A stretch of 58,958 nt of DNA from Chloroflexota bacterium (GTDB lineage: Bacteria > Chloroflexota > Anaerolineae > Anaerolineales > UBA11579), in assembly GCA_018662365.1 (NCBI GenBank), contig JABJGH010000021.1, positions 1 through 58,958 on the forward strand, written 5' to 3'. Positions 1 to 58,958 of this stretch are shown here, piece by piece; within the stretch, counting starts at the first letter, position 1, and every line of letters starts with the position of its first letter. A program made the position numbers and the translations under genes. Under the pieces are notes generated by a model. It was not told the origin of the DNA and did not search any database. It worked only from the letters and a program-made list of their open reading frames with translations.

Positions 1-132
1 ACTGCCAATTCCCCCCTAATGGAAAAGCATTAATCGAATCTCCCATTGGGAACTAATATGGTGCCGGTTATCAAAAGGGAGATTTGAGAAAGGGTCTATC
101 AAATTCAAATGTTCAGGGAAACAAAAAAAGCA

Positions 133-1029
133 CTAATCAATTTCATTCCAGGGAAGAATATTTTCAAAATCGGTGAGATCAAAACTCTCAAAGATCTCGA
201 TCCGGTTGAGATAAAAAATAGAATTACGAGTATGTTCTACGCCCTCTGCAACCCCTAATGCCCCATAGTAGCCGTAATTATATGCCTTATTCACCACTCT
301 TTCATTTACAGTGCCAAATGGGTATGCCAAGGTGGTAATCTTGATGCCTAAGGTTTTTTCTAAAGTATCTTTGGAGATTCCCAATTCTTTCCCCAGATCA
401 ATCCCTTCACCAGTCAGGTCAGCATGTGAAGCGCTATGGCTTCCAACTTCCCATCCTGCATCGACCAACTCTAAGAGTTCAGTTTTCCCCATATAATCCT
501 CAACCTCTAGGTAATTGCTCACAATATAAACATTCCCGATAAATCCATATTTTTCCATGATTGGGAAGGCATGCTCGAAGACACTTAGCTGCCCATCATC
601 AAATGTAATCACGATCGGTCGCTCTGGCAATTCTGCCCCATTAAGTACCGCTTCGATGAGCAGATTAGTCGTGATGCTGGTGTACCCTAATTCTTTTAAC
701 CTCTTCATTTGATTTTCAAAATTTTCGGGGTTCACGTTATATCGCCCCGGATTATCTGGACTAACATGGTGGTACATCAAGATCGGGGCAACCAATGGGC
801 CAGCAGCATGAAATGCCCAGGTCGCCGTAGGTGTCAGTGTTGGGGTATCCGTCGGGGAGGGAGTACTACTTGCAGTAGGTACTAAAGTACTAGTGGGAAT
901 AACCGGTTTTGGCGTTTGGCTTGCCTCAATCGTTGGGGAGCTTTCCACTTCGCTGAGATTATCATTTACCTGCCCACTACAGCCAGCAATAATAAAGATA
1001 CTTAGTACGAGAATGATTTTTACTTTCAT
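133..1029 (-). CDS. polysaccharide deacetylase (NodB family) lipoprotein
   Basis: This is a 298-residue secreted carbohydrate esterase that probably removes N- or O-acetyl groups from envelope or extracellular polysaccharide. Residues 1-17 form a lipoprotein signal with lipobox I-I-A-G-C (Cys17). A Ser/Thr/Pro-rich tether follows to about residue 75, then the NodB domain. That domain has the TFDDG metal/base motif at about 142-146 and H-S-A-S-H at about 198-202, the usual zinc-binding His pair. The ATG at 1029 is preferred over the in-frame TTG at 1038 because the hydrophobic signal begins there. A CATAAT box lies 8 nt upstream, which suggests a leaderless message. The gene lies downstream of gyrB on the same strand, but a terminator separates them. 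The natural substrate cannot be read from sequence. Confidence 0.88.
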   Translation of the reverse strand: MKVKIILVLSIFIIAGCSGQVNDNLSEVESSPTIEASQTPKPVIPTSTLVPTASSTPSPTDTPTLTPTATWAFHAAGPLVAPILMYHHVSPDNPGRYNVNPENFENQMKRLKELGYTSITTNLLIEAVLNGAELPERPIVITFDDGQLSVFEHAFPIMEKYGFIGNVYIVSNYLEVEDYMGKTELLELVDAGWEVGSHSASHADLTGEGIDLGKELGISKDTLEKTLGIKITTLAYPFGTVNERVVNKAYNYGYYGALGVAEGVEHTRNSIFYLNRIEIFESFDLTDFENILPWNEID

Positions 1030-1052
1030 AGCCCACAATTATGCCATAAGTC

Positions 1053-1088
1053 CACAAAAAAGAGGATGGGCATTTACCCATCCTCTTT
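1053..1088 (-). terminator. intrinsic terminator of gyrB
   Basis: A 12-bp perfect stem (1059-1070 with 1077-1088) closes a 6-nt loop. Read on the minus strand it is followed by a run of T (the A run at 1056-1061 on plus). It lies 24 bp past the gyrB stop codon. Confidence 0.85.
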
Positions 1089-1112
1089 GGTTTTAATTAA
1101 TGTTTTTATTTC

Positions 1113-3433
<2,321 letters not shown>

Positions 3434-4633
3434 ATGTCTAAGCGCGTTCTCTCTATTTTAGGTCTTATTTTAGTTGCAAGCATTGCTTTAGTAGCTTGTG
3501 GCGGTAGCAGCTTCGAATGTGAAGATGCAATCGGTTGTGTATCCTACGCCGAAGGCGAACCAGTTCGAATTGCTTCTGCATTAGTAATCACCGGCCCCAA
3601 CACCCAATTAGGACTCGACTCCCAATACGGTGTGGAAGTAGCCATGTCATTCCAAGATACACTTTTCGGCCACGAAATTGAACTTCAGGCTGAAGATGAT
3701 GGTTGTAACGCTGAAGGCGGCCAGGCCGCTGGACAGAAGATTACTTCTGACCCAAGCATTGTTGCAATCGTTGGAACCAGCTGCTCCGGCGCTGGTGTTG
3801 CCATGTCATCCGTAGTATCCGAAGCTGGATACTCAATGGTTTCCCCCTCCAATACTTCCCCAGTATTGACAGATCCTGACATTGCTTGGCACCCAGGTTA
3901 CTATCGTTCAGCTCATAATGACAAAGTTCAGGGCGCAGCTATCGCTGATTTCGCCTTCAACGAACTTGGTCTATCTACAGCCGCAGCCATCCATGATGGC
4001 GATCCCTACACCGAAGGTTTAGCAAACGCTTTCCGCGTGAGCTTCGAAGCTTTGGGTGGTTCAATTACAACCTTCACCGCTGTAGTCGTTGGTGATACAG
4101 ACATGCGCCCTGTTTTGACAGAGGTTGCTGCTGGCGCACCTGAATTTATTTACTTCCCAGTATTCACTGCTGAATGTGCCTTCTTGGCAAAACAAGCTGG
4201 TGAAGTTGCTGGTCTCGAAGGCACCGTTTTGGCCGCTGCTGATGGTTGTATCTCAGCTGACGCCGCAGCCGCAATTGGTGAAGCTGGTGCTGGAATGTAT
4301 TTCTCCGGTCCCGATATTTCTTTCACTGGTTCACTTTATGAAGACTTCAAAGCAGAATACACCGCAATTTCTGGTGAAGACCTTCTCTCCGTATTCCACG
4401 CTCACGCATTCGATGCAGCTCGCATGATCTTTGCTTGTGTAGAAGAAGTTGGCGTTGAAGATGGCGGCGACCTCCATATCGGTCGACAAGATTTACGTGA
4501 TTGTTTATCAGCAACATCTAACTTCACAGGCATTACTGGTTCATTAACCTGTAATGACTATGGTGACTGTGCCGATCCTAAGATCACAGTTTCCGAATTA
4601 GTTGACGGCGAATACGCAACAGTATGGCCCTAA
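3434..4633 (+). CDS. livK: branched-chain amino acid ABC transporter, substrate-binding lipoprotein
   Basis: This is the extracytoplasmic receptor of a LIV-type (HAAT) ABC transporter, 399 residues. It starts with a lipoprotein signal (lipobox L-V-A-C, Cys22), so it is lipid-anchored as expected for a monoderm-like envelope. The rest is a type I periplasmic-binding fold. Features include V-I-T-G-P-N-T-Q-L-G near the N-terminus, the ligand-region A-I-V-G-T-S-C-S-G-A, and the hinge segment A-A-A-I-H-D-G-D-P-Y-T-E-G. A strong AAGGAGGAG lies 6 nt before the ATG. It heads livKHMGF. A strong hairpin separates it from livH, which would allow excess binding protein over permease. The ligand (Leu/Ile/Val, another amino acid, urea or an amide) cannot be fixed from sequence. 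Cysteine is unusually frequent (for example C-E-D-A-I-G-C and a C-terminal C-N-D-Y-G-D-C). Confidence 0.9.
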   Translation: MSKRVLSILGLILVASIALVACGGSSFECEDAIGCVSYAEGEPVRIASALVITGPNTQLGLDSQYGVEVAMSFQDTLFGHEIELQAEDDGCNAEGGQAAGQKITSDPSIVAIVGTSCSGAGVAMSSVVSEAGYSMVSPSNTSPVLTDPDIAWHPGYYRSAHNDKVQGAAIADFAFNELGLSTAAAIHDGDPYTEGLANAFRVSFEALGGSITTFTAVVVGDTDMRPVLTEVAAGAPEFIYFPVFTAECAFLAKQAGEVAGLEGTVLAAADGCISADAAAAIGEAGAGMYFSGPDISFTGSLYEDFKAEYTAISGEDLLSVFHAHAFDAARMIFACVEEVGVEDGGDLHIGRQDLRDCLSATSNFTGITGSLTCNDYGDCADPKITVSELVDGEYATVWP

Positions 4634-4670
4634 GACTTATTTGTTGTTAGATTAGATTTAGCTAAACAAA

Positions 4671-4693
4671 GACCCAGGGCCTAGCCCTGGGTC
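4671..4693 (+). other. intercistronic hairpin between livK and livH
   Basis: A perfect 10-bp G+C-rich stem (4671-4680 with 4684-4693) closes a CTA loop. No T run follows, so it is more likely an mRNA 3'-end stabiliser or partial terminator than a full intrinsic terminator. It sits 37 bp after livK and 30 bp before livH. Confidence 0.75.
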
Positions 4694-4723
4694 TATCACA
4701 AATTCCTATCGGAGTTATTACCA

Positions 4724-5788
4724 ATGACACGATCGAAAGACTTTGACTTTGTCGGCCTTTTTTTATGGGTTTTTCGTGCCGTAATTCTCATTCTTATCGT
4801 TTGGGGAACTTATGCAACAATTGCCGATAACCCTTACGAAACCCGAACTTGGGTTGACTTTATTATCTTCGGTTTAGCACAGGGGAGTATGTATGCCCTG
4901 ATCGCTATTGGATACACCCTGGTCTATGGTGTCCTATTCATGATCAATTTTGCCCATGGCGAATTCTTCATGGCAGGGATCCTTACCACCACGGTAGTAA
5001 TCACAACCCCCCTAAGTGAATCCGGTTTTTTGAATGAACAACCCATTCTTTCTCTTCTCATTATCGCCATATCATCTATGGCAGTTTCTATTTTCATCTC
5101 CGTACTAACCGAAAGAATTGCCTATCGACCTCTAAGAAAAGCTCCGCGGCTCGTGCCATTGATCACCGCTATTGGTGCTTCCTACTTCTGGCAAAACTAT
5201 TTTCGAGGCTTATTCGGTTCGGGGATAAAACCCATCCCTCAGATCGAAATATTGGACGGCACAATCCCCTTAGATTTTCTTGGCACAACCATGCTGAAAT
5301 CTCATGTGTTGGTGATCGTAACCACGATCGTAATGTTGATCGCTCTGAATTTCTTCATTATGAAAACCAAAACCGGGAAAGCTATCCGTGCGGTAGCCGA
5401 AGACAAAGATGTCGCCAACCTCATGGGAATCAATGTCGATCAAACGATCTCCATTACTTTCGCAACAGGCGCAGCAATGGCAGGTATCGCTGGTGTGCTA
5501 TATTCTTTGGTCTTTCGACAAGTTCACTTTTTCATGGGTTTCATCCCTGGCATTAAAGCATTTACTGCAGCCGTATTGGGTGGCATTGGTAGTCTCCCCG
5601 GCGCAGCTGTAGGTGGTTTGCTGCTAGGCATGTTCGAGTCTGTAGGCCCCAGTCTCTTCCTTAGAGGTCTTGGCATCCCTGCATTTAATCAACTAAAAGA
5701 CGTGATTGCTTTCACCATGCTTGTAATGGTTTTGATCTTCAGACCTCAAGGCATCGTCGGTGAAGTTCTCAGCGAGAAAAAGGCATAA
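4724..5788 (+). CDS. livH: branched-chain amino acid ABC transporter permease LivH
   Basis: This is an integral membrane subunit of the LIV transporter, 354 residues. After an N-terminal membrane segment (about 10-35) comes the BPD_transp_2 core. It begins F-I-I-F-G-L-A-Q-G-S-M-Y-A-L-I-A-I-G-Y-T, the classical LivH start. Near residue 220 it has the A-V-A-E-D-K-D-V-A-N-L-M-G-I-N coupling loop that contacts the ATPases. It ends with the conserved F-R-P-Q-G-I-V-G segment. The start has GGAG at about 9 nt spacing. It is followed after 12 bp by livM. Family assignment is secure; the extra N-terminal helix before the canonical start is a mild elaboration. Confidence 0.92.
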   Translation: MTRSKDFDFVGLFLWVFRAVILILIVWGTYATIADNPYETRTWVDFIIFGLAQGSMYALIAIGYTLVYGVLFMINFAHGEFFMAGILTTTVVITTPLSESGFLNEQPILSLLIIAISSMAVSIFISVLTERIAYRPLRKAPRLVPLITAIGASYFWQNYFRGLFGSGIKPIPQIEILDGTIPLDFLGTTMLKSHVLVIVTTIVMLIALNFFIMKTKTGKAIRAVAEDKDVANLMGINVDQTISITFATGAAMAGIAGVLYSLVFRQVHFFMGFIPGIKAFTAAVLGGIGSLPGAAVGGLLLGMFESVGPSLFLRGLGIPAFNQLKDVIAFTMLVMVLIFRPQGIVGEVLSEKKA

Positions 5789-5800
5789 GGTAGGTAAATA

Positions 5801-7498
5801 ATGAATATCAAAAAAACTTACCGTGATGCATGGAACACTGGTTGGACAGCTGGAATTGTGGCATTAAGCATTTCCGCATTAGGTCTCGCCGAGCTATTCG
5901 CAAAACGAAATATTGTTTCTGGTGTGATCACAATGGGTCAAGTAATGGTTTTTATTGTCCCTATTGTGATGGCTTATAACTTTACAAAAAATTTATCTAT
6001 GGAACAGCGGAAAACTGGGCCGCTCTTTGGCGCAGTGATCGGGGCAACCACGGCAATTCCACTTGTATTATTAATCATCGCCAGCACCCTTTTCAATATT
6101 CGAGATATCTTTGTGAATGTATCTCCATCACTAATTGAACTATTGACTTTTGGTCAAGAAAATGCGTATCTGGGTGGTTTGCTTTTATTAGTTTCAATGG
6201 CATTACTTAGTTATCTTTCTGCATACACCCACCAATTACCAGAAAAAATTAAAAGGTCCCTTTTTACGGGCTTAATTACGATCTTACTTGTGGGGATGTT
6301 CTCCGAAATCTTAACTGAAAGAATTCGATCTATATTTGGTGCGATTTTTGGCTCTAGTGTTGGTTCCGCCATCGTACGCTTCCTCTTTAAATCGAAGGCG
6401 ATCCAAAGTATCCCAGCCATTGTTGTTTTTGCAATTGCAACCTATGTTGGGTATCGTAAAATTCCCAAAACTGAAGAAGAAAAGAATAAATCAAAGCGCG
6501 CTTTCATAGTAGATGGAAAAGTTCAGTGGAAAACTGTCATTCCGTTGGCAGTACTCCTCTTAATCCTTCCATTACTTTTGGGCACCTATCTATCCGAGGT
6601 GACCAACAATGTAGGTATCTACATTCTTATGGGTCTCGGATTAAATATCGTTGTCGGTTTTGCAGGCTTACTTGATTTGGGCTACGTCGCCTTTTTTGCG
6701 ATCGGTGCCTATACCATGGCCGTCCTAACCTCAACCGGGCCACTTGGCTTATTTGGTATGAGCTTCTGGTTAGCCTTACCGATCTGTGTGATCGTTGCTG
6801 CCCTAGCAGGAGTTATGTTAGGTATTCCCGTTCTCAGAATGCGCGGTGATTATTTAGCAATTGTGACCCTAGGTTTTGGTGAGATCATCTCTCGTCTGGC
6901 GATCTCAGATATGCTCAAGCCATATGTGGGTGGAGCTCAGGGCATATTGCAGATTCCCAAACCAAGTATTGGATCCCTGGTTTTTACTAAACCAGAAGTA
7001 CTGTACTACGTCGTATTGGCTGGCGTTTTATTAGCCCTTTTTGTTTCTTGGCGCCTCCGTGATTCCAGATTAGGGCGCCAATGGATGGCAATGCGGGAAG
7101 ATGAAGATGTTGCTGAGGCAATGGGCATCAATTTGATGAAAACCAAGATCTTGGCCTTTTCCATTGGTGCAGCATTTTCCGGTTTAGCCGGGGCGATCTT
7201 CGCCAGTAAATTGACCTCTATCTTCCCCCATAGTTTCAATGTTTTGATTTCTATCAATGTTCTTTCGCTGATTATTGTGGGTGGTATCGGCAGCTTGCCT
7301 GGTGTGATTGTGGGTGCTGCAGTTTTAATTGGTCTCCCAGAATTACTACGAGAATTCGCTGAATATCGCTTATTGATGTACGGTCTGCTATTGATCGTAA
7401 TGATGCTCGCCAAACCCGAAGGTTTTGTACCCTCCGAAGTTCATAAACGAGAATTGCATGCTACCGATGAAGATTTTGTGGCAGAGGCAGGGGATTAG
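5801..7498 (+). CDS. livM: branched-chain amino acid ABC transporter permease LivM, N-terminally extended
   Basis: This is the second membrane subunit of the LIV transporter, 565 residues, well above the roughly 300-430 usual for the family. The canonical permease occupies about residues 245-565, with N-I-V-V-G-F-A-G-L-L-D-L-G-Y-V-A-F-F-A-I-G-A-Y near 282-304. The coupling loop A-M-R-E-D-E-D-V-A-E-A-M-G-I-N follows, and the protein ends K-P-E-G-F-V-P. Residues 1-240 are an added module with about six further hydrophobic segments and a short basic/acidic linker (K-T-E-E-E-K-N-K-S-K) before the permease. Some LivM proteins carry a few extra N-terminal helices; this extension is larger and I do not recognise its homology. 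It is 9 bp upstream of livG. Confidence 0.88.
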   Translation: MNIKKTYRDAWNTGWTAGIVALSISALGLAELFAKRNIVSGVITMGQVMVFIVPIVMAYNFTKNLSMEQRKTGPLFGAVIGATTAIPLVLLIIASTLFNIRDIFVNVSPSLIELLTFGQENAYLGGLLLLVSMALLSYLSAYTHQLPEKIKRSLFTGLITILLVGMFSEILTERIRSIFGAIFGSSVGSAIVRFLFKSKAIQSIPAIVVFAIATYVGYRKIPKTEEEKNKSKRAFIVDGKVQWKTVIPLAVLLLILPLLLGTYLSEVTNNVGIYILMGLGLNIVVGFAGLLDLGYVAFFAIGAYTMAVLTSTGPLGLFGMSFWLALPICVIVAALAGVMLGIPVLRMRGDYLAIVTLGFGEIISRLAISDMLKPYVGGAQGILQIPKPSIGSLVFTKPEVLYYVVLAGVLLALFVSWRLRDSRLGRQWMAMREDEDVAEAMGINLMKTKILAFSIGAAFSGLAGAIFASKLTSIFPHSFNVLISINVLSLIIVGGIGSLPGVIVGAAVLIGLPELLREFAEYRLLMYGLLLIVMMLAKPEGFVPSEVHKRELHATDEDFVAEAGD

Positions 7499-7506
7499 GA
7501 GAAACC

Positions 7507-8304
7507 ATGGAAAATATACTCTGTGTAAACAATGTAACAAAACGTTTCGGCGGTCTTGTCGCAGTAAATAATTTTAGCGTGGACATTATTGAAAATTCTA
7601 TCTCGGCCGTAATTGGCCCAAATGGAGCTGGAAAAACCACCTTATTCAACCTAATAACCGGTTTTTATTCTACTGATGAAGGTTCCATAATCTTTGAAGA
7701 AGATGTCCCATGTGATAATCGCCCCACTGACCAGATTACTCGCTTGGGGATCACGCGAACGTACCAAAATATTCGCTTGTTCGCGAACATGTCAGCGCTT
7801 GAAAACATTCTTGTTGGACAGGAACCTCTCCTCCATTCTTTTTGGGCTGAAGCCATTTGGCGTTCAAAACGCTTCGTAAATGAAGAAGCTGAAGCGCTCG
7901 AAGAAGCCCAAAGATTACTAAACTTTGTAGGGCTCCAAGGATTAGGCGATCAATTGTCTAGAAACCTACCTTATGGTGCTCAGAGAAGATTGGAAATTGC
8001 TCGAGCCTTAGCCAGTAAACCTAAACTTTTGCTATTAGATGAACCAACAGCTGGAATGAATCCCAATGAAACCGGGGAAATGACCCGTTTCATCCAACAC
8101 TTACGCGACGAATTGGGCATTACGATCCTGATGATTGAACATGATATGAAGGTTGTCATGGATATTAGTGAACAAATTTCCGTAATGGATTATGGTTCAA
8201 AGATCGCTGAAGGCAAACCAAAAGAAATCCAGAGCAATCCGCGTGTGATCGAGGCTTATCTTGGTCGAGGCGCAGCAAGTGGCTTGGAAACTGTAACAGC
8301 ATAA
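7507..8304 (+). CDS. livG: branched-chain amino acid ABC transporter ATPase LivG
   Basis: This is the first of the two ATP-binding subunits of the LIV transporter, 265 residues. Walker A G-P-N-G-A-G-K-T is at 37-44. The signature region is Y-G-A-Q-R-R-L-E-I-A-R-A-L, where Q-R replaces the consensus S-G-G, as is common in LivG. Walker B L-L-L-L-D-E-P-T-A-G-M-N-P and the switch His in I-E-H-D-M follow. It contains the R-T-Y-Q-N-I-R-L-F segment typical of LivG. It lies between livM and livF with short gaps, so it is surely co-transcribed. Confidence 0.94.
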   Translation: MENILCVNNVTKRFGGLVAVNNFSVDIIENSISAVIGPNGAGKTTLFNLITGFYSTDEGSIIFEEDVPCDNRPTDQITRLGITRTYQNIRLFANMSALENILVGQEPLLHSFWAEAIWRSKRFVNEEAEALEEAQRLLNFVGLQGLGDQLSRNLPYGAQRRLEIARALASKPKLLLLDEPTAGMNPNETGEMTRFIQHLRDELGITILMIEHDMKVVMDISEQISVMDYGSKIAEGKPKEIQSNPRVIEAYLGRGAASGLETVTA

Positions 8305-8317
8305 TTGGAGAACACCT

Positions 8318-9031
8318 ATGCCTATGCTTGAAGTAAATGACATTCATACATACTACGGTAATATTCATGCACTAAAAGGTATCTCTCTGCATGTGGACGA
8401 GGGCGAAATTGTCAGTTTAATCGGGGCCAATGGCGCCGGTAAAACCACTACCTTGCGCACGATTGCCGGGTTGCTAACCCCACGCCAAGGAGAGATTACG
8501 CTGAACGGAGAGGATTTAATTAAATATCCGGCTCACGACCTTGTCTATAAAGGTATCGCAATGGTACCCGAAGGGCGAGGAGTATTTGCAAGACTTTCAG
8601 TAATGGAAAACCTTGAAATGGGTGCCTTTTCCCGTTCAGATAAGGGTGAAATCGATGCCAATATTCAAATGGTCTTCGAACTTTTCCCCCGCATGGAAGA
8701 AAGACAAAAACAGGTTGCCGGTACACTTTCTGGTGGAGAACAACAAATGTTAGCCACTGGCCGAGCCTTAATGGCTGTGCCGAAACTCCTCCTGATGGAT
8801 GAACCCTCAATGGGCTTAGCACCGATCTTAGTTGAAGGTATTTTTGATACGATAGAAAAAATCAACAAAGAAGGTGTGACCATTCTATTGGTAGAGCAAA
8901 ATGCCTTAATGGCCCTTTCGATCGCCGACCGAGGATATGTCTTACAAACCGGTGAGATCGTCTTGCACGATAAGGGTGAGGAACTCAAAAAGAACGAAAT
9001 GGTGCAGAAAGCTTACCTTGGTATGGAATAA
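8318..9031 (+). CDS. livF: branched-chain amino acid ABC transporter ATPase LivF
   Basis: This is the second ATP-binding subunit of the LIV transporter, 237 residues. Walker A G-A-N-G-A-G-K-T is at 36-43. The signature is L-S-G-G-E-Q-Q-M-L-A-T-G-R-A-L, and Walker B is L-L-L-M-D-E-P-S-M-G-L-A-P. The L-V-E-Q-N switch and the C-terminal Y-V-L-Q-T-G-E-I segment are LivF hallmarks. It is the last gene of the operon and is followed by a strong terminator at 9051-9089. Confidence 0.95.
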   Translation: MPMLEVNDIHTYYGNIHALKGISLHVDEGEIVSLIGANGAGKTTTLRTIAGLLTPRQGEITLNGEDLIKYPAHDLVYKGIAMVPEGRGVFARLSVMENLEMGAFSRSDKGEIDANIQMVFELFPRMEERQKQVAGTLSGGEQQMLATGRALMAVPKLLLMDEPSMGLAPILVEGIFDTIEKINKEGVTILLVEQNALMALSIADRGYVLQTGEIVLHDKGEELKKNEMVQKAYLGME

Positions 9032-9050
9032 AAAATATAATTTATAATTA

Positions 9051-9089
9051 GCGCAGTGCTGGCCAATGGCTTACACTGCGCTTTTTTTT
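9051..9089 (+). terminator. intrinsic terminator of the liv operon
   Basis: The stem GCGCAGTG (9051-9058) pairs with CACTGCGC (9074-9081). Eight T follow at 9082-9089. It lies 19 bp after livF. Confidence 0.9.
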
Positions 9090-9114
9090 CGATAATTTGC
9101 GAAGGAAATCACTG

Positions 9115-10104
9115 ATGTTAATACTAAATTCTACCGAAGTCCGGAAATCCCTTCCTATGGCCGAAACAATCGCCGCCATGAAATCTGCTTATCTTGCCCT
9201 TTCAACAGGGAAAGCCGAGATGCCCCTAAGAGCACGGCTTCCAGTTCCCCCCCAAGAGGCCGTTTCCTTATTTATGCCAGCATTTGTAAATAATGAAGAA
9301 GACCATGCATTGGCAGTCAAGATCGTTTCCGTCTTCCCAAAAAATCCTGAGAAAGGATTGCCGCTGATCCATGCTTCGGTTGTCGTTATGGATGCAGAAA
9401 CCGGCAAAACCCTTGCATTACTCGAGGGCGGTGCGTTAACTGCCATCCGTACTGGGGCCGGGGCTGGTGCGGCTACAGATATATTAGCAAGAAAAGACAG
9501 CAAAGTAATAGCTATTTTTGGCGCGGGGGTACAAGCCAGGACTCAACTAGAAGCAGCCTGCACAGTCCGAAATATTGAGAAAGTTTGGGTCTATGATCCG
9601 ATTGAAGAAAATGCCAATAATTTCGCCAAGGAAATGGCAGGCATCGGTCCGATCCCAATAAACATTTTGGTAGCGGATACCCCAAAACAAGCTGTTGAAA
9701 ATGCGGACATCATATCCACCGCGACAACCTCCCTCTCACCAGTTTTTGATGCTGCTCATCTAAAAACTGGGGGACATATCAATGGGGTGGGAAGCTATAC
9801 ACCTGAAATGCAAGAAATCCCCGCCGATGCAGTTAAATCTGCAAAGGTAGTTGTAGATTCCCGTTCAGATTCCTTAGCAGAAACAGGAGACCTGATCCAG
9901 GCAATTAAAATGGGAGTGATCACCAAAGACCATATCCATGCAGAAATTGGTGAAATACTTGCCGGAGATAAATCTGGAAGGGAAAATGAGACAGAAATAA
10001 CATATTTCAAGTCGGTAGGGGTTGCAGTTCAAGACGCCATGGCAGGTCAGTTGGCTTTAGAAAATGCAAAAAAACTAGGACTTGGACAAAAGATAGATTT
10101 CTAA
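9115..10104 (+). CDS. ornithine cyclodeaminase / mu-crystallin family dehydrogenase
   Basis: A 329-residue NAD(P)-dependent enzyme of the OCD/mu-crystallin/alanine dehydrogenase family. The family includes ornithine cyclodeaminases, ketimine reductases and alanine or lysine dehydrogenases. The family core is visible as L-I-H-A-S-V-V-V-M-D-A-E-T-G. The Rossmann loop I-F-G-A-G-V-Q-A-R lies near residues 133-142, and H-I-N-G-V-G-S-Y-T-P-E-M-Q-E-I is in the C-terminal half. The ATG at 9115 is chosen because GAAGGA lies 8 nt upstream; an upstream in-frame TTG at 9097 would lie against the terminator's T run. The next gene encodes an FAD amine oxidase, suggesting a shared amino-acid or imino-acid route (inference). 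The exact substrate is not determinable here. Confidence 0.85.
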   Translation: MLILNSTEVRKSLPMAETIAAMKSAYLALSTGKAEMPLRARLPVPPQEAVSLFMPAFVNNEEDHALAVKIVSVFPKNPEKGLPLIHASVVVMDAETGKTLALLEGGALTAIRTGAGAGAATDILARKDSKVIAIFGAGVQARTQLEAACTVRNIEKVWVYDPIEENANNFAKEMAGIGPIPINILVADTPKQAVENADIISTATTSLSPVFDAAHLKTGGHINGVGSYTPEMQEIPADAVKSAKVVVDSRSDSLAETGDLIQAIKMGVITKDHIHAEIGEILAGDKSGRENETEITYFKSVGVAVQDAMAGQLALENAKKLGLGQKIDF

Positions 10105-10129
10105 TACACAATATATTATATGTATTTTT

Positions 10130-10159
10130 TATATTATGCAACATATGTTGCATAATATA
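10130..10159. promoter_or_regulatory. 30-bp perfect palindrome, candidate operator
   Basis: The half-site TATATTATGCAACAT (with its last T pairing) is mirrored exactly on the other strand, with no spacer and the centre between 10144 and 10145. The inner 16 bp, TGCAACATATGTTGCA, is the G+C-containing core. It lies 25 bp before the FAD oxidase ATG. No T run follows, so a dimeric-repressor operator is a better reading than a terminator. Confidence 0.6.
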
Positions 10160-10183
10160 CTGTGGACTTCAAAGGATTAAACA

Positions 10184-11344
10184 ATGATGAATACTATTCC
10201 CAAAACAGCAGATTTTATTGTCATCGGCGGCGGAATCATGGGCGCCAGTACCGCTTACCACCTCGCCCAACGCGGCTGCAAGAATGTCGTACTACTAGAG
10301 AAAGAAGAATTTCACGGGCAGGGAGCCACGGGGCGATGCGCAGGTGGAGTACGCTATCAGTTTTCCACAGAAATTAACATCCGCCTATCCCAGATTAGCC
10401 TTCCCATGATCGAACGCTTCCCGGAAGAATTAGGGCAAGAAGTAGATTTTCAAAAAGCTGGATACCTATTTTTGCTCAATAACGAAAAAGATATCGCCAC
10501 ATTTGAACGAAATATTAACCTGCAACATAGCCTGGGGGTCATGACGGAGTGGTTGAGTGGTGATGAGGTCAGAAAGAGACTTCCAATGATGAAATTAAAG
10601 GATATTGTTAAAGCGGCATTTAATGGAAATGAAGGATTGGTAGATCCTAATGGCTTGGTGATGGGCTATATCAATGCCGCCAGCAAATTGGGGGTAAACG
10701 CTATTAATGAGGTTGAAGTCACTGGAATGAAAATTATTTCCGGGAAGGTTGCCGGTGTAGAAACCAACCAGGGAAACATTGACGCCCCCGTGGTGATCAA
10801 TTGTGCTGGCCCCTGGGCAGGACAAATTACCAAGTTCGCTGGATTTGATATCCCGATCAAACCTCTTCGCAGACAAATGTTAGTAACCACTCCACTCCAG
10901 GGCATCCCCGAAGATTTCCCAATGGTGATCGATTTTGCCCAATCCCTTTATTTTCACCGGGAGGGGGAAGGCATCCTCACCGGAATGTCAAACCAAGATG
11001 AGAAATACGGATTTGATCAATCTGTCGATTCTGATTTTGAATTATTCAATATGGAACGGGCCATCGAACGCATGCCAATCCTTGAAACAGCTGGCCTTAC
11101 CTCCCATTGGGCAGGCTTGTATGAAGTCACTCCAGATGCCCATCCAATTTACGGCAAAACTCCCGTAGATGGCTTGTTTTTGGTCGGCGGGTTTTCAGGA
11201 CATGGATTCATGCATGGACCGGTCTCTGGCAAGTTAATGTCAGAAATAATTTTAGATGATGAATTCAAAACGCTAGATGTCAGCATGTTAGACCTGGCCA
11301 GGTTTGAGGAAAACCGCTTGATCCATGAATACAACGTGGTTTAG
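10184..11344 (+). CDS. FAD-dependent oxidoreductase, DAO / sarcosine oxidase beta type
   Basis: A 386-residue flavoenzyme of the D-amino-acid oxidase superfamily, closest in appearance to sarcosine/dimethylglycine or hydroxyproline oxidase beta subunits. The N-terminal dinucleotide motif is V-I-G-G-G-I-M-G-A-S (about 13-22), with the acidic end L-L-E-K. A-T-G-R-C-A-G-G-V-R is the usual flavin-contact stretch. The C-terminal G-F-S-G-H-G-F-M-H-G-P closes the FAD site and is typical of SoxB-like enzymes. Tandem ATGs stand at 10184 and 10187, with AAAGGA 8 nt upstream. It probably oxidises an N-methyl or secondary amine to an imine, which the upstream OCD-family enzyme could handle (inference). 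No alpha, gamma or delta subunits are present. A large palindrome lies just upstream. Confidence 0.87.
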   Translation: MMNTIPKTADFIVIGGGIMGASTAYHLAQRGCKNVVLLEKEEFHGQGATGRCAGGVRYQFSTEINIRLSQISLPMIERFPEELGQEVDFQKAGYLFLLNNEKDIATFERNINLQHSLGVMTEWLSGDEVRKRLPMMKLKDIVKAAFNGNEGLVDPNGLVMGYINAASKLGVNAINEVEVTGMKIISGKVAGVETNQGNIDAPVVINCAGPWAGQITKFAGFDIPIKPLRRQMLVTTPLQGIPEDFPMVIDFAQSLYFHREGEGILTGMSNQDEKYGFDQSVDSDFELFNMERAIERMPILETAGLTSHWAGLYEVTPDAHPIYGKTPVDGLFLVGGFSGHGFMHGPVSGKLMSEIILDDEFKTLDVSMLDLARFEENRLIHEYNVV

Positions 11345-11377
11345 AAAAATTTACTAATTGAAGGGTTTATATTACCA

Positions 11378-12061
11378 ATGGAAGAGAAAAAGATTTGGTC
11401 AGTTCGACAATCTGTTTACCAATTTTTTACGGACCACCAAACTGCACCGACAATAAATAATCTAGCAAGCATACTGAAATTGTCAGAAGGCGAGGTGCGG
11501 GCGAACTTAATCGAACTCGATCAGCATCACCATGCCCTGGCATTTTCCGCTGAAGAAGACCAAATAACAATGGCCTGGCCATTTTCAGCAACGCCAACCC
11601 CCTACCCCGTGGTTACCCCCAAGGGCAAATATTTATCAAACTGCGCATGGGACGCATTAAGTATTCCATATTTGGTCGGTCAAGATGCAGAGACAGAATA
11701 TGCCTGCCCAGATTGTGATCAACCGGTCATTATTAAATTCAAAGATGGCCTTTTGGAACCCACCGAAGCCGTAGTACATTTTTCAGTAGCCCCCAAGATA
11801 TTTTTCGAAGATCTAGGTTGTATTTGACAAACCAACCAACTCTTCCGGTCGGAAGAACACGCCAAAGATTATTGCAAGAATAATCAGATTGAATTAGGAG
11901 CCATCGTCCCCGCCCAGCAAGCATTCGAATTTGGCAAGCTCTGGTTTGGCCAAATGTTAGATTTAGAATGGCGCCCAATGGACAAAAATACAATAAAACA
12001 AATTATTTCTGGTGCTGGATTGATTGGTGATTTTTGGAAACTTGATGATAGTCCTTCCTAA
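11378..12061 (+). CDS. organomercurial lyase (MerB) family protein, probable selenoprotein with in-frame TGA at codon 150
   Basis: Read through one in-frame TGA (11825-11827), the frame encodes 227 residues, close to MerB's 212. Residues 1-65 resemble the MerB winged-helix region. The core has N-C-A-W-D-A-L (Cys89, Asp92), matching MerB Cys96/Asp99 in W-C-A-L-D-T-L. After the TGA the same frame continues Q-T-N-Q-L-F-R-S-E-E-H-A-K-D-Y, then A-I-V-P-A-Q-Q-A-F-E-F-G-K, both aligning to MerB. Counting back from L-F-R-S (F-F-A-S in MerB), the TGA falls exactly on catalytic Cys159. A hairpin with a GGTC loop follows 13 nt later. I infer selenocysteine at 150. The alternative is a nonsense mutation that leaves 149 residues. 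TGA is an ordinary stop elsewhere in the window (kinase at 18858, J/VWA gene at 21391). No sel genes are present here. Organomercurial or another C-metal substrate is unproven. Confidence 0.72.
11841..11856 (+). promoter_or_regulatory. SECIS-like hairpin in the merB-like coding sequence
   Basis: A 6-bp stem TCTTCC / GGAAGA (11841-11846 with 11851-11856) closes a tetraloop GGTC. The loop begins 19 nt after the TGA. Bacterial SECIS elements place a small stem-loop just downstream of UGA with G in the first loop positions. The E. coli fdhF element also has a GGUC loop, 18 nt after its UGA. The UGA is followed by C, as in fdhF. Recognition by SelB is inferred. Confidence 0.6.
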
Positions 12062-12122
12062 ATAATGCCGATGGCTGGTTAACGGTTGAGGAAATTGAAC
12101 AAGTAAAAATATAGGATAATCT

Positions 12123-13277
12123 ATGCCCAATGCAGAAATCATCACCATCGGAACGGAAATACTTTTAGGGGAGATCGTAGATACGAACTCCCGTTACATT
12201 GCTCGCGTCCTCCGTGATGAAGGTATAGATCTCTTTTGGACATCCACCGTAGGGGATAATGTCGATCGAATCTCTGAAGTGATCCAAGCCAGTTTAAAAA
12301 GATCAGATATCGTCATCACCACTGGGGGATTGGGTCCCACCATTGATGACCCTACCCGAGAGGCTATAGCAAAAGCATTTAATGTCACCAATGAATTTCA
12401 AGAAAACCTTTGGCAAGATGTGATCGAGCGGTTTAAAGAATATGGGAAAGTTCCCACCGAGAACAACAAACGCCAAGCCTATATCCCTGCCGGTGCAATG
12501 CCAATCCCGAACCCGGTTGGCACCGCCCCCGCTTTCATAATGGAAACCTCCGAGAATGTGGTGATCTCCCTCCCTGGGGTGCCTAGTGAAATGGAAGTTC
12601 TTCTCATGAATAATGTAATCCCCTATCTCAAAGAAAAATTTACCCTTAATGAAATATTAAAAACTCGCATTTTGCGTACCGCAGGTGTAGGCGAATCACA
12701 GATCGATGAATTAATTACAGATTTAGAAAAATCCAGCAATCCCACATTAGGTCTTTCTGCGCATGCCGGAACGGTCGACCTTCGCATCACTGCCAAAGCA
12801 GAAAATGAAATCCAGGCTGACAAGTTGATCAAACCAATGGAAGAGGAGCTTAGAAAACGTTTGGGAGACATGATTTTTGGTGTAGATGAGGAAAGCCTCG
12901 CCGATGCTGCTATGAATAATTTAAGCAAGATCGGCTGGAAACTCGCAATCGTGGAATCCGGATTAAATGGCAACCTCAGCCAAGCATTAACAAATACAAA
13001 TGATTCAAATTTTGTTGGAAGCAAGATCATCTCCAAAAGTCCCAGCCTACGAGAACTCAATGCTATCTGTCAGGCTACGATGGAAAAATATTCTGCTGAT
13101 GCTTGTTTGGGTGTAGTTTTATCCCAAACTGAAGAATCCCAAGAGTTGAAGATCATTATGATTTCTCCCATCACGGAAAGCGACTTAGAACGATCCTATG
13201 GCGGCCCACCGCAGATTGCTCCCAAATGGGCAGAAAGTTTATGCCTCAACTATCTTCGGATGCTATGGTTGGAATGA
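12123..13277 (+). CDS. cinA: CinA family protein with degenerate C-terminal domain
   Basis: A 384-residue CinA homologue. Residues 1-170 are the MoCF/COG1058 domain, an ADP-ribose or FAD pyrophosphatase in characterised CinA. It shows I-G-T-E-I-L-L-G-E-I-V-D-T-N-S near the start and T-T-G-G-L-G-P-T-I-D-D-P-T-R near 75-88. A KH-type middle segment follows. The last 130 residues occupy the place of the PncC NMN-amidase domain, but its catalytic A-E-S-C-T-G-G motif reads V-E-S-G-L-N-G here. The following strand/helix pattern is also altered, so NMN deamidase activity is doubtful. The start has AGGA 6 nt upstream. It follows the merB-like gene by 61 bp. Confidence 0.85.
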   Translation: MPNAEIITIGTEILLGEIVDTNSRYIARVLRDEGIDLFWTSTVGDNVDRISEVIQASLKRSDIVITTGGLGPTIDDPTREAIAKAFNVTNEFQENLWQDVIERFKEYGKVPTENNKRQAYIPAGAMPIPNPVGTAPAFIMETSENVVISLPGVPSEMEVLLMNNVIPYLKEKFTLNEILKTRILRTAGVGESQIDELITDLEKSSNPTLGLSAHAGTVDLRITAKAENEIQADKLIKPMEEELRKRLGDMIFGVDEESLADAAMNNLSKIGWKLAIVESGLNGNLSQALTNTNDSNFVGSKIISKSPSLRELNAICQATMEKYSADACLGVVLSQTEESQELKIIMISPITESDLERSYGGPPQIAPKWAESLCLNYLRMLWLE

Positions 13278-13326
13278 ATTTCACATCAACCCAAAGGCGC
13301 AAATAATATATTCTAAGGTTGAAATT

Positions 13327-13851
13327 ATGAATCATGAACAACTAAAAGGTGCATTTGATTCAGTAAGAAGCAATTGGGTTTTTAGTTTAGCTGCCCTAGA
13401 ATTATTTTCTTCAGATTCAGAAGAAGTCTCAAACTTATTGTCGGATTTTAATATAACCTTTGGAGCCAAAAAAGTGCCTTTTACAGCTATTTATCAACCA
13501 GGTGGAAACTTAAATTTCGGTATAGGGGAGTTTGCCAAAATGGGATTACGGGTTGTTATCACTGAAGCCTTTGAACTAATTTGGGATTATTCCAAAAACT
13601 CCCAACAAATTGAAATTTTAAAATCTAAAAGCTGGTTTCATTTCACGCGATTAATTCGTAATGGTTTATCCCACAATCATAAATTTGTTTTCGACCCAAG
13701 AGACAAGAAAATTTTACCTGTAACTTGGAATAATAAAACGATAGATTTATCACTAGAAGGTAAAGATTTAAAAATTGATATTATTGGGTATGAGGGTGTA
13801 TGGATGTTATTATCAGAAATGAGCACTTTTATTTTAAATGATATTCATTAA
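13327..13851 (+). CDS. hypothetical protein with HEPN-like RxxxxH motif
   Basis: A 174-residue, mostly helical protein of unknown function. The open frame extends back to 13198, but that would overlap cinA by 80 bp. The ATG at 13327 has AAGG 9 nt upstream and starts a plausible helix, so I use it. Residues 100-117 read S-W-F-H-F-T-R-L-I-R-N-G-L-S-H-N. R111-N112-x3-H116 fits the R-N-x3-H signature of HEPN RNases, placed after a long helix as expected. No nucleotidyltransferase or other antitoxin partner is adjacent. Base use is more A+T-rich than the flanking genes, which could mean recent acquisition. HEPN membership is a suggestion from one motif and secondary-structure impression. Confidence 0.55.
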   Translation: MNHEQLKGAFDSVRSNWVFSLAALELFSSDSEEVSNLLSDFNITFGAKKVPFTAIYQPGGNLNFGIGEFAKMGLRVVITEAFELIWDYSKNSQQIEILKSKSWFHFTRLIRNGLSHNHKFVFDPRDKKILPVTWNNKTIDLSLEGKDLKIDIIGYEGVWMLLSEMSTFILNDIH

Positions 13852-13909
13852 CTATTAAATTTTCCTGCATTATTAGAATGCATTTCCAATTTTTGCCTAG
13901 ACAACCCTC

Positions 13910-13938
13910 TTGTCATCTCAATCGCAATCTCGTATGAT
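13910..13938 (+). promoter_or_regulatory. sigma70-type promoter for the amidohydrolase gene
   Basis: A -35 box TTGTCA (13910-13915), a 17-bp spacer and a -10 box TATGAT (13933-13938) match the housekeeping consensus at 5 of 6 positions each. The predicted start of transcription is near 13945, giving a leader of about 65 nt that contains the hairpin at 13964-13985. Confidence 0.6.
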
Positions 13939-13963
13939 AGGGTCAATTATGTATCGAAATTAA

Positions 13964-13985
13964 ACCAGCCTAAGGCTGGTTTTTT
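13964..13985 (+). terminator. terminator hairpin inside the leader of the amidohydrolase gene
   Basis: ACCAGCC (13964-13970), loop TAA, GGCTGGT (13974-13980), then TTTTT. It ends 24 bp before the ATG at 14010, downstream of the predicted promoter. It may terminate the upstream HEPN-like gene, act as an attenuator of the amidohydrolase, or both. Confidence 0.75.
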
Positions 13986-14009
13986 AACAATAAATTCAAA
14001 GGAAATGTA

Positions 14010-15989
14010 ATGAGCAATCAAGCTGACGTAATTTTAAAAAATGCGATCGTTCTCACTATGGATGAAGAGTATCATCAATTTGAACCCGGCGCAGTCGCGG
14101 CCAAGGGAGATAGCATCCTTGCTGTTGGAACTGAGGCCGAAATTCTTGAAGAATACACATCCGCAGAAATAATCGATTGTGATGGAAAGGTACTCATGCC
14201 TGGCTTAGTGAATGCACATACCCACGTGCCCATGACTTTGCTCCGCGGCATTGCTGACGACCTTCGCCTCGATGTATGGCTATTAGGATACATGATGCCA
14301 ATCGAGCGCGAATTCGTTTCCCCCGAATTTGTCAAACTCGGCACCTTGATCGGATGTGCAGAGTTTATCCGTACCGGAATTACCAGCTTTGCAGATATGT
14401 ATTATTTCGAAGATGACGTAGCAAAAGCCACTGCCCAAGCAGGCTTACGCGGGGTGCTCGGCCAATCCATCATGAAATTTCCTACACCTGATGCCAGGTC
14501 CTATGAAGAATCCCTAGAATACACCCGTGATTATATTATCCGTTGGAAAGATCATCCTTTAATTGTCCCCTCCATTGCCCCCCATGCACCCTTTACTTGC
14601 ACCCCTGAAATATTGAAAGCCAGTGCTGCATTGGCCGCCGAATTTGATGTCCCCCTCCATACCCATTTGGCAGAAACGGCAGTTGAAGTAGAAAATATGC
14701 GTGCGGAAAATGACATGCCAGTAATACCCTATGCCAAGAAACAAAATTTGTTTGACGCCAAAGTTTTAGCAGCCCATTGCGTTCATATTGACACCGGTGA
14801 AATACATACCCTTCTCCATCATAATGCCGGTGTTTCCCATAACCCCTCCTCTAACATGAAGCTTGCCTCTGGTGCAGCCCCCGTTCAGGAAATGCTAGAT
14901 GCTGGTTTAAAGGTCGGGATCGGTACAGATGGACCCGCCTCCAACAACGACTTAGACATGTTTGAAGAAATACGCTTGGCAGCTTTTCTTGCCAAATTGC
15001 GTGGCAATGACCCCACCGCCCTCCCCGCTCGAACCGCTGTCACCATGGCCACCCGCATGGGTGCTAAGGCAATGCATATTGGGGACCTCACTGGATCTTT
15101 GGAAGTAGGCAAACGGGCAGATTTGATCTTGGTCGACATCAACACCCTCCATAATTCCCCTCGTTTCAGACGAGACCCCAACGGCATTTACTCTCAATTG
15201 GTTTATGCTGCAAAATCTACGGATGTCACCGATGTAATGGTTAACGGAAACTGGGTAATGCGGGAAAAGGTTCTACTAACCATTCAAGAAAAGGAATTAT
15301 TAGAAGAGGCAAATGAGTATGCCAAGAAATCAGATTCCTTCTTGATCCAGCGCGAACAATCCGTTCTTTCCAAATTGATCGCGATTGGTGGAGCTGCCGA
15401 AGGGGAAAGCTTCGAGATCCAAGTCAAGGTAAAGATAAGTAATCCTAAACCGGTTAGAGAAGCCATAGAAAGTGACCAGTTAGAAATGATTTACCATCGC
15501 CATTACAAAGAATTTGATACCTATTTCATCTTTGATGACCCCAAACAAGGACAAGTCCGACATCGCGAAGATGAATTTATAAACACAAAAGGGGAAGTCG
15601 AACACACCCGTACTCGGTTAACCCTTGTGGGTGAGAAAAGTGAACACAAATTCCCTACCGATGTGATCCTTTCCCGCAGTCGATATATCGCTCCTGCACC
15701 CCAAACCTTACGTTTCCTCAGAGAGTACTTTAAGCCTGACAGTGAACTCTATATTCAAAAGGACCGTTTGCGCTGGTTAGTAAAATACAAAAACGAAGAG
15801 TTTTATATCAATTTAGACCAAGTAAATAACCCTGATCTTGGATATTACCTTGAGGTGAAGAGCCGCACCTGGAGCAGCAAGGATGCCGAGAAAAAAGCAA
15901 CCCTCGCGGTTGAATTAATCGAACTACTTGGGGCAAATCCACAAAAAACAGTTCCTCAAGATTACTCGGAAATGCTAGAGAAGAACTAA
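14010..15989 (+). CDS. mtaD: amidohydrolase (MTA/SAH deaminase type) fused to a C-terminal CYTH-like domain
   Basis: A 659-residue two-domain protein. Residues 1-440 are a metal-dependent amidohydrolase of the TRZ/ATZ/SsnA-MtaD group, which deaminates 5-methylthioadenosine, S-adenosylhomocysteine or related purines. The metal ligands are N-A-H-T-H (His70, His72), L-H-T-H-L-A-E near 217, A-A-H-C-V-H near 255 and I-G-T-D-G-P-A-S-N-N-D near 308. Residues about 465-655 read like a CYTH (CyaB/thiamine triphosphatase) tunnel fold: F-E-I-Q-V-K-V-K at the start, charged strands such as Q-V-R-H-R-E-D-E and T-R-T-R-L-T, and L-E-V-K-S-R-T-W-S near the end. CYTH enzymes act on triphosphates or polyphosphate. 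AAGGAAATG precedes the ATG. A terminator hairpin lies in its leader and another after its stop. The exact deaminase substrate is uncertain. Confidence 0.85.
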   Translation: MSNQADVILKNAIVLTMDEEYHQFEPGAVAAKGDSILAVGTEAEILEEYTSAEIIDCDGKVLMPGLVNAHTHVPMTLLRGIADDLRLDVWLLGYMMPIEREFVSPEFVKLGTLIGCAEFIRTGITSFADMYYFEDDVAKATAQAGLRGVLGQSIMKFPTPDARSYEESLEYTRDYIIRWKDHPLIVPSIAPHAPFTCTPEILKASAALAAEFDVPLHTHLAETAVEVENMRAENDMPVIPYAKKQNLFDAKVLAAHCVHIDTGEIHTLLHHNAGVSHNPSSNMKLASGAAPVQEMLDAGLKVGIGTDGPASNNDLDMFEEIRLAAFLAKLRGNDPTALPARTAVTMATRMGAKAMHIGDLTGSLEVGKRADLILVDINTLHNSPRFRRDPNGIYSQLVYAAKSTDVTDVMVNGNWVMREKVLLTIQEKELLEEANEYAKKSDSFLIQREQSVLSKLIAIGGAAEGESFEIQVKVKISNPKPVREAIESDQLEMIYHRHYKEFDTYFIFDDPKQGQVRHREDEFINTKGEVEHTRTRLTLVGEKSEHKFPTDVILSRSRYIAPAPQTLRFLREYFKPDSELYIQKDRLRWLVKYKNEEFYINLDQVNNPDLGYYLEVKSRTWSSKDAEKKATLAVELIELLGANPQKTVPQDYSEMLEKN

Positions 15990-16000
15990 TAAATTTTATA

Positions 16001-16036
16001 AAAGAGGAACCGGCATTTAGCCGTTTCCTCTTTTAT
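16001..16036 (+). terminator. intrinsic terminator of the amidohydrolase gene
   Basis: AAAGAGGAACCGGC (16001-16014) pairs, with one mismatch, with GCCGTTTCCTCTTT (16020-16033) across a short ATTTA loop, and is followed by T residues. Confidence 0.85.
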
Positions 16037-16075
16037 TATTCAAATTTTGTTTTTTCCCCCATGTTATACTCAAAT

Positions 16076-16861
16076 ATGCATCCGACATTGCAATTCGCAA
16101 CCCAAACTGCCCTAAAAACCGGGGAAATATTATCCAAATATTTTAGCTTAAGTGGGCTCGAATCCCGTTTCAAAGCAGATCATACGGTGGTTACTGAAGC
16201 AGATCTTGCAGCTGACGAGTTCATTAAATCTTCAATTAAAGTCAATTATCCAAAAGACTTAATTATTACCGAAGAATCTGCTCAAGAAATTGATCATATT
16301 GATCAACCCATCTGGGTCATTGACCCTTTAGATGGCACTACCAACTTCAGTTTAGGACTTCCAATCTGGGGAATTTCAATTGCCCGGGTTGTGAATCAAA
16401 AACCTGAAACTGCTGCCATCTACTTTCCTCGCCTAAACGAATTATATTCTTCCCAATTGGGGGAGGGTGCCGAACTCAATGGCAACAAAATCAGTACGAA
16501 AGGGCTCCAAAAAAACTCGGCGAATGGTTTTTTTACCTGTTGTACGCGTACCCATCGAAATTATAATATCTCAGTACCCTACAAAACAAGAATTTTCGGA
16601 TCCGCAGCCTATGATCTGTGTGCTGTTGCGCGTGGGTCGGCGATAGTTGGGTTCCAAGCAACGCCCAAAATTTGGGATATCGCAGCCGGATGGCTGTTAA
16701 TCCAGGAATCAGGAGGGGTGGTTGAAGTTATGGATGGCCCTGAACCTTTTCCACTTGAAGGTGCCACCAACTATAACGAAAGATCATTTCCAACGATAAT
16801 GGCAGCAGATCTTCCCCTTGCGCAGAAAATGAGGGAATATGTCCAACATAATAATAAGTAA
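16076..16861 (+). CDS. inositol monophosphatase family phosphatase
   Basis: A 261-residue Mg-dependent, Li-sensitive-type sugar/nucleotide phosphatase. It may act on inositol-1-phosphate, 3'-phosphoadenosine 5'-phosphate or histidinol phosphate. Family motifs are T-E-E-S (first metal Glu, about 70), W-V-I-D-P-L-D-G-T-T-N-F (about 84-95) and W-D-I-A-A-G-W-L near residue 205. The ATG at 16076 is chosen over the in-frame ATG at 16061 because TATACT (16065-16070) forms a -10 box 5 nt before it, predicting a leaderless message. Neither ATG has a Shine-Dalgarno. It stands alone between a terminator and the kinase operon. Confidence 0.85.
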   Translation: MHPTLQFATQTALKTGEILSKYFSLSGLESRFKADHTVVTEADLAADEFIKSSIKVNYPKDLIITEESAQEIDHIDQPIWVIDPLDGTTNFSLGLPIWGISIARVVNQKPETAAIYFPRLNELYSSQLGEGAELNGNKISTKGLQKNSANGFFTCCTRTHRNYNISVPYKTRIFGSAAYDLCAVARGSAIVGFQATPKIWDIAAGWLLIQESGGVVEVMDGPEPFPLEGATNYNERSFPTIMAADLPLAQKMREYVQHNNK

Positions 16862-16973
16862 TTTTTTGAACGTATTTTATATGAAAATATCAGATAGTAA
16901 ACTGAGAAATCACTTTATAATAAAGAGTAGTTAAAATAGGAAAAGATTATAGGTTTATTAAGGAGTTAGTCTT

Positions 16974-18860
16974 CTGAGCGAAAATGAAACCAGAAATTTA
17001 GAACAAAAAGAAAATACACCTCCTTCACAGCAGCTGAAATCTGGTGATTTATTAAATGATCGCTATAGAATTCAGGAAATTATTGGCGCGGGGGGGATGG
17101 GCACAGTCTATCGATCCCGGGATACGAATTTTAAGGCGATTCGGCTTGTAGCGATCAAAGAAATGATCAGCCACGTGACCGACCCCATGGTGCGCAAAAA
17201 TATTGAAGATATCTATGAACGTGAATCCAATATATTAGCAACCTTGCGTCATCAATCAATTCCCAGAATTTATGACTATTTTTACGTTAAGGATCGCGCC
17301 TATTTAGTAATGGAATTTGTAAATGGTCGAGACCTTGATTCCATTCTTGAAGACACCACAAAATTCTTTTCCGAACAACAAGTTATCACTTGGGCAGTTG
17401 AGCTTTGTGATGTGCTTTCCTACCTTCATTCCCAAAAACCAGAGCCGATAATATTTAGAGATATGAAACCCTCAAATATTATGATGAATTCTCAAAATCA
17501 TCCCGTATTGGTAGACTTTGGCATTGCAAAGATATTTGAATCCGGGCAAAAGAATACCATGGTGGGTACGGAGGGGTATTCACCCCCCGATCAATATCGA
17601 GGCGAAGCAACCCCACAGGTAGACATCTATGCACTTGGAGCTACTTTACATCATGTCCTCACATTAAAAGATCCACGATCTGAGCCACCATTTTCATTCA
17701 ATGAACGCAAGATTGTAGACTTTAATCAAAATATTTCCGAGGGATTTATCGCAGTGATCGAAAAAGCATTGCAATACAATGCAGAAGATCGCTACGCCAC
17801 AGCTGAAGAAATGAAAGAGGCTCTATTGGGTGTGGCCAAAAAGACTGGCACATTATTGGGGGGGATGTACAACACCAGCTCAATTACCTCTCAATCAAAG
17901 ATTGGCATAAAACCTATTTGGTCCTTTGAGTGTGAGGATGAACTTAGAGGAACACCCACGCTTCATGAAGGCAAGCTCTACGTCGGAAGTTATGACAATA
18001 ACCTTTATGCATTGGATGCAGCTGGCGGAAAATTTATTTGGAAATACCCCACCGATGGCGGTATTCCCGGTAAACCTACAGTTCTAAATCAAAATATTTA
18101 TTTCGGCTCTGAAGATAACCGGCTCCATGTTATTTCCTCCCGCTCAGGAAAAGTTGTATGGACCTACTATACAGATGGGCCTGTTAGATCTTCTCCTCGT
18201 CTTGCACAAGGACATGTATTTGTTGGCTCAGATGATGCGCACCTCCATGCGGTAAATTCAACTACTGGAAGATTGTCATGGAAATTTGACGCCGGAGATT
18301 CCATTCGCTCCATGCCTTTTGTAACGGAAGAATATGTGTATTTCGGCACCGAAATTGGGGAATTGATTTGTTTAGATTTTCGAGGAAAAACGAAATGGCG
18401 ATTCCAAGCAAAAAGAGCCATATCTTCATCTCCAATAGTGCACCAAGATGTCGTTTACTTCACCTCCTTAGATAGCCATCTTTATGCCGTAGACGCAAAA
18501 ACAGGGTGGGCAATTTGGCAGGTAAGGTTGGGGAAAGGTTCCGTCTCTTCTCCCGCACTTATAGAAAATATGATTATTACCGGCGCGGCCGATAATGTGA
18601 TTTACTGTTTCGATAAAAAAACTTCAAAAGAACGTTGGCGTTATACCACCGAGCACCAAGTGGCAGGTTCTCCAATTATTTATAAAGAAAATGTATACTG
18701 CGGCTCTGTTGACGGCAACCTTTATTGTTTAGATCAAAATAATGGGCAGCTTAAGTGGAAATTTGCCAGTAAGGGCCCAATTACAGGAACTCCTGCAGCA
18801 AACGAGGACATGGTTTACTTTGGATCGGCGGATAATAATATATATGCATTGCTTGCATGA
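16974..18860 (+). CDS. Ser/Thr protein kinase with C-terminal PQQ-type beta-propeller, CTG start
   Basis: A 628-residue signalling kinase. The first ATG (17097) falls inside the glycine loop G-A-G-G-M-G, so the real start must be upstream. In frame after a TAA there is only CTG at 16974, with AAGGAG exactly 8 nt before it, giving M-S-E-N-E-T-R. Kinase domain about 30-300: invariant Lys62 (V-A-I-K-E), catalytic loop F-R-D-M-K-P-S-N (161-168, Phe for the usual His), D-F-G at 181-183, activation segment G-T-E-G-Y-S-P-P. Residues 310-628 are about eight repeats of the pattern V-Y-F-G-S-x-D-N-x-L-Y-A-L-D with G-x-x-x-W-x-F, a PQQ/YncE-like propeller that may sense a ligand or bind partners. No transmembrane segment is seen. 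It leads a kinase/phosphatase/VWA/FHA operon. Confidence 0.88.
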   Translation: MSENETRNLEQKENTPPSQQLKSGDLLNDRYRIQEIIGAGGMGTVYRSRDTNFKAIRLVAIKEMISHVTDPMVRKNIEDIYERESNILATLRHQSIPRIYDYFYVKDRAYLVMEFVNGRDLDSILEDTTKFFSEQQVITWAVELCDVLSYLHSQKPEPIIFRDMKPSNIMMNSQNHPVLVDFGIAKIFESGQKNTMVGTEGYSPPDQYRGEATPQVDIYALGATLHHVLTLKDPRSEPPFSFNERKIVDFNQNISEGFIAVIEKALQYNAEDRYATAEEMKEALLGVAKKTGTLLGGMYNTSSITSQSKIGIKPIWSFECEDELRGTPTLHEGKLYVGSYDNNLYALDAAGGKFIWKYPTDGGIPGKPTVLNQNIYFGSEDNRLHVISSRSGKVVWTYYTDGPVRSSPRLAQGHVFVGSDDAHLHAVNSTTGRLSWKFDAGDSIRSMPFVTEEYVYFGTEIGELICLDFRGKTKWRFQAKRAISSSPIVHQDVVYFTSLDSHLYAVDAKTGWAIWQVRLGKGSVSSPALIENMIITGAADNVIYCFDKKTSKERWRYTTEHQVAGSPIIYKENVYCGSVDGNLYCLDQNNGQLKWKFASKGPITGTPAANEDMVYFGSADNNIYALLA

Positions 18861-18876
18861 TTAAAGGTATGTATTG

Positions 18877-19866
18877 ATGAGTAATTTTATTAAAAACATT
18901 ATTGATAAACTATTTCCTTCTTCAACTGGAAGAAAGGATCAAGATTCCTTTGACCCAGGTCCCTATAGCTCTGGGGGAATTAATTTAAACTCTTCCAAAA
19001 AAGGTCAAACTTCTACAAATTTCAATGCGGCTACTGCCCCTTTAACTGAGGATCAACTTGCTGACCTTCAACTTAAATCAAACCAGATCGAACCCAAACA
19101 ATTGATCGTCGGCGTGGGCCGAGATGTAGGTCGTCAACGGCAAAACAACGAAGATTCGATATTCTCATTATCTACAATTATTGATTCCAATGAGACCTCT
19201 CTACCTGTTGGTATTTTCATTGTGGCCGATGGCATGGGGGGGCATAATAATGGAGAGGTTGCCAGTGAGTTGGCAGTCCGAACCATGTCCTATCATTTAG
19301 TTAAAACCCTCTACCCTGCAATTTTCAGTCCCAAACCCCATGCACCAGAAAACTCATTACAAGAAATACTCATTTCAGGTGTCACCCAAGCGAATGAAAT
19401 GATCAATAAACATTCTAATGGGGGGGGTACCACCCTTACCGCCGCCCTAACGATCGGATCACAAATGACAATTGCTCATGTGGGGGATAGCCGAGCATAT
19501 TCCATTTTCTTAGATGGAAGAATGGAGCCCCTAACCCGGGATCATTCTTTGGTCAGCCGATTAGTCGAGCTAGGCCAGATCACTGAAGAAGAAGCAAAAC
19601 ATCATCCCCAAAAATCAACACTATATAACGCCGTGGGACAAAGCACAGTGCCCCGCCCAGACATCGTCAATGCAAACTTTCCCCAACCGGGTTATCTAAT
19701 GATCTGTTCAGATGGTCTTTGGGGTGTTTTAGAAGAAGATGATATGTTCACGATCATCACGAACGCATCCTCTCCACAACGCGCCTGTCAAGACCTTGTA
19801 GATGCCGCCAATGCAGCCGGGGGACCCGATAACATTGCCGTGATTTTAGCAAAATTATCTGAATAG
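18877..19866 (+). CDS. PP2C-family Ser/Thr protein phosphatase
   Basis: A 329-residue phosphatase, presumably reversing phosphorylation by the kinase 16 bp upstream. PP2C motifs are R-Q-N-N-E-D (about 90), V-A-D-G-M-G-G-H (Asp metal ligand), H-V-G-D-S-R-A-Y, C-S-D-G-L-W-G and G-G-P-D-N-I-A-V near the C-terminus. Residues 1-80 are a Ser/Asn/Gln-rich, low-complexity extension without recognised fold. The ATG at 18877 is used; the TTG at 18874 just before it is less likely. No membrane segment is apparent, so it acts in the cytoplasm. Confidence 0.93.
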   Translation: MSNFIKNIIDKLFPSSTGRKDQDSFDPGPYSSGGINLNSSKKGQTSTNFNAATAPLTEDQLADLQLKSNQIEPKQLIVGVGRDVGRQRQNNEDSIFSLSTIIDSNETSLPVGIFIVADGMGGHNNGEVASELAVRTMSYHLVKTLYPAIFSPKPHAPENSLQEILISGVTQANEMINKHSNGGGTTLTAALTIGSQMTIAHVGDSRAYSIFLDGRMEPLTRDHSLVSRLVELGQITEEEAKHHPQKSTLYNAVGQSTVPRPDIVNANFPQPGYLMICSDGLWGVLEEDDMFTIITNASSPQRACQDLVDAANAAGGPDNIAVILAKLSE

Positions 19867-19905
19867 TCGGCGTCAAACGTTTTGGAATAGTTTTATGAGT
19901 AATAT

Positions 19906-21393
19906 ATGACAACAAATTATCTGGATAATTTCTATGCCCGTCTGGGCATATCCAAAAATGCATCTCCAACAGAGGTCAGAGATGCTTACTATCGCGCCGC
20001 AAAACAATTACATCCAGATACGAATGATACCCCCGCAGCCACAGAGTTATTCCTGCAAGTGCAAGAAGCTTACGAAACCCTTTCAAATGAATTAAAACGC
20101 ACTGAATATGATTCCTTCCTCCCAGAAGATATCGAAGCGCCACCAGATATAATGGTGAATGCAATTTACAGTCGTGAAATATTGCCCATCAGTGATTCCC
20201 CACAATTAATTTATCTCCTCCTAAATCTGATTGCTGTGAAGGAACCCATAGAACAAAACGAATCATCAAAACCACCCCTAAATATTTGTTTAGTTCTTGA
20301 CTCATCCACCTCTATGGGAGGAAAAAGACTAGATGCCGTAAAAGCCACCGCATCTAATATCATTAAGGAACTCGCTCCCCAAGACATATTATCTGTAATA
20401 TCCTTCAATGATCATTCGGAAGTCATCATACCCGCAAATCGAGGTTCGGATTATTCAAAAATTGACTCTCGGATCAGGATGATCAGCGCTAAGGGAGGAA
20501 CAGAAATTTATAAGGGTTTAAATGCCGGTTTATTTGAAATATCAAAAAATAGTCAGTCTTCCCATATCAATCACCTGATCCTGATTACTGATGGTCGCAC
20601 ATACGGGGATGAAGATGAGAGTTTACAGTTGGCAGAGGAAGCTCAAGAAAAAGGTGTCACTATTTCTTGCTTGGGAATTGGTCATAAATGGAATGATAAA
20701 TTTCTGGACGAAATTGCAACAAAAACAGGAGGCAGCAGTTTTTACGCCTCCAACCCCAAAAATGTAAATAAGATCCTCAATGAAACATTTGAAGAACTTA
20801 ACCTTACCTATGCAAATAATGTTTCTATTGAATTAAATTCTGAAGATGATATCGAACTTCGTTATGCCTTTAGAATGTCTCCAAACTCTTCTCCCTTAGA
20901 AATGGGAAACCCCTTAGAACTGGGGAGTGTTCCCTTAGGTGGAAACCTTTCTATACTATTAGAATTTTATCTGCCAAAGATTGACGAAGAAACTGATAAA
21001 TATATCCTTGGAGAAGGAAACCTAAATTTAACTATTCCAAATAGAGCCATTCCCCAAATAAAGAACAAGTTGATTTTCTCACGTCCTGTGGCATTGAATC
21101 CTGAGAAATCCCCACCTCCACAAGTTTTGATCAAAGCAATGTCAAAATTATCACTATACCGCATGCAAGAACAGGCACGCAATGAATTGGCGGAGGGGAA
21201 GGTAGCAAAAGCAACCACCAGATTGAATAATTTAGCAGTTCAATTGCTTTCGTCTGGTAATCCTGATCTTGCTCATACAATACGTTTAGAACTTGAGAAA
21301 ATTAAAGATGGAAATTCATTATCCGAAGAAGCAGAAAAACAGATAAAATACGGTACGAGAGCATTGGTATTTCCTCAGGAGAGAAATAAATGA
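19906..21393 (+). CDS. J-domain (DnaJ) fused to von Willebrand factor A domain
   Basis: A 495-residue fusion. Residues 5-70 form a J domain with the essential H-P-D at 36-38 (L-H-P-D-T-N-D), so it should stimulate an Hsp70 (DnaK) ATPase. Residues about 125-300 are a VWA domain with an intact MIDAS: D-S-S-T-S at 132-136, Thr in K-G-G-T-E-I-Y, and Asp in I-T-D-G-R-T-Y-G-D. A beta-rich and then helical C-terminal part follows. VWA proteins scaffold metal-dependent protein complexes. The stop codon overlaps the next ATG (ATGA), so it is translationally coupled to the FHA gene. Its place after a kinase and a PP2C suggests a phosphorylated assembly factor (inference). Confidence 0.9.
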   Translation: MTTNYLDNFYARLGISKNASPTEVRDAYYRAAKQLHPDTNDTPAATELFLQVQEAYETLSNELKRTEYDSFLPEDIEAPPDIMVNAIYSREILPISDSPQLIYLLLNLIAVKEPIEQNESSKPPLNICLVLDSSTSMGGKRLDAVKATASNIIKELAPQDILSVISFNDHSEVIIPANRGSDYSKIDSRIRMISAKGGTEIYKGLNAGLFEISKNSQSSHINHLILITDGRTYGDEDESLQLAEEAQEKGVTISCLGIGHKWNDKFLDEIATKTGGSSFYASNPKNVNKILNETFEELNLTYANNVSIELNSEDDIELRYAFRMSPNSSPLEMGNPLELGSVPLGGNLSILLEFYLPKIDEETDKYILGEGNLNLTIPNRAIPQIKNKLIFSRPVALNPEKSPPPQVLIKAMSKLSLYRMQEQARNELAEGKVAKATTRLNNLAVQLLSSGNPDLAHTIRLELEKIKDGNSLSEEAEKQIKYGTRALVFPQERNK

Positions 21394-21926
21394 GTGTCGT
21401 ATGCCCAAATTGTCACCATCAAGAGCCTGAAGGGGCTTTATTCTGTCCTGAATGCGGATCAAAAATGATCATTGATGATGGTCTTTCTACAACGAGAATT
21501 ATTTCAGACGAGATCAATAAAGAAATGGCTTCAAAATCTTCAACCTCCACATCAGCTTTTCAGGCAGAAGCACCAGATATTGAAACCTTTATTAGCTTGC
21601 ATATCGTACAAACGGGTCAGATCCTCCCCCTGGTTGGAAGAGAAGAATTTACAATTGGTCGAGTCAGCGATGGGCAATCCATCTTGCCGGATATTGATCT
21701 GACCCCTTATGAGGCTTATGCACAAGGGGTATCCCGTTTGCACGCTACGATTCAAATTAAAGACGACACAGTAGTTGTTACCGATCTGGGGTCCGCCAAT
21801 GGCACCAGAGTTAATAAGGAAAAAATTACGTCCCATGTTGGTCATTTACTTAATCATGGAGATATAATTAATTTGGGGCAGCTTAGAATACAAACCCTGA
21901 TCAGGAAAGATAAAATAGTATCTTAA
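21390..21926 (+). CDS. zinc-ribbon and FHA domain protein
   Basis: A 178-residue adaptor. Residues 5-22 hold a zinc ribbon (C5-x2-C8 and C19-x2-C22), followed by a Ser/Thr-rich linker that contains likely kinase targets (S-T-T-R-I-I, K-S-S-T-S-T-S). Residues about 65-175 are a forkhead-associated domain: F-T-I-G-R-V, S-R-L-H-A-T-I and D-L-G-S-A-N-G-T-R-V-N. FHA domains bind phosphothreonine, so this is the expected reader for the upstream kinase. It overlaps the J/VWA gene by 4 nt. Confidence 0.92.
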   Translation: MSVVCPNCHHQEPEGALFCPECGSKMIIDDGLSTTRIISDEINKEMASKSSTSTSAFQAEAPDIETFISLHIVQTGQILPLVGREEFTIGRVSDGQSILPDIDLTPYEAYAQGVSRLHATIQIKDDTVVVTDLGSANGTRVNKEKITSHVGHLLNHGDIINLGQLRIQTLIRKDKIVS

Positions 21927-21959
21927 CCATTCCTAATCATAGAATTAGTGGAGATTTTT

Positions 21960-22202
21960 ATGCCCGAGACCATAATTGTACATATATCAAATGAAGAACC
22001 CTTTTTGGCCGAAATTGATGAACTTCCCGGCCCAAGAGACACAGTGTTGATCCTTTCAAATCCACGAAGAAGAGATGGTCGTGAAGTCACTTTCTTATCT
22101 GAATTAGTTACAACAGTTGCGTGGCCTTGGTCAAGAATAAATTTCATAGAAATAATATCTAGCCAACAAGAAGAAGAAATCATTAGTAGCATTAGAGAGT
22201 AA
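21960..22202 (+). CDS. small conserved-looking hypothetical protein
   Basis: An 80-residue protein I do not recognise. It begins M-P-E-T-I-I-V-H-I-S and contains an L-P-G-P-R-D-T motif, then a basic patch (N-P-R-R-R-D-G-R-E) and a C-terminal acidic helix. The ATG at 21960 is chosen over the GTG at 21948 because GTGGAG serves as its ribosome site. It is 33 bp after the FHA gene and 9 bp before the response regulator, so it is probably part of this operon. It has no membrane segment or signal peptide. Confidence 0.65.
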   Translation: MPETIIVHISNEEPFLAEIDELPGPRDTVLILSNPRRRDGREVTFLSELVTTVAWPWSRINFIEIISSQQEEEIISSIRE

Positions 22203-22211
22203 GAGAAAATT

Positions 22212-22958
22212 ATGTCAGAGCAAAATACAAATCGTAGAATATTAGTAGTAGATGATGAAGAACGAATGGTACGCTTTATTCGATTAAATTTGGAGCATGA
22301 TGGCTTTGAAGTAGTTGAAGCCTATAATGGTCAGCAAGCCATGGATCGATTGCGTGAGACTCTCCCAGACTTAGTATTACTAGATGTAATGATGCCAGAT
22401 ATCGATGGCTTTGAAGTCCTCCGCCTAATTCGCGAAAATAACGATGTGCCAGTGATCATGTTAACCGCTAAAAACGAAGAAGATGACCGTGTTCAAGGTT
22501 TGGAACTTGGCGCAGATGATTATGTCTCAAAACCCTTTAGTCCACGTGAATTGGTCAGCCGGGTAAAAGCTGTTCTTCGTAGAAATGAAGGAGCACGAAG
22601 CGCCACTAGTGGCTTAATAGAAGTGGATGATTATTTGAAAATTGATTTTGATCGCAGAGAAGTTTGGGTCGATAATGAGTTAGTAAAATTACGCCCCACA
22701 GAATATCGCCTCTTATATCACCTCGTTCAAAATGCAGGTTGGGTGATCTCCCACGATCAAATATTAGCGAAAGTATGGGGATATGAGTATCGAGACGAAC
22801 CCCATTATGTGCGTCTTTATGTCAATTATCTACGACAAAAATTAGAACAAGACCCCGCCAAACCGAAATATATTCTTACAGAGCGGGGTGTCGGATACAG
22901 ATTTGTCGATTATAAAAGAGAAAATAAAGATAATAAAGAATCTAAAGAAAAAGAATAA
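22212..22958 (+). CDS. OmpR/PhoB-family response regulator
   Basis: A 248-residue two-domain transcription factor. The receiver domain (8-122) has the acidic pair V-V-D-D-E-E, phospho-acceptor Asp in L-L-D-V-M-M-P-D-I-D-G, and the conserved Lys in S-K-P-F-S-P-R-E-L. The winged-helix domain (about 138-232) includes L-R-P-T-E-Y-R-L-L and the recognition-helix region Y-V-R-L-Y-V-N-Y-L-R-Q-K. The last 16 residues are a Lys/Glu/Asn tail. No histidine kinase gene is adjacent, so it is an orphan regulator or is controlled by the neighbouring Ser/Thr kinase (inference). A strong terminator follows. Confidence 0.94.
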   Translation: MSEQNTNRRILVVDDEERMVRFIRLNLEHDGFEVVEAYNGQQAMDRLRETLPDLVLLDVMMPDIDGFEVLRLIRENNDVPVIMLTAKNEEDDRVQGLELGADDYVSKPFSPRELVSRVKAVLRRNEGARSATSGLIEVDDYLKIDFDRREVWVDNELVKLRPTEYRLLYHLVQNAGWVISHDQILAKVWGYEYRDEPHYVRLYVNYLRQKLEQDPAKPKYILTERGVGYRFVDYKRENKDNKESKEKE

Positions 22959-22959
22959 A

Positions 22960-22995
22960 AAAAAACTCCTGCTGGGTAAGCAGGAGTTTTTTTAT
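22960..22995. terminator. bidirectional intrinsic terminator
   Basis: A 10-bp stem AACTCCTGCT (22964-22973) with AGCAGGAGTT (22979-22988) closes a GGGTA loop. It is flanked by A on the left and T on the right. It lies between the response regulator (plus) and the DUF971 gene (minus) and can serve both. Confidence 0.92.
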
Positions 22996-23004
22996 TTAAT
23001 TAAT

Positions 23005-23343
23005 TTAATCTTCTTCCATCCGCTGGGAAAGCACGTAAAGATAATACCAGCCATAGATACCAGAACCATGGCCATCCCCCCATTGGATGCTGATCGCATA
23101 ATTTCCCACCGCGCTGATATTCACCAGCTTGGTAGTGTTTACATTGGTCAACGGAATCGAAAATACGTCCTCATCCGGTTCAGGTGACATATTTTCATGT
23201 CCCCCTCGGCATTGAGCGCAAGGGCACGCATTACGTAAAAGCGCAAATGGAAGGGCAGCAGTTTCTCCGGTATCCCATTCAATATTAAGCAAGGCAGTTT
23301 CACGATCTGCGGTAAATCCAGTTGGTGTTGGTTCAGATGTCAT
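23005..23343 (-). CDS. DUF971 (gamma-butyrobetaine hydroxylase N-terminal-like) protein
   Basis: A 112-residue stand-alone DUF971/GBBH-like_N domain. The family signature L-P-F-A-L-L-R-N-A-C-P-C-A-Q-C-R-G-G-H is present, giving a zinc-binding C-P-C-A-Q-C cluster near residues 40-46. Q-W-G-D-G-H-G-S-G-I-Y lies near the C-terminus. In other bacteria such proteins are often linked to iron-sulfur carriers or sit as small accessory proteins. The ATG at 23343 is used because GAGGAAAA precedes it. It is the last gene of a minus-strand run behind the SH3b gene. Confidence 0.88.
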   Translation of the reverse strand: MTSEPTPTGFTADRETALLNIEWDTGETAALPFALLRNACPCAQCRGGHENMSPEPDEDVFSIPLTNVNTTKLVNISAVGNYAISIQWGDGHGSGIYGWYYLYVLSQRMEED

Positions 23344-23398
23344 AAATTTTCCTCTGATCAATTTTAGGCTTTCGAAAGAAGCCTTTTTATTTTCAATA

Positions 23399-23896
23399 TT
23401 ATGGATTTGGAATTACAGAAAGGTAATTTGCAGCAGCCCAACCAAATCGGTTTTCATCTACTGGGGTAACTAAATACCACCATGTGAACCCATCAATCTC
23501 TACCGGTCCACCGCGCACTTCAAATGCTTCAGAATCATACGCCAGGAAATTAATATCAGTTGTTAGCCCAGCATCATCTCGAATATTTAACCCCGTCCCT
23601 TCCGTCCCATAAATCTGCACATAAGCCCCAACCCCGATCATCCCCGGCAAGGGAGAGGGCGGTAAATTAGAAGTCGGGCTTGGCACCAAACTCGCAGTAG
23701 CTGTGGGGATGTAGGGTGTGCCCGTTGGTGCAGGAATAATTAGTAATGCTGCAGTAGGTTCTGGATTTGTCGGTAGTTGAATAAATGACAAAATTAGAAT
23801 ACTAGCAATAGTGAGAAAGACAGCAACTCCCACAGCACCCAACAGCACTGGCAGAGAAGAAAGTGTTCTTAATATGCCTTTAATCCAATTCATCAT
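23399..23896 (-). CDS. membrane-anchored SH3b-domain protein
   Basis: A 165-residue protein. One N-terminal transmembrane helix (about 15-38) leads into a Pro/Thr/Ser-rich linker (about 40-85) and a bacterial SH3 domain. That domain shows V-Q-I-Y-G-T-E-G-T-G-L-N-I-R-D-D-A-G and W-W-Y-L-V-T-P-V-D-E. Such domains bind peptidoglycan or glycans outside the membrane. The ATG at 23896 is chosen because it forms an ATGA overlap with the TGA that would end the readthrough version of the upstream lipid kinase; an ATG at 23905 is also possible. It is probably co-transcribed with the lipid kinase and DUF971 genes. Confidence 0.8.
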   Translation of the reverse strand: MMNWIKGILRTLSSLPVLLGAVGVAVFLTIASILILSFIQLPTNPEPTAALLIIPAPTGTPYIPTATASLVPSPTSNLPPSPLPGMIGVGAYVQIYGTEGTGLNIRDDAGLTTDINFLAYDSEAFEVRGGPVEIDGFTWWYLVTPVDENRFGWAAANYLSVIPNP

Positions 23897-24852
23897 GATT
23901 TCCATCCAAATCCTGGCAACTTGAATAATGATTCTGATATCCCTGAAGGAACAAGGATGTGTATTGCCAATGAATCCACCTCAATTTTAACTTCTTTTTC
24001 AGTTTTTACCGAATCTCCATCCACCTAAAAATAAAGTGGGGAATCAGAAACAATATCTAAACTGCTAAAAGGGAGACGTTTAACATTTTTTGAATTCTTA
24101 TGCCTATTCGATAGCAACAATACCAACGAGCGGAAGGAATCTGCCGGGCTATTGCCATCGAATAACCATAGATCCATTAACCCATCGTCGAGGCATGCTG
24201 CTGGAGAGATTTCGCTCAATCCCCCTGCATACTTTCGGATATTACTCACTACTGCGAAAATATACCGTCCTTCGATTTTTTGATCATCGATTTTAATTTC
24301 TAGATCAATCCCTTCCCAACTTTGAATATTTTTTAACACAGTCTGCGCATATTTTAAGATCGAAAATTGGCGTACATCATCCCGATTGGATTCCATTTGA
24401 CGAACAACCTCAGCATCTAATCCCACCCCTGCCCATAACATAAAGGCTTGCCCATTAAGCATGCCTACATCCACAGCCTGCACATGACCCGAGATTTGTT
24501 TTTCAGCCGCAATTTCTAACGCGTTCAGATGTTGCCAAGTTAATCCTGCAAGATCAAATTCTCTAGACCATACATTTGATGTGCCCGCTGGCAATACCCC
24601 CAGCGCTGTTTTCGAATGGATTAAACCCTTCGCTGCTAACCCGATCGATCCGTCCCCTCCAGCAACAAAGAAAGCTGTGTATTCTTCTTCGCTAGCCTTC
24701 TCGGCCAAACTTGTAATATGTTGCGGGTTTTTTGAGGCGAAAACTTCGGCCTCCCAACCCAATTCATTTAATCGCTTTCCAACCCGATCAACCAGTTTTT
24801 CTTTCTGGAAGCGTCCTGATATGGGGTTATACACGATCATTGCATTGGGCAT
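23893..24852 (-). pseudogene. diacylglycerol/sphingosine kinase family lipid kinase, interrupted by in-frame TAG near the C-terminus
   Basis: The uninterrupted part (24025-24852, 275 residues) is a YegS/DgkB-type lipid kinase. It has I-V-Y-N-P-I-S-G-R near the start, V-A-G-G-D-G-S-I-G (GGDG nucleotide motif) near residues 68-76 and L-P-A-G-T-S-N-V-W-S. A TAG at 24025-24027 then interrupts it. The same frame continues for 43 codons as V-D-G-D-S-V-K-T-E and later L-A-I-H-I-L-V-P, exactly the V-D-G-E-x and C-terminal strands that close this fold. It ends at a TGA (23893) overlapping the next start. A CAG-to-TAG change is likely, since family members often have Q-V-D-G-E. Either the last strands are lost or the TAG is suppressed; a sequencing error is also possible. 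Confidence 0.75.
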
Positions 24853-24893
24853 AGCTTTATTTTACATGAGAAAACTTGTATTTGTAGCACAAT

Positions 24894-24925
24894 AAAAAAA
24901 AACTGAAAAATAATTTTCAGTTTTT
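24894..24925 (-). terminator. intrinsic terminator of the SNase/SGNH gene
   Basis: The 12-bp inverted repeat AAAAACTGAAAA / TTTTCAGTTTTT (24898-24909 with 24914-24925) closes an ATAA loop. On the minus strand a further T run follows. It lies 58 bp past the stop of the 24984-26429 gene. Confidence 0.8.
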
Positions 24926-24983
24926 CAATAGGACTGTCGAATCTCATAAATTGAGAGATTAAAAATTTCTTGAAATTTTCTTT

Positions 24984-26429
24984 TTACTGTATGGGGCCGT
25001 AAACTGCATCATTCAATGCCTGTAGAGTTTGCAAACCAGTCCATCGTTTTATCGGGTAAGAATCAATTGACAAATGATAAATATTATTTAATAACTCAGT
25101 TTCTAAACCATGGTTATCAAGATCTTGAATCCCTGCCCAGAAATTCCATAGCGGAATATCATAATCATAGGCAACTTCTGCCATGATCTGATTCAATGGA
25201 AAATCTGGGTCTGTGGCCTCCCCTTTGGTAACGATGATCGGTAATACATTATGATCGATCATATACGTAACCGCATTTCGTAAATTCGTGTCGAATTCTT
25301 CATTTCGTCCACTTCCCCAATTTGTGCCCAACATAATCAATGAGACGGGAGAATTATTTATACGTATTTCACAATCGATCGGAGTTTCAGCTGCGCCACA
25401 AAGCTCCCGGTTTGACCATGCAGTTGCAAATAAGGAAGCGACGGTAAACCCACTATTCACAGTTACGGCATCACGTGTCCACTGTCCAGAGTATCGATCC
25501 AAGGTAGGTTGCAAGTATGCATAATCATCCGGCAAGCTAAACGATTGATATTCAAAATGCCCAAACATACGCCAAGTCGGAGCTTGACAGTCTCCCATTA
25601 TCGAATAATGGTTAGGGTCCCTTCCAGCTTCAACTGCCCGTTCATATATTTCAATTGCATTTTTACTAAAAAGAGGAACGATCGGCCAATTTCTCCAATC
25701 TTCGGGGTCCATCCGCACGTCCACATACTCCCACATCCCGATCTCTTGTTCCTTGGCCGTTGTTTCTGCTGCTAGGAAAAATCCACCACAATCTAGATCG
25801 GCCGCCTCATGTGAAGCGTTCGCAAGTCCCCACTCAGCCATCTGAAAATTAATGAAAAATTCATTTGTAAACACATATCTCAGATATTCACCCGCATCAT
25901 TTTGGTCAGGTCCATCGCCAACCAAAATTACATTTTGCCCCGTTAAGGAACTATTTGTTTCAAAAGCCTTTTGTCCACCCAATTCATCAATAGTAGGTGT
26001 CTCAATCCCCAAATATCGGACAGATATTACTTCCTCACCAGTATCAACAAATAAGGTTTGTGAATCTAGAACAGCAATCACCTCGCCCTGCTCAATGATC
26101 GGATCTGGTGAAACGCAATAAGCAGCGGGAATATCGGGAATGGATAAGATATTTTTTTCAAAATCCTCATCCTCCTCAGCCTTTGTCCCACTTGCATCCG
26201 CATCACTTTCTTCTGTTGGGGAAAAGCTAAAAGAAGTCACCTGAGTTTCTTCGATATTATTAGATGCGTCGTCAGACACCAGGCCAGAAAATGCACCATT
26301 ATTAATGAGTAAAATAATTCCTGCAATCGTCGCAATCGGCAAAATTACCCCAAACAGCACCGTGGCAATAATTTTTGAAGTTTTGGGTTTTTTCAACCCA
26401 GAATTTTTTCCATTTTTTTCTGCGGTCAT
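24984..26429 (-). CDS. membrane-anchored fusion of degenerate SNase-like and SGNH-hydrolase-like domains
   Basis: A 481-residue protein. One transmembrane helix (about 22-47) is followed by an acidic linker. A staphylococcal-nuclease-like OB domain spans about 105-235, with the core V-R-Y-L-G-I-E-T-P-T. The second half (about 270-480) resembles an SGNH/GDSL hydrolase: I-M-G-D-C-Q at the block I position (Cys where Ser is usual), M-L-G-T-N-W-G-S-G at block III, and I-Y-H-L-S at block V. In the nuclease part, Glu43 of the D-x-P-E motif is Thr, and the D-x-x-G-R arginine is Glu (D-A-G-E-Y). DNA cleavage is therefore unlikely. The protein should face outward, perhaps as a glycan esterase with an OB-fold binding module (inference). 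It stands alone with its own terminator. Confidence 0.75.
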   Translation of the reverse strand: MTAEKNGKNSGLKKPKTSKIIATVLFGVILPIATIAGIILLINNGAFSGLVSDDASNNIEETQVTSFSFSPTEESDADASGTKAEEDEDFEKNILSIPDIPAAYCVSPDPIIEQGEVIAVLDSQTLFVDTGEEVISVRYLGIETPTIDELGGQKAFETNSSLTGQNVILVGDGPDQNDAGEYLRYVFTNEFFINFQMAEWGLANASHEAADLDCGGFFLAAETTAKEQEIGMWEYVDVRMDPEDWRNWPIVPLFSKNAIEIYERAVEAGRDPNHYSIMGDCQAPTWRMFGHFEYQSFSLPDDYAYLQPTLDRYSGQWTRDAVTVNSGFTVASLFATAWSNRELCGAAETPIDCEIRINNSPVSLIMLGTNWGSGRNEEFDTNLRNAVTYMIDHNVLPIIVTKGEATDPDFPLNQIMAEVAYDYDIPLWNFWAGIQDLDNHGLETELLNNIYHLSIDSYPIKRWTGLQTLQALNDAVYGPIQ

Positions 26430-26645
26430 ATAAAAATCTCTCTTTGGTATTTAGAATGCTTAGATTATACAAGTCTTTTCAAATTGGTAAAGAGGAAAAA
26501 TAATTTTTTATATTTCCTACACATCTAATCTTCCACCCTATTTGACTATCCTAGCCCTCAAGCTTTTACCTTTTCACGGACTCGCCAATCGTTTCTAAAT
26601 ACAACTTCCCTTCTCATCTTCTTTCCGGTAAAATCATAAAATAAG

Positions 26646-27728
26646 ATGATAGAAAAAGAATTGCTAAATAAACGATATAAATTAGAAGAGATGGTCGGTC
26701 GTGGGGGAATGGCCATGGTTTACCGCGCCAAAGACCTAATGCTCGAACGCGATGTCGCAATCAAGGTCTTAAAAAAAGAATTCTCGATCGACCCCGCTTT
26801 CAGAGAAAGGTTTCGACAAGAAGCTAAAGCTGCCGCCAACCTTTCCCATCCCAATATCGTCACCGTCCATGATTTTGGTTTTGATGATGAGCGATTATTT
26901 ATTGTAATGGAATATGTCCCTGGTGAAGATCTAAATTCGATTATCCAAAAAAGAGGCCGACTAGGAATTTTGGAAGGCACCAATTTAGCCATCAAGGTTA
27001 GCAAAGGCATCGGCTATGCCCATCGTGCTGGTTTAGTGCATTGTGACGTCAAACCCCACAACTTCTTAGTTACCCCAGACAAGCAGCTCAAAGTAACCGA
27101 TTTTGGAATTGCCCGAGCCTTGGCATCCATCAATCCAAATGAAGAATCTGATGTCATTTGGGGATCCCCACAATATTTTTCCCCCGAACAAGCCGGAGGC
27201 AATGCCCCTTCCCCCTCCTCAGATGTATATTCCCTCGGTGTAGTTATGTACCAAATGTTTACTGGCCAATTGCCATATATCGGGAAAACATCTACCGAAT
27301 TAGCCAGACTTCACCGCCGCGGCATCCCCATTCCGCCCAAAGAGATCAACCCAGCCATACCAAATGAATTGCAAGAAGTCATTCTGAAGGTACTCGCCAA
27401 AGAACCCTCAGCACGCTACCGAACTGCAGATCAATTGGGGCGGGTACTACAAACTATTTCTGCCAGAATACCAAGTAATGACTCATTTTCAATCGATGAA
27501 AATGCCGAAGATCTCATCCCCACCAAACCAACAAACCGCCCCTCCATTCAAGTTTTATTTGATAAGATCACCAGTCTTTCAAAAGAAAAGGATCAAAGAA
27601 CCTTAGATTCCCAAACCGCACCAAAAGTGGATTGGTTCGCTGTTTTCTTGGGCTTAGTTGCATTCGCTGCCGTGATCGGATTAGTCCCCCTCAGCATTTG
27701 GGTCTTTAATACCTTCTCGTTTTTATAA
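26646..27728 (+). CDS. tail-anchored Ser/Thr protein kinase (PrkC-like position)
   Basis: A 360-residue kinase. Residues 11-270 form the catalytic domain: G-R-G-G-M-A-M-V loop, Lys40 (V-A-I-K-V), catalytic loop H-C-D-V-K-P-H-N (132-139, Cys replacing the Arg of H-R-D, so a non-RD kinase), D-F-G at 152-154, and G-S-P-Q-Y-F-S-P-E. After a linker, a single C-terminal transmembrane helix (about 328-352) ends the protein, so there is no extracellular PASTA region. It stands before rpe, rpmB, asp23, fakA and recG, the same relative place as prkC in Bacillus. TAAAAT at 26629-26634 predicts a very short or absent leader. Confidence 0.92.
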   Translation: MIEKELLNKRYKLEEMVGRGGMAMVYRAKDLMLERDVAIKVLKKEFSIDPAFRERFRQEAKAAANLSHPNIVTVHDFGFDDERLFIVMEYVPGEDLNSIIQKRGRLGILEGTNLAIKVSKGIGYAHRAGLVHCDVKPHNFLVTPDKQLKVTDFGIARALASINPNEESDVIWGSPQYFSPEQAGGNAPSPSSDVYSLGVVMYQMFTGQLPYIGKTSTELARLHRRGIPIPPKEINPAIPNELQEVILKVLAKEPSARYRTADQLGRVLQTISARIPSNDSFSIDENAEDLIPTKPTNRPSIQVLFDKITSLSKEKDQRTLDSQTAPKVDWFAVFLGLVAFAAVIGLVPLSIWVFNTFSFL

Positions 27729-27741
27729 ATTGTACAAAGTG

Positions 27742-27758
27742 TATAATAGGAAAATATG
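27742..27758 (+). promoter_or_regulatory. -10 box placing rpe as a leaderless gene
   Basis: A perfect TATAAT (27742-27747) ends 8 nt before the rpe ATG (27756). Transcription would start at or next to the A of the start codon. No Shine-Dalgarno is present and no good -35 box was found. Confidence 0.55.
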
Positions 27759-28421
27759 GCAAACCAAAATTTGATCGCCCCCTCCATTCTAAGTGCCGAT
27801 TTTACTCAGCTGGGAAATCAGTTGAAAGAAATTGAAGATCATGGCGCAGATTGGGTGCATATCGATGTTATTGATGGCCAATTTGCCCCCAATATCACCA
27901 TGGGCATCGTAGTTGTCGAAGCCTGCAAACGAGTCACAAATCTTCCCCTAAATGTGCATCTGATGATCAACAATCCTGAGAACCTAATCGCAGATTTTGC
28001 AAAAGCTGGAGCGAGTCATCTTACCATTCATACTGAAGCAAGTTCCAATCTTCATCGCAGTTTGCAAATGATCAGAAAACTCGGCTGCAAAGTTGGAGTC
28101 GCGATCAACCCAGGCACACCAGCGGAAGCAGTAAAACCCGTCCTCTCGATCGTCGATCTTGTTCTCGTGATGACAGTAAATCCAGGATATTCAGGACAGG
28201 CCTTTATTCCTGAAACCTTACCCAAGATCAAACAAATTAGAAGTTGGTTAGATGAAATTAACCCTGAAGCAGATATTCAGGTAGATGGGGGCGTAAGTGA
28301 AGAAACTATTCCTCTCTTGCTTCAAGCGGGTGCAAATGTCTTTGTATCTGGAAATAGCATATTCAAACACCCCCAAGGCATTCAAGCTGGCATAGAAAGT
28401 TTAAAAAATAAATTAGCCTAA
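27756..28421 (+). CDS. rpe: ribulose-phosphate 3-epimerase
   Basis: A 221-residue TIM-barrel enzyme that interconverts ribulose-5-phosphate and xylulose-5-phosphate. Catalytic and metal motifs are P-S-I-L-S-A-D-F, H-I-D-V-I-D-G-Q-F-A-P-N-I-T, L-N-V-H-L-M-I, V-N-P-G-Y-S-G-Q-A-F and V-D-G-G-V, all in order and at normal spacing. The length is that of the family. The start codon directly follows a -10 box, so the message seems leaderless. The hairpin after the gene carries its T run on the other strand and therefore serves rpmB. Confidence 0.96.
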   Translation: MANQNLIAPSILSADFTQLGNQLKEIEDHGADWVHIDVIDGQFAPNITMGIVVVEACKRVTNLPLNVHLMINNPENLIADFAKAGASHLTIHTEASSNLHRSLQMIRKLGCKVGVAINPGTPAEAVKPVLSIVDLVLVMTVNPGYSGQAFIPETLPKIKQIRSWLDEINPEADIQVDGGVSEETIPLLLQAGANVFVSGNSIFKHPQGIQAGIESLKNKLA

Positions 28422-28445
28422 ATAAGAGCTAACTTTCTCTCTTAA

Positions 28446-28472
28446 ATCAAAAATCACGGAGTTTTCCGTGAT
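28446..28472 (-). terminator. intrinsic terminator of rpmB
   Basis: ATCACGGA (28453-28460) pairs with TCCGTGAT (28465-28472). The run of A at 28449-28453 becomes the T tract only when read on the minus strand. It lies 26 bp beyond the rpmB stop. Confidence 0.8.
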
Positions 28473-28498
28473 CATGATTCTAGGACAATAAAAACGTT

Positions 28499-28684
28499 TT
28501 AGACGGCTGTTTTAACCATGGTGCGGATACAGCGTGTGCAAAGAACTTTTTGCACTTTGCGGCCGCTTTCCCAAACCGAAATTTTTTGCAGGTTCGGTTT
28601 GAAGGTTCGGTTTGTAGCCTTTTTAGACCAAGGTATACTTCTTCCAAAAGTTGTTTTCTTGCCGCATTCAGAACACTTTGCCAT
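28499..28684 (-). CDS. rpmB: 50S ribosomal protein L28
   Basis: A 61-residue ribosomal protein of the short, zinc-binding (C+) type. The pairs C4-x2-C7 and C49-x2-C52 form the ribbon. The body is basic, with S-K-K-A-T-N-R-T-F-K-P-N-L-Q-K, the family signature. It is transcribed opposite to its neighbours rpe and asp23, whereas in Bacillus rpmB lies in a nearby divergent arrangement. Confidence 0.96.
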   Translation of the reverse strand: MAKCSECGKKTTFGRSIPWSKKATNRTFKPNLQKISVWESGRKVQKVLCTRCIRTMVKTAV

Positions 28685-28806
28685 AAGATTATCCTTCCAT
28701 TGGATATAATTTCAATTATCGCTTACAATAACCGACGAATAATACCACATAACAAGTTGTTTTTCAACTCCGTTAAAAATATTCAAAATGTAAAAAGGGC
28801 AAAATC

Positions 28807-29166
28807 ATGAAGAACGAAGAAACCAATTCTTTTGGTAGTGTAAATGTATCCGCTCGAGCCATTTCATCGATCGCTTACGAAGCGGCTGTTCGGTCTTATG
28901 GTGTAGTGGGACTCGCATCTAAGAACATAGTTAATGGGTTAACACATATGCTCGTAAAAGACCCAACTCACGGCATCGAGGTTGAGTGTAACGAAGATCA
29001 TATTAATATCGACCTCTATGTGGTCGTGCAATATGGGACCCGAATAAAATCAGTTGCCAGCAGTGTAGCAAACACAGTGCGCTATAACGTTGAGAAAGCC
29101 TTGGGCTTCCCAATTAATGAAGTGAATGTACATGTGCAAGGGATTCGAATAAACGAAGCTGAGTAA
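28807..29166 (+). CDS. Asp23/Gls24 family envelope-stress protein
   Basis: A 119-residue Asp23 (YloU-like) protein. The core shows V-N-V-S-A-R-A-I-S-S-I-A-Y-E-A-A, V-V-G-L-A-S, I-D-L-Y-V-V-V-Q-Y-G and V-N-V-H-V-Q-G-I-R. In Gram-positive bacteria these cytoplasmic proteins associate with the membrane and with envelope homeostasis, and are nearly always next to fakA, as here (76 bp before it). No transmembrane helix is present. Confidence 0.92.
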   Translation: MKNEETNSFGSVNVSARAISSIAYEAAVRSYGVVGLASKNIVNGLTHMLVKDPTHGIEVECNEDHINIDLYVVVQYGTRIKSVASSVANTVRYNVEKALGFPINEVNVHVQGIRINEAE

Positions 29167-29242
29167 CCAGGAAGTTATTATTGCCAAAACAGATTAGGTT
29201 TGTTTTGGTTAATTTTAAAAAATCAAGGATGTTGGAGCATTC

Positions 29243-30925
29243 ATGGACGACAAATCGACTATTCTAGGCTTTAAAAGACGTATGGCATTGGAGCGCTTTC
29301 CAGTAGACGGACAAGCGGTCAAAAATTTGATCTCTGCAGGTTTAACATGGTTAAAAACCAACCAAGAGATCGTCAATGCCCTCAACGTTTTTCCAGTACC
29401 AGATGGGGACACAGGTACGAACATGGTACTAACAATGCAATCCGCTTTTGCGGAGATTGAAAATTCTCCTGAAACACATGCTGGAACTATGTTCGGCGCA
29501 GTTGCCCAGGGTGCCCTGATGGGTGCCAGAGGTAATTCTGGTGTGATCTTGTCTCAGCTTTGGCGAGGAATTGCTTCCGCCATGACGGATGAGACTCACC
29601 TGACCGGAAAAAACCTTTCAAAGGGTTTTGTCAATGCCAGTGAAACTGCCTACAAAGGTGTAGTCAAACCTGTGGAAGGCACAATATTAACCGTATCTAA
29701 AGATATTGGTATTGCTACAGAAAAAGCTGCCAAGAAAAATGATAATCCCTTCGAAATATTAGAAGTTGCCCTTGAGGCTGCCGCGGTATCTGTCGAGCAC
29801 ACGCCAGAATTATTGCCGGTTCTAAAAGATGCTGGCGTTGTCGATTCAGGTGGAAAAGGATTATTCTATCTTCTAGAGGGGATGGTACGCTGGATGACTG
29901 GAGAAGCACTAGATAAACCAGTTGCTGATGTTAAAACATTAAGTGCCCTAGACTTTGAAACCGCCATGGGTGATGTGGAAGAAGGACAGGATTTTGAAGT
30001 CGTAGTTGACTTTAAACCCTTTGCACCCCTCGTCCTCGATACATTTTATGCGGGTCTAGAAGAATTAGGCACCTCCATCCAAGTTGGCGAAGGGGATGGC
30101 ATGTACAGAATGCATATCCATGTCCCCTTAGAAAACCGCTATTTGCCAATTGATTATTGTATGGAGTTAGGTACCGTAACAGATGTAGCCCTTGAAAACT
30201 TGGTCGCCCAAATGGAAGATATTGAATCCGCAGCTGCCAATAATATTGAGCTCACCCCACTAAACCCGGGAGAAATTGCGGTGGTCGCTGTAGCGCCCGG
30301 ACCTGGTATCGCCAAAGTTTTTGCGAGCATGGGTGTAACTGCAATAGTTGAGGGTGGTCAAACGATGAACCCCAGCACTCAAGACATCATGGCCGCCTTT
30401 GAAAATTTACCTACCAATAATGTCGTCATCCTGCCCAATAATAAAAATATTGTGCTCTGTTCCCAAGCGGCTGCCGATTTAACAGTAAAAAATGTAAAGG
30501 TCATCAGGAGTAAGACCGTCCCCCAAGGCTTAGCAGCAATGATGCGCTTGCTCCCTCATGGTGATTTTGATAAAGTCACAAGCGATATGAAATCAGCATT
30601 AAAAGATGTGGAAACCGGTGAGATCACCACTGCCACACGCACAGTAGAAATTGATGGTGTAAAAGTAAATGATGGTGAGATCATTGCCCTGTTGAATGGT
30701 AAGCTCGTACTTTCAGCTAAATCCCTAGAAGAAGGATGTCTAGGCCTCCTAGAAAAGATCGACATGGATGATTACGAGATCATGACCCTTTTCCACGGGA
30801 ATAATGTCTCCAAAGATCAAGTAGCTTCCGTCGTCACATTATTAGAAGAAAAGTATCCTGATCATGAGGTTGAACTCCAAGACGGTGGACAATCTCATTA
30901 CCAATTCATTTTCTCAATCGAGTAA
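29243..30925 (+). CDS. fakA: fatty acid kinase catalytic subunit FakA (DAK2/DhaL-type)
   Basis: A 560-residue protein of the YloV/FakA family, which phosphorylates fatty acids held by FakB (DegV) proteins for incorporation into phospholipid. The N-terminal DhaL domain has N-A-L-N-V-F-P-V-P-D-G-D-T-G-T-N-M (about 45-61), with the Asp cluster for Mg-ATP, and G-A-R-G-N-S-G-V-I-L-S-Q. A middle domain and a C-terminal DegV-like domain follow (I-V-E-G-G-Q-T-M-N-P-S-T and I-L-P-N-N-K-N-I). Two DegV genes follow directly, 11 bp and then 1-nt overlap, which strongly supports the fatty-acid kinase assignment. Confidence 0.93.
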   Translation: MDDKSTILGFKRRMALERFPVDGQAVKNLISAGLTWLKTNQEIVNALNVFPVPDGDTGTNMVLTMQSAFAEIENSPETHAGTMFGAVAQGALMGARGNSGVILSQLWRGIASAMTDETHLTGKNLSKGFVNASETAYKGVVKPVEGTILTVSKDIGIATEKAAKKNDNPFEILEVALEAAAVSVEHTPELLPVLKDAGVVDSGGKGLFYLLEGMVRWMTGEALDKPVADVKTLSALDFETAMGDVEEGQDFEVVVDFKPFAPLVLDTFYAGLEELGTSIQVGEGDGMYRMHIHVPLENRYLPIDYCMELGTVTDVALENLVAQMEDIESAAANNIELTPLNPGEIAVVAVAPGPGIAKVFASMGVTAIVEGGQTMNPSTQDIMAAFENLPTNNVVILPNNKNIVLCSQAAADLTVKNVKVIRSKTVPQGLAAMMRLLPHGDFDKVTSDMKSALKDVETGEITTATRTVEIDGVKVNDGEIIALLNGKLVLSAKSLEEGCLGLLEKIDMDDYEIMTLFHGNNVSKDQVASVVTLLEEKYPDHEVELQDGGQSHYQFIFSIE

Positions 30926-30936
30926 ATAAATAAAAT

Positions 30937-31788
30937 ATGCCCCAACTCTGCATTCTAACCGACAATACTGCCCAATTTCCCGTGCCCGTCTTTCCAGGGA
31001 GAAACCTTGTTCAGGTAATCTCTTTACACGTAGAAAATGAGGGAGAATATTTTGGTAAATCTGAAGGGGTCAAGGCAAACGATTTTCCAAAAAGTCTGAA
31101 TAATGGGCATAGCCTAAAAGCAATTGCCCCAAGTGTAGAAGAATTCGAGCTCATGTTTGCTTCCCTCGGCCAACATTATGAAGAGATCCTAACTATCGTT
31201 CATTCTGCAAATTTTAGTAAGACATACGAAAACGCACAGTTGGCTGTGGAAAATTCCAAAGGGCGCGAAAAGATTCATGTCGTCGATGCCCAAACCATTT
31301 CAACCGGGTTGGGGTTGGTCGTCCAAGCTGCGGCTGCCGCGGCCGAAGAAGGCAAAGGTGCCAGCGAGATCGAAGATTATATTCGAAATCTACTCCCCCG
31401 CCTCTATACGCTGTTTTTCATCGAAGGCCTCACATATCTCCACAACACCGAATACCTCGGAAAAGGGCAAGCCCTTATCGCCGAACATATGAAAATGCTC
31501 CCCATGTTTGTTTTAGATAATGAAGAATTTGTCCCAACACAAAAAGCACGAAATTATCGCCACCTCGTCGACCTACTCCATGAGTTTCTCTGCGAATTTT
31601 TGACTATCGACCATGTCGCGATCCTCCAGGGAATCCCCCCCTTCGAAAATGAAACAAGAGCCTTACGTGAAAGAATGGCATTAGATTTCATCGATACGCC
31701 GATCAGTGAACACACTATCAATGCCCCCCTAGCCGCCATCATTGGCCCACGGAGTTTGGGCATGTTTGTGCTTCAGGCCGAAGAATAA
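30937..31788 (+). CDS. DegV family fatty-acid-binding protein (FakB-like), first copy
   Basis: A 283-residue DegV protein, predicted to present a fatty acid to FakA. It begins C-I-L-T-D-N-T-A-Q-F-P and has the V-D-A-Q-T-I-S-T-G-L-G segment and the G-P-R-S-L-G C-terminal loop of the fold. The usual T-S-Q-P-S lipid-head contact reads A-I-A-P-S here, so the carboxylate site is divergent and its ligand may differ from that of the second copy. No good Shine-Dalgarno precedes the ATG; translation may be coupled to fakA 11 bp upstream. Confidence 0.85.
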   Translation: MPQLCILTDNTAQFPVPVFPGRNLVQVISLHVENEGEYFGKSEGVKANDFPKSLNNGHSLKAIAPSVEEFELMFASLGQHYEEILTIVHSANFSKTYENAQLAVENSKGREKIHVVDAQTISTGLGLVVQAAAAAAEEGKGASEIEDYIRNLLPRLYTLFFIEGLTYLHNTEYLGKGQALIAEHMKMLPMFVLDNEEFVPTQKARNYRHLVDLLHEFLCEFLTIDHVAILQGIPPFENETRALRERMALDFIDTPISEHTINAPLAAIIGPRSLGMFVLQAEE

Positions 31789-32618
31789 TGCAAATAGGCA
31801 TTGTCACCGACAGTACTTCTGATCTCCCTCCCCAAATTTTAAAAAAATATCAAATAGAATCCATCCCAGCCATCGTCGTCATTGGCGGCGAGCAATTTCG
31901 AGATAGTGTTGATCTATCACGCAAAGAGTATTACCAACGCCTTCCCGATATTAATCCTCCCCCCACAACAGCTTCCCCCGCCCCTGGCACCTACGAAGAA
32001 ACTTATCGAGATATCTTTGATAAGGGGGCGGACCACATCATTTCCATTCATGCAGCCAGCGATCTAAGTGCTATCCACGATACGGCCAAACTCGTTTCAA
32101 AAGGATTTGGGAGCAACGTCACCGTAGTGGACAGCCAGCAGCTTAGTCTCGGACTTGGATTTCAAGTTCTGGAAGCCATCAAAGCAGCCAAAAAGGGTTT
32201 AGAAATTCCAGAAATCATCGCCCGTATAGAAAATATTCGTGGTCGTCTACAAGTTCATGCCATGTTAGATACCATGGAACAACTTAAGCGCAGTGGACGT
32301 GTTTCTTGGGCCCAGGCCGGTTTTGGCTCTTTTCTAAAATTGAAATTGTTTATTGAATTGAAAGAGGGGCAAGTGCTCAGGGAAGGCCAAGCACGCAGTC
32401 GGAGACGAGCGATCAACAGCCTAAAAGACAGGATTCGTAGCTATGGGGAGATCGAGCAATTCGCGATCCTTCACACCAACGCAGAACAAGATGCGAAAAA
32501 TATTTTAAAAGAATTGGATTTATCCTTAGATGAAGATCCATTCATAATCAATGTCACAACAGTTATTGGTACCCATGTGGGGGTAAATGCATTGGGCTTT
32601 GTCGCAGTATTAAAATAG
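31788..32618 (+). CDS. DegV family fatty-acid-binding protein (FakB-like), second copy
   Basis: A 276-residue DegV protein closer to the family standard than its neighbour: I-V-T-D-S-T-S-D-L-P, P-T-T-A-S-P-A-P-G (head-group contact), H-A-A-S-D-L-S-A-I-H-D-T-A, V-V-D-S-Q-Q-L-S-L-G-L-G, and V-I-G-T-H-V-G near the end. Its ATG overlaps the stop of the first copy by one base (TAATG), so the two are translationally coupled. Two FakB proteins with different acyl specificity on one FakA is a known arrangement in Firmicutes. Confidence 0.9.
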   Translation: MQIGIVTDSTSDLPPQILKKYQIESIPAIVVIGGEQFRDSVDLSRKEYYQRLPDINPPPTTASPAPGTYEETYRDIFDKGADHIISIHAASDLSAIHDTAKLVSKGFGSNVTVVDSQQLSLGLGFQVLEAIKAAKKGLEIPEIIARIENIRGRLQVHAMLDTMEQLKRSGRVSWAQAGFGSFLKLKLFIELKEGQVLREGQARSRRRAINSLKDRIRSYGEIEQFAILHTNAEQDAKNILKELDLSLDEDPFIINVTTVIGTHVGVNALGFVAVLK

Positions 32619-32672
32619 AAACAGATAGAGTTGTTAGCGCATGCGCGCCAATCCTGATAAAATAAACTATCT

Positions 32673-35210
32673 ATGAAAGCATCTATTGAAAAACTACAAA
32701 AATTCTTTAAACAAGAAGCAAAACGCAATTACGATAACGGTGCGGTAATGGGCGGACTAGCTAAAATGCTAGAAGGTTGGGAAGCCGAAGCGCGTGCGGA
32801 TGGTATCCCAGACGGCCTTATACAGGCCGTTACCACTCGATTACGAGATTACCAACGTCTCAGCCAAGAATCGCGAAAAGACGCCCTAAAGGGGTTGTGG
32901 ACACGTATTCGAAGGGAAATCGGGGGCGAAGAACCACCAAAAACACCCCCTCAGGATTCTGCGCCCAAAAAAGCCGTAAACACCCAACAAAAGCCCGCGA
33001 AAAGCGCACCCCCGAAAAAATCCAACCAAGGCGCAAAACCTAGCGGACCACCCAGCAGCAAACCACCTCAAACCCCTAAACCAAAACCGCGTAAACCTGC
33101 TAAACAACCGATTAAACGTCCGAAACCGGAAGGCCCGAAGGCTGCACTAGATGCCATGGTCACCGTCTTAGATGGTGTCGGACCCAAAAACGCGGAAAAA
33201 CTTGAAAAATTAGGCATCCAAACCCTACGGGATATGCTCTATCATTACCCCCGTCGTTACGACGATTATAGCCAAATGAAAACCATCAATCGGCTTAAAT
33301 TTGGCGAAGAGATCACGATCATTGGCACAGTACAAAGTGCTAGGGTGCGCCCAACCAAAGGTGGGAAACTAAAGATCACCGAAGTGGTCGTCACCGACGG
33401 AAGTGGTGCATTAAGAGTGAACTGGTTCAACCAACCCTGGCTCACCAACACCCTCAAAGAGGGCGTCCATGTCGTCATTTCAGGAAAAGTTGAGCAATAT
33501 CTCGGTAGATTAATTATGAGCAACCCCGAATGGGAACTGCTCGAAGAAGAACAATTACATACCAATCGAATTGTCCCCGTTTACCCACTCACCGCAAATA
33601 TCACCCAACGTTGGTTACGTGGTCAAATGAACAAAGTAGTCAACTATTGGGCATTACGAGTGCAAGAAACCTTGCCCCAAAACGTAATTGATTCAGCAAA
33701 ATTATTAGAACTCCCCGATGCTCTATTACAGATCCACTACCCCGATAGTAACGAAGCACTCAAGGCCGCCCAAGACCGCCTCGCCTTTGATGAGATCTTT
33801 TATCTTCAGATGGGCGTGCAGCGCCAAAAGCAGCAGTGGGCGCAGCGTGTCGCGCAAAAATATCAGGTTTCCGAAGAGTGGCTGACCTCCCAGAAAGCCC
33901 GTCTCCCCTATCAACTTACCAGTGCCCAAGATAAAGCTATTTCTGAGATTCGCAAAGACCTCAACAGCGGCCAGCCTATGAACCGTCTCCTCCAGGGAGA
34001 TGTTGGATCGGGTAAAACGGTCGTGGCAGCCTTTGCGATCGGCATGGTCCTGCAAGCGAACAAACAAGCTGCTATCTTGGCCCCCACCAGCATTTTGGCT
34101 GAACAACATTATCAAAGTCTGATCAATCTAATGAGTGAGGGCGAGAACGCCCTTTTGAAACCCGACCAAGTACGGTTGATTATTGGGGCCACCCCCGAAA
34201 AAGAGAAATCTGAAATTCGTAGTCAATTAGCCGATGGATCGATCAAATTGATCATTGGCACTCATGCCTTATTAGAAGATCCCGTCATATTCCAGAATCT
34301 TCAGGTCGCCGTGATTGATGAACAGCATCGTTTTGGTGTCGAACAACGGGCTGCCCTCCGCCAAAAAGGTGAAAATCCTCACCTCCTGGTGATGACCGCC
34401 ACTCCAATTCCGAGATCATTAGCCCTCACTGTCTTTGGCGATCTTGAACTGACCATCATTGATGAAATGCCTCCTGGCAGAATACCTGTCGATACATTTA
34501 TCCTTACCTCCAGGGAGAGAGAACGGGCATACACATTGATCGAAAAGCAGCTTGCTGAAGATCGACAAGCCTTTATTATTTATCCATTGGTGGAGGAAAG
34601 CGAGAAAAGCAACAAACGCGCCGCAGTGGAAGAAAGTGAACGCCTCCAAAATGAAGTATTTCATAAACATAAAGTTGGGTTAATCCATGGGCGTTTAAAA
34701 CAAGCCGAAAAAGATGAGATCATGACCCAATTTAGAGATAAAGAAATCGATATTCTGGTCTCAACCACCGTCGTCGAGGTAGGGGTAGATATCCCCAATG
34801 CATCGGTGATGCTGATCGAAGGGGCGAACCATTTCGGGTTGGCTCAACTTCATCAACTCCGTGGCCGAGTCGGCAGAGGCGCTGAAAAATCCTATTGCCT
34901 TTTGATCCCAGAAGATGACGCAAACACCGAAAACGAACGCCTGAAGGTCATGAGTGAGACCAATGATGGTTTTGTATTGGCAGAAAGTGACCTCAACCAG
35001 CGTGGGCCCGGACAATTTTTAGGCTCGCGCCAATCTGGCTTCTCAAAGTTTCAACTAGCCAGCATGACCAATATTCGTTTAATCGAAAAAGCCCGCCGAG
35101 AAGCAAGAAAATTAATTTCTGAAGATCCAAACTTAGAAAGAGAAGACCACAAGTTTTTGGCCCATACCCTCAATCTCCTATGGGAAAATGGGCAGGGAGA
35201 TATAAGCTAA
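32673..35210 (+). CDS. recG: ATP-dependent DNA helicase RecG with basic N-terminal extension
   Basis: An 845-residue RecG, longer than the usual roughly 690. Residues 1-85 are helical, and 86-156 are a Pro/Lys/Gln-rich linker (repeats such as K-P-K-P-R-K-P-A-K). Then come a helix-hairpin-helix-like start (L-D-G-V-G-P-K-N-A-E-K-L), the wedge OB domain (T-I-I-G-T-V-Q-S-A) and the helicase core. The core has Walker A G-D-V-G-S-G-K-T at about 442-449, DEQH at about 549-552, T-A-T-P-I-P-R-S-L, and Q-L-R-G-R-V-G-R-G. RecG remodels stalled forks and branched DNA. TAAAAT 9 nt before the ATG suggests a leaderless start. coaD overlaps its stop by one base. Confidence 0.95.
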   Translation: MKASIEKLQKFFKQEAKRNYDNGAVMGGLAKMLEGWEAEARADGIPDGLIQAVTTRLRDYQRLSQESRKDALKGLWTRIRREIGGEEPPKTPPQDSAPKKAVNTQQKPAKSAPPKKSNQGAKPSGPPSSKPPQTPKPKPRKPAKQPIKRPKPEGPKAALDAMVTVLDGVGPKNAEKLEKLGIQTLRDMLYHYPRRYDDYSQMKTINRLKFGEEITIIGTVQSARVRPTKGGKLKITEVVVTDGSGALRVNWFNQPWLTNTLKEGVHVVISGKVEQYLGRLIMSNPEWELLEEEQLHTNRIVPVYPLTANITQRWLRGQMNKVVNYWALRVQETLPQNVIDSAKLLELPDALLQIHYPDSNEALKAAQDRLAFDEIFYLQMGVQRQKQQWAQRVAQKYQVSEEWLTSQKARLPYQLTSAQDKAISEIRKDLNSGQPMNRLLQGDVGSGKTVVAAFAIGMVLQANKQAAILAPTSILAEQHYQSLINLMSEGENALLKPDQVRLIIGATPEKEKSEIRSQLADGSIKLIIGTHALLEDPVIFQNLQVAVIDEQHRFGVEQRAALRQKGENPHLLVMTATPIPRSLALTVFGDLELTIIDEMPPGRIPVDTFILTSRERERAYTLIEKQLAEDRQAFIIYPLVEESEKSNKRAAVEESERLQNEVFHKHKVGLIHGRLKQAEKDEIMTQFRDKEIDILVSTTVVEVGVDIPNASVMLIEGANHFGLAQLHQLRGRVGRGAEKSYCLLIPEDDANTENERLKVMSETNDGFVLAESDLNQRGPGQFLGSRQSGFSKFQLASMTNIRLIEKARREARKLISEDPNLEREDHKFLAHTLNLLWENGQGDIS

Positions 35211-35719
35211 TGATTAGAGCATTATTCCCCGCAACTTTTGATCCAATTCATAATGGACATATTGACATCGCCAACCGCGCTTCCAAATTCTTTGATGAGG
35301 TGGTGGTGGCAGTTTACGATCGCCCCATTAAATCCTTGCTTTTCAGCCCTGAAGAAAGAATGACCTTAGTCAATGAAACTTTCAAAGACCATAAAAATAT
35401 TCGTGTCACCGGTTTTGGAGGTCTCACTGTAGATTTTTGCAAAGAAATTGATGCCCAAGTCATCGTTCGTGGCCTCCGTGTTTTTTCTGATTTCGAATAT
35501 GAATTCAGACTAGCCCTAGCGAACAGGGAATTGGCCCCGGAAATTGAAACCGTCGCCCTGATCACCAGCAAAGAACATACCTTTCTCTCTTCGACAACGG
35601 TGCGTGAAATCGCCCTATTAGACGGTGATGTCTCCTCAATGGTTCCTGAAAATGTCGTGATTGCCCTCAGAAAAAAATATCTTGAAGGCAATCACGAGGA
35701 AATGGCAAACAGAACCTAA
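35210..35719 (+). CDS. coaD: phosphopantetheine adenylyltransferase
   Basis: A 169-residue CoA-biosynthesis enzyme that joins 4'-phosphopantetheine and ATP. It carries T-F-D-P-I-H-N-G-H (9-17, the T/HxGH nucleotidyltransferase motif), V-R-G-L-R near 92, and the C-terminal S-S-T-T-V-R-E-I-A. The start at 35210 overlaps the recG stop (TAATG), and the resulting N-terminus M-I-R-A-L-F-P is standard; an earlier in-frame start at 35180 would lie inside recG. In many relatives rsmD sits between recG and coaD; here it is absent. Confidence 0.96.
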   Translation: MIRALFPATFDPIHNGHIDIANRASKFFDEVVVAVYDRPIKSLLFSPEERMTLVNETFKDHKNIRVTGFGGLTVDFCKEIDAQVIVRGLRVFSDFEYEFRLALANRELAPEIETVALITSKEHTFLSSTTVREIALLDGDVSSMVPENVVIALRKKYLEGNHEEMANRT

Positions 35720-35873
35720 ACATTTCACCAGTGAAATTTAGAAGGCGTGTTCAGTTGACGAATTTAGATTTTATGTGTAGGCTTTAGAATAATAGAGAGT
35801 TATTCTCCTGGTGAGCATAATTCTTGCAACAATCGTTAAAAATAACCTCCCATCATTATTTTTGAGGGTACAA

Positions 35874-36344
35874 ATGGATATACTACATTTAGTAGACAGA
35901 TTAGAAGAATTATTCAATGAAAGTCGCCCGATTCCATTTACAAATAATGTGATCGTTGATGAAGACCGCATGTTAGACCTCATTGATCAGATGCGAGTGG
36001 CGGTTCCAGACCAGGTGAAACAAGCCCAAAAGGTTGTCACCGAAAAAGATCGCATTCAAGCGCAAGCCCAAGAAGAAGCACAACGCACCATCCAGCTTGC
36101 CAGAGAAAAAAGCGAAGGTCTCGTTGACCGTGATTCGATCGTTGAGGCCGCTCAAACTCGTGCGCAAAAAGTTCTCGAGCAAGCGCTCTTAGACGCAGAA
36201 GCCACCCGCAATGAAGCCGATGATTATGTCTTAGAATCATTGACATCATTAGAGATTGAAATGGAAAGGATCATTCAGCAGGTTCGAAATGGCATTCGCA
36301 CCGTTCAACATGCCAATCCCAATGTCAACCCTCCCACCGAGTAA
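35874..36344 (+). CDS. coiled-coil protein of unknown function
   Basis: A 156-residue, mostly helical protein. Residues 1-60 begin M-D-I-L-H-L-V-D-R-L-E-E-L and include I-D-Q-M-R-V-A-V-P. Residues 60-145 are Gln/Ala/Glu-rich heptads typical of a long coiled coil, resembling the stalk of ATP-synthase b subunits or DivIVA-type proteins. Similar short coiled-coil proteins often follow coaD in Firmicutes and Chloroflexota, but I assign no function. The ATG at 35874 is preferred because GAGGG lies 5 nt upstream; an earlier in-frame ATG at 35811 lacks one. Confidence 0.75.
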   Translation: MDILHLVDRLEELFNESRPIPFTNNVIVDEDRMLDLIDQMRVAVPDQVKQAQKVVTEKDRIQAQAQEEAQRTIQLAREKSEGLVDRDSIVEAAQTRAQKVLEQALLDAEATRNEADDYVLESLTSLEIEMERIIQQVRNGIRTVQHANPNVNPPTE

Positions 36345-36355
36345 TTAAATTAATT

Positions 36356-36388
36356 AAAAACGGCGGCCTCTGCCGCCGTTTTTTTATT
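36356..36388 (+). terminator. intrinsic terminator of the recG-coaD-coiled-coil unit
   Basis: CGGCGGC (36361-36367), loop CTCT, GCCGCCG (36372-36378), flanked by A on the left and seven T on the right. Confidence 0.93.
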
Positions 36389-36489
36389 TAACCAATATAA
36401 ATTCTTTCTATGATCCGAAAAAATCATTAGAAATCCTCCCTAAATAGCATATAATTCATTTCGAAAATAAACTAAAAACATAGGGAAAA

Positions 36490-37212
36490 ATGAAGAAAAA
36501 AATATTACTTTTTATCATCGTCATCCTAGCAACTTTCACAATTTCTTTTGTTGTTTGGACAAATAACAGTAGTAAAGCGGAACAACCCGCCTTAGATGCA
36601 CTCACATCTGATTCCTTGGTCTCATACACTCAAGAGGATTGGATCGTTTTTAGTCCCATTGCAAAGCAGGCAAACACCGGTTTTATCTTTTATCCTGGAG
36701 GAAAGGTTGAGCCAGAAGCCTATGCACCAGCCCTCAAAGAAATCGCAGCTCAAGGTTATTTGGTCGTAAATGTACCCATGCCGCTCAATCTAGCGGTTTT
36801 TGCCATAAATAAAGCTGATGAAGTCATCGAGGCATATCCAGAAATAGAGTCCTGGGTGATCGGTGGGCATTCCCTTGGTGGCTCCATGGCCGCAGCTTAC
36901 GCTCAGAATAATCAAGAGTCCATCGATGGCCTGATTTTTTGGGCCTCCTATCCCGGCGGAGATATGACCGACCTAAAAATGCCAATACTTTCAATCTATG
37001 GCACCAACGATATGGGCATTGACGGCATCTTAGAAAGTGATGTGAATCTCCCAAATAACACCATTTGGGAAATTATTGAGGGTGGAAACCATGCCCAGTT
37101 TGGATATTATGGGGAACAAGAAGGGGACGGTAGTGCAACTATCAGTGCCGAGGATCAACAACACCAGATCATCAAATCGACCCTATCCTTTCTAGATCAG
37201 TTCTTCAACTAA
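36490..37212 (+). CDS. alpha/beta hydrolase, membrane-anchored or secreted
   Basis: A 240-residue hydrolase of the dienelactone-hydrolase-like group. An N-terminal signal or anchor helix (about 4-24) precedes the fold. The nucleophile elbow G-G-H-S-L-G-G-S lies near residues 124-131. An Asp in Y-G-T-N-D and a His in G-G-N-H-A-Q-F complete a plausible triad. The oxyanion region reads F-Y-P-G-G-K-V. The substrate is unknown. GGGAAA lies upstream of the ATG, and it is flanked by terminators on both sides, so it is monocistronic. Confidence 0.85.
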   Translation: MKKKILLFIIVILATFTISFVVWTNNSSKAEQPALDALTSDSLVSYTQEDWIVFSPIAKQANTGFIFYPGGKVEPEAYAPALKEIAAQGYLVVNVPMPLNLAVFAINKADEVIEAYPEIESWVIGGHSLGGSMAAAYAQNNQESIDGLIFWASYPGGDMTDLKMPILSIYGTNDMGIDGILESDVNLPNNTIWEIIEGGNHAQFGYYGEQEGDGSATISAEDQQHQIIKSTLSFLDQFFN

Positions 37213-37224
37213 GTTCTTTAAATC

Positions 37225-37250
37225 ATAAAGAGGGCGTTTGCCCTCTTTAT
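37225..37250. terminator. bidirectional intrinsic terminator
   Basis: ATAAAGAGGGC (37225-37235) pairs with GCCCTCTTTAT (37240-37250) around a GTTT loop. It lies between the convergent hydrolase and CarH-like genes. Confidence 0.85.
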
Positions 37251-37271
37251 ATTTATTATATTATTTTGTTT

Positions 37272-38579
37272 TTATTGTAGGGTTTTCAGCCAGCTTATTA
37301 AGGGCTCCCCACTTTTATCCAAATTCTCCACAACTGCCTCATAATAGACCGCAATATATTGCTTAAATAAACTATCAGGAAGATTTCTTTCTTTTAGTAA
37401 GCCTTGCAACCATGAAATATTTGGAAGCACATAATCCAAATTCCCCAAACTGAATGCAGCGCTAATATCATTAGCCAAAAAATCATTTGCATCACGTATA
37501 AAATCATTCATTCCCGGATCAGAAATTTTATTAAAATTGCGCATCACTCCCTTTTCGATCAACGCCTTTTGCGCTATAAACTGCGTTCGAGTCTCAGAAT
37601 AATCTGGGATTTCCTCATAGTGTTCAATTTCAGGTTTTGCTCCCTTTAGGAGGTTTTCAATAACCTTCACTGCCTTCAATAGATCATCCCCTAAATATGT
37701 GCCATAAATATTGGAAATTATTTCCGGATTAGTACTAAAGATCAATCCCCCATATGCCAAATCGACTTTTTTATTCTTCAATGACTTCCCAATTTCAAAC
37801 AGCATTGCCGCTGATGAGAGATGCATCGCCGTCATCACCACCAAATCTGGCTCCACAACCCCCATGGTTTCATCCAACTGGGGTAAAGGAACATTCGCCC
37901 CCAGGTAAACTACCTGCCATCCTCGGTTTCTTAAAAGGAAGCATAGTAGTAAGGAGGAAAAGCTATGTTGCTCTGTTTCCGGGCAGCCTAGCAGTACAGT
38001 GCCAGGCAATATCGGCGCAGCAGCGGAGGCGATCAAAACGTCCATTCTCCTCGTTGCCAATGCGGATGTAAAATGCTCTTGTTGCACCGTTGCTTCCCCT
38101 CGATACCATAACGCGCCTATTTCAGAAACACCCTTTTGAAGCACTTCAATACAAACCGTTTCTAAGGGGTATATCGCAAACCCTTGGGTCAATATTTGAT
38201 CCGCTCTTTTCTCATCAAAATTCAAACATGCCTCGAGCCATTCCCTTCGAACTTCATCCAGGTTTTCTCCCACTAGTGGCAGGTCAGCTCCCTCCCCTTC
38301 CTTTTCTTCAATATTTAAGGGGTTCTTTTTTTGTTCAATAATACTATTCCAATACGCCACCGCTTGTTTTATCCGCATACCTTCTTTTTGGCGATCCAGC
38401 AGCCATCGAATCGTTTCGATATCATATTGAGAATATAAGCGATGCCCCCCCTCGGTGCGTTGCGGTTGAGGCAATCCATAGCGTCGCTCCCATGCTCGCA
38501 AAGTATCGGCTTTGATATTTGTTTCCATCATCACTACATTAAGATTAAATCGAGCAGAGCGATCAAAAATATTTGTCAT
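37272..38579 (-). CDS. MerR-family regulator with B12-binding photoreceptor domain (CarH/LitR type)
   Basis: A 435-residue regulator. Residues 12-80 are a MerR helix-turn-helix (T-L-R-A-W-E-R-R-Y-G-L-P and G-G-H-R-L-Y-S). Residues about 105-190 match the four-helix cobalamin cap, including W158-x9-E168-H169, the signature that holds the adenosyl group in light-sensing CarH. The Rossmann B12 domain has E203-Q204-H205, the E-x-H lower-ligand motif (the following Gly is Ser). The C-terminal 120 residues are an extra helical domain absent from short CarH proteins. Characterised relatives bind DNA in the dark with adenosylcobalamin and release it in light. AAGGAG lies 9 nt before the ATG. It is divergent from an ABC exporter operon, its likely target (inference). 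No carotenoid genes are nearby. Confidence 0.85.
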   Translation of the reverse strand: MTNIFDRSARFNLNVVMMETNIKADTLRAWERRYGLPQPQRTEGGHRLYSQYDIETIRWLLDRQKEGMRIKQAVAYWNSIIEQKKNPLNIEEKEGEGADLPLVGENLDEVRREWLEACLNFDEKRADQILTQGFAIYPLETVCIEVLQKGVSEIGALWYRGEATVQQEHFTSALATRRMDVLIASAAAPILPGTVLLGCPETEQHSFSSLLLCFLLRNRGWQVVYLGANVPLPQLDETMGVVEPDLVVMTAMHLSSAAMLFEIGKSLKNKKVDLAYGGLIFSTNPEIISNIYGTYLGDDLLKAVKVIENLLKGAKPEIEHYEEIPDYSETRTQFIAQKALIEKGVMRNFNKISDPGMNDFIRDANDFLANDISAAFSLGNLDYVLPNISWLQGLLKERNLPDSLFKQYIAVYYEAVVENLDKSGEPLISWLKTLQ

Positions 38580-38647
38580 TAATCCAAACTCCTTATGGCA
38601 CTTCTATCAATAAGGATACCAAACCGTTTATTATTTGTCAATATTAT

Positions 38648-38691
38648 CTGTGCAAATACTTGACATTTTTGATAAACTGTGTAAAAATACT
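38648..38691 (+). promoter_or_regulatory. direct repeats and promoter in the CarH-like/ABC exporter intergenic region
   Basis: CTGTGCAAATACT (38648-38660) and CTGTGTAAAAATACT (38677-38691) are near-identical direct repeats 29 bp apart. They flank and overlap a -35 TTGACA (38660-38665) and an A+T-rich -10 (about 38683-38688, AAAAAT, 17-bp spacing). A MerR-type repressor bound here would block RNA polymerase. The site is predicted only. Confidence 0.45.
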
Positions 38692-38740
38692 CCTAATAAC
38701 AAATTGTAACGTATAAATTGGCTCAAAAGAGGAAACAAAA

Positions 38741-39895
38741 ATGTCATTTTATTTATCAATCAGAGAGGTTTGGCGAAACAGAGGAAGGTTCGTTCTTTTC
38801 AGTTTGGTCATTGCCCTTATCACCATCCTTGTCCTTTTCGTTGCCGCGCTTGGTAACGGTTTGGCAAATGCAAATCGCCAATTCATAGACAAGCTCGATG
38901 CAGATTTAATCGTCCTCCAAGAAAATGTCGATCTCAATCTCACCAGCAGCAGGATTACTCAGGATAAATTGGAGGATATCAAAAGTATTGCCGGTGTTGC
39001 CGAAGCAGGGCTCCTCGCCTTCAGCTCAGCCACCCTAGTATTTGACAATGGACTGGAAACATTAGATGTCTCCATCATCGGAGTTACCCCCGGAGAATTG
39101 GGAAACCCCAGCCTATTAGAAGGAAATCCCTTAAACAATTCGAGTGCTAATGAAATTATTATTGACAATAAAGTAGCCGATAATATCGGTCTCCAAGTGG
39201 GCGATCAAGTATCTCTTCGCAGCATCCAAGGCGAGGACGAATCCTTTTTCGACCTCACAATCGCCGGCATTACCGACGAGCGGCAATTCTTTTTTGCCTC
39301 CTCGGTCATCATGTCTCTTACAACCTGGAACGAAGTTCGCCCCCAAGCTTCCCCCGCCCCACAATCCGGTGATGTTTTAGGAAACATGGTCGCCGTAAAA
39401 TTGGCCGACGGAGTTGACCAATCCATCATCGAAGGTAGATTGATCAATACGATTGAAAAGATTGAGGTTGCCGACAAGATCACCGTGATCGAAGCCCAAC
39501 CCGGATATGGCCCTCAACAGGCAACCGTCAATGCACAAAAAGGCTTTGCCTATTTGATCGGCGTATTGGTGGTCGGTGGATTCTTCCAAATTCAAACCCT
39601 ACAAAAAGTGCCCCAATTGGGCATGCTAAAAGCGATCGGCACCGACAATCGCACAGTAGGTGCTGCCGCATTGATGCAGATCATTATTGTGACCATCATC
39701 GGCATTCTGATCGGTGGCATCGGGGTCTTCCTGCTCTATTTGGGCATTCCTGACAGCGTTCCCTTGAGCTTCAACGTCCCCACAGTCCTCACAGCAATCG
39801 GTTCCCTTTTACTTATCGGACCCATTGGCGGATTAGTCTCGATCCGGATTGCATTAAAAGTAGAACCCCTAACCGCCATTGGTTTGTCATCCTAA
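38741..39895 (+). CDS. ABC transporter permease, FtsX/MacB type
   Basis: A 384-residue membrane subunit of a type VII-like ABC exporter. One N-terminal transmembrane helix (about 17-40) is followed by a large extracytoplasmic MacB-PCD-like domain (about 45-255) and three C-terminal helices (about 262-290, 310-335, 345-372). The overall look is closest to HrtB/DevC-like permeases. AGAGGAAA precedes the ATG. The ATPase gene follows after 10 bp. The regulator upstream is a CarH-like B12 photosensor, so the exporter may be light- or cobalamin-controlled (inference). The cargo could be heme, lipid or a peptide; sequence does not tell. Confidence 0.88.
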   Translation: MSFYLSIREVWRNRGRFVLFSLVIALITILVLFVAALGNGLANANRQFIDKLDADLIVLQENVDLNLTSSRITQDKLEDIKSIAGVAEAGLLAFSSATLVFDNGLETLDVSIIGVTPGELGNPSLLEGNPLNNSSANEIIIDNKVADNIGLQVGDQVSLRSIQGEDESFFDLTIAGITDERQFFFASSVIMSLTTWNEVRPQASPAPQSGDVLGNMVAVKLADGVDQSIIEGRLINTIEKIEVADKITVIEAQPGYGPQQATVNAQKGFAYLIGVLVVGGFFQIQTLQKVPQLGMLKAIGTDNRTVGAAALMQIIIVTIIGILIGGIGVFLLYLGIPDSVPLSFNVPTVLTAIGSLLLIGPIGGLVSIRIALKVEPLTAIGLSS

Positions 39896-39905
39896 GGAGA
39901 AAAAC

Positions 39906-40721
39906 ATGACCACAGCATTAGAAATTACAAAAGTTAGTAAAATTTATGGAAAAGGCGACAACGCAGTCAAAGCTGTCGACCAAGTTTCGTTAGACGTAAA
40001 AGCCGGGGAGTTTATCGCCCTGGTTGGCCCAAGTGGATCCGGTAAAACCAGTTTATTAGCCATGTTAGCTGCCCTGCTCTCCCCCAGTGAGGGAAGCATC
40101 TTCATCGACAATAGCGATCTAAGAAAAATGGCAGAAAAAGAAAGAACCCGTTTCCGCAGGGAAAAGATCGGTTTCACATTTCAAGCCAACAATCTTGTCC
40201 CTTATCTCACTGCATTAGAAAATGTCTCCCTAATGCTAAAATTAAATAACGTGGGCAACAAAGAAAGCATTCAAAAGGCCGAACAAATCCTTGTGCGATT
40301 AGGTCTTGAAGATCGTTTATCAAGTTTCCCCCGCCAACTATCCGGTGGGCAAAAACAAAGGGTTGCTATTGCCCGAGCATTGGTCCACAATCCCAGCTTA
40401 GTTTTAGCCGATGAACCCACCGCCAGCTTAGACACTGATCGCGCCTACCAAGTCGTAAAAACATTTTCCGATTTGATTCACGAACAGGGTCGTGCTGGCA
40501 TCATGGTCACCCATGATCTCCGCATGACCAAACACGTCGACAAGATCGTCCAAATGGTAGACGGAAAGATCGTCAACATCATTTCCAATCAAATTGAGAT
40601 CGAAGCCCTGTCCGCTAACGATTCCTTTGGCATGCCAATACAAATCCCGCAAAATACCTCATCTCAACTGAATATCCCCCTAGCTCCGCCACCCACAGTT
40701 TCCACCCCGGCAAGAGTATAG
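39906..40721 (+). CDS. ABC transporter ATP-binding protein, LolD/MacB/HrtA type
   Basis: A 271-residue ATPase that pairs with the permease just upstream. Walker [12 protein letters not shown] (about 42-52), signature [15 protein letters not shown], Walker [12 protein letters not shown] and a switch His in V-T-H-D-L are intact. A C-terminal tail of about 45 residues, Pro-rich at the end, is unusual for this group. The ATG at 39906 is used because AAGGAG lies 7 nt upstream; the in-frame ATG at 39879 lies inside the permease gene. A strong terminator follows. Confidence 0.93.
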
Positions 40722-40734
40722 AAAAAGAATACTA

Positions 40735-40768
40735 AAAAAAACCAGCAAGATGCTTTGCTGGTTTTTTT
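40735..40768. terminator. bidirectional intrinsic terminator
   Basis: ACCAGCAA (40741-40748) pairs with TTGCTGGT (40755-40762), with A tracts to the left and T tracts to the right. It serves the convergent ATPase (plus) and ABC-2 permease (minus) genes. Confidence 0.9.
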
Positions 40769-40794
40769 GCGATTTAAATATAATTGAATATTTC

Positions 40795-41559
40795 TTATTT
40801 TGAATAAAATTCCCCAAACAACAATCTTTCTCGATCAAATCTCACCAATACAATCACAAAAAGTAGCAGATCTACAATTAGGAAAATCCAAAGAAATAAT
40901 GGCAAAGATGTCTCAGTATTGAAATAATTAGAGAATTTAACAAGAATAATATCCGAGTATTTAGGAAATAATGGTCCTATTACAAAAGCTGGAATTAGCA
41001 ATGGAATAATAAATGGTACTAGTTTATTCTGAGCCTCAAACAATGTTGCCGAGTAAAGAGAAGAATTTATTCCAGCCACACTAATAAAAATAGATAATAG
41101 CAGGCTTCCAAGAACCATCCCGATCAAAAGATCAATCGGATAAAAAATAATCTCCCCCATTGAATGGAATATATTGACGACAATTAACCCGATCAGCATA
41201 TTGACCAATGCAACCCCCCATCCAATTAGCACAGCCATCCCTGTTTTACCGATCACAATCGAAATGTTTCTTGCGGGAGTTGCCAACAAAGGTTCTAGGG
41301 TCTTTGCAATTCGCTCTCCCACGATAGAATTCGGGGTAATAAATCCGATCACAACAAAAGGAATCAGGAAGATAAATGGAAAAGCCATGATTGGAGAGTC
41401 GATCCAATTTGCCTCCATTTTAATGGGTTCATATATCGCAAAACCAGCAGTAATAACTAATATTGGGTACGCACCCACCTGAAAATTTGCTAAGGATAAG
41501 AATGTCCTCTGCAAATCCTCCCATTCTTTATTAAAAATTATCGCGATATGCTTTAGCAT
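40795..41559 (-). CDS. ABC-2 type transporter permease
   Basis: A 254-residue polytopic membrane protein of the ABC-2 (NatB/YhaP-like) class. Six hydrophobic segments are visible, with the inner G-E-R-I-A-K-T-L-E-P-L-L-A-T-P-A-R motif after the second, the diagnostic ABC-2 coupling sequence. The ATG at 41559 is preferred to the TTG at 41574 on the basis of GGGAA at about 8 nt. It is a single-gene unit; no dedicated ATPase lies beside it, and the ATPase at 39906 is convergent and belongs to another family. The partner is probably elsewhere. Confidence 0.82.
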   Translation of the reverse strand: MLKHIAIIFNKEWEDLQRTFLSLANFQVGAYPILVITAGFAIYEPIKMEANWIDSPIMAFPFIFLIPFVVIGFITPNSIVGERIAKTLEPLLATPARNISIVIGKTGMAVLIGWGVALVNMLIGLIVVNIFHSMGEIIFYPIDLLIGMVLGSLLLSIFISVAGINSSLYSATLFEAQNKLVPFIIPLLIPAFVIGPLFPKYSDIILVKFSNYFNTETSLPLFLWIFLIVDLLLFVIVLVRFDRERLLFGEFYSK

Positions 41560-41647
41560 AAATATATTTCCCAATTAACAATAAATATATTATTGCATAA
41601 AGCACAATATCGAGTCAAATTAATTTCATTTATTGAAAAATGTTTGT

Positions 41648-42745
41648 CTAAACCCCTGCAAAATGAGTAAAGTGATAAGAGATTTTTCCATCCCTCAACC
41701 CCAAGGTATCTTTCCCATTAAACACTTGTCCTTCATTAGAGGTCGCTTCCCAATTAAAATGTCGTGAATTTCTTGAACCTGTTTTATTGGTGAGTTTGAA
41801 TTCTGCGCCGGGCAAGATCTGGTCAAAGCAGGTTTGATACCAGCTCATTATTCGTTCAGTCCCCTGAATCGTTCGGTTTGCGTTGATATGCACCCCATCC
41901 TGGGTATACAAACTACCAATCTTCAATACATCATATGAATTCAAAGCCTCAATTAACTCATCCGTCACATCATTTTCTTCAGGAGCGTCCACCCATTCAT
42001 AATCTCGAATCACATTCCATTGGTTTGGCAGTATGTTTCGGCAATTATCCCAACTCCAAAAATTCGTCGCCGGAATTCCTAATTCGGTCACCGCTTCCAA
42101 ATAAGCTTGCACATCTTCCACGGTCGGCTCCCATCCATCATAAGCATAGACGGATCCTGTAGGAATAATTGGACGATTAGGTTCAATATCTTGATATTCA
42201 CTGATCGATCTTGTCAATTGCCCCGCCGGGTTATGAGCTCCCTGCCAATAGATCTGCGGCATATTATAGTCACAATAATCCAGAAATTCTTTATAAGGAA
42301 ATTGCGGATGATAACTCGGGAATCGATAAGAACTCAGGGCCATCGGCAGGTCGGGGAGAGCCTCTCGCATTTCCTCCATAAACTTTTTTGCCACCAAATC
42401 CTTTCCCGGTGTTTTAAATTCATATTCCGCATTTGCCACAAATCCATCCAGCCCTAATTCCAAAATCCGCTCATAAGATACCCGCGCTTCGTTCACCGGG
42501 TCAGTGCCCCGCAAATAATGCCATCCCCAAACCTGAATCCCATTACTTTGCAATAAATCTGTTAAGGGTTTTGCCAGGTCAAAATTACTTTCTCGGTCAA
42601 AATTAAATTTATTCACCCCATCCGCGATCTTAATCAGCACATGGGTAAGATTGGCTTTCCGCACATCATAGAGGATCGAATTGATATCCCCCCCATTACA
42701 ATATCGAATCTGCCAAATAAAAAAACCTTTTCCCGTTAATGTCAT
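41648..42745 (-). CDS. TIM-barrel glycosidase-like domain fused to a SnoaL-like domain
   Basis: A 365-residue protein. Residues 1-235 look like a glycoside-hydrolase-type TIM barrel (lysozyme GH25-like or DUF4015-like): F-F-I-W-Q-I, T-H-V-L-I-K-I-A-D-G, V-W-G-W-H-Y-L-R-G, D-G-F-V-A-N-A-E-Y-E-F near 97-107, and N-M-P-Q-I-Y-W-Q-G. The acidic E-Y-E could be catalytic. Residues 250-365 resemble SnoaL/NTF2-like fold proteins (I-M-S-W-Y-Q-T and L-R-D-G-K-I-S-Y-H-F-T-H-F). There is no signal peptide, so it is predicted cytoplasmic. I do not know this combination. The function is unassigned. Confidence 0.6.
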   Translation of the reverse strand: MTLTGKGFFIWQIRYCNGGDINSILYDVRKANLTHVLIKIADGVNKFNFDRESNFDLAKPLTDLLQSNGIQVWGWHYLRGTDPVNEARVSYERILELGLDGFVANAEYEFKTPGKDLVAKKFMEEMREALPDLPMALSSYRFPSYHPQFPYKEFLDYCDYNMPQIYWQGAHNPAGQLTRSISEYQDIEPNRPIIPTGSVYAYDGWEPTVEDVQAYLEAVTELGIPATNFWSWDNCRNILPNQWNVIRDYEWVDAPEENDVTDELIEALNSYDVLKIGSLYTQDGVHINANRTIQGTERIMSWYQTCFDQILPGAEFKLTNKTGSRNSRHFNWEATSNEGQVFNGKDTLGLRDGKISYHFTHFAGV

Positions 42746-42806
42746 AACCTTATCTCCAACATAGTTATCTTTTTACAACCAAATAAACCATGTTACTAAA
42801 TAAAAA

Positions 42807-42855
42807 TTGCATCTATAAAAATCTGGAGTTAAACTCCATATCTCTATAGATGCAA
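42807..42855 (-). terminator. long hairpin terminator of the M29 aminopeptidase gene
   Basis: TTGCATCTATA (42807-42817) pairs with TATAGATGCAA (42845-42855). A nested stem GGAGT/ACTCC lies inside (42825-42837). Read on minus it runs into TTTTTA. It lies 52 bp past the aminopeptidase stop. Confidence 0.75.
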
Positions 42856-42906
42856 GAATCTTGCCTATTTGTAGATTAGCACTAGAATATATGGATTAAT
42901 GCTCGA

Positions 42907-44154
42907 TTACACCTCGAACGCCCATTCACCATCTTTCATGATCGCTTCCATAGTCCCATCAGAAAGCATCCCATCCACATTCATCTCCCCAGAGCCGATC
43001 ATGAAATCCACATGGATCAGGCTTTTATTCCCACCCGCCGCTACATATTCTTCATCAGACATCACTCCCCCGCCCTCTAAGCAGAATCTAAAAGAACGTC
43101 CTAGCGCCAGATGATTAGACGCGTTTTCATCATATAAAGTATTCAAAAACGTCAGCCCCAATTGTGAGATCGGTGTCTGATGGGGAACCAATGCGACTTC
43201 ACCCAAAAACTTAGCCGGTTCATCCGTGTCCAACAACGCCTGAAGGGCTTCTTCCCCTTTCTCTGCAGAAAAATCGACTACCTTTCCGTTTTCAAATGTG
43301 AATTGGAAATTCTCAATTAATTTTCCCTGAAAACTCAGGGGTTTTGTAGAACTCACCACCCCACTGGTTTTCCCTCGATGAGGACTTGTAAACACCTCTT
43401 CAGTGGGCAAATTCGGCACAAAAGAAATCCCAGATGTTGTTGTTGGGCTGCCACCTTCCCAAATATGTCTATCGGGCAATCCCAAGCTCAGATCCGTGCC
43501 TGGTGCAGTCAGTCTCAGTGACGAATATTGCTTATCGGTAAGATACTCTTTCCTCTTCCCCAGATTTTCAAATTGTTGGGTCCATGCCTCCACGGGGTTT
43601 TCTTCGTCTAATCTGCAAGCTTTGATCACAGCATCCCAAAGTTTTTCCTCTGCATCTTCTTGAGCATCATCAGGAAAAACTCTTGCTGCCCAAGCTGGCG
43701 TTGGAGGATTAACAATCAGCCATTGAAGCTCACCTTTTCCACGTTGAATATTGTATTTTTCTAAATATTTCGCATGAACCTGTGCCACTTTTGATATATC
43801 ATCAGGATGTACATCTTTCAATAGATCAGGGTCTTTTCCCCATACATACAAAAATGCATCTCCCCGCTCCGCAGATTGGATCACCCCATCCGCCTCCCAA
43901 TTTGGATATTCTTCAAAAGAATCCTTTGGCGCGTTTTCCAACCGGATTTTATCGATTTGTTCATCGATCCAGTTTATTGAAACCAACTTGCTTCCATTTT
44001 TATATGCAGCTTCAGTCACTTTTCTCACTAAAGGCGCAACCTCCAAAGGAGACGCATAAATAAATAGTCTCTGCTCTGGTTGTAAGTTCAAACAAACCTT
44101 CACGATCAATTCAGCATAATGATTCAATATAATATTAAATTTTTCCTCGTTCAC
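42907..44154 (-). CDS. M29 family metallo-aminopeptidase
   Basis: A 415-residue leucyl-type aminopeptidase of the AmpS/PepS/aminopeptidase T family with two catalytic metals. Metal-binding stretches are visible in the C-terminal half: G-E-V-A-L-V-P-H-Q-T-P-I-S-Q, N-T-L-Y-D-E-N-A-S-N-H-L-A-L-G, and H-V-D-F-M-I-G-S, which supplies His and Asp. The N-terminal Rossmann-like domain has the usual Y-A-S-P-L-E-V-A-P-L. The start is GTG at 44154, with GGAGG 4 nt upstream. It follows the HD gene by 21 bp and is likely in one transcript with it. Confidence 0.93.
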   Translation of the reverse strand: MNEEKFNIILNHYAELIVKVCLNLQPEQRLFIYASPLEVAPLVRKVTEAAYKNGSKLVSINWIDEQIDKIRLENAPKDSFEEYPNWEADGVIQSAERGDAFLYVWGKDPDLLKDVHPDDISKVAQVHAKYLEKYNIQRGKGELQWLIVNPPTPAWAARVFPDDAQEDAEEKLWDAVIKACRLDEENPVEAWTQQFENLGKRKEYLTDKQYSSLRLTAPGTDLSLGLPDRHIWEGGSPTTTSGISFVPNLPTEEVFTSPHRGKTSGVVSSTKPLSFQGKLIENFQFTFENGKVVDFSAEKGEEALQALLDTDEPAKFLGEVALVPHQTPISQLGLTFLNTLYDENASNHLALGRSFRFCLEGGGVMSDEEYVAAGGNKSLIHVDFMIGSGEMNVDGMLSDGTMEAIMKDGEWAFEV

Positions 44155-44175
44155 ATTTCCTCCAACTAAATTCGA

Positions 44176-44751
44176 TTATTCTTCAATCTCTACACCTTCT
44201 AAACCCAAGGATTCTGCAATCCCCTGCATCGCTTCTAGCACATTCCCCACATGCGCCCATTGCTCGATTCCAAAATCCTCAAAAGCTTCAAACATTTCTT
44301 CGCGATTAGTCCCTGCAGCAAAACTCAAATTTTTCCATTTCTTTTTAATGGATTTAATTTTAACATCCTTGATCGCCTTTGATGGGCGAACCAAAGCGGT
44401 TGCAGTGATCAATCCAGTGATCTCATCACACGCATATAAAGTTTTCCTCACCAAGCTGTCCCGCGGCACCCCAGTATGATCCGCATGGCTCAGGATAATT
44501 TGAATAATTTCCTCAGTTACACCTTTCTCTCGCAAAATTACTGCCCCCGCATGAGGGTGTTTTTCCAGGCTTGGGTGAATCTCCCAATCAAAATCATGTA
44601 ATAGCCCGATCACTCCCCATAAGTCTTCATCCTCCCCAAATTTTCGTGCATAAAAACGCATGGCAGCTTCCACAGAAAGCATATGTCGAAACAAACCTTC
44701 ATTTTGAATAAACTCGTTGACAATTTCTAAGGCCTCAGCTCGGTCCGTCAT
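44176..44751 (-). CDS. HD-domain phosphohydrolase
   Basis: A 191-residue HD-superfamily protein. It has F-R-H-M-L-S-V-E-A-A-M near the start, the metal-binding L-L-H-D-F-D-W-E near residues 51-58, H-P-H-A-G-A near 65, and a later H-A-D near 89. This class cleaves phosphate esters of nucleotides or related metabolites. The substrate is unknown. GGAGGAAAG stands before the ATG. It is upstream of the M29 aminopeptidase in an apparent two-gene operon. Confidence 0.88.
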   Translation of the reverse strand: MTDRAEALEIVNEFIQNEGLFRHMLSVEAAMRFYARKFGEDEDLWGVIGLLHDFDWEIHPSLEKHPHAGAVILREKGVTEEIIQIILSHADHTGVPRDSLVRKTLYACDEITGLITATALVRPSKAIKDVKIKSIKKKWKNLSFAAGTNREEMFEAFEDFGIEQWAHVGNVLEAMQGIAESLGLEGVEIEE

Positions 44752-44825
44752 CTTTCCTCCAAGTTTTTTTTGACAATTAAATTTGTTTTTTCCACCCGAT
44801 ATAGAAAACGCAATGATTCATTTAT

Positions 44826-44859
44826 AAAAATAGGCCTGGGGGTTTAGCCCCAGGCCTAT
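44826..44859 (-). terminator. intrinsic terminator of the phn transporter operon
   Basis: ATAGGCCTGGGG (44830-44841) pairs perfectly with CCCCAGGCCTAT (44848-44859). On the minus strand it is followed by TTTTTATAAA. It is 21 bp past phnE. Confidence 0.9.
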
Positions 44860-44880
44860 AATAACTAACGAAAAAATTTC

Positions 44881-47028
44881 CTAAACAAACCGTTTTCGGA
44901 TATTGGAACTGATATAGTCCAAGGTCGCAACCGTAATAGCGATCAACCAAACTGCCAATCCAGCATTATCATATTGGAAGAGGCGTATCCACTGGATCAA
45001 GATAAAGCCAATACCCCCACCACCAACCAAACCAATTACTGTGGACATACGAACATTGATATCCCATCGATAGATCGTGAAGGAGATGAAAGGAGGCAAG
45101 ATCTGCGGCACAACTGCAAACACGATCGTCTGTAGTCGATTCGCACCGGTCGCCTGTAAGGCTTCGATGGGTCCCGGATCAATACTTTCTATTGATTCGG
45201 AATAAAGTTTTCCCAACGCAGCAACAGTATGCAAGGTTAACGCGATGAAACCTGCGAAAGGTCCAGGGCCGATCCAAATCACTGCCACAAGTCCCCAGAT
45301 CAGCGGTTCTATTGATCGGATAATATTCATGATCGTTCGGGTAGTCGTATATGCGATCATTCCAACATTGATATTTCGGCTTCCACCCTGACGCAAGGCG
45401 TAGTAGAAACCAAGAATCCCAAATAGGATCGCGCCGCCAATTGCAAAGGTCATTTCGGTTTCAGCAGCTAATTCTGCTTTAAGGGGAATTCCGCGAATCC
45501 CACGGCTAAACCCTAGGCCAAGTAAATAACCTGGGGCTACACCAATCAGGGTCATCCCAATCACAGAAAGAATTGTGTCGCCGTTTTTTCCCAAAAGTTT
45601 AGATAGGTATTCAAATAACCGTCCACCTAAACTCATGAACAGCCAACTAATCCCAAATAATAAAAGGATCGCGATCATTAATATTGGAATCGGTGCTTTA
45701 TCCAATCCGCCAAACAACTTGATGATCTGAGTCATCGTCACGCCAGTAAGCCCAACCCCCACAACTAGTCCAATCACCCCGCCCACCATTTTGGCCAATG
45801 TCTGCACAATCGAAGCCATTAGGTTTCGAGCCGCAAGGAAACTTAAGGGGAAAGCCAAGATGATCCCGAAGAAAGTTGCCATTAGTCCTAGCATAATGGT
45901 TTCCAACATACCCTTAAGCGCAAGTTTCATTTCATCGCTTAAGGCTCCAGTAAACCTTTCTTCGCTTTTCTCACGGACAAGAATAGTATGGATCTGATCT
46001 CCAACTGCTGTAGCAATCACAGTCATTTCAGGGATGTACAATTTGGTCTCAAATTCACCACGCTCATCCATGATGATATCGGTTTCGCCAACGCCTCGGG
46101 GTTTAAATGGGTTGCCGATCGGGTTTCTCCACCAGATCTCAACCTTTTGTCCGGGGGTAAATCCACCTCCGAAGATCGTGATTTCTGTCCCAAAAGTAAC
46201 CTTCCCCTGCAGGTCGCGCGTGGTTAATTCCCCACATGTATTATCAAGGCTGATCCATGTTTCCCCATCCATAGGAAGGTTCGCATCTGGACCCACCGAA
46301 CCTGCTGGGCATGGGGCTTGAATTTTTTGTGCAACTTCAAGCACATCTTGCTCAAATGCAAAAGCGCTTCTCCATGGCCAAGTAAGGCGGGTTAAGATGA
46401 TCTGAGTATCTGTATACTCACTTATGGCTTTATTCAAATCAATTTCGGTGATTTGATATCCTAAACTAAAGATCAATAAGCAGAGGACCAATACCGCAAA
46501 ACCCAAGGAAGGCATTGCTTCTCCTGCTTTTAATGCACCAATCTTACCTGCATCAAAAGCCTGCCAAATCCAAAAAGCTGCTAGAGCCCCGGCAGAAAAT
46601 ATTGTCGTAGTAAGGTATACCGTTTTCAGCTCAGCTACAGTTCCGGCTAATTCTAAAACCGGTCCACTAAGTAAAAAAATCAGAATGAAATAAAGGAGTC
46701 CCACTCCATAACCGCTAAAGGCTTGGGCTGTTTTATCCTTTATGATGTATTTATTTAATAAATAATTGAGGGACATTAAAAAGATCAATAATGCGCCCAT
46801 TTCCAATACACTAATAGCAAAGATTTTAAAACTCAAAGCAAAATTGGGGTAACGAGCACGCTGACCGATTGTCCAAATACTCAAACTTCCCATTAAACCC
46901 ACGCCAATTAATATCGTAAGACCTCGCTGCCATTGTTTAGCAAGCATCTGTCCTAAACCAGGCAGGATTAATGAGAGAAATGTATGGAGAGGAGACTGTC
47001 TGTTTTCGTTTGAAATTTTATTATTCAT
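44881..47028 (-). CDS. phnE: phosphonate-type ABC transporter permease PhnE, greatly enlarged
   Basis: A 715-residue permease; PhnE is usually about 260-300. Residues 1-215 add six or so transmembrane segments, beginning with a small-protein-like L-P-G-L-G-Q-M-L motif. Residues about 235-360 are a soluble beta domain with I-F-G-G-G-F-T-P-G-Q-K-V-E-I-W-W, looking like an IPT/TIG domain outside the membrane. The PhnE core begins near 385 (F-F-G-I-I-L-A-F-P-L-S-F-L-A-A-R-N). It is then split by a roughly 130-residue membrane insertion before resuming at T-T-R-T-I-M-N-I-I-R-S-I-E-P-L-I-W and ending with the coupling motif near V-V-P-Q-I-L-P-P-F. It is the last gene of phnD-phnC-phnE. No C-P lyase genes are present, so phosphonate versus phosphite transport is open. 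Confidence 0.85.
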   Translation of the reverse strand: MNNKISNENRQSPLHTFLSLILPGLGQMLAKQWQRGLTILIGVGLMGSLSIWTIGQRARYPNFALSFKIFAISVLEMGALLIFLMSLNYLLNKYIIKDKTAQAFSGYGVGLLYFILIFLLSGPVLELAGTVAELKTVYLTTTIFSAGALAAFWIWQAFDAGKIGALKAGEAMPSLGFAVLVLCLLIFSLGYQITEIDLNKAISEYTDTQIILTRLTWPWRSAFAFEQDVLEVAQKIQAPCPAGSVGPDANLPMDGETWISLDNTCGELTTRDLQGKVTFGTEITIFGGGFTPGQKVEIWWRNPIGNPFKPRGVGETDIIMDERGEFETKLYIPEMTVIATAVGDQIHTILVREKSEERFTGALSDEMKLALKGMLETIMLGLMATFFGIILAFPLSFLAARNLMASIVQTLAKMVGGVIGLVVGVGLTGVTMTQIIKLFGGLDKAPIPILMIAILLLFGISWLFMSLGGRLFEYLSKLLGKNGDTILSVIGMTLIGVAPGYLLGLGFSRGIRGIPLKAELAAETEMTFAIGGAILFGILGFYYALRQGGSRNINVGMIAYTTTRTIMNIIRSIEPLIWGLVAVIWIGPGPFAGFIALTLHTVAALGKLYSESIESIDPGPIEALQATGANRLQTIVFAVVPQILPPFISFTIYRWDINVRMSTVIGLVGGGGIGFILIQWIRLFQYDNAGLAVWLIAITVATLDYISSNIRKRFV

Positions 47029-47040
47029 AATGATATCCCT

Positions 47041-47808
47041 CTACTCTCCACCAAGGCGTTTCGCGTCTTCACCATAGATCTCTTTGAAACGCTCATCGGT
47101 AATCTTTTTGACATCATCTTTTGTTCCCTGAAACACGACTCGCCCATCACGTAGGCCAATCACTCTTGTAGAATATCGCTGCACCAAATCTAAAAAGTGC
47201 AAACTGCACATCACGGTGATGCCATCTTCTTGATTTAATTTTTCAAGGCTACCCAAGATGGAGTGCGCCAAAACTGGGTCAAGACTAGCCACCGGTTCAT
47301 CTGCCAATATGATCTTAGGTTCTTGCATTAAGGCCCGAGCAATTCCAACCCGTTGTTGTTGTCCACCACTCAGCTCATCAGCCCGATTACTGGCTTTTTC
47401 AGGAATGCCCATTCGCTCTAAGGCTTTATGAGCACGTTCTATATCAGCCCGGCTAAAACGATTGATCAAACTCCATGAGGAAGGAGTATATCCCAATCGT
47501 CCTGAAAGTACATTAGTCAACACACTTGAGCGTTTTACCAAATTGAAATGTTGGAAGATCATGCCGATCTCTCTTCGAGTGGCAAGCAAATCTTGTTGAT
47601 TTAGTTTGGTAATATCTTTGCCATTCCAGATAATTTTCCCCTCTGTAGGCTCAATCAAACGATTGATACATCTTAATAAAGTAGATTTTCCTGAGCCACT
47701 TAAACCAATAATGCCCAGAAATTCGCCATCAGCTACTTCGAAACTAACATCCCTGAGGGCCACTGTGCCATCGGGATAGATCATGGTGAGATTTTCTATG
47801 ATTAACAT
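47041..47808 (-). CDS. phnC: phosphonate-type ABC transporter ATPase PhnC
   Basis: A 255-residue ATPase. Walker A is G-L-S-G-S-G-K-S-T-L-L (about 36-46). The signature is L-S-G-G-Q-Q-Q-R-V-G-I-A-R-A-L, and Walker B is I-I-L-A-D-E-P-V-A-S-L-D-P. The segments M-I-F-Q-H-F-N-L-V-K-R and V-L-S-G-R-L-G-Y are characteristic of PhnC. It lies 12 bp before phnE and about 100 bp after phnD, with a hairpin between. Confidence 0.95.
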   Translation of the reverse strand: MLIIENLTMIYPDGTVALRDVSFEVADGEFLGIIGLSGSGKSTLLRCINRLIEPTEGKIIWNGKDITKLNQQDLLATRREIGMIFQHFNLVKRSSVLTNVLSGRLGYTPSSWSLINRFSRADIERAHKALERMGIPEKASNRADELSGGQQQRVGIARALMQEPKIILADEPVASLDPVLAHSILGSLEKLNQEDGITVMCSLHFLDLVQRYSTRVIGLRDGRVVFQGTKDDVKKITDERFKEIYGEDAKRLGGE

Positions 47809-47863
47809 TTTACTTTTCCAGGGGAAATGGGATGAACTTGTTGGGGTTCAAAGAAGGGAAGGG

Positions 47864-47890
47864 CATTTGGCCCTTCCCTTTGTTTCTTGA
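47864..47890 (-). other. intercistronic hairpin between phnD and phnC
   Basis: An 11-bp perfect stem AAGGGAAGGGC (47864-47874) with GCCCTTCCCTT (47880-47890) closes an ATTTG loop. On the minus strand no T tract follows. It lies 14 bp after the phnD stop. Position and form parallel the hairpin after livK. Confidence 0.75.
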
Positions 47891-47904
47891 ATTCTTTGTG
47901 AAGA

Positions 47905-48804
47905 TTAATTGATCAAGTCTTCGATATTCAAGCCAGCAGCGTCAAGCTGTTGTCGGAAACCATCGTAGAAGGAATCATCTACAACTTCCATTCCACTCCA
48001 GCTATACACACTCATCAATATTTCCAAACCTTCATCACTATCTGCCAAACCCATAAATACGTCTACCAAAGCGCTCTTGGTTTCAGCATCAAGATCTGGG
48101 TGGAAGCTGATATTGTCATTGGGGATTGGAGCAGATTCTGCGATAACAAGCACAACGTCCATTACATCTGGGAAATCGCCTTCAACGTTGCCGCGAGCAT
48201 CCACAAATGTGGAACCAGCTTCACAGGTGCCATCTAAAATGCTAAGAATTACACCATCGTGTCCACCAGCATCAACGATCTCTGCGAGATCATTTTCTGG
48301 GTCAATACCTTCAGCTTGCATAGCAATGCTTGGAACCACCCAACCAGAAGTTGAGGTGGGGTCAGGGCGGCAGAATGTGTGTCCTGCCAGGTCTGCAACA
48401 CTTTCAATGCCAGAATCTGCGTGGACAACAACTTGACCACTATAGAAGGTACTACCATATCGAGCGGAAGCAACACCGACATCAGCACAACCACGGGCGG
48501 AGGCCAACACATAGTTAAAGGTGTTTAAGGCACCAATGTGGGCTTCGCCATTACACATGGCTTCAACGGCTGCTGAGAAGTCTGTGGTTACCAGTGGGCT
48601 AACTACCAAACCGGTTTCCTCTTCGATCGCTGCTGCTAAATCTTCAGCGCCAGCAAGTACGGCTTCAGTATCTTGGGAGGGAACCAAAACCCAAATAAGG
48701 GGGTTTTCTTCTGTACCCAGAGCATATTCTTTTGGTCCGCATGCTACGATCATTAATGAAACGAGCACCAAGAGACCTAATATGACGAAAAACTTTTTCT
48801 TCAT
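47905..48804 (-). CDS. phnD: phosphonate/phosphite-type substrate-binding lipoprotein PhnD
   Basis: A 299-residue PhnD/PtxB-like binding protein. The signal peptide ends in lipobox M-I-V-A-C (Cys22). The mature part has W-V-L-V-P-S-Q-D-T-E, then E-A-H-I-G-A-L-N-T-F-N-Y-V and H-A-D-S-G-I-E-S-V-A-D-L-A-G-H-T-F-C-R-P-D-P-T-S-T-S-G, the phosphonate-binding family signature (S-x-S-G oxyanion contacts), in that order. It heads the phnDCE transporter. AAGGAGAAG precedes the ATG. The actual ligand is not determined. Confidence 0.92.
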   Translation of the reverse strand: MKKKFFVILGLLVLVSLMIVACGPKEYALGTEENPLIWVLVPSQDTEAVLAGAEDLAAAIEEETGLVVSPLVTTDFSAAVEAMCNGEAHIGALNTFNYVLASARGCADVGVASARYGSTFYSGQVVVHADSGIESVADLAGHTFCRPDPTSTSGWVVPSIAMQAEGIDPENDLAEIVDAGGHDGVILSILDGTCEAGSTFVDARGNVEGDFPDVMDVVLVIAESAPIPNDNISFHPDLDAETKSALVDVFMGLADSDEGLEILMSVYSWSGMEVVDDSFYDGFRQQLDAAGLNIEDLIN

Positions 48805-49074
48805 GTCTTCTCCTTGAAACGTTATATTGAATTAGTCGTGAGATCATTTCCCACTAATAAATAATAGCCCTAAATTGGTCAGAATGCAAGCAAACTGTAA
48901 TTAATATTAGCTTTATTAATATCCCCATATTGCGCATAAATTCCTATTCCTATGGTTTTTATCCAATTCCCTTGCTTCCCCCCTAAAATATCTGTATACT
49001 TGTATTTATCCAACCATTATCCACTCATAAATCCAGCTCAATTCTTTTATTATTACCTTTCAAGGAGTCAACCC
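48805..49074. other. divergent intergenic region between phnD and the 49075 gene
   Basis: About 270 bp, A+T-rich. It must hold promoters for both directions, but none is clear enough to place. An open frame from 48952 runs into the plus-strand gene but lacks any ribosome site. No repeat or operator was recognised. Confidence 0.5.
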
Positions 49075-49857
49075 ATGATCAAAAAAAGAAGGCTATTTAA
49101 ACTCAGTTTGCTCGTTCTCACCCTCATTATTCTCCTTCCCGCCTCAATCGTTTCAGCCCAAACTGGAGATGATCCATGGGAGTATGAACAAGCGAGTTGC
49201 CTCCTAATCGACCATAATTGGTTTCCTGCAGAATATCCTCATTTGAATGCCAGTGAGCCCCATCTTATTACCTCCCTTACACTCAGCGGTTTTGGTTTCA
49301 CATTTAATACCGATTATGTCGAACCCGGTTCAACTTGGACAGTATATTACAACGATATGTTTGAGCTGGAAACCACTGTAGACCAATTTGGTCGGGCAAT
49401 GGTTTATTTTGGCCTATGGTCATACGGCACCTATCCATATACCTCAACCCTAGTGGCTCCCGGTTCCACCGAAGTCATGGATGGTCCCAGTGGAAACATC
49501 ATCGTTGACGCCCTTGAATTCCTAGAATGTTCATTAGATTTCCTCCCCCACTATATAGCCCCTGCAACCAATACCCCTCAACCGATTCAAGACTCTCCCC
49601 CCACCAACACCATTACACCCGAACCCTCCCTTTTTGATGATTCCCCTGCCATTGTGGAAGACTTCCCCGACATTTCCGTTTCTGACCTCGGGTTTTTCTC
49701 CAGAATAGCAGATTTCCTCCTCTCCTCCTGGTACATCTTTTGCTGTTGTGTCATTTTGATCGTAGCGCTCATTGTGATAACGATCGTATACTTCATCCGA
49801 AGAAGAAAACGCCCCCAACCAGATCAGGTCGAAGAGCTTGATCAAAAATTAAAATAG
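49075..49857 (+). CDS. secreted, C-terminally membrane-anchored protein of unknown function
   Basis: A 260-residue protein I do not recognise. The signal peptide (about 1-29, ending A-S-I-V-S-A-Q) leads to an extracellular beta-rich domain of about 120 residues with two or three Cys. A Pro/Thr linker (about 162-185) follows. A transmembrane helix (about 218-243) contains F-C-C-C-V-I-L-I-V-A, and the cytoplasmic tail is short and charged. AAGGAG lies 7 nt before the ATG at 49075, which decides the start. The topology resembles sortase-free surface proteins of monoderm-like bacteria. It is monocistronic. Confidence 0.72.
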   Translation: MIKKRRLFKLSLLVLTLIILLPASIVSAQTGDDPWEYEQASCLLIDHNWFPAEYPHLNASEPHLITSLTLSGFGFTFNTDYVEPGSTWTVYYNDMFELETTVDQFGRAMVYFGLWSYGTYPYTSTLVAPGSTEVMDGPSGNIIVDALEFLECSLDFLPHYIAPATNTPQPIQDSPPTNTITPEPSLFDDSPAIVEDFPDISVSDLGFFSRIADFLLSSWYIFCCCVILIVALIVITIVYFIRRRKRPQPDQVEELDQKLK

Positions 49858-49877
49858 TTAGGAGAACTTAAATTGCT

Positions 49878-49918
49878 AAAAAGAAGAGTCGGAGAATGTT
49901 TTCCGGTTCTTCTTTTTT
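49878..49918 (+). terminator. intrinsic terminator after the 49075 gene
   Basis: An imperfect stem of AAAAAGAAGA-type sequence with its complement TTCTTCTTTTT, holding an inner CGGA/TCCG pairing, ends in six T. Confidence 0.75.
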
Positions 49919-49929
49919 AAGGTTATGCC

Positions 49930-49968
49930 TTGTAATGTAAATTCCCCAAGGGTAAAATTCTTTTCATG
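49930..49968 (+). promoter_or_regulatory. promoter giving a leaderless folC transcript
   Basis: TTGTAA (49930-49935), a 17-bp spacer and TAAAAT (49953-49958) end 7 nt before the folC ATG at 49966. Transcription should start at the A of the ATG or within a base or two. Confidence 0.55.
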
Positions 49969-51282
49969 ATCACCAAAAGAAGCGAAGCCTATCAAAACGC
50001 CCTAGATTACGTATTTAAGTTCATTGATTATAGTCGTACCCATCAAGAAAATATCGCCGCAGAGAATTTTCATCTGGAGCGCATGCATCAATTTCTGGCT
50101 ATACTGGAAGACCCCCACAAAAAGTACAAAACAATTCATGTCGCTGGCACAAAAGGGAAAGGTTCTGTCTCCGCTTTATGTGCTGGCGCGCTACAAGCAC
50201 AAGGGTATAAAGTGGGCTTATACACCTCCCCCCACCTTCATGAATTCACCGAACGAATTCAAATAGATCGAATCCCCGTTTCCCAACCAGATTTTGCCAA
50301 ACTAGTCAATCAAATAAAATCCGCAGTAGACCAAGTACCCCAACTCACATCCTATGAGATCCAAACCGCCCTTGCCTTCCTCCACTTTGCCCAAGAAAAA
50401 GTAGATATTGCTGTCATAGAAGTCGGCCTTGGCGGAAGATTAGATTCCACAAACGTGGTTTCCCCCCTAGTCTCCGTTATAACATCTCTCTCTCTAGATC
50501 ACACTTTCATCTTAGGCAATACCTTAGCCGAGATAGCTGGGGAAAAAGGGGGCATCATCAAAGAAAACACGCCGGTCGTCACAGCACCCCAAGAAAAAGA
50601 AGCAAGTGATATGCTCAAACAAATTGCCAAAGAGAAAAATGCCAATTATACTGAAATTTCCAAAGATATTCAATTTCAGGTGGAAGACCAAGACCTCGAA
50701 GGTCAAACCATAAGTGTCGGTGGTGAAATCTCATTAAGATCCACCCTACTTGGCCCCCATCAAGCCGAAAATATGGCTTTGGCATATTTAGCCCTGGATC
50801 GCGCTAGGGAAAGAGGATTAACGATTAGTAATGCATCAATTACCAAAGGTTTTTCCGAAGTCAAATGGCCCGGTCGTTTTGAAATCGTTCAAAAAGACCC
50901 CTATCTCATTTTTGATGGTGCCCATAATCAACATTCAGCGAAAATGCTGGTAAAAACATTAATCGAATATTTCCCAGACATTCCCGTTTCCCTCGTTTTC
51001 GGTGCATCTGAAGACAAAGACATAGATGGCATGTTTCAAGAATTATTGCCCTATGTCCAAGTATTTATTCCGGTCAAATCCACCCATCCCCGCGCCGCTA
51101 ATCCCAAAACACTTGCTCAAAAAGCTGAAAAATATTCCCCAAAAATACTAAAATCTGAGTCAATAGACCAAGCATTTGACCTTGCACTCACCTCCGCAGA
51201 GGGAAATGGTTTAATTTTAGTGACTGGAAGCCTTTATTTGGTAGGTGAAGCGCGTTTCTCATGGTTTACTCGCGTCAAATAA
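49966..51282 (+). CDS. folC: bifunctional folylpolyglutamate synthase / dihydrofolate synthase
   Basis: A 438-residue Mur-ligase-family enzyme that adds glutamate to (dihydro)folate. The ATP loop H-V-A-G-T-K-G-K-G-S-V-S lies near residues 58-69. V-G-L-G-G-R-L-D-S-T-N, S-L-D-H-T-F-I-L-G-N-T-L and I-A-G-E-K-G-G-I-I-K are all family signatures, and I-F-D-G-A-H-N is in the C-terminal domain. Length is standard. It lies upstream of lon, which has its own TATAAT (51289-51294). Confidence 0.95.
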   Translation: MITKRSEAYQNALDYVFKFIDYSRTHQENIAAENFHLERMHQFLAILEDPHKKYKTIHVAGTKGKGSVSALCAGALQAQGYKVGLYTSPHLHEFTERIQIDRIPVSQPDFAKLVNQIKSAVDQVPQLTSYEIQTALAFLHFAQEKVDIAVIEVGLGGRLDSTNVVSPLVSVITSLSLDHTFILGNTLAEIAGEKGGIIKENTPVVTAPQEKEASDMLKQIAKEKNANYTEISKDIQFQVEDQDLEGQTISVGGEISLRSTLLGPHQAENMALAYLALDRARERGLTISNASITKGFSEVKWPGRFEIVQKDPYLIFDGAHNQHSAKMLVKTLIEYFPDIPVSLVFGASEDKDIDGMFQELLPYVQVFIPVKSTHPRAANPKTLAQKAEKYSPKILKSESIDQAFDLALTSAEGNGLILVTGSLYLVGEARFSWFTRVK

Positions 51283-51327
51283 CAGAGGTATAATAATTCT
51301 TCAATATTGACCTGGAGAACAGAGGTT

Positions 51328-53829
51328 ATGGCAGAACAAGAGTTAAATTCTCAACAGGACGAAATAAATCCCGAAGAAATGCAGCGTCGGGCAGAAGAAT
51401 TAGAAACAATACTCGATATTCCCACAGATGAAGATGGGTTTATATATTGTCCTGTTCTCCCCCTTCGGGATGTGATTCTATTTCCCCATATGGTCGCCCC
51501 CTTACCGATTGGCCGAAGCTCTACCGCAAAAGCAATAAAACAGGCCATGAAAGAACACCAGATCATGTTGTCCATTCCACAAAAAGATCCCAATCAGTTA
51601 AAACTTAAAATAGATGATTTTTTGAAGATTGGTGTGACTGTCGCCATCAGCGAATCTTTCTCCAGTGATGGTCAAGATATGATCATATTGGCCCAAGGGC
51701 GTCACCGCATCGAAATCGTTGAATTCATTACGGATCAGCCAGTTTTATATGCCCGCGGCAAGGTTATCGAGGAATCCAAAAAACCAAATGCTGAACAAGA
51801 TGCACTAATGCGACGCCTCATGCGTAGGTATGAACGCTACGCAGAAATGAATGACCAGCTCCCCGCAGAAACCCTCCTCTATCTATACAACATAGATGAA
51901 CCCGGTTGGCTTGCAGATATGGTCACCAATTCATTTTCCCTCCGGTTAGATGACCGACAAAAATTACTTACCTTGCTAAACATCAACGAAAGATTGGCAC
52001 TGATTGAAAAACTCTTATTAAGAGAAATTGATGTATTAGAGATCGAACAGGAATTAGATGCCCGGGTACATGATGATGTTGAACGCGATAATTGCGAAAA
52101 TCACCTCAGAGAAAGAATGCGGATTATTCAAGGTGAATTGGGGGAAGAAGATCCCTGGGCAAGGGAACTGAAAGAATTAAAAGCCAAAATTAATGATGCT
52201 GCCCTTTCAGAGGAAGTTGAAAACGCCGCAATAAAAGAATTAGAACGGCTATACCAAATGCCTCCCATGTCCCCTGAAGTTGGGGTCATCCGTACCTATA
52301 TCGATTGGATCCTAGATTTACCCTGGAACGATGAAACCGAAGATAATTTAAATGTCACCCATGCAAAAAGCATCTTAAATGGAAATCATTTTGGGTTGGA
52401 TAAAGCAAAAGATCGAGTGTTGGAATATATCGCCGTCAAAAGCCTAAAACCCAATAAATCGCGTCAACCCATATTATGTTTCGTCGGCCCCCCCGGTACC
52501 GGAAAAACCTCCCTCGGCCGCTCTATTGCCGATGCTTTGGAACGCAAATTCGTCCGTCTTTCTTTAGGCGGCGTAAGAGACGAAGCAGAAATGCGCGGTC
52601 ATCGCCGCACCTATATTGGCGCACTTCCTGGGCGCATCATCCAAATCATGAAACGCGCTGAAACCATCAATCCTTTATTCGTATTAGATGAAATTGATAA
52701 GTTGGGTGTTGGGTTTAGGGGAGATCCCGCCGCTGCATTATTAGAGGTTTTGGATCCTGAACAAAATAACACATTTTCGGATCATTATTTAGAAATCCCT
52801 TACGATCTCTCCAAAGTGATCTTCATTACCACCGCAAATTCACGTGATGATATCCCCTGGGCACTATTAGATCGCATGGAAGTCATCGAATTCCCTGGTT
52901 ACATCGAAGAAGATAAGATCTCTATAGCAAAACAATTCTTAGTCAATCGCCAAGTGGAATATGCTGGATTAGACGAAAATGAAGTGACCTTCTCTGATCA
53001 AGCATTACAAACCATCATCCGCAGCTATACCTTCGAAGCCGGGGTTAGAAACCTTGAACGTGAAATTGGTAGAACTTGCAGAAAAATTGCTCGCTTAAAA
53101 GCAGAAGAAAAAAGATTTCCCACCCGCATCACCGATACGGTAATAAAACGTTTCCTCGGCCCAATTCAATTTTTTGAAACAGATGCAGAACGTGAGGATG
53201 AAGTCGGCGTGGCGACTTCCGTTGCCTGGACCATGGGCGGTGGGGATATTATGCCCATTGAAGTCCTTCTTTTTGAGGGGAAAGGAACATTACAGATCAC
53301 CGGCCAAATTGGGGATGTCATGCAGGAATCTGCACAAGCCGCAATGTCCTATCTCAAATCCCGTGCAAAAGAATTCAAGATTAAACCAGAACGCTTTGAG
53401 GAAACAGACGTCCATGTGCATGTCCCTGAGGGAGCCATTCCGAAAGATGGTCCCAGTGCCGGAATCACTATTGCCACCGCCATCATTTCAGCATTTACTG
53501 AAAGAAAAGTTCGAAAAGACGTGTGCATGACCGGTGAGATCACTCTGCGCGGTCGTGTTCTACCGATCGGCGGCCTCCGCTACAAAGTTTTAGCAGCCCA
53601 CCGTTCCGGATTAAAAACGGTCATCATCCCCGAGAAAAATAAAAAAGACCTCGTCGAAGTACCCAAAAGAGCTCAAAATGATCTTGAGATCATTCCCGTA
53701 TCCCACATGGACGAAGTTTTAGATATTGCCCTTTTGCCCAAAGAAAAGATCGCCCGCAAATCTACGACCACCTCAAAACAAACAAGCAAAAAAGATAAAT
53801 CCAGTAATCGAATAAGTGCCACAGATTAA
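51328..53829 (+). CDS. lon: ATP-dependent Lon protease
   Basis: An 833-residue LonA. The N-terminal substrate domain starts [13 protein letters not shown]. The AAA+ domain has Walker A G-P-P-G-T-G-K-T at 387-394. The protease domain has the catalytic Ser710 in K-D-G-P-S-A-G and Lys753 in L-R-Y-K. The last 25 residues are a Ser/Thr/Lys-rich tail (T-S-K-K-D-K-S-S) beyond the usual end. The ATG at 51328 is chosen over an upstream TTG (51307) because AGAGG precedes it and M-A-E-Q-E is a normal start. A TATAAT at 51289-51294 gives a leader of about 25-30 nt. No heat-shock CIRCE element was seen. Confidence 0.96.
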
Positions 53830-53908
53830 TTAATAATGGGGTTTGATGCTTAGGATTTTTAATCCAAGCTGTTTTTGGTTACAGTCATTCCAGCTATGAG
53901 GAGCAATA

Positions 53909-54781
53909 ATGAAGTCAAGAAGATTTGGAACACTACTAATATTTATTCTTCCGATTATTGCATGCAATATCACTGCACCTGATTTATCCGAACCAACTGC
54001 AACTAACGCTGTTCCAGACCCAGGCTCACAGGTGACCGCCACCATCCCTCCCACAAACATACCCGCACCAGAAATCCCTGAGGAAGGACTAGAAGATATC
54101 TATTTGCAAATTCCTGGTGCAATGTCAGAGGTAACATCTCCCCTACAAATTTCAGGTCTGGCAGACGCCACCTTTGAGCAAAACCTGGTGATAAAGCTTA
54201 CCGACACTTCTGGAGCATTAATATCCATGGTTGCAACAAACATCAATGCCGATATTGGGCAAGGGGGACCCTTCAAAGCGAGTGTGGCATTTTCTGTCTC
54301 CGCAGAAACGCAAGCAAGGCTTTCTATTTACCATAACAGCCCGCGAGATGGCGGCCTTATTCACCTTACTAGCATTCCGATAAAATTATTCCCCGGTGGA
54401 AGTAACACGATCAATCCCAGCCCTCTACCTATTGAAACCATTAGTATTGAAACGCCGATCCAAAACCAGACCATCAACGGGGGTTCTATCTCATTCTCCG
54501 GCCAATCAGGATATTTCTTTGAAAGCAACCTCAGCGTCACTCTTTGTGGAGAAGGCGGAAGCGGCAGTGTGGATCAGATTTGCGGTACATCCGATAACAT
54601 CTTGTTAGAATCCTTTGTAACTATTGCTTCCCCCGATATTGGGTTACCTGGGCCATTTAGTGGCTCAATCATTTATTCCGTAACCGAACCCACCCATGCT
54701 AGACTCGTGATCTTCGCAAGATCGCCAATGGATGGAGGCATCGAACACCTCAGCAGTGTAGATATCCTTCTAAATCCATAA
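53909..54781 (+). CDS. lipoprotein with two tandem Gmad2-like immunoglobulin domains
   Basis: A 290-residue lipoprotein (lipobox I-I-A-C, about Cys19). After a Thr/Pro linker, two similar beta-sandwich repeats follow (about 65-165 and 180-290). Each starts near I-x-x-P-x-x-x-x-x-I-x-x-S-G, then has a N-L-V/N-L-S strand and an S-x-D-I-G-x-x-G-P-F segment, and ends A-R-L-x-I-x-x-x-S-P-x-D-G-G. This is the pattern of the Gmad2 domain of spore-germination and surface proteins. The second copy has two extra Cys (C-G-E-G-G and I-C-G-T). GAGGAG precedes the ATG. A role at the cell surface is likely; the ligand is unknown. Confidence 0.78.
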   Translation: MKSRRFGTLLIFILPIIACNITAPDLSEPTATNAVPDPGSQVTATIPPTNIPAPEIPEEGLEDIYLQIPGAMSEVTSPLQISGLADATFEQNLVIKLTDTSGALISMVATNINADIGQGGPFKASVAFSVSAETQARLSIYHNSPRDGGLIHLTSIPIKLFPGGSNTINPSPLPIETISIETPIQNQTINGGSISFSGQSGYFFESNLSVTLCGEGGSGSVDQICGTSDNILLESFVTIASPDIGLPGPFSGSIIYSVTEPTHARLVIFARSPMDGGIEHLSSVDILLNP

Positions 54782-54842
54782 ATTTTTTCTTTTCTATTCA
54801 AATTAGATCTTGCTTTGATCGGATCTGATTTTGGAGATTTTA

Positions 54843-55646
54843 ATGTTAGAACAGCCAGTCGTCATTATCACCGGGGCCTCCTCGGGAATCGGTGCAGCCA
54901 GCGCGCGTTTATTTGCCAGATCTGGTTACCGTGTGGTGCTTGCTGCCCGAAGAGTAGAAAAATTAGAAGCTTTGGATAAAGAGATCACCGTTGAGGGTGG
55001 AGAAGCTATCGCCATAAGTGTGGATGTCGGTAAAATAGACGCCATCCAGGAAATGGTGAACAAAACACTTTCAGCATACGGACGAATTGATGTTTTGGTC
55101 AATAATGCAGGATTTGGACGAACAAAATGGCTGGAAGAACTTGACCCAGTCACGGATATCGCAGCTCAAGTGCAAGTCAATTTATTAGGGTCGATTCAAT
55201 CTGCCCGAGCAGTACTCCCAATTATGATTAAACAGGAAAGCGGTCATATCATTAATGTCGCATCTTTAGCGGGTTATATTGCATCACCCACCTATAGCGT
55301 TTATGCTGCCACAAAATTTGGTCTGCGTGGATTTACCGATGCACTGCGTAGAGAAGTTGGTGTTTTAGGGATAAAAGTGTCCGCTATTTATCCTGGTGCA
55401 GTAAAAACAGAGTTTGCCAGCCATATGCAAGCAGAAAGAAAAACGGGCATTACCACCCCAGAAGCCTTGCAGCTCACCCCAGAAAAAGTTGGGCAGGCAA
55501 TTCTGAAAATAGCAAATGGAAGACGAAGTAAATCTGTGGTCATCCCTGGAATATCTCGTTTGGGTCTCTGGTTTGAAATGCTCTTCCCCCGTTTAAACGA
55601 TTGGATCATTGAACAAACCTTTACCAAACCCGAACGGCTCGATTAA
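54843..55646 (+). CDS. short-chain dehydrogenase/reductase
   Basis: A 267-residue SDR oxidoreductase. The cofactor loop T-G-A-S-S-G-I-G-A lies near residues 10-18, N-N-A-G-F-G near 87, catalytic Ser in N-V-A-S-L, and Y-A-A-T-K-F-G (Tyr/Lys pair) near 155-161. The basic A-A-R-R after strand 2 suggests NADP(H). The C-terminal 40 residues form an amphipathic or membrane-associating end, as in DltE/SadH-like SDRs. The ATG at 54843 follows GGAG by 7 nt. Its 3' end overlaps the convergent glycosyltransferase-like gene by 4 bp. The substrate is unknown. Confidence 0.92.
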   Translation: MLEQPVVIITGASSGIGAASARLFARSGYRVVLAARRVEKLEALDKEITVEGGEAIAISVDVGKIDAIQEMVNKTLSAYGRIDVLVNNAGFGRTKWLEELDPVTDIAAQVQVNLLGSIQSARAVLPIMIKQESGHIINVASLAGYIASPTYSVYAATKFGLRGFTDALRREVGVLGIKVSAIYPGAVKTEFASHMQAERKTGITTPEALQLTPEKVGQAILKIANGRRSKSVVIPGISRLGLWFEMLFPRLNDWIIEQTFTKPERLD

Positions 55647-56563
55647 CCTAATTCTTGCTCAAATACCTTCCGGTTTTCCAATATCCAATTTTTTAAAAGC
55701 TCTTCCGCAGGAATCTTTTCTTCCCACCCTTCCCCGTCAAAAAACTGATCATATCGACAGCTAATCAATTCTTCCAATCCCTGAATCCTTTTACTATCGG
55801 GATATTTTTCGTGCATATGCAAAGGATAATTAACAATATGAGGAAGTTCAGTGATACTTTCTTTTGAAATCCCAGACAACAACACGCCCGTCAAAACCGC
55901 TTGGTGAAAAAATATTTTATAAAGAGCTGATTTACCGTAGTGTTCTAAATACCTTTCTTTAGAAAATAATCGGTCAAAGGCTTTTGCCCATTTTTGAAGA
56001 ACTCCATCCTTCGGACGAACAATCAACATTCCCGCATTGAAATAGGGGCGGATTTCATTTTCATCGACACTTGTCATCATCGGAAAAATATTTTCTTCAT
56101 TGACTTGGCAATCTTTGTAGATCATCTGCCAGAATTCATCCAACGGTTGATTAAAGTTTGAGCCAATTAAAGTATGATCTACCGGACGATATCCAAGATG
56201 GGTTCCCTCGTTTAAAAACATTTCACCTGGTTCCCGAAACAGGATTGAATCACAGTCCATCCAAACCATAGTCTCTACTTTTTCAGCAAGAATTCTCTCT
56301 GCCACACCGGCAGCCATTGTTTTCCCCCCAAAGGGAAATAATAATTTGTCTTCGTTAATTTCAAAATGTTGAATGCTTACATTCAGTTCGGTAAATATTT
56401 TCTCTTCCACATCAGAAAGAGCTTTGATATTAGGAACCATCAATAGAATCTTACATTCCGAAAATCGCCCACCAAATTCTCGAATACTTTTACTCAATAA
56501 CCAGGCTTCCCTTGCCGCATTGCCCGGAAATGCAAAAAATGAAAATGCAAATTTATTCTTCAT
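55643..56563 (-). CDS. glycosyltransferase family 8-like protein
   Basis: A 306-residue GT-A-type transferase. There is a D-x-D motif in V-W-M-D-C-D-S-I near residues 97-104, and the GT8-like acceptor-loop P-Y-F-N-A-G-M-L-I-V-R-P near 172-183. A C-terminal H-M-H-E-K-Y may complete the metal site. The start of the protein (F-A-F-S-F-F-A-F-P-G-N) lacks a signal peptide. It follows the topoisomerase gene by 13 bp on the same strand and may be co-transcribed with it. The sugar donor and acceptor are unknown. Confidence 0.68.
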   Translation of the reverse strand: MKNKFAFSFFAFPGNAAREAWLLSKSIREFGGRFSECKILLMVPNIKALSDVEEKIFTELNVSIQHFEINEDKLLFPFGGKTMAAGVAERILAEKVETMVWMDCDSILFREPGEMFLNEGTHLGYRPVDHTLIGSNFNQPLDEFWQMIYKDCQVNEENIFPMMTSVDENEIRPYFNAGMLIVRPKDGVLQKWAKAFDRLFSKERYLEHYGKSALYKIFFHQAVLTGVLLSGISKESITELPHIVNYPLHMHEKYPDSKRIQGLEELISCRYDQFFDGEGWEEKIPAEELLKNWILENRKVFEQELG

Positions 56564-56576
56564 CTTTCACCCTAAT

Positions 56577-58958
56577 TTATTTTACTTTTTTCCCGGTACT
56601 CGGCTTTTTCTTGCTCGCCGCGGTCTTCTTTTTTGTGGCAGGCTTTTTCTTTGGCGCAGGAGATTTCTTTTTGTCAGCGGATTTTTTCATTGCTGCTTTT
56701 TTATCTCCCAGTTCCATAGTGATCTGCGAGGGTTTGATCTCTTCGACGGGTTCGGCCTTTTTCGACTTCTTCGGGGCAACTTTAAATATGCCCTCTGGCG
56801 CTTCCCATGTAACCGATACACCCACGATTCGGTCGGTTGCGCTCACTTCTAGCACCGATTTTCCTTTTGCGGGCCTGGTTCTTATCGGTGCGGCGTCGAG
56901 GCGTACTTTCTTTGCGGCGGCCCGGGCAAGGTGAATGGTGACTTCAAGATTTGGTTTATCATTTGCGAGACCCATGAGTTGCACACCCTCGGGTAGTTTC
57001 CAGGCGGAAACACCTTGACCATAACGACCCTGCACGGGGAATTGGCTGAGAGCCACTCGTTTGGCCAGGGCATCTGAGCCGATGATGAATATTTCGAATT
57101 TGTCATCGACGATTTTTGCGCCGACTACTTGATCCCCCACTTTTAATTTGATGCCGTTCACCCCGGCGGAATTTAATCCCATTGGACGGACATCTTCTTC
57201 GGTGAAGCGAATGGCGCGACCTTGTGCAGTAACCATCAGCAGGTCGGATTTGCCGTCGGTGAGTTCGACCCAGCCAATTTGATCGCCGTCTTTGGTCTTT
57301 GCGATGGTGAATGCATGCGATGAAGGTCCGGGTAGTTCGCTGACTTCACTCTTCTTGATGATGCCACCCCGGCTGATGGTAAGGACATGCCAGCCCTCAG
57401 CCTGATTCTCTTTGGCGGGGAGGGTGAATATGGCGGCCAACTTATAGCTTGCCTTCAATGGGGTGGCTTTGTAATACGGAACCCCTTTATCTGCTAATTC
57501 TGCTTCGGGGAGGGAATGGACTGCAACGGCGGCGGTTTTTCCGGTTTCTGAGACCAGGTAAACCGTGTCACGGGTACTGCATTTGACGACCCATTTTGGT
57601 GCGGTGGAGCCCCATAAGCGCGGCCCCTTGTCTTCGGGAGTGCGAGAGATGAGACCATCGGGGTCTACCACTACCCAGGTGGTGATATCGGGGATGAGGT
57701 CTTTGGCAGAGAGCAGGGTTGCTTTACTGACTTCGCCATTTGTTTTAATAATCTGGGTGCGACGGCGGTCGCCGTAGTTTTCTTTGACGGCGAGTAATTC
57801 TTCTGAAACGACCGTGCGCATTTTCTTTGGGGAACCTAAAAGTCCTTGTAATTCTTTGATCAATTTTTGGACTTCTTTGTATTCCAACTCGATCTTCTTT
57901 CTTTCCAGGGCAGCTAGTCTGCGCAAGGGCATATCTAAGATGGCATTGGCCTGAACTTCGCTGAGTTTATATTTGTTCATCAGGCGAGTTCGGGCAGTTT
58001 CGACATCGGTAGCTTTGCGAATGAGGCTAATGACTTCGTCTAGATTCTTAAGCGCAACCCGGAGGCCCTCCAGAATATGAGAGCGAGATTGCGCCTTTTT
58101 CAGATCAAATTCACTTCTGCGGCGAATGATCTCGAGGCGATGTTCGATGAAGACCAAAAGGGCTTGTTTTAGGCTGAGTAATTTTGGCTGGTTATCGACG
58201 AGCGCAAGCATGATAATGCCGAAGGTACTTTGCATGGGTGTGCGTTTGTATAATTTTCCGAGGATATTTGCCGGGTCTGCATTTTTGGATAATTCGATGA
58301 CGATGCGCATGCCTTGACGATCGCTTTCGTCGCGGAGATCGGAGATACCATCGAGGGAGCCAGCACGAGCGAGCTTGGCAATCTTCTCGATGAGGGAGGA
58401 TTTGTTGGTGAGATAGGGGAGTTCGGTGACGATGATCATTTGGCGACCACGCCCCATATCTTCAATATGGGCTTTGGCTTGGGTGGTGACTTTGCCGCGG
58501 CCGGTACCGTAGGCACTGGATAAACCCTCTTCTTCGTTGTCGGAACCAATTATTATTCCGCCAGTGGGAAAGTCGGGGCCTTTGATGAAGGCCATGAGTT
58601 CGTCTACGCCAATGTCGTCTCTTTTGCTCCAGTTGGAAAGGATATGGACCAGGGCATCGACCACCTCGCCCAGATTATGGGGAGGGATATTGGTGGACAT
58701 GCCGACGGCAATGCCGGTGGCGCCATTGACGAGCAGGTTGGGAATGGCGGCTGGGAGGACGGTGGGTTCGTCCATTGAGGCGTCAAAATTGGGGGTGAAT
58801 TCAACGGTGTCTTTTAGGATATCGTTCATGATATCTATGGCGGGTTCGGCAAGGCGGGCTTCGGTATAGCGCATGGCGGCAGGAGGATCACCATCAACAG
58901 AGCCAAAGTTCCCTTGACCATCGACGAGGCGATAGCGCATGGAAAAATCTTGGGCCAT
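56577..58958 (-). CDS. gyrA: type IIA topoisomerase subunit A (GyrA/ParC), N-terminus outside the window
   Basis: 793 residues are visible; the first Met is internal (R-x-A-Q-D-F-S region), so about 90 N-terminal residues lie beyond the right edge. The active-site Tyr is Y31 of the visible part, in [18 protein letters not shown] and [14 protein letters not shown] follow, then the tower and coiled-coil regions, then a beta-pinwheel C-terminal domain. The canonical GyrA box Q-R-R-G-G-K-G is not present; the equivalent place reads G-P-R-L-W-G-S. This leaves gyrase versus topoisomerase IV open. The last 45 residues are a Lys/Ala/Ser/Pro histone-H1-like tail. Base use is richer in G+C than the neighbouring genes. 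Confidence 0.88.

Follow-up and report, generated by a model that had tools for sequence, protein, structure and literature searches.

The organomercurial lyase MerB is recognised by four signature residues, Cys96, Asp99, Cys117 and Cys159, and a published survey of MerB screened for Cys159 (according to the available part of PMC8261052). Its mechanism relies on a pair of soft ligands, an Asp that acts as acid and base, and thiols by which the metal is removed (available part of PMC4525700). A MerB-like organometallic lyase, SaoL (NF040728), is a predicted selenoprotein with the motif CU (excerpts of PMC13188914 and PMC9312934), and since reviews list this protein, the kind is already known, by prediction. 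In Geodermatophilaceae, the use of UAG for selenocysteine (Sec) has been published for FDH, a UGSC-motif protein and AhpC, together with a tRNA-Sec that has the anticodon CUA (excerpt of PMC5330540).

Here we describe a MerB-like gene at positions 11378-12061, forward strand, of a 58,958-nucleotide stretch of Chloroflexota DNA (the window). A preliminary description had proposed a Sec-containing organomercurial lyase homologue and knew of no characterised precedent. The latter statement needs qualifying: SaoL had already been predicted by others. On the comparative evidence given below, we favour the reading that the gene encodes a functional selenoprotein, a MerB-fold lyase of organomercurials or other soft organometals with Sec at residue 150.

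The reading frame and its likeness to MerB

When TGA is translated as Sec, 11378-12061 (TAA stop included) encodes 227 residues with a single TGA at 11825-11827, residue 150, and no other stop until the TAA at 12059-12061, exactly as the preliminary description had it. The whole protein scored 88.9 bits against the Pfam MerB family (PF03243), above the 27-bit gathering score. Taken alone, the part before the TGA scored 51.4 bits and the part after it 22.1 bits, a weak match under the gathering score. Both matches lie in the same frame at consecutive profile positions, which upholds the earlier statement that MerB-like sequence flanks the codon on either side. The NCBIfam MerB models gave 47 and 41.1 bits, far under their cut-offs of 193 and 200, and in a quick tree of 73 rows the window protein had a long branch (1.68).

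Structural comparisons pointed to the same fold. A profile of 49 relatives (A3) matched the solved chain of MerB2 (5c17) with 86 bits and other MerB chains with 38-46 bits. An AF2 model of the window protein, built with Cys instead of Sec, reached a pLDDT of 95 and a pTM of 0.90, and all 11 Foldseek matches under E 0.001 were MerB or MerB2 (TM-score 0.47-0.67 by query length).

Residue equivalences were taken from profile alignments to the solved MerB chains, with numbering counted from the chain positions. Here, Cys89 (TGC, 11642-11644) corresponds to MerB Cys96, Asp92 (GAC, 11651-11653) to Asp99, and Cys110 of a Cys110-x-x-Cys113 motif (11705-11716) to Cys117, while Cys159 is replaced by the TGA codon; all lie on the forward strand, and the preliminary assignments of Cys89, Asp92 and the TGA agree with these alignments. 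Among 115 aligned rows, the Cys89 column held Cys in 111, TGA in 3 and a gap in 1, the Asp92 column Asp in 110, Glu in 4 and a gap in 1, and the Cys110 and Cys113 columns Cys in 99 and 87, respectively. The assignment of the TGA as Sec150 draws on translation, this alignment, the relatives and codon-anticodon co-change. In the window protein, Sec150 follows Cys148 and Ile149 (C-I-U, 11819-11827); a Cys two residues before Sec is found in this protein alone (1 of 115 rows), most relatives having Phe.

Under Table 11 the frame stops at the TGA. Were this a true stop, the locus would be a pseudogene or would encode a functional 149-residue protein without the second catalytic ligand, and the long branch of the window gene would suit such a history. 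We regard this as very improbable. The protein is conserved past the TGA, with Phe156, Arg157, Ser158, Phe219 and Trp220 invariant in 49 aligned sequences, silent positions downstream of the codon are frozen, and the stop recurs at one column in 113 placed rows, with TAG in precisely those genomes whose tRNA-Sec has the anticodon CUA.

Codon, hairpin and tRNA

Relatives were collected by a contig scan across genomes with two peptide patterns, one of which requires the adjoining FRS-E-H motif. Because both patterns exclude the Sec column, the choice of relatives is unbiased towards a stop there. The scan gave 274 relatives, the best 80 of which were kept. A profile search of the collected loci returned 114 best rows, and in the 113 that could be placed the column was TGA in 108, TAG in 5 and a sense codon in none. 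Some of these rows are the same gene reached twice, and the number of unique genes is 109 (104 TGA, 5 TAG). A stop codon in every placed row, in relatives at roughly 30% identity, is more than chance would give, and in view of its recurrence at one column we reject a pseudogene. Nor do the relatives show the decay that the preliminary description had named as counter-evidence: codon, hairpin and protein are kept, and homologues with TGA or, in two cases discussed below (L148 and L168), Cys at this column, which it had proposed to look for, exist.

The host genome is a 66-contig assembly (93.95% complete), in which a sequencing or assembly error in a Cys or Trp codon might be suspected. Such a base error is untenable because the stop recurs in 109 unique genes, with TGA in 104 and TAG in 5 at the same column, and we give this explanation practically no credence.

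According to their record titles, the relatives come from Chloroflexota, Acidobacteria, Actinomycetota, Gemmatimonadota, Calditrichota, KSB1, Planctomycetota and one Proteobacteria bin. Within the window's family 3 of 24 genomes matched, the host included, and within its class profile A1 matched 62 of 396 genomes, with 39 scoring at least 166 bits. The best places of these 39 strong matches had a TGA in 38 cases, 8 of which were not placed on the Sec column, and no stop in one (G293). No match to the family was found in phage. Plasmid records gave 33 matches, and of the 15 listed, four were taken for comparison (L168, L172, L173 and L174); in a tree without L174, L172 and L173 fall among ordinary MerB-like proteins with Cys. 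Two further loci deserve mention for their arrangement. An Acidimicrobiia contig (L127) carries two different Sec-MerB-like genes, 4944-5636 (+) and 6115-6834 (-), that face each other about 480 bases apart, and in L042 the Sec codon is followed 16 codons later by a second TGA, in a column (166) that is Cys in many relatives.

A bSECIS-type hairpin, UCUUCC-GGUC-GGAAGA, starts 13 bases past the TGA, at 11841-11856 on the forward strand. Its loop is GGTC in 109 of 110 distinct sequences, the window included, and all six pairs and the GG of the loop are kept in 106. Across the 110 sequences, pair 20-27 is C-G in 105 and T-A in 5, pair 17-30 is C-G in 105, T-G in 2 and T-A in 3, and pair 21-26 is C-G in 108, A-T in 1 and unpaired in 1. 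All five T-A cases at pair 20-27 combine a silent Phe change (TTT) with a change of Glu to Lys (AAA) on the opposite side, which restores the pair. Codon choice within the hairpin was strongly skewed: CTC for Leu155 in 82 of 86 (background 35%), CGG for Arg157 in 106 of 109 (28%) and TCG for Ser158 in 108 of 109 (31%). Ser151, directly after Sec, was also biased (AGC 80% versus 24% background), and positions farther from the hairpin, for example Gly174, were at background. Taken by itself, the window hairpin was not significantly stable (z -1.40, 20 of 200 shuffles as good), nor did it stand out from synonymous recodings of the window, a fraction of 0.366 of which fold as well and 4.4% of which keep the hairpin. 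Most of 20 other sequences were likewise not significant against synonymous recodings, and an Rfam search of the window gave no match. It is on comparative evidence between sequences that a SECIS hairpin is present after the UGA.

The five TAG genes belong to Blastococcus (2), Modestobacter (1) and Geodermatophilus (2), all Geodermatophilaceae. A tRNA-Sec over the cut-off was detected in 14 of 15 gene-bearing genomes searched, the exception being G426, a 2.4 Mb Calditrichota bin. The tRNA-Sec anticodon was CTA (CUA) in all five TAG genomes and TCA (UCA) in all nine TGA genomes in which the tRNA was found. ARAGORN labelled the CTA-anticodon tRNAs Pyl, while the covariance model identified them as Sec. 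Codon and anticodon thus change together cleanly within the family, TGA with UCA and TAG with CUA, and in our view no other single finding shows as strongly as this co-change that the codon is decoded as Sec. With the stop in 113 of 113 placed rows and the hairpin, it bears out the probable Sec protein of the preliminary description, and we consider Sec decoding at TGA 11825 near certain.

The selA, selB, selC and selD genes that had been named as a check are all present in the host genome. SelA (536.7 bits), SelB (361.5 bits) and SelD (364.3 bits) were over their cut-offs, as was a tRNA-Sec with the anticodon TCA (UCA; 72 bits), on which ARAGORN agrees. The host selD (G000:C52:21463-22398, locus L022) contains one TGA of its own, which gives this genome a second probable selenoprotein. 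SelA matched in 38 of 38 strong-match TGA genomes (weakly in G127 and G376) versus 301 of 358 others (one-sided Fisher p 0.002, kinship uncorrected), but this co-occurrence is weak evidence because SelA matches in 339 of the 396 genomes of the class.

Relatives with cysteine or with two TGA codons

Cys occupies the Sec column in L148 (from G293) and in L168 (Paraburkholderia sp. PGU19, a 2.38 Mb plasmid record). In the quick tree of 73 rows both are nested within the Sec clade (support 97, starred), a placement that fits a return from Sec to Cys. In G293, which is 98% complete, neither a SelA match nor a tRNA-Sec was found; for L168 the search covered the plasmid record only. In both proteins the equivalent of Asp92 is also Cys (C-x-W-C), a paired change of the active site.

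Twenty stretches from weaker class matches comprised 13 with two TGA codons and 7 that encode Cys proteins. The 13, together with three from 400 genomes of the phylum, form one Chloroflexota clade (L150-L155, L157-L159, L164-L167 and L169-L171; support 100, starred), in which TGA stands at both the Cys96 and the Cys159 column in 16 of 16 and Asp99 is kept. An invariant hairpin comes after each TGA in all 16, CCCTTCGTGCAAGGG 21 bases beyond the first codon and TTCTTCTGGTCAGAAGA 12 bases beyond the second, both distances being constant. The loop of the second hairpin is GGTC, as in the single-Sec family, but the pair that closes it differs, in line with Trp in place of Arg. The predicted structure of one member (pLDDT 85.8) matched only MerB under E 0.001. 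In the window's genome only the single-Sec gene was found.

A further small clade has the FRS motif and Glu at the Asp99 column; it includes L004, L034 and L050 with two TGAs each and the minus-strand gene of L127 with Cys96 and one TGA. In L004 (466-2019, -) and L034 the double-TGA MerB-like domain continues in frame into an AAA-type ATPase domain, with 67% identity over 291 residues.

Gene context, proposed chemistry and comparison with known systems

The gene starts 33 bases past that of an FAD-dependent oxidoreductase; an ornithine-cyclodeaminase-family gene also lies upstream, a cinA-like gene downstream, and our reading of the open reading frames places a branched-chain amino-acid type ABC transporter upstream as well. 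An amidohydrolase at 14010-15989 of the window has a C-terminal part of about 240 residues without Pfam match, which by eye we take to resemble a CYTH domain. Mechanical ORFs of at least 90 aa next to the gene were compared across 80 loci. The 141 nearest-neighbour proteins matched 149 Pfam families, and none of the 25 commonest listed occurred in more than three. The upstream neighbour was on the same strand in 46 of the 80 loci and on the other in 28, the downstream neighbour in 36 and 34, respectively.

MerA in the same genome is a frequent, though not strictly required, partner of MerB. Of 56 genomes that carry a family member, including the Cys genome, 7 had a MerA over the cut-off; the host was not among these, its best match reaching 328.2 bits against a cut-off of 454.45. 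A mercury operon is therefore unsupported, with no conserved neighbours across the 80 loci and MerA rare; the link to mercury rests on homology, and the protein looks like a stand-alone enzyme. Three MerA-like genes under the MerA cut-off (G209:C198:3515-4864, G140:C39:55392-56744 and G023:C27:19421-20776) have one in-frame TGA each, and are possibly selenoproteins as well.

In the reading we favour, a ribosome reaching UGA 11825, with SelB bound to the hairpin at 11841-11856, would insert Sec from tRNA-Sec(UCA) and complete the MerB-fold protein. Its active site would consist of Cys89, Asp92 and Sec150 in place of MerB Cys96, Asp99 and Cys159. By homology with MerB, the Cys thiolate and Sec selenolate would most likely hold an organomercurial or another soft organometal between them; Asp92 would give a proton to the carbon, the hydrocarbon would leave, and cellular thiols would then take the metal ion. 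At neutral pH a selenolate is in its ionised form, and its hold on mercury is tighter than that of a thiolate; this tighter binding could aid trace capture in cells without a mer operon. Of the organomercurial lyase homologue first proposed, the MerB fold and the site residues stand, and by analogy with MerB organomercurial or organometal lyase chemistry is probable.

The same fold could serve another end, such as selenol-thiol redox, metal sequestering, or lysis of C-metalloid, C-S or C-Se bonds. The stand-alone gene, the scarcity of MerA and the distance from the MerB equivalog models would all suit this, and Cys148-Ile-Sec150 could form a selenosulfide, but Cys148 occurs in 1 of 115 rows only. 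Almost every row retains the equivalents of Cys96 and Asp99, and this would be hard to explain by a role in redox or storage alone. We therefore hold such a role to be possible but somewhat doubtful, and retain the organometal lyase as our working reading.

We tentatively propose that the family is a widespread set of demethylases that use a selenol on organometals, probably on methylmercury; it would span at least seven bacterial phyla and work outside mer operons, with a separate diselenol-site branch in Chloroflexota. Such a family would have escaped notice, since its genes appear truncated at the Sec codon and do not carry the Cys159 signature; these genes do not pass the Cys159 screen of the published MerB survey (available part of PMC8261052). 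Evolution has apparently placed selenium in a site that breaks carbon-mercury bonds, and in one branch twice. Mercury and selenium are commonly treated together, as mercury poisons selenoenzymes. The family opens two questions to direct test, how a selenolate affects MerB chemistry and which bacteria in the environment might demethylate methylmercury, and its hosts include named Geodermatophilaceae strains open to laboratory testing.

With MerB (PF03243; 3f2f, 3f0o, 3f2g, 1s6l) and MerB2 (5c17) the window protein shares the fold and the equivalents of Cys96, Asp99 and Cys117; it differs from MerB in having Sec for Cys159, no conserved neighbourhood and scores far under the NCBIfam cut-offs. 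With SaoL, as far as it is described in the excerpts available, it shares MerB relatedness and a predicted Sec. However, against the SaoL model NF040728 it scored 38.0 bits (38-57 bits with three relatives), below the cut-off of 140. The reference named for SaoL is reportedly Haft and Gwadz 2023. Compared by model and by partial description, SaoL has Cys directly before Sec, whereas the window protein has Ile149 before Sec150. In the literature searched, parts of which were available, no Sec-MerB appeared except SaoL and an 'alkylmercury lyase MerB-like protein', an entry under which some members of the present family may be hidden. As far as that literature goes, the phylum-spanning family, its UAG-coded members and its double-Sec branch had not been described previously. 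The available text of PMC5330540 has no occurrence of MerB and names no MerB-like protein among the UAG selenoproteins. Those Geodermatophilaceae selenoproteins share with our five TAG relatives the bacterial family, the CUA anticodon of tRNA-Sec and TAG at the Sec site.
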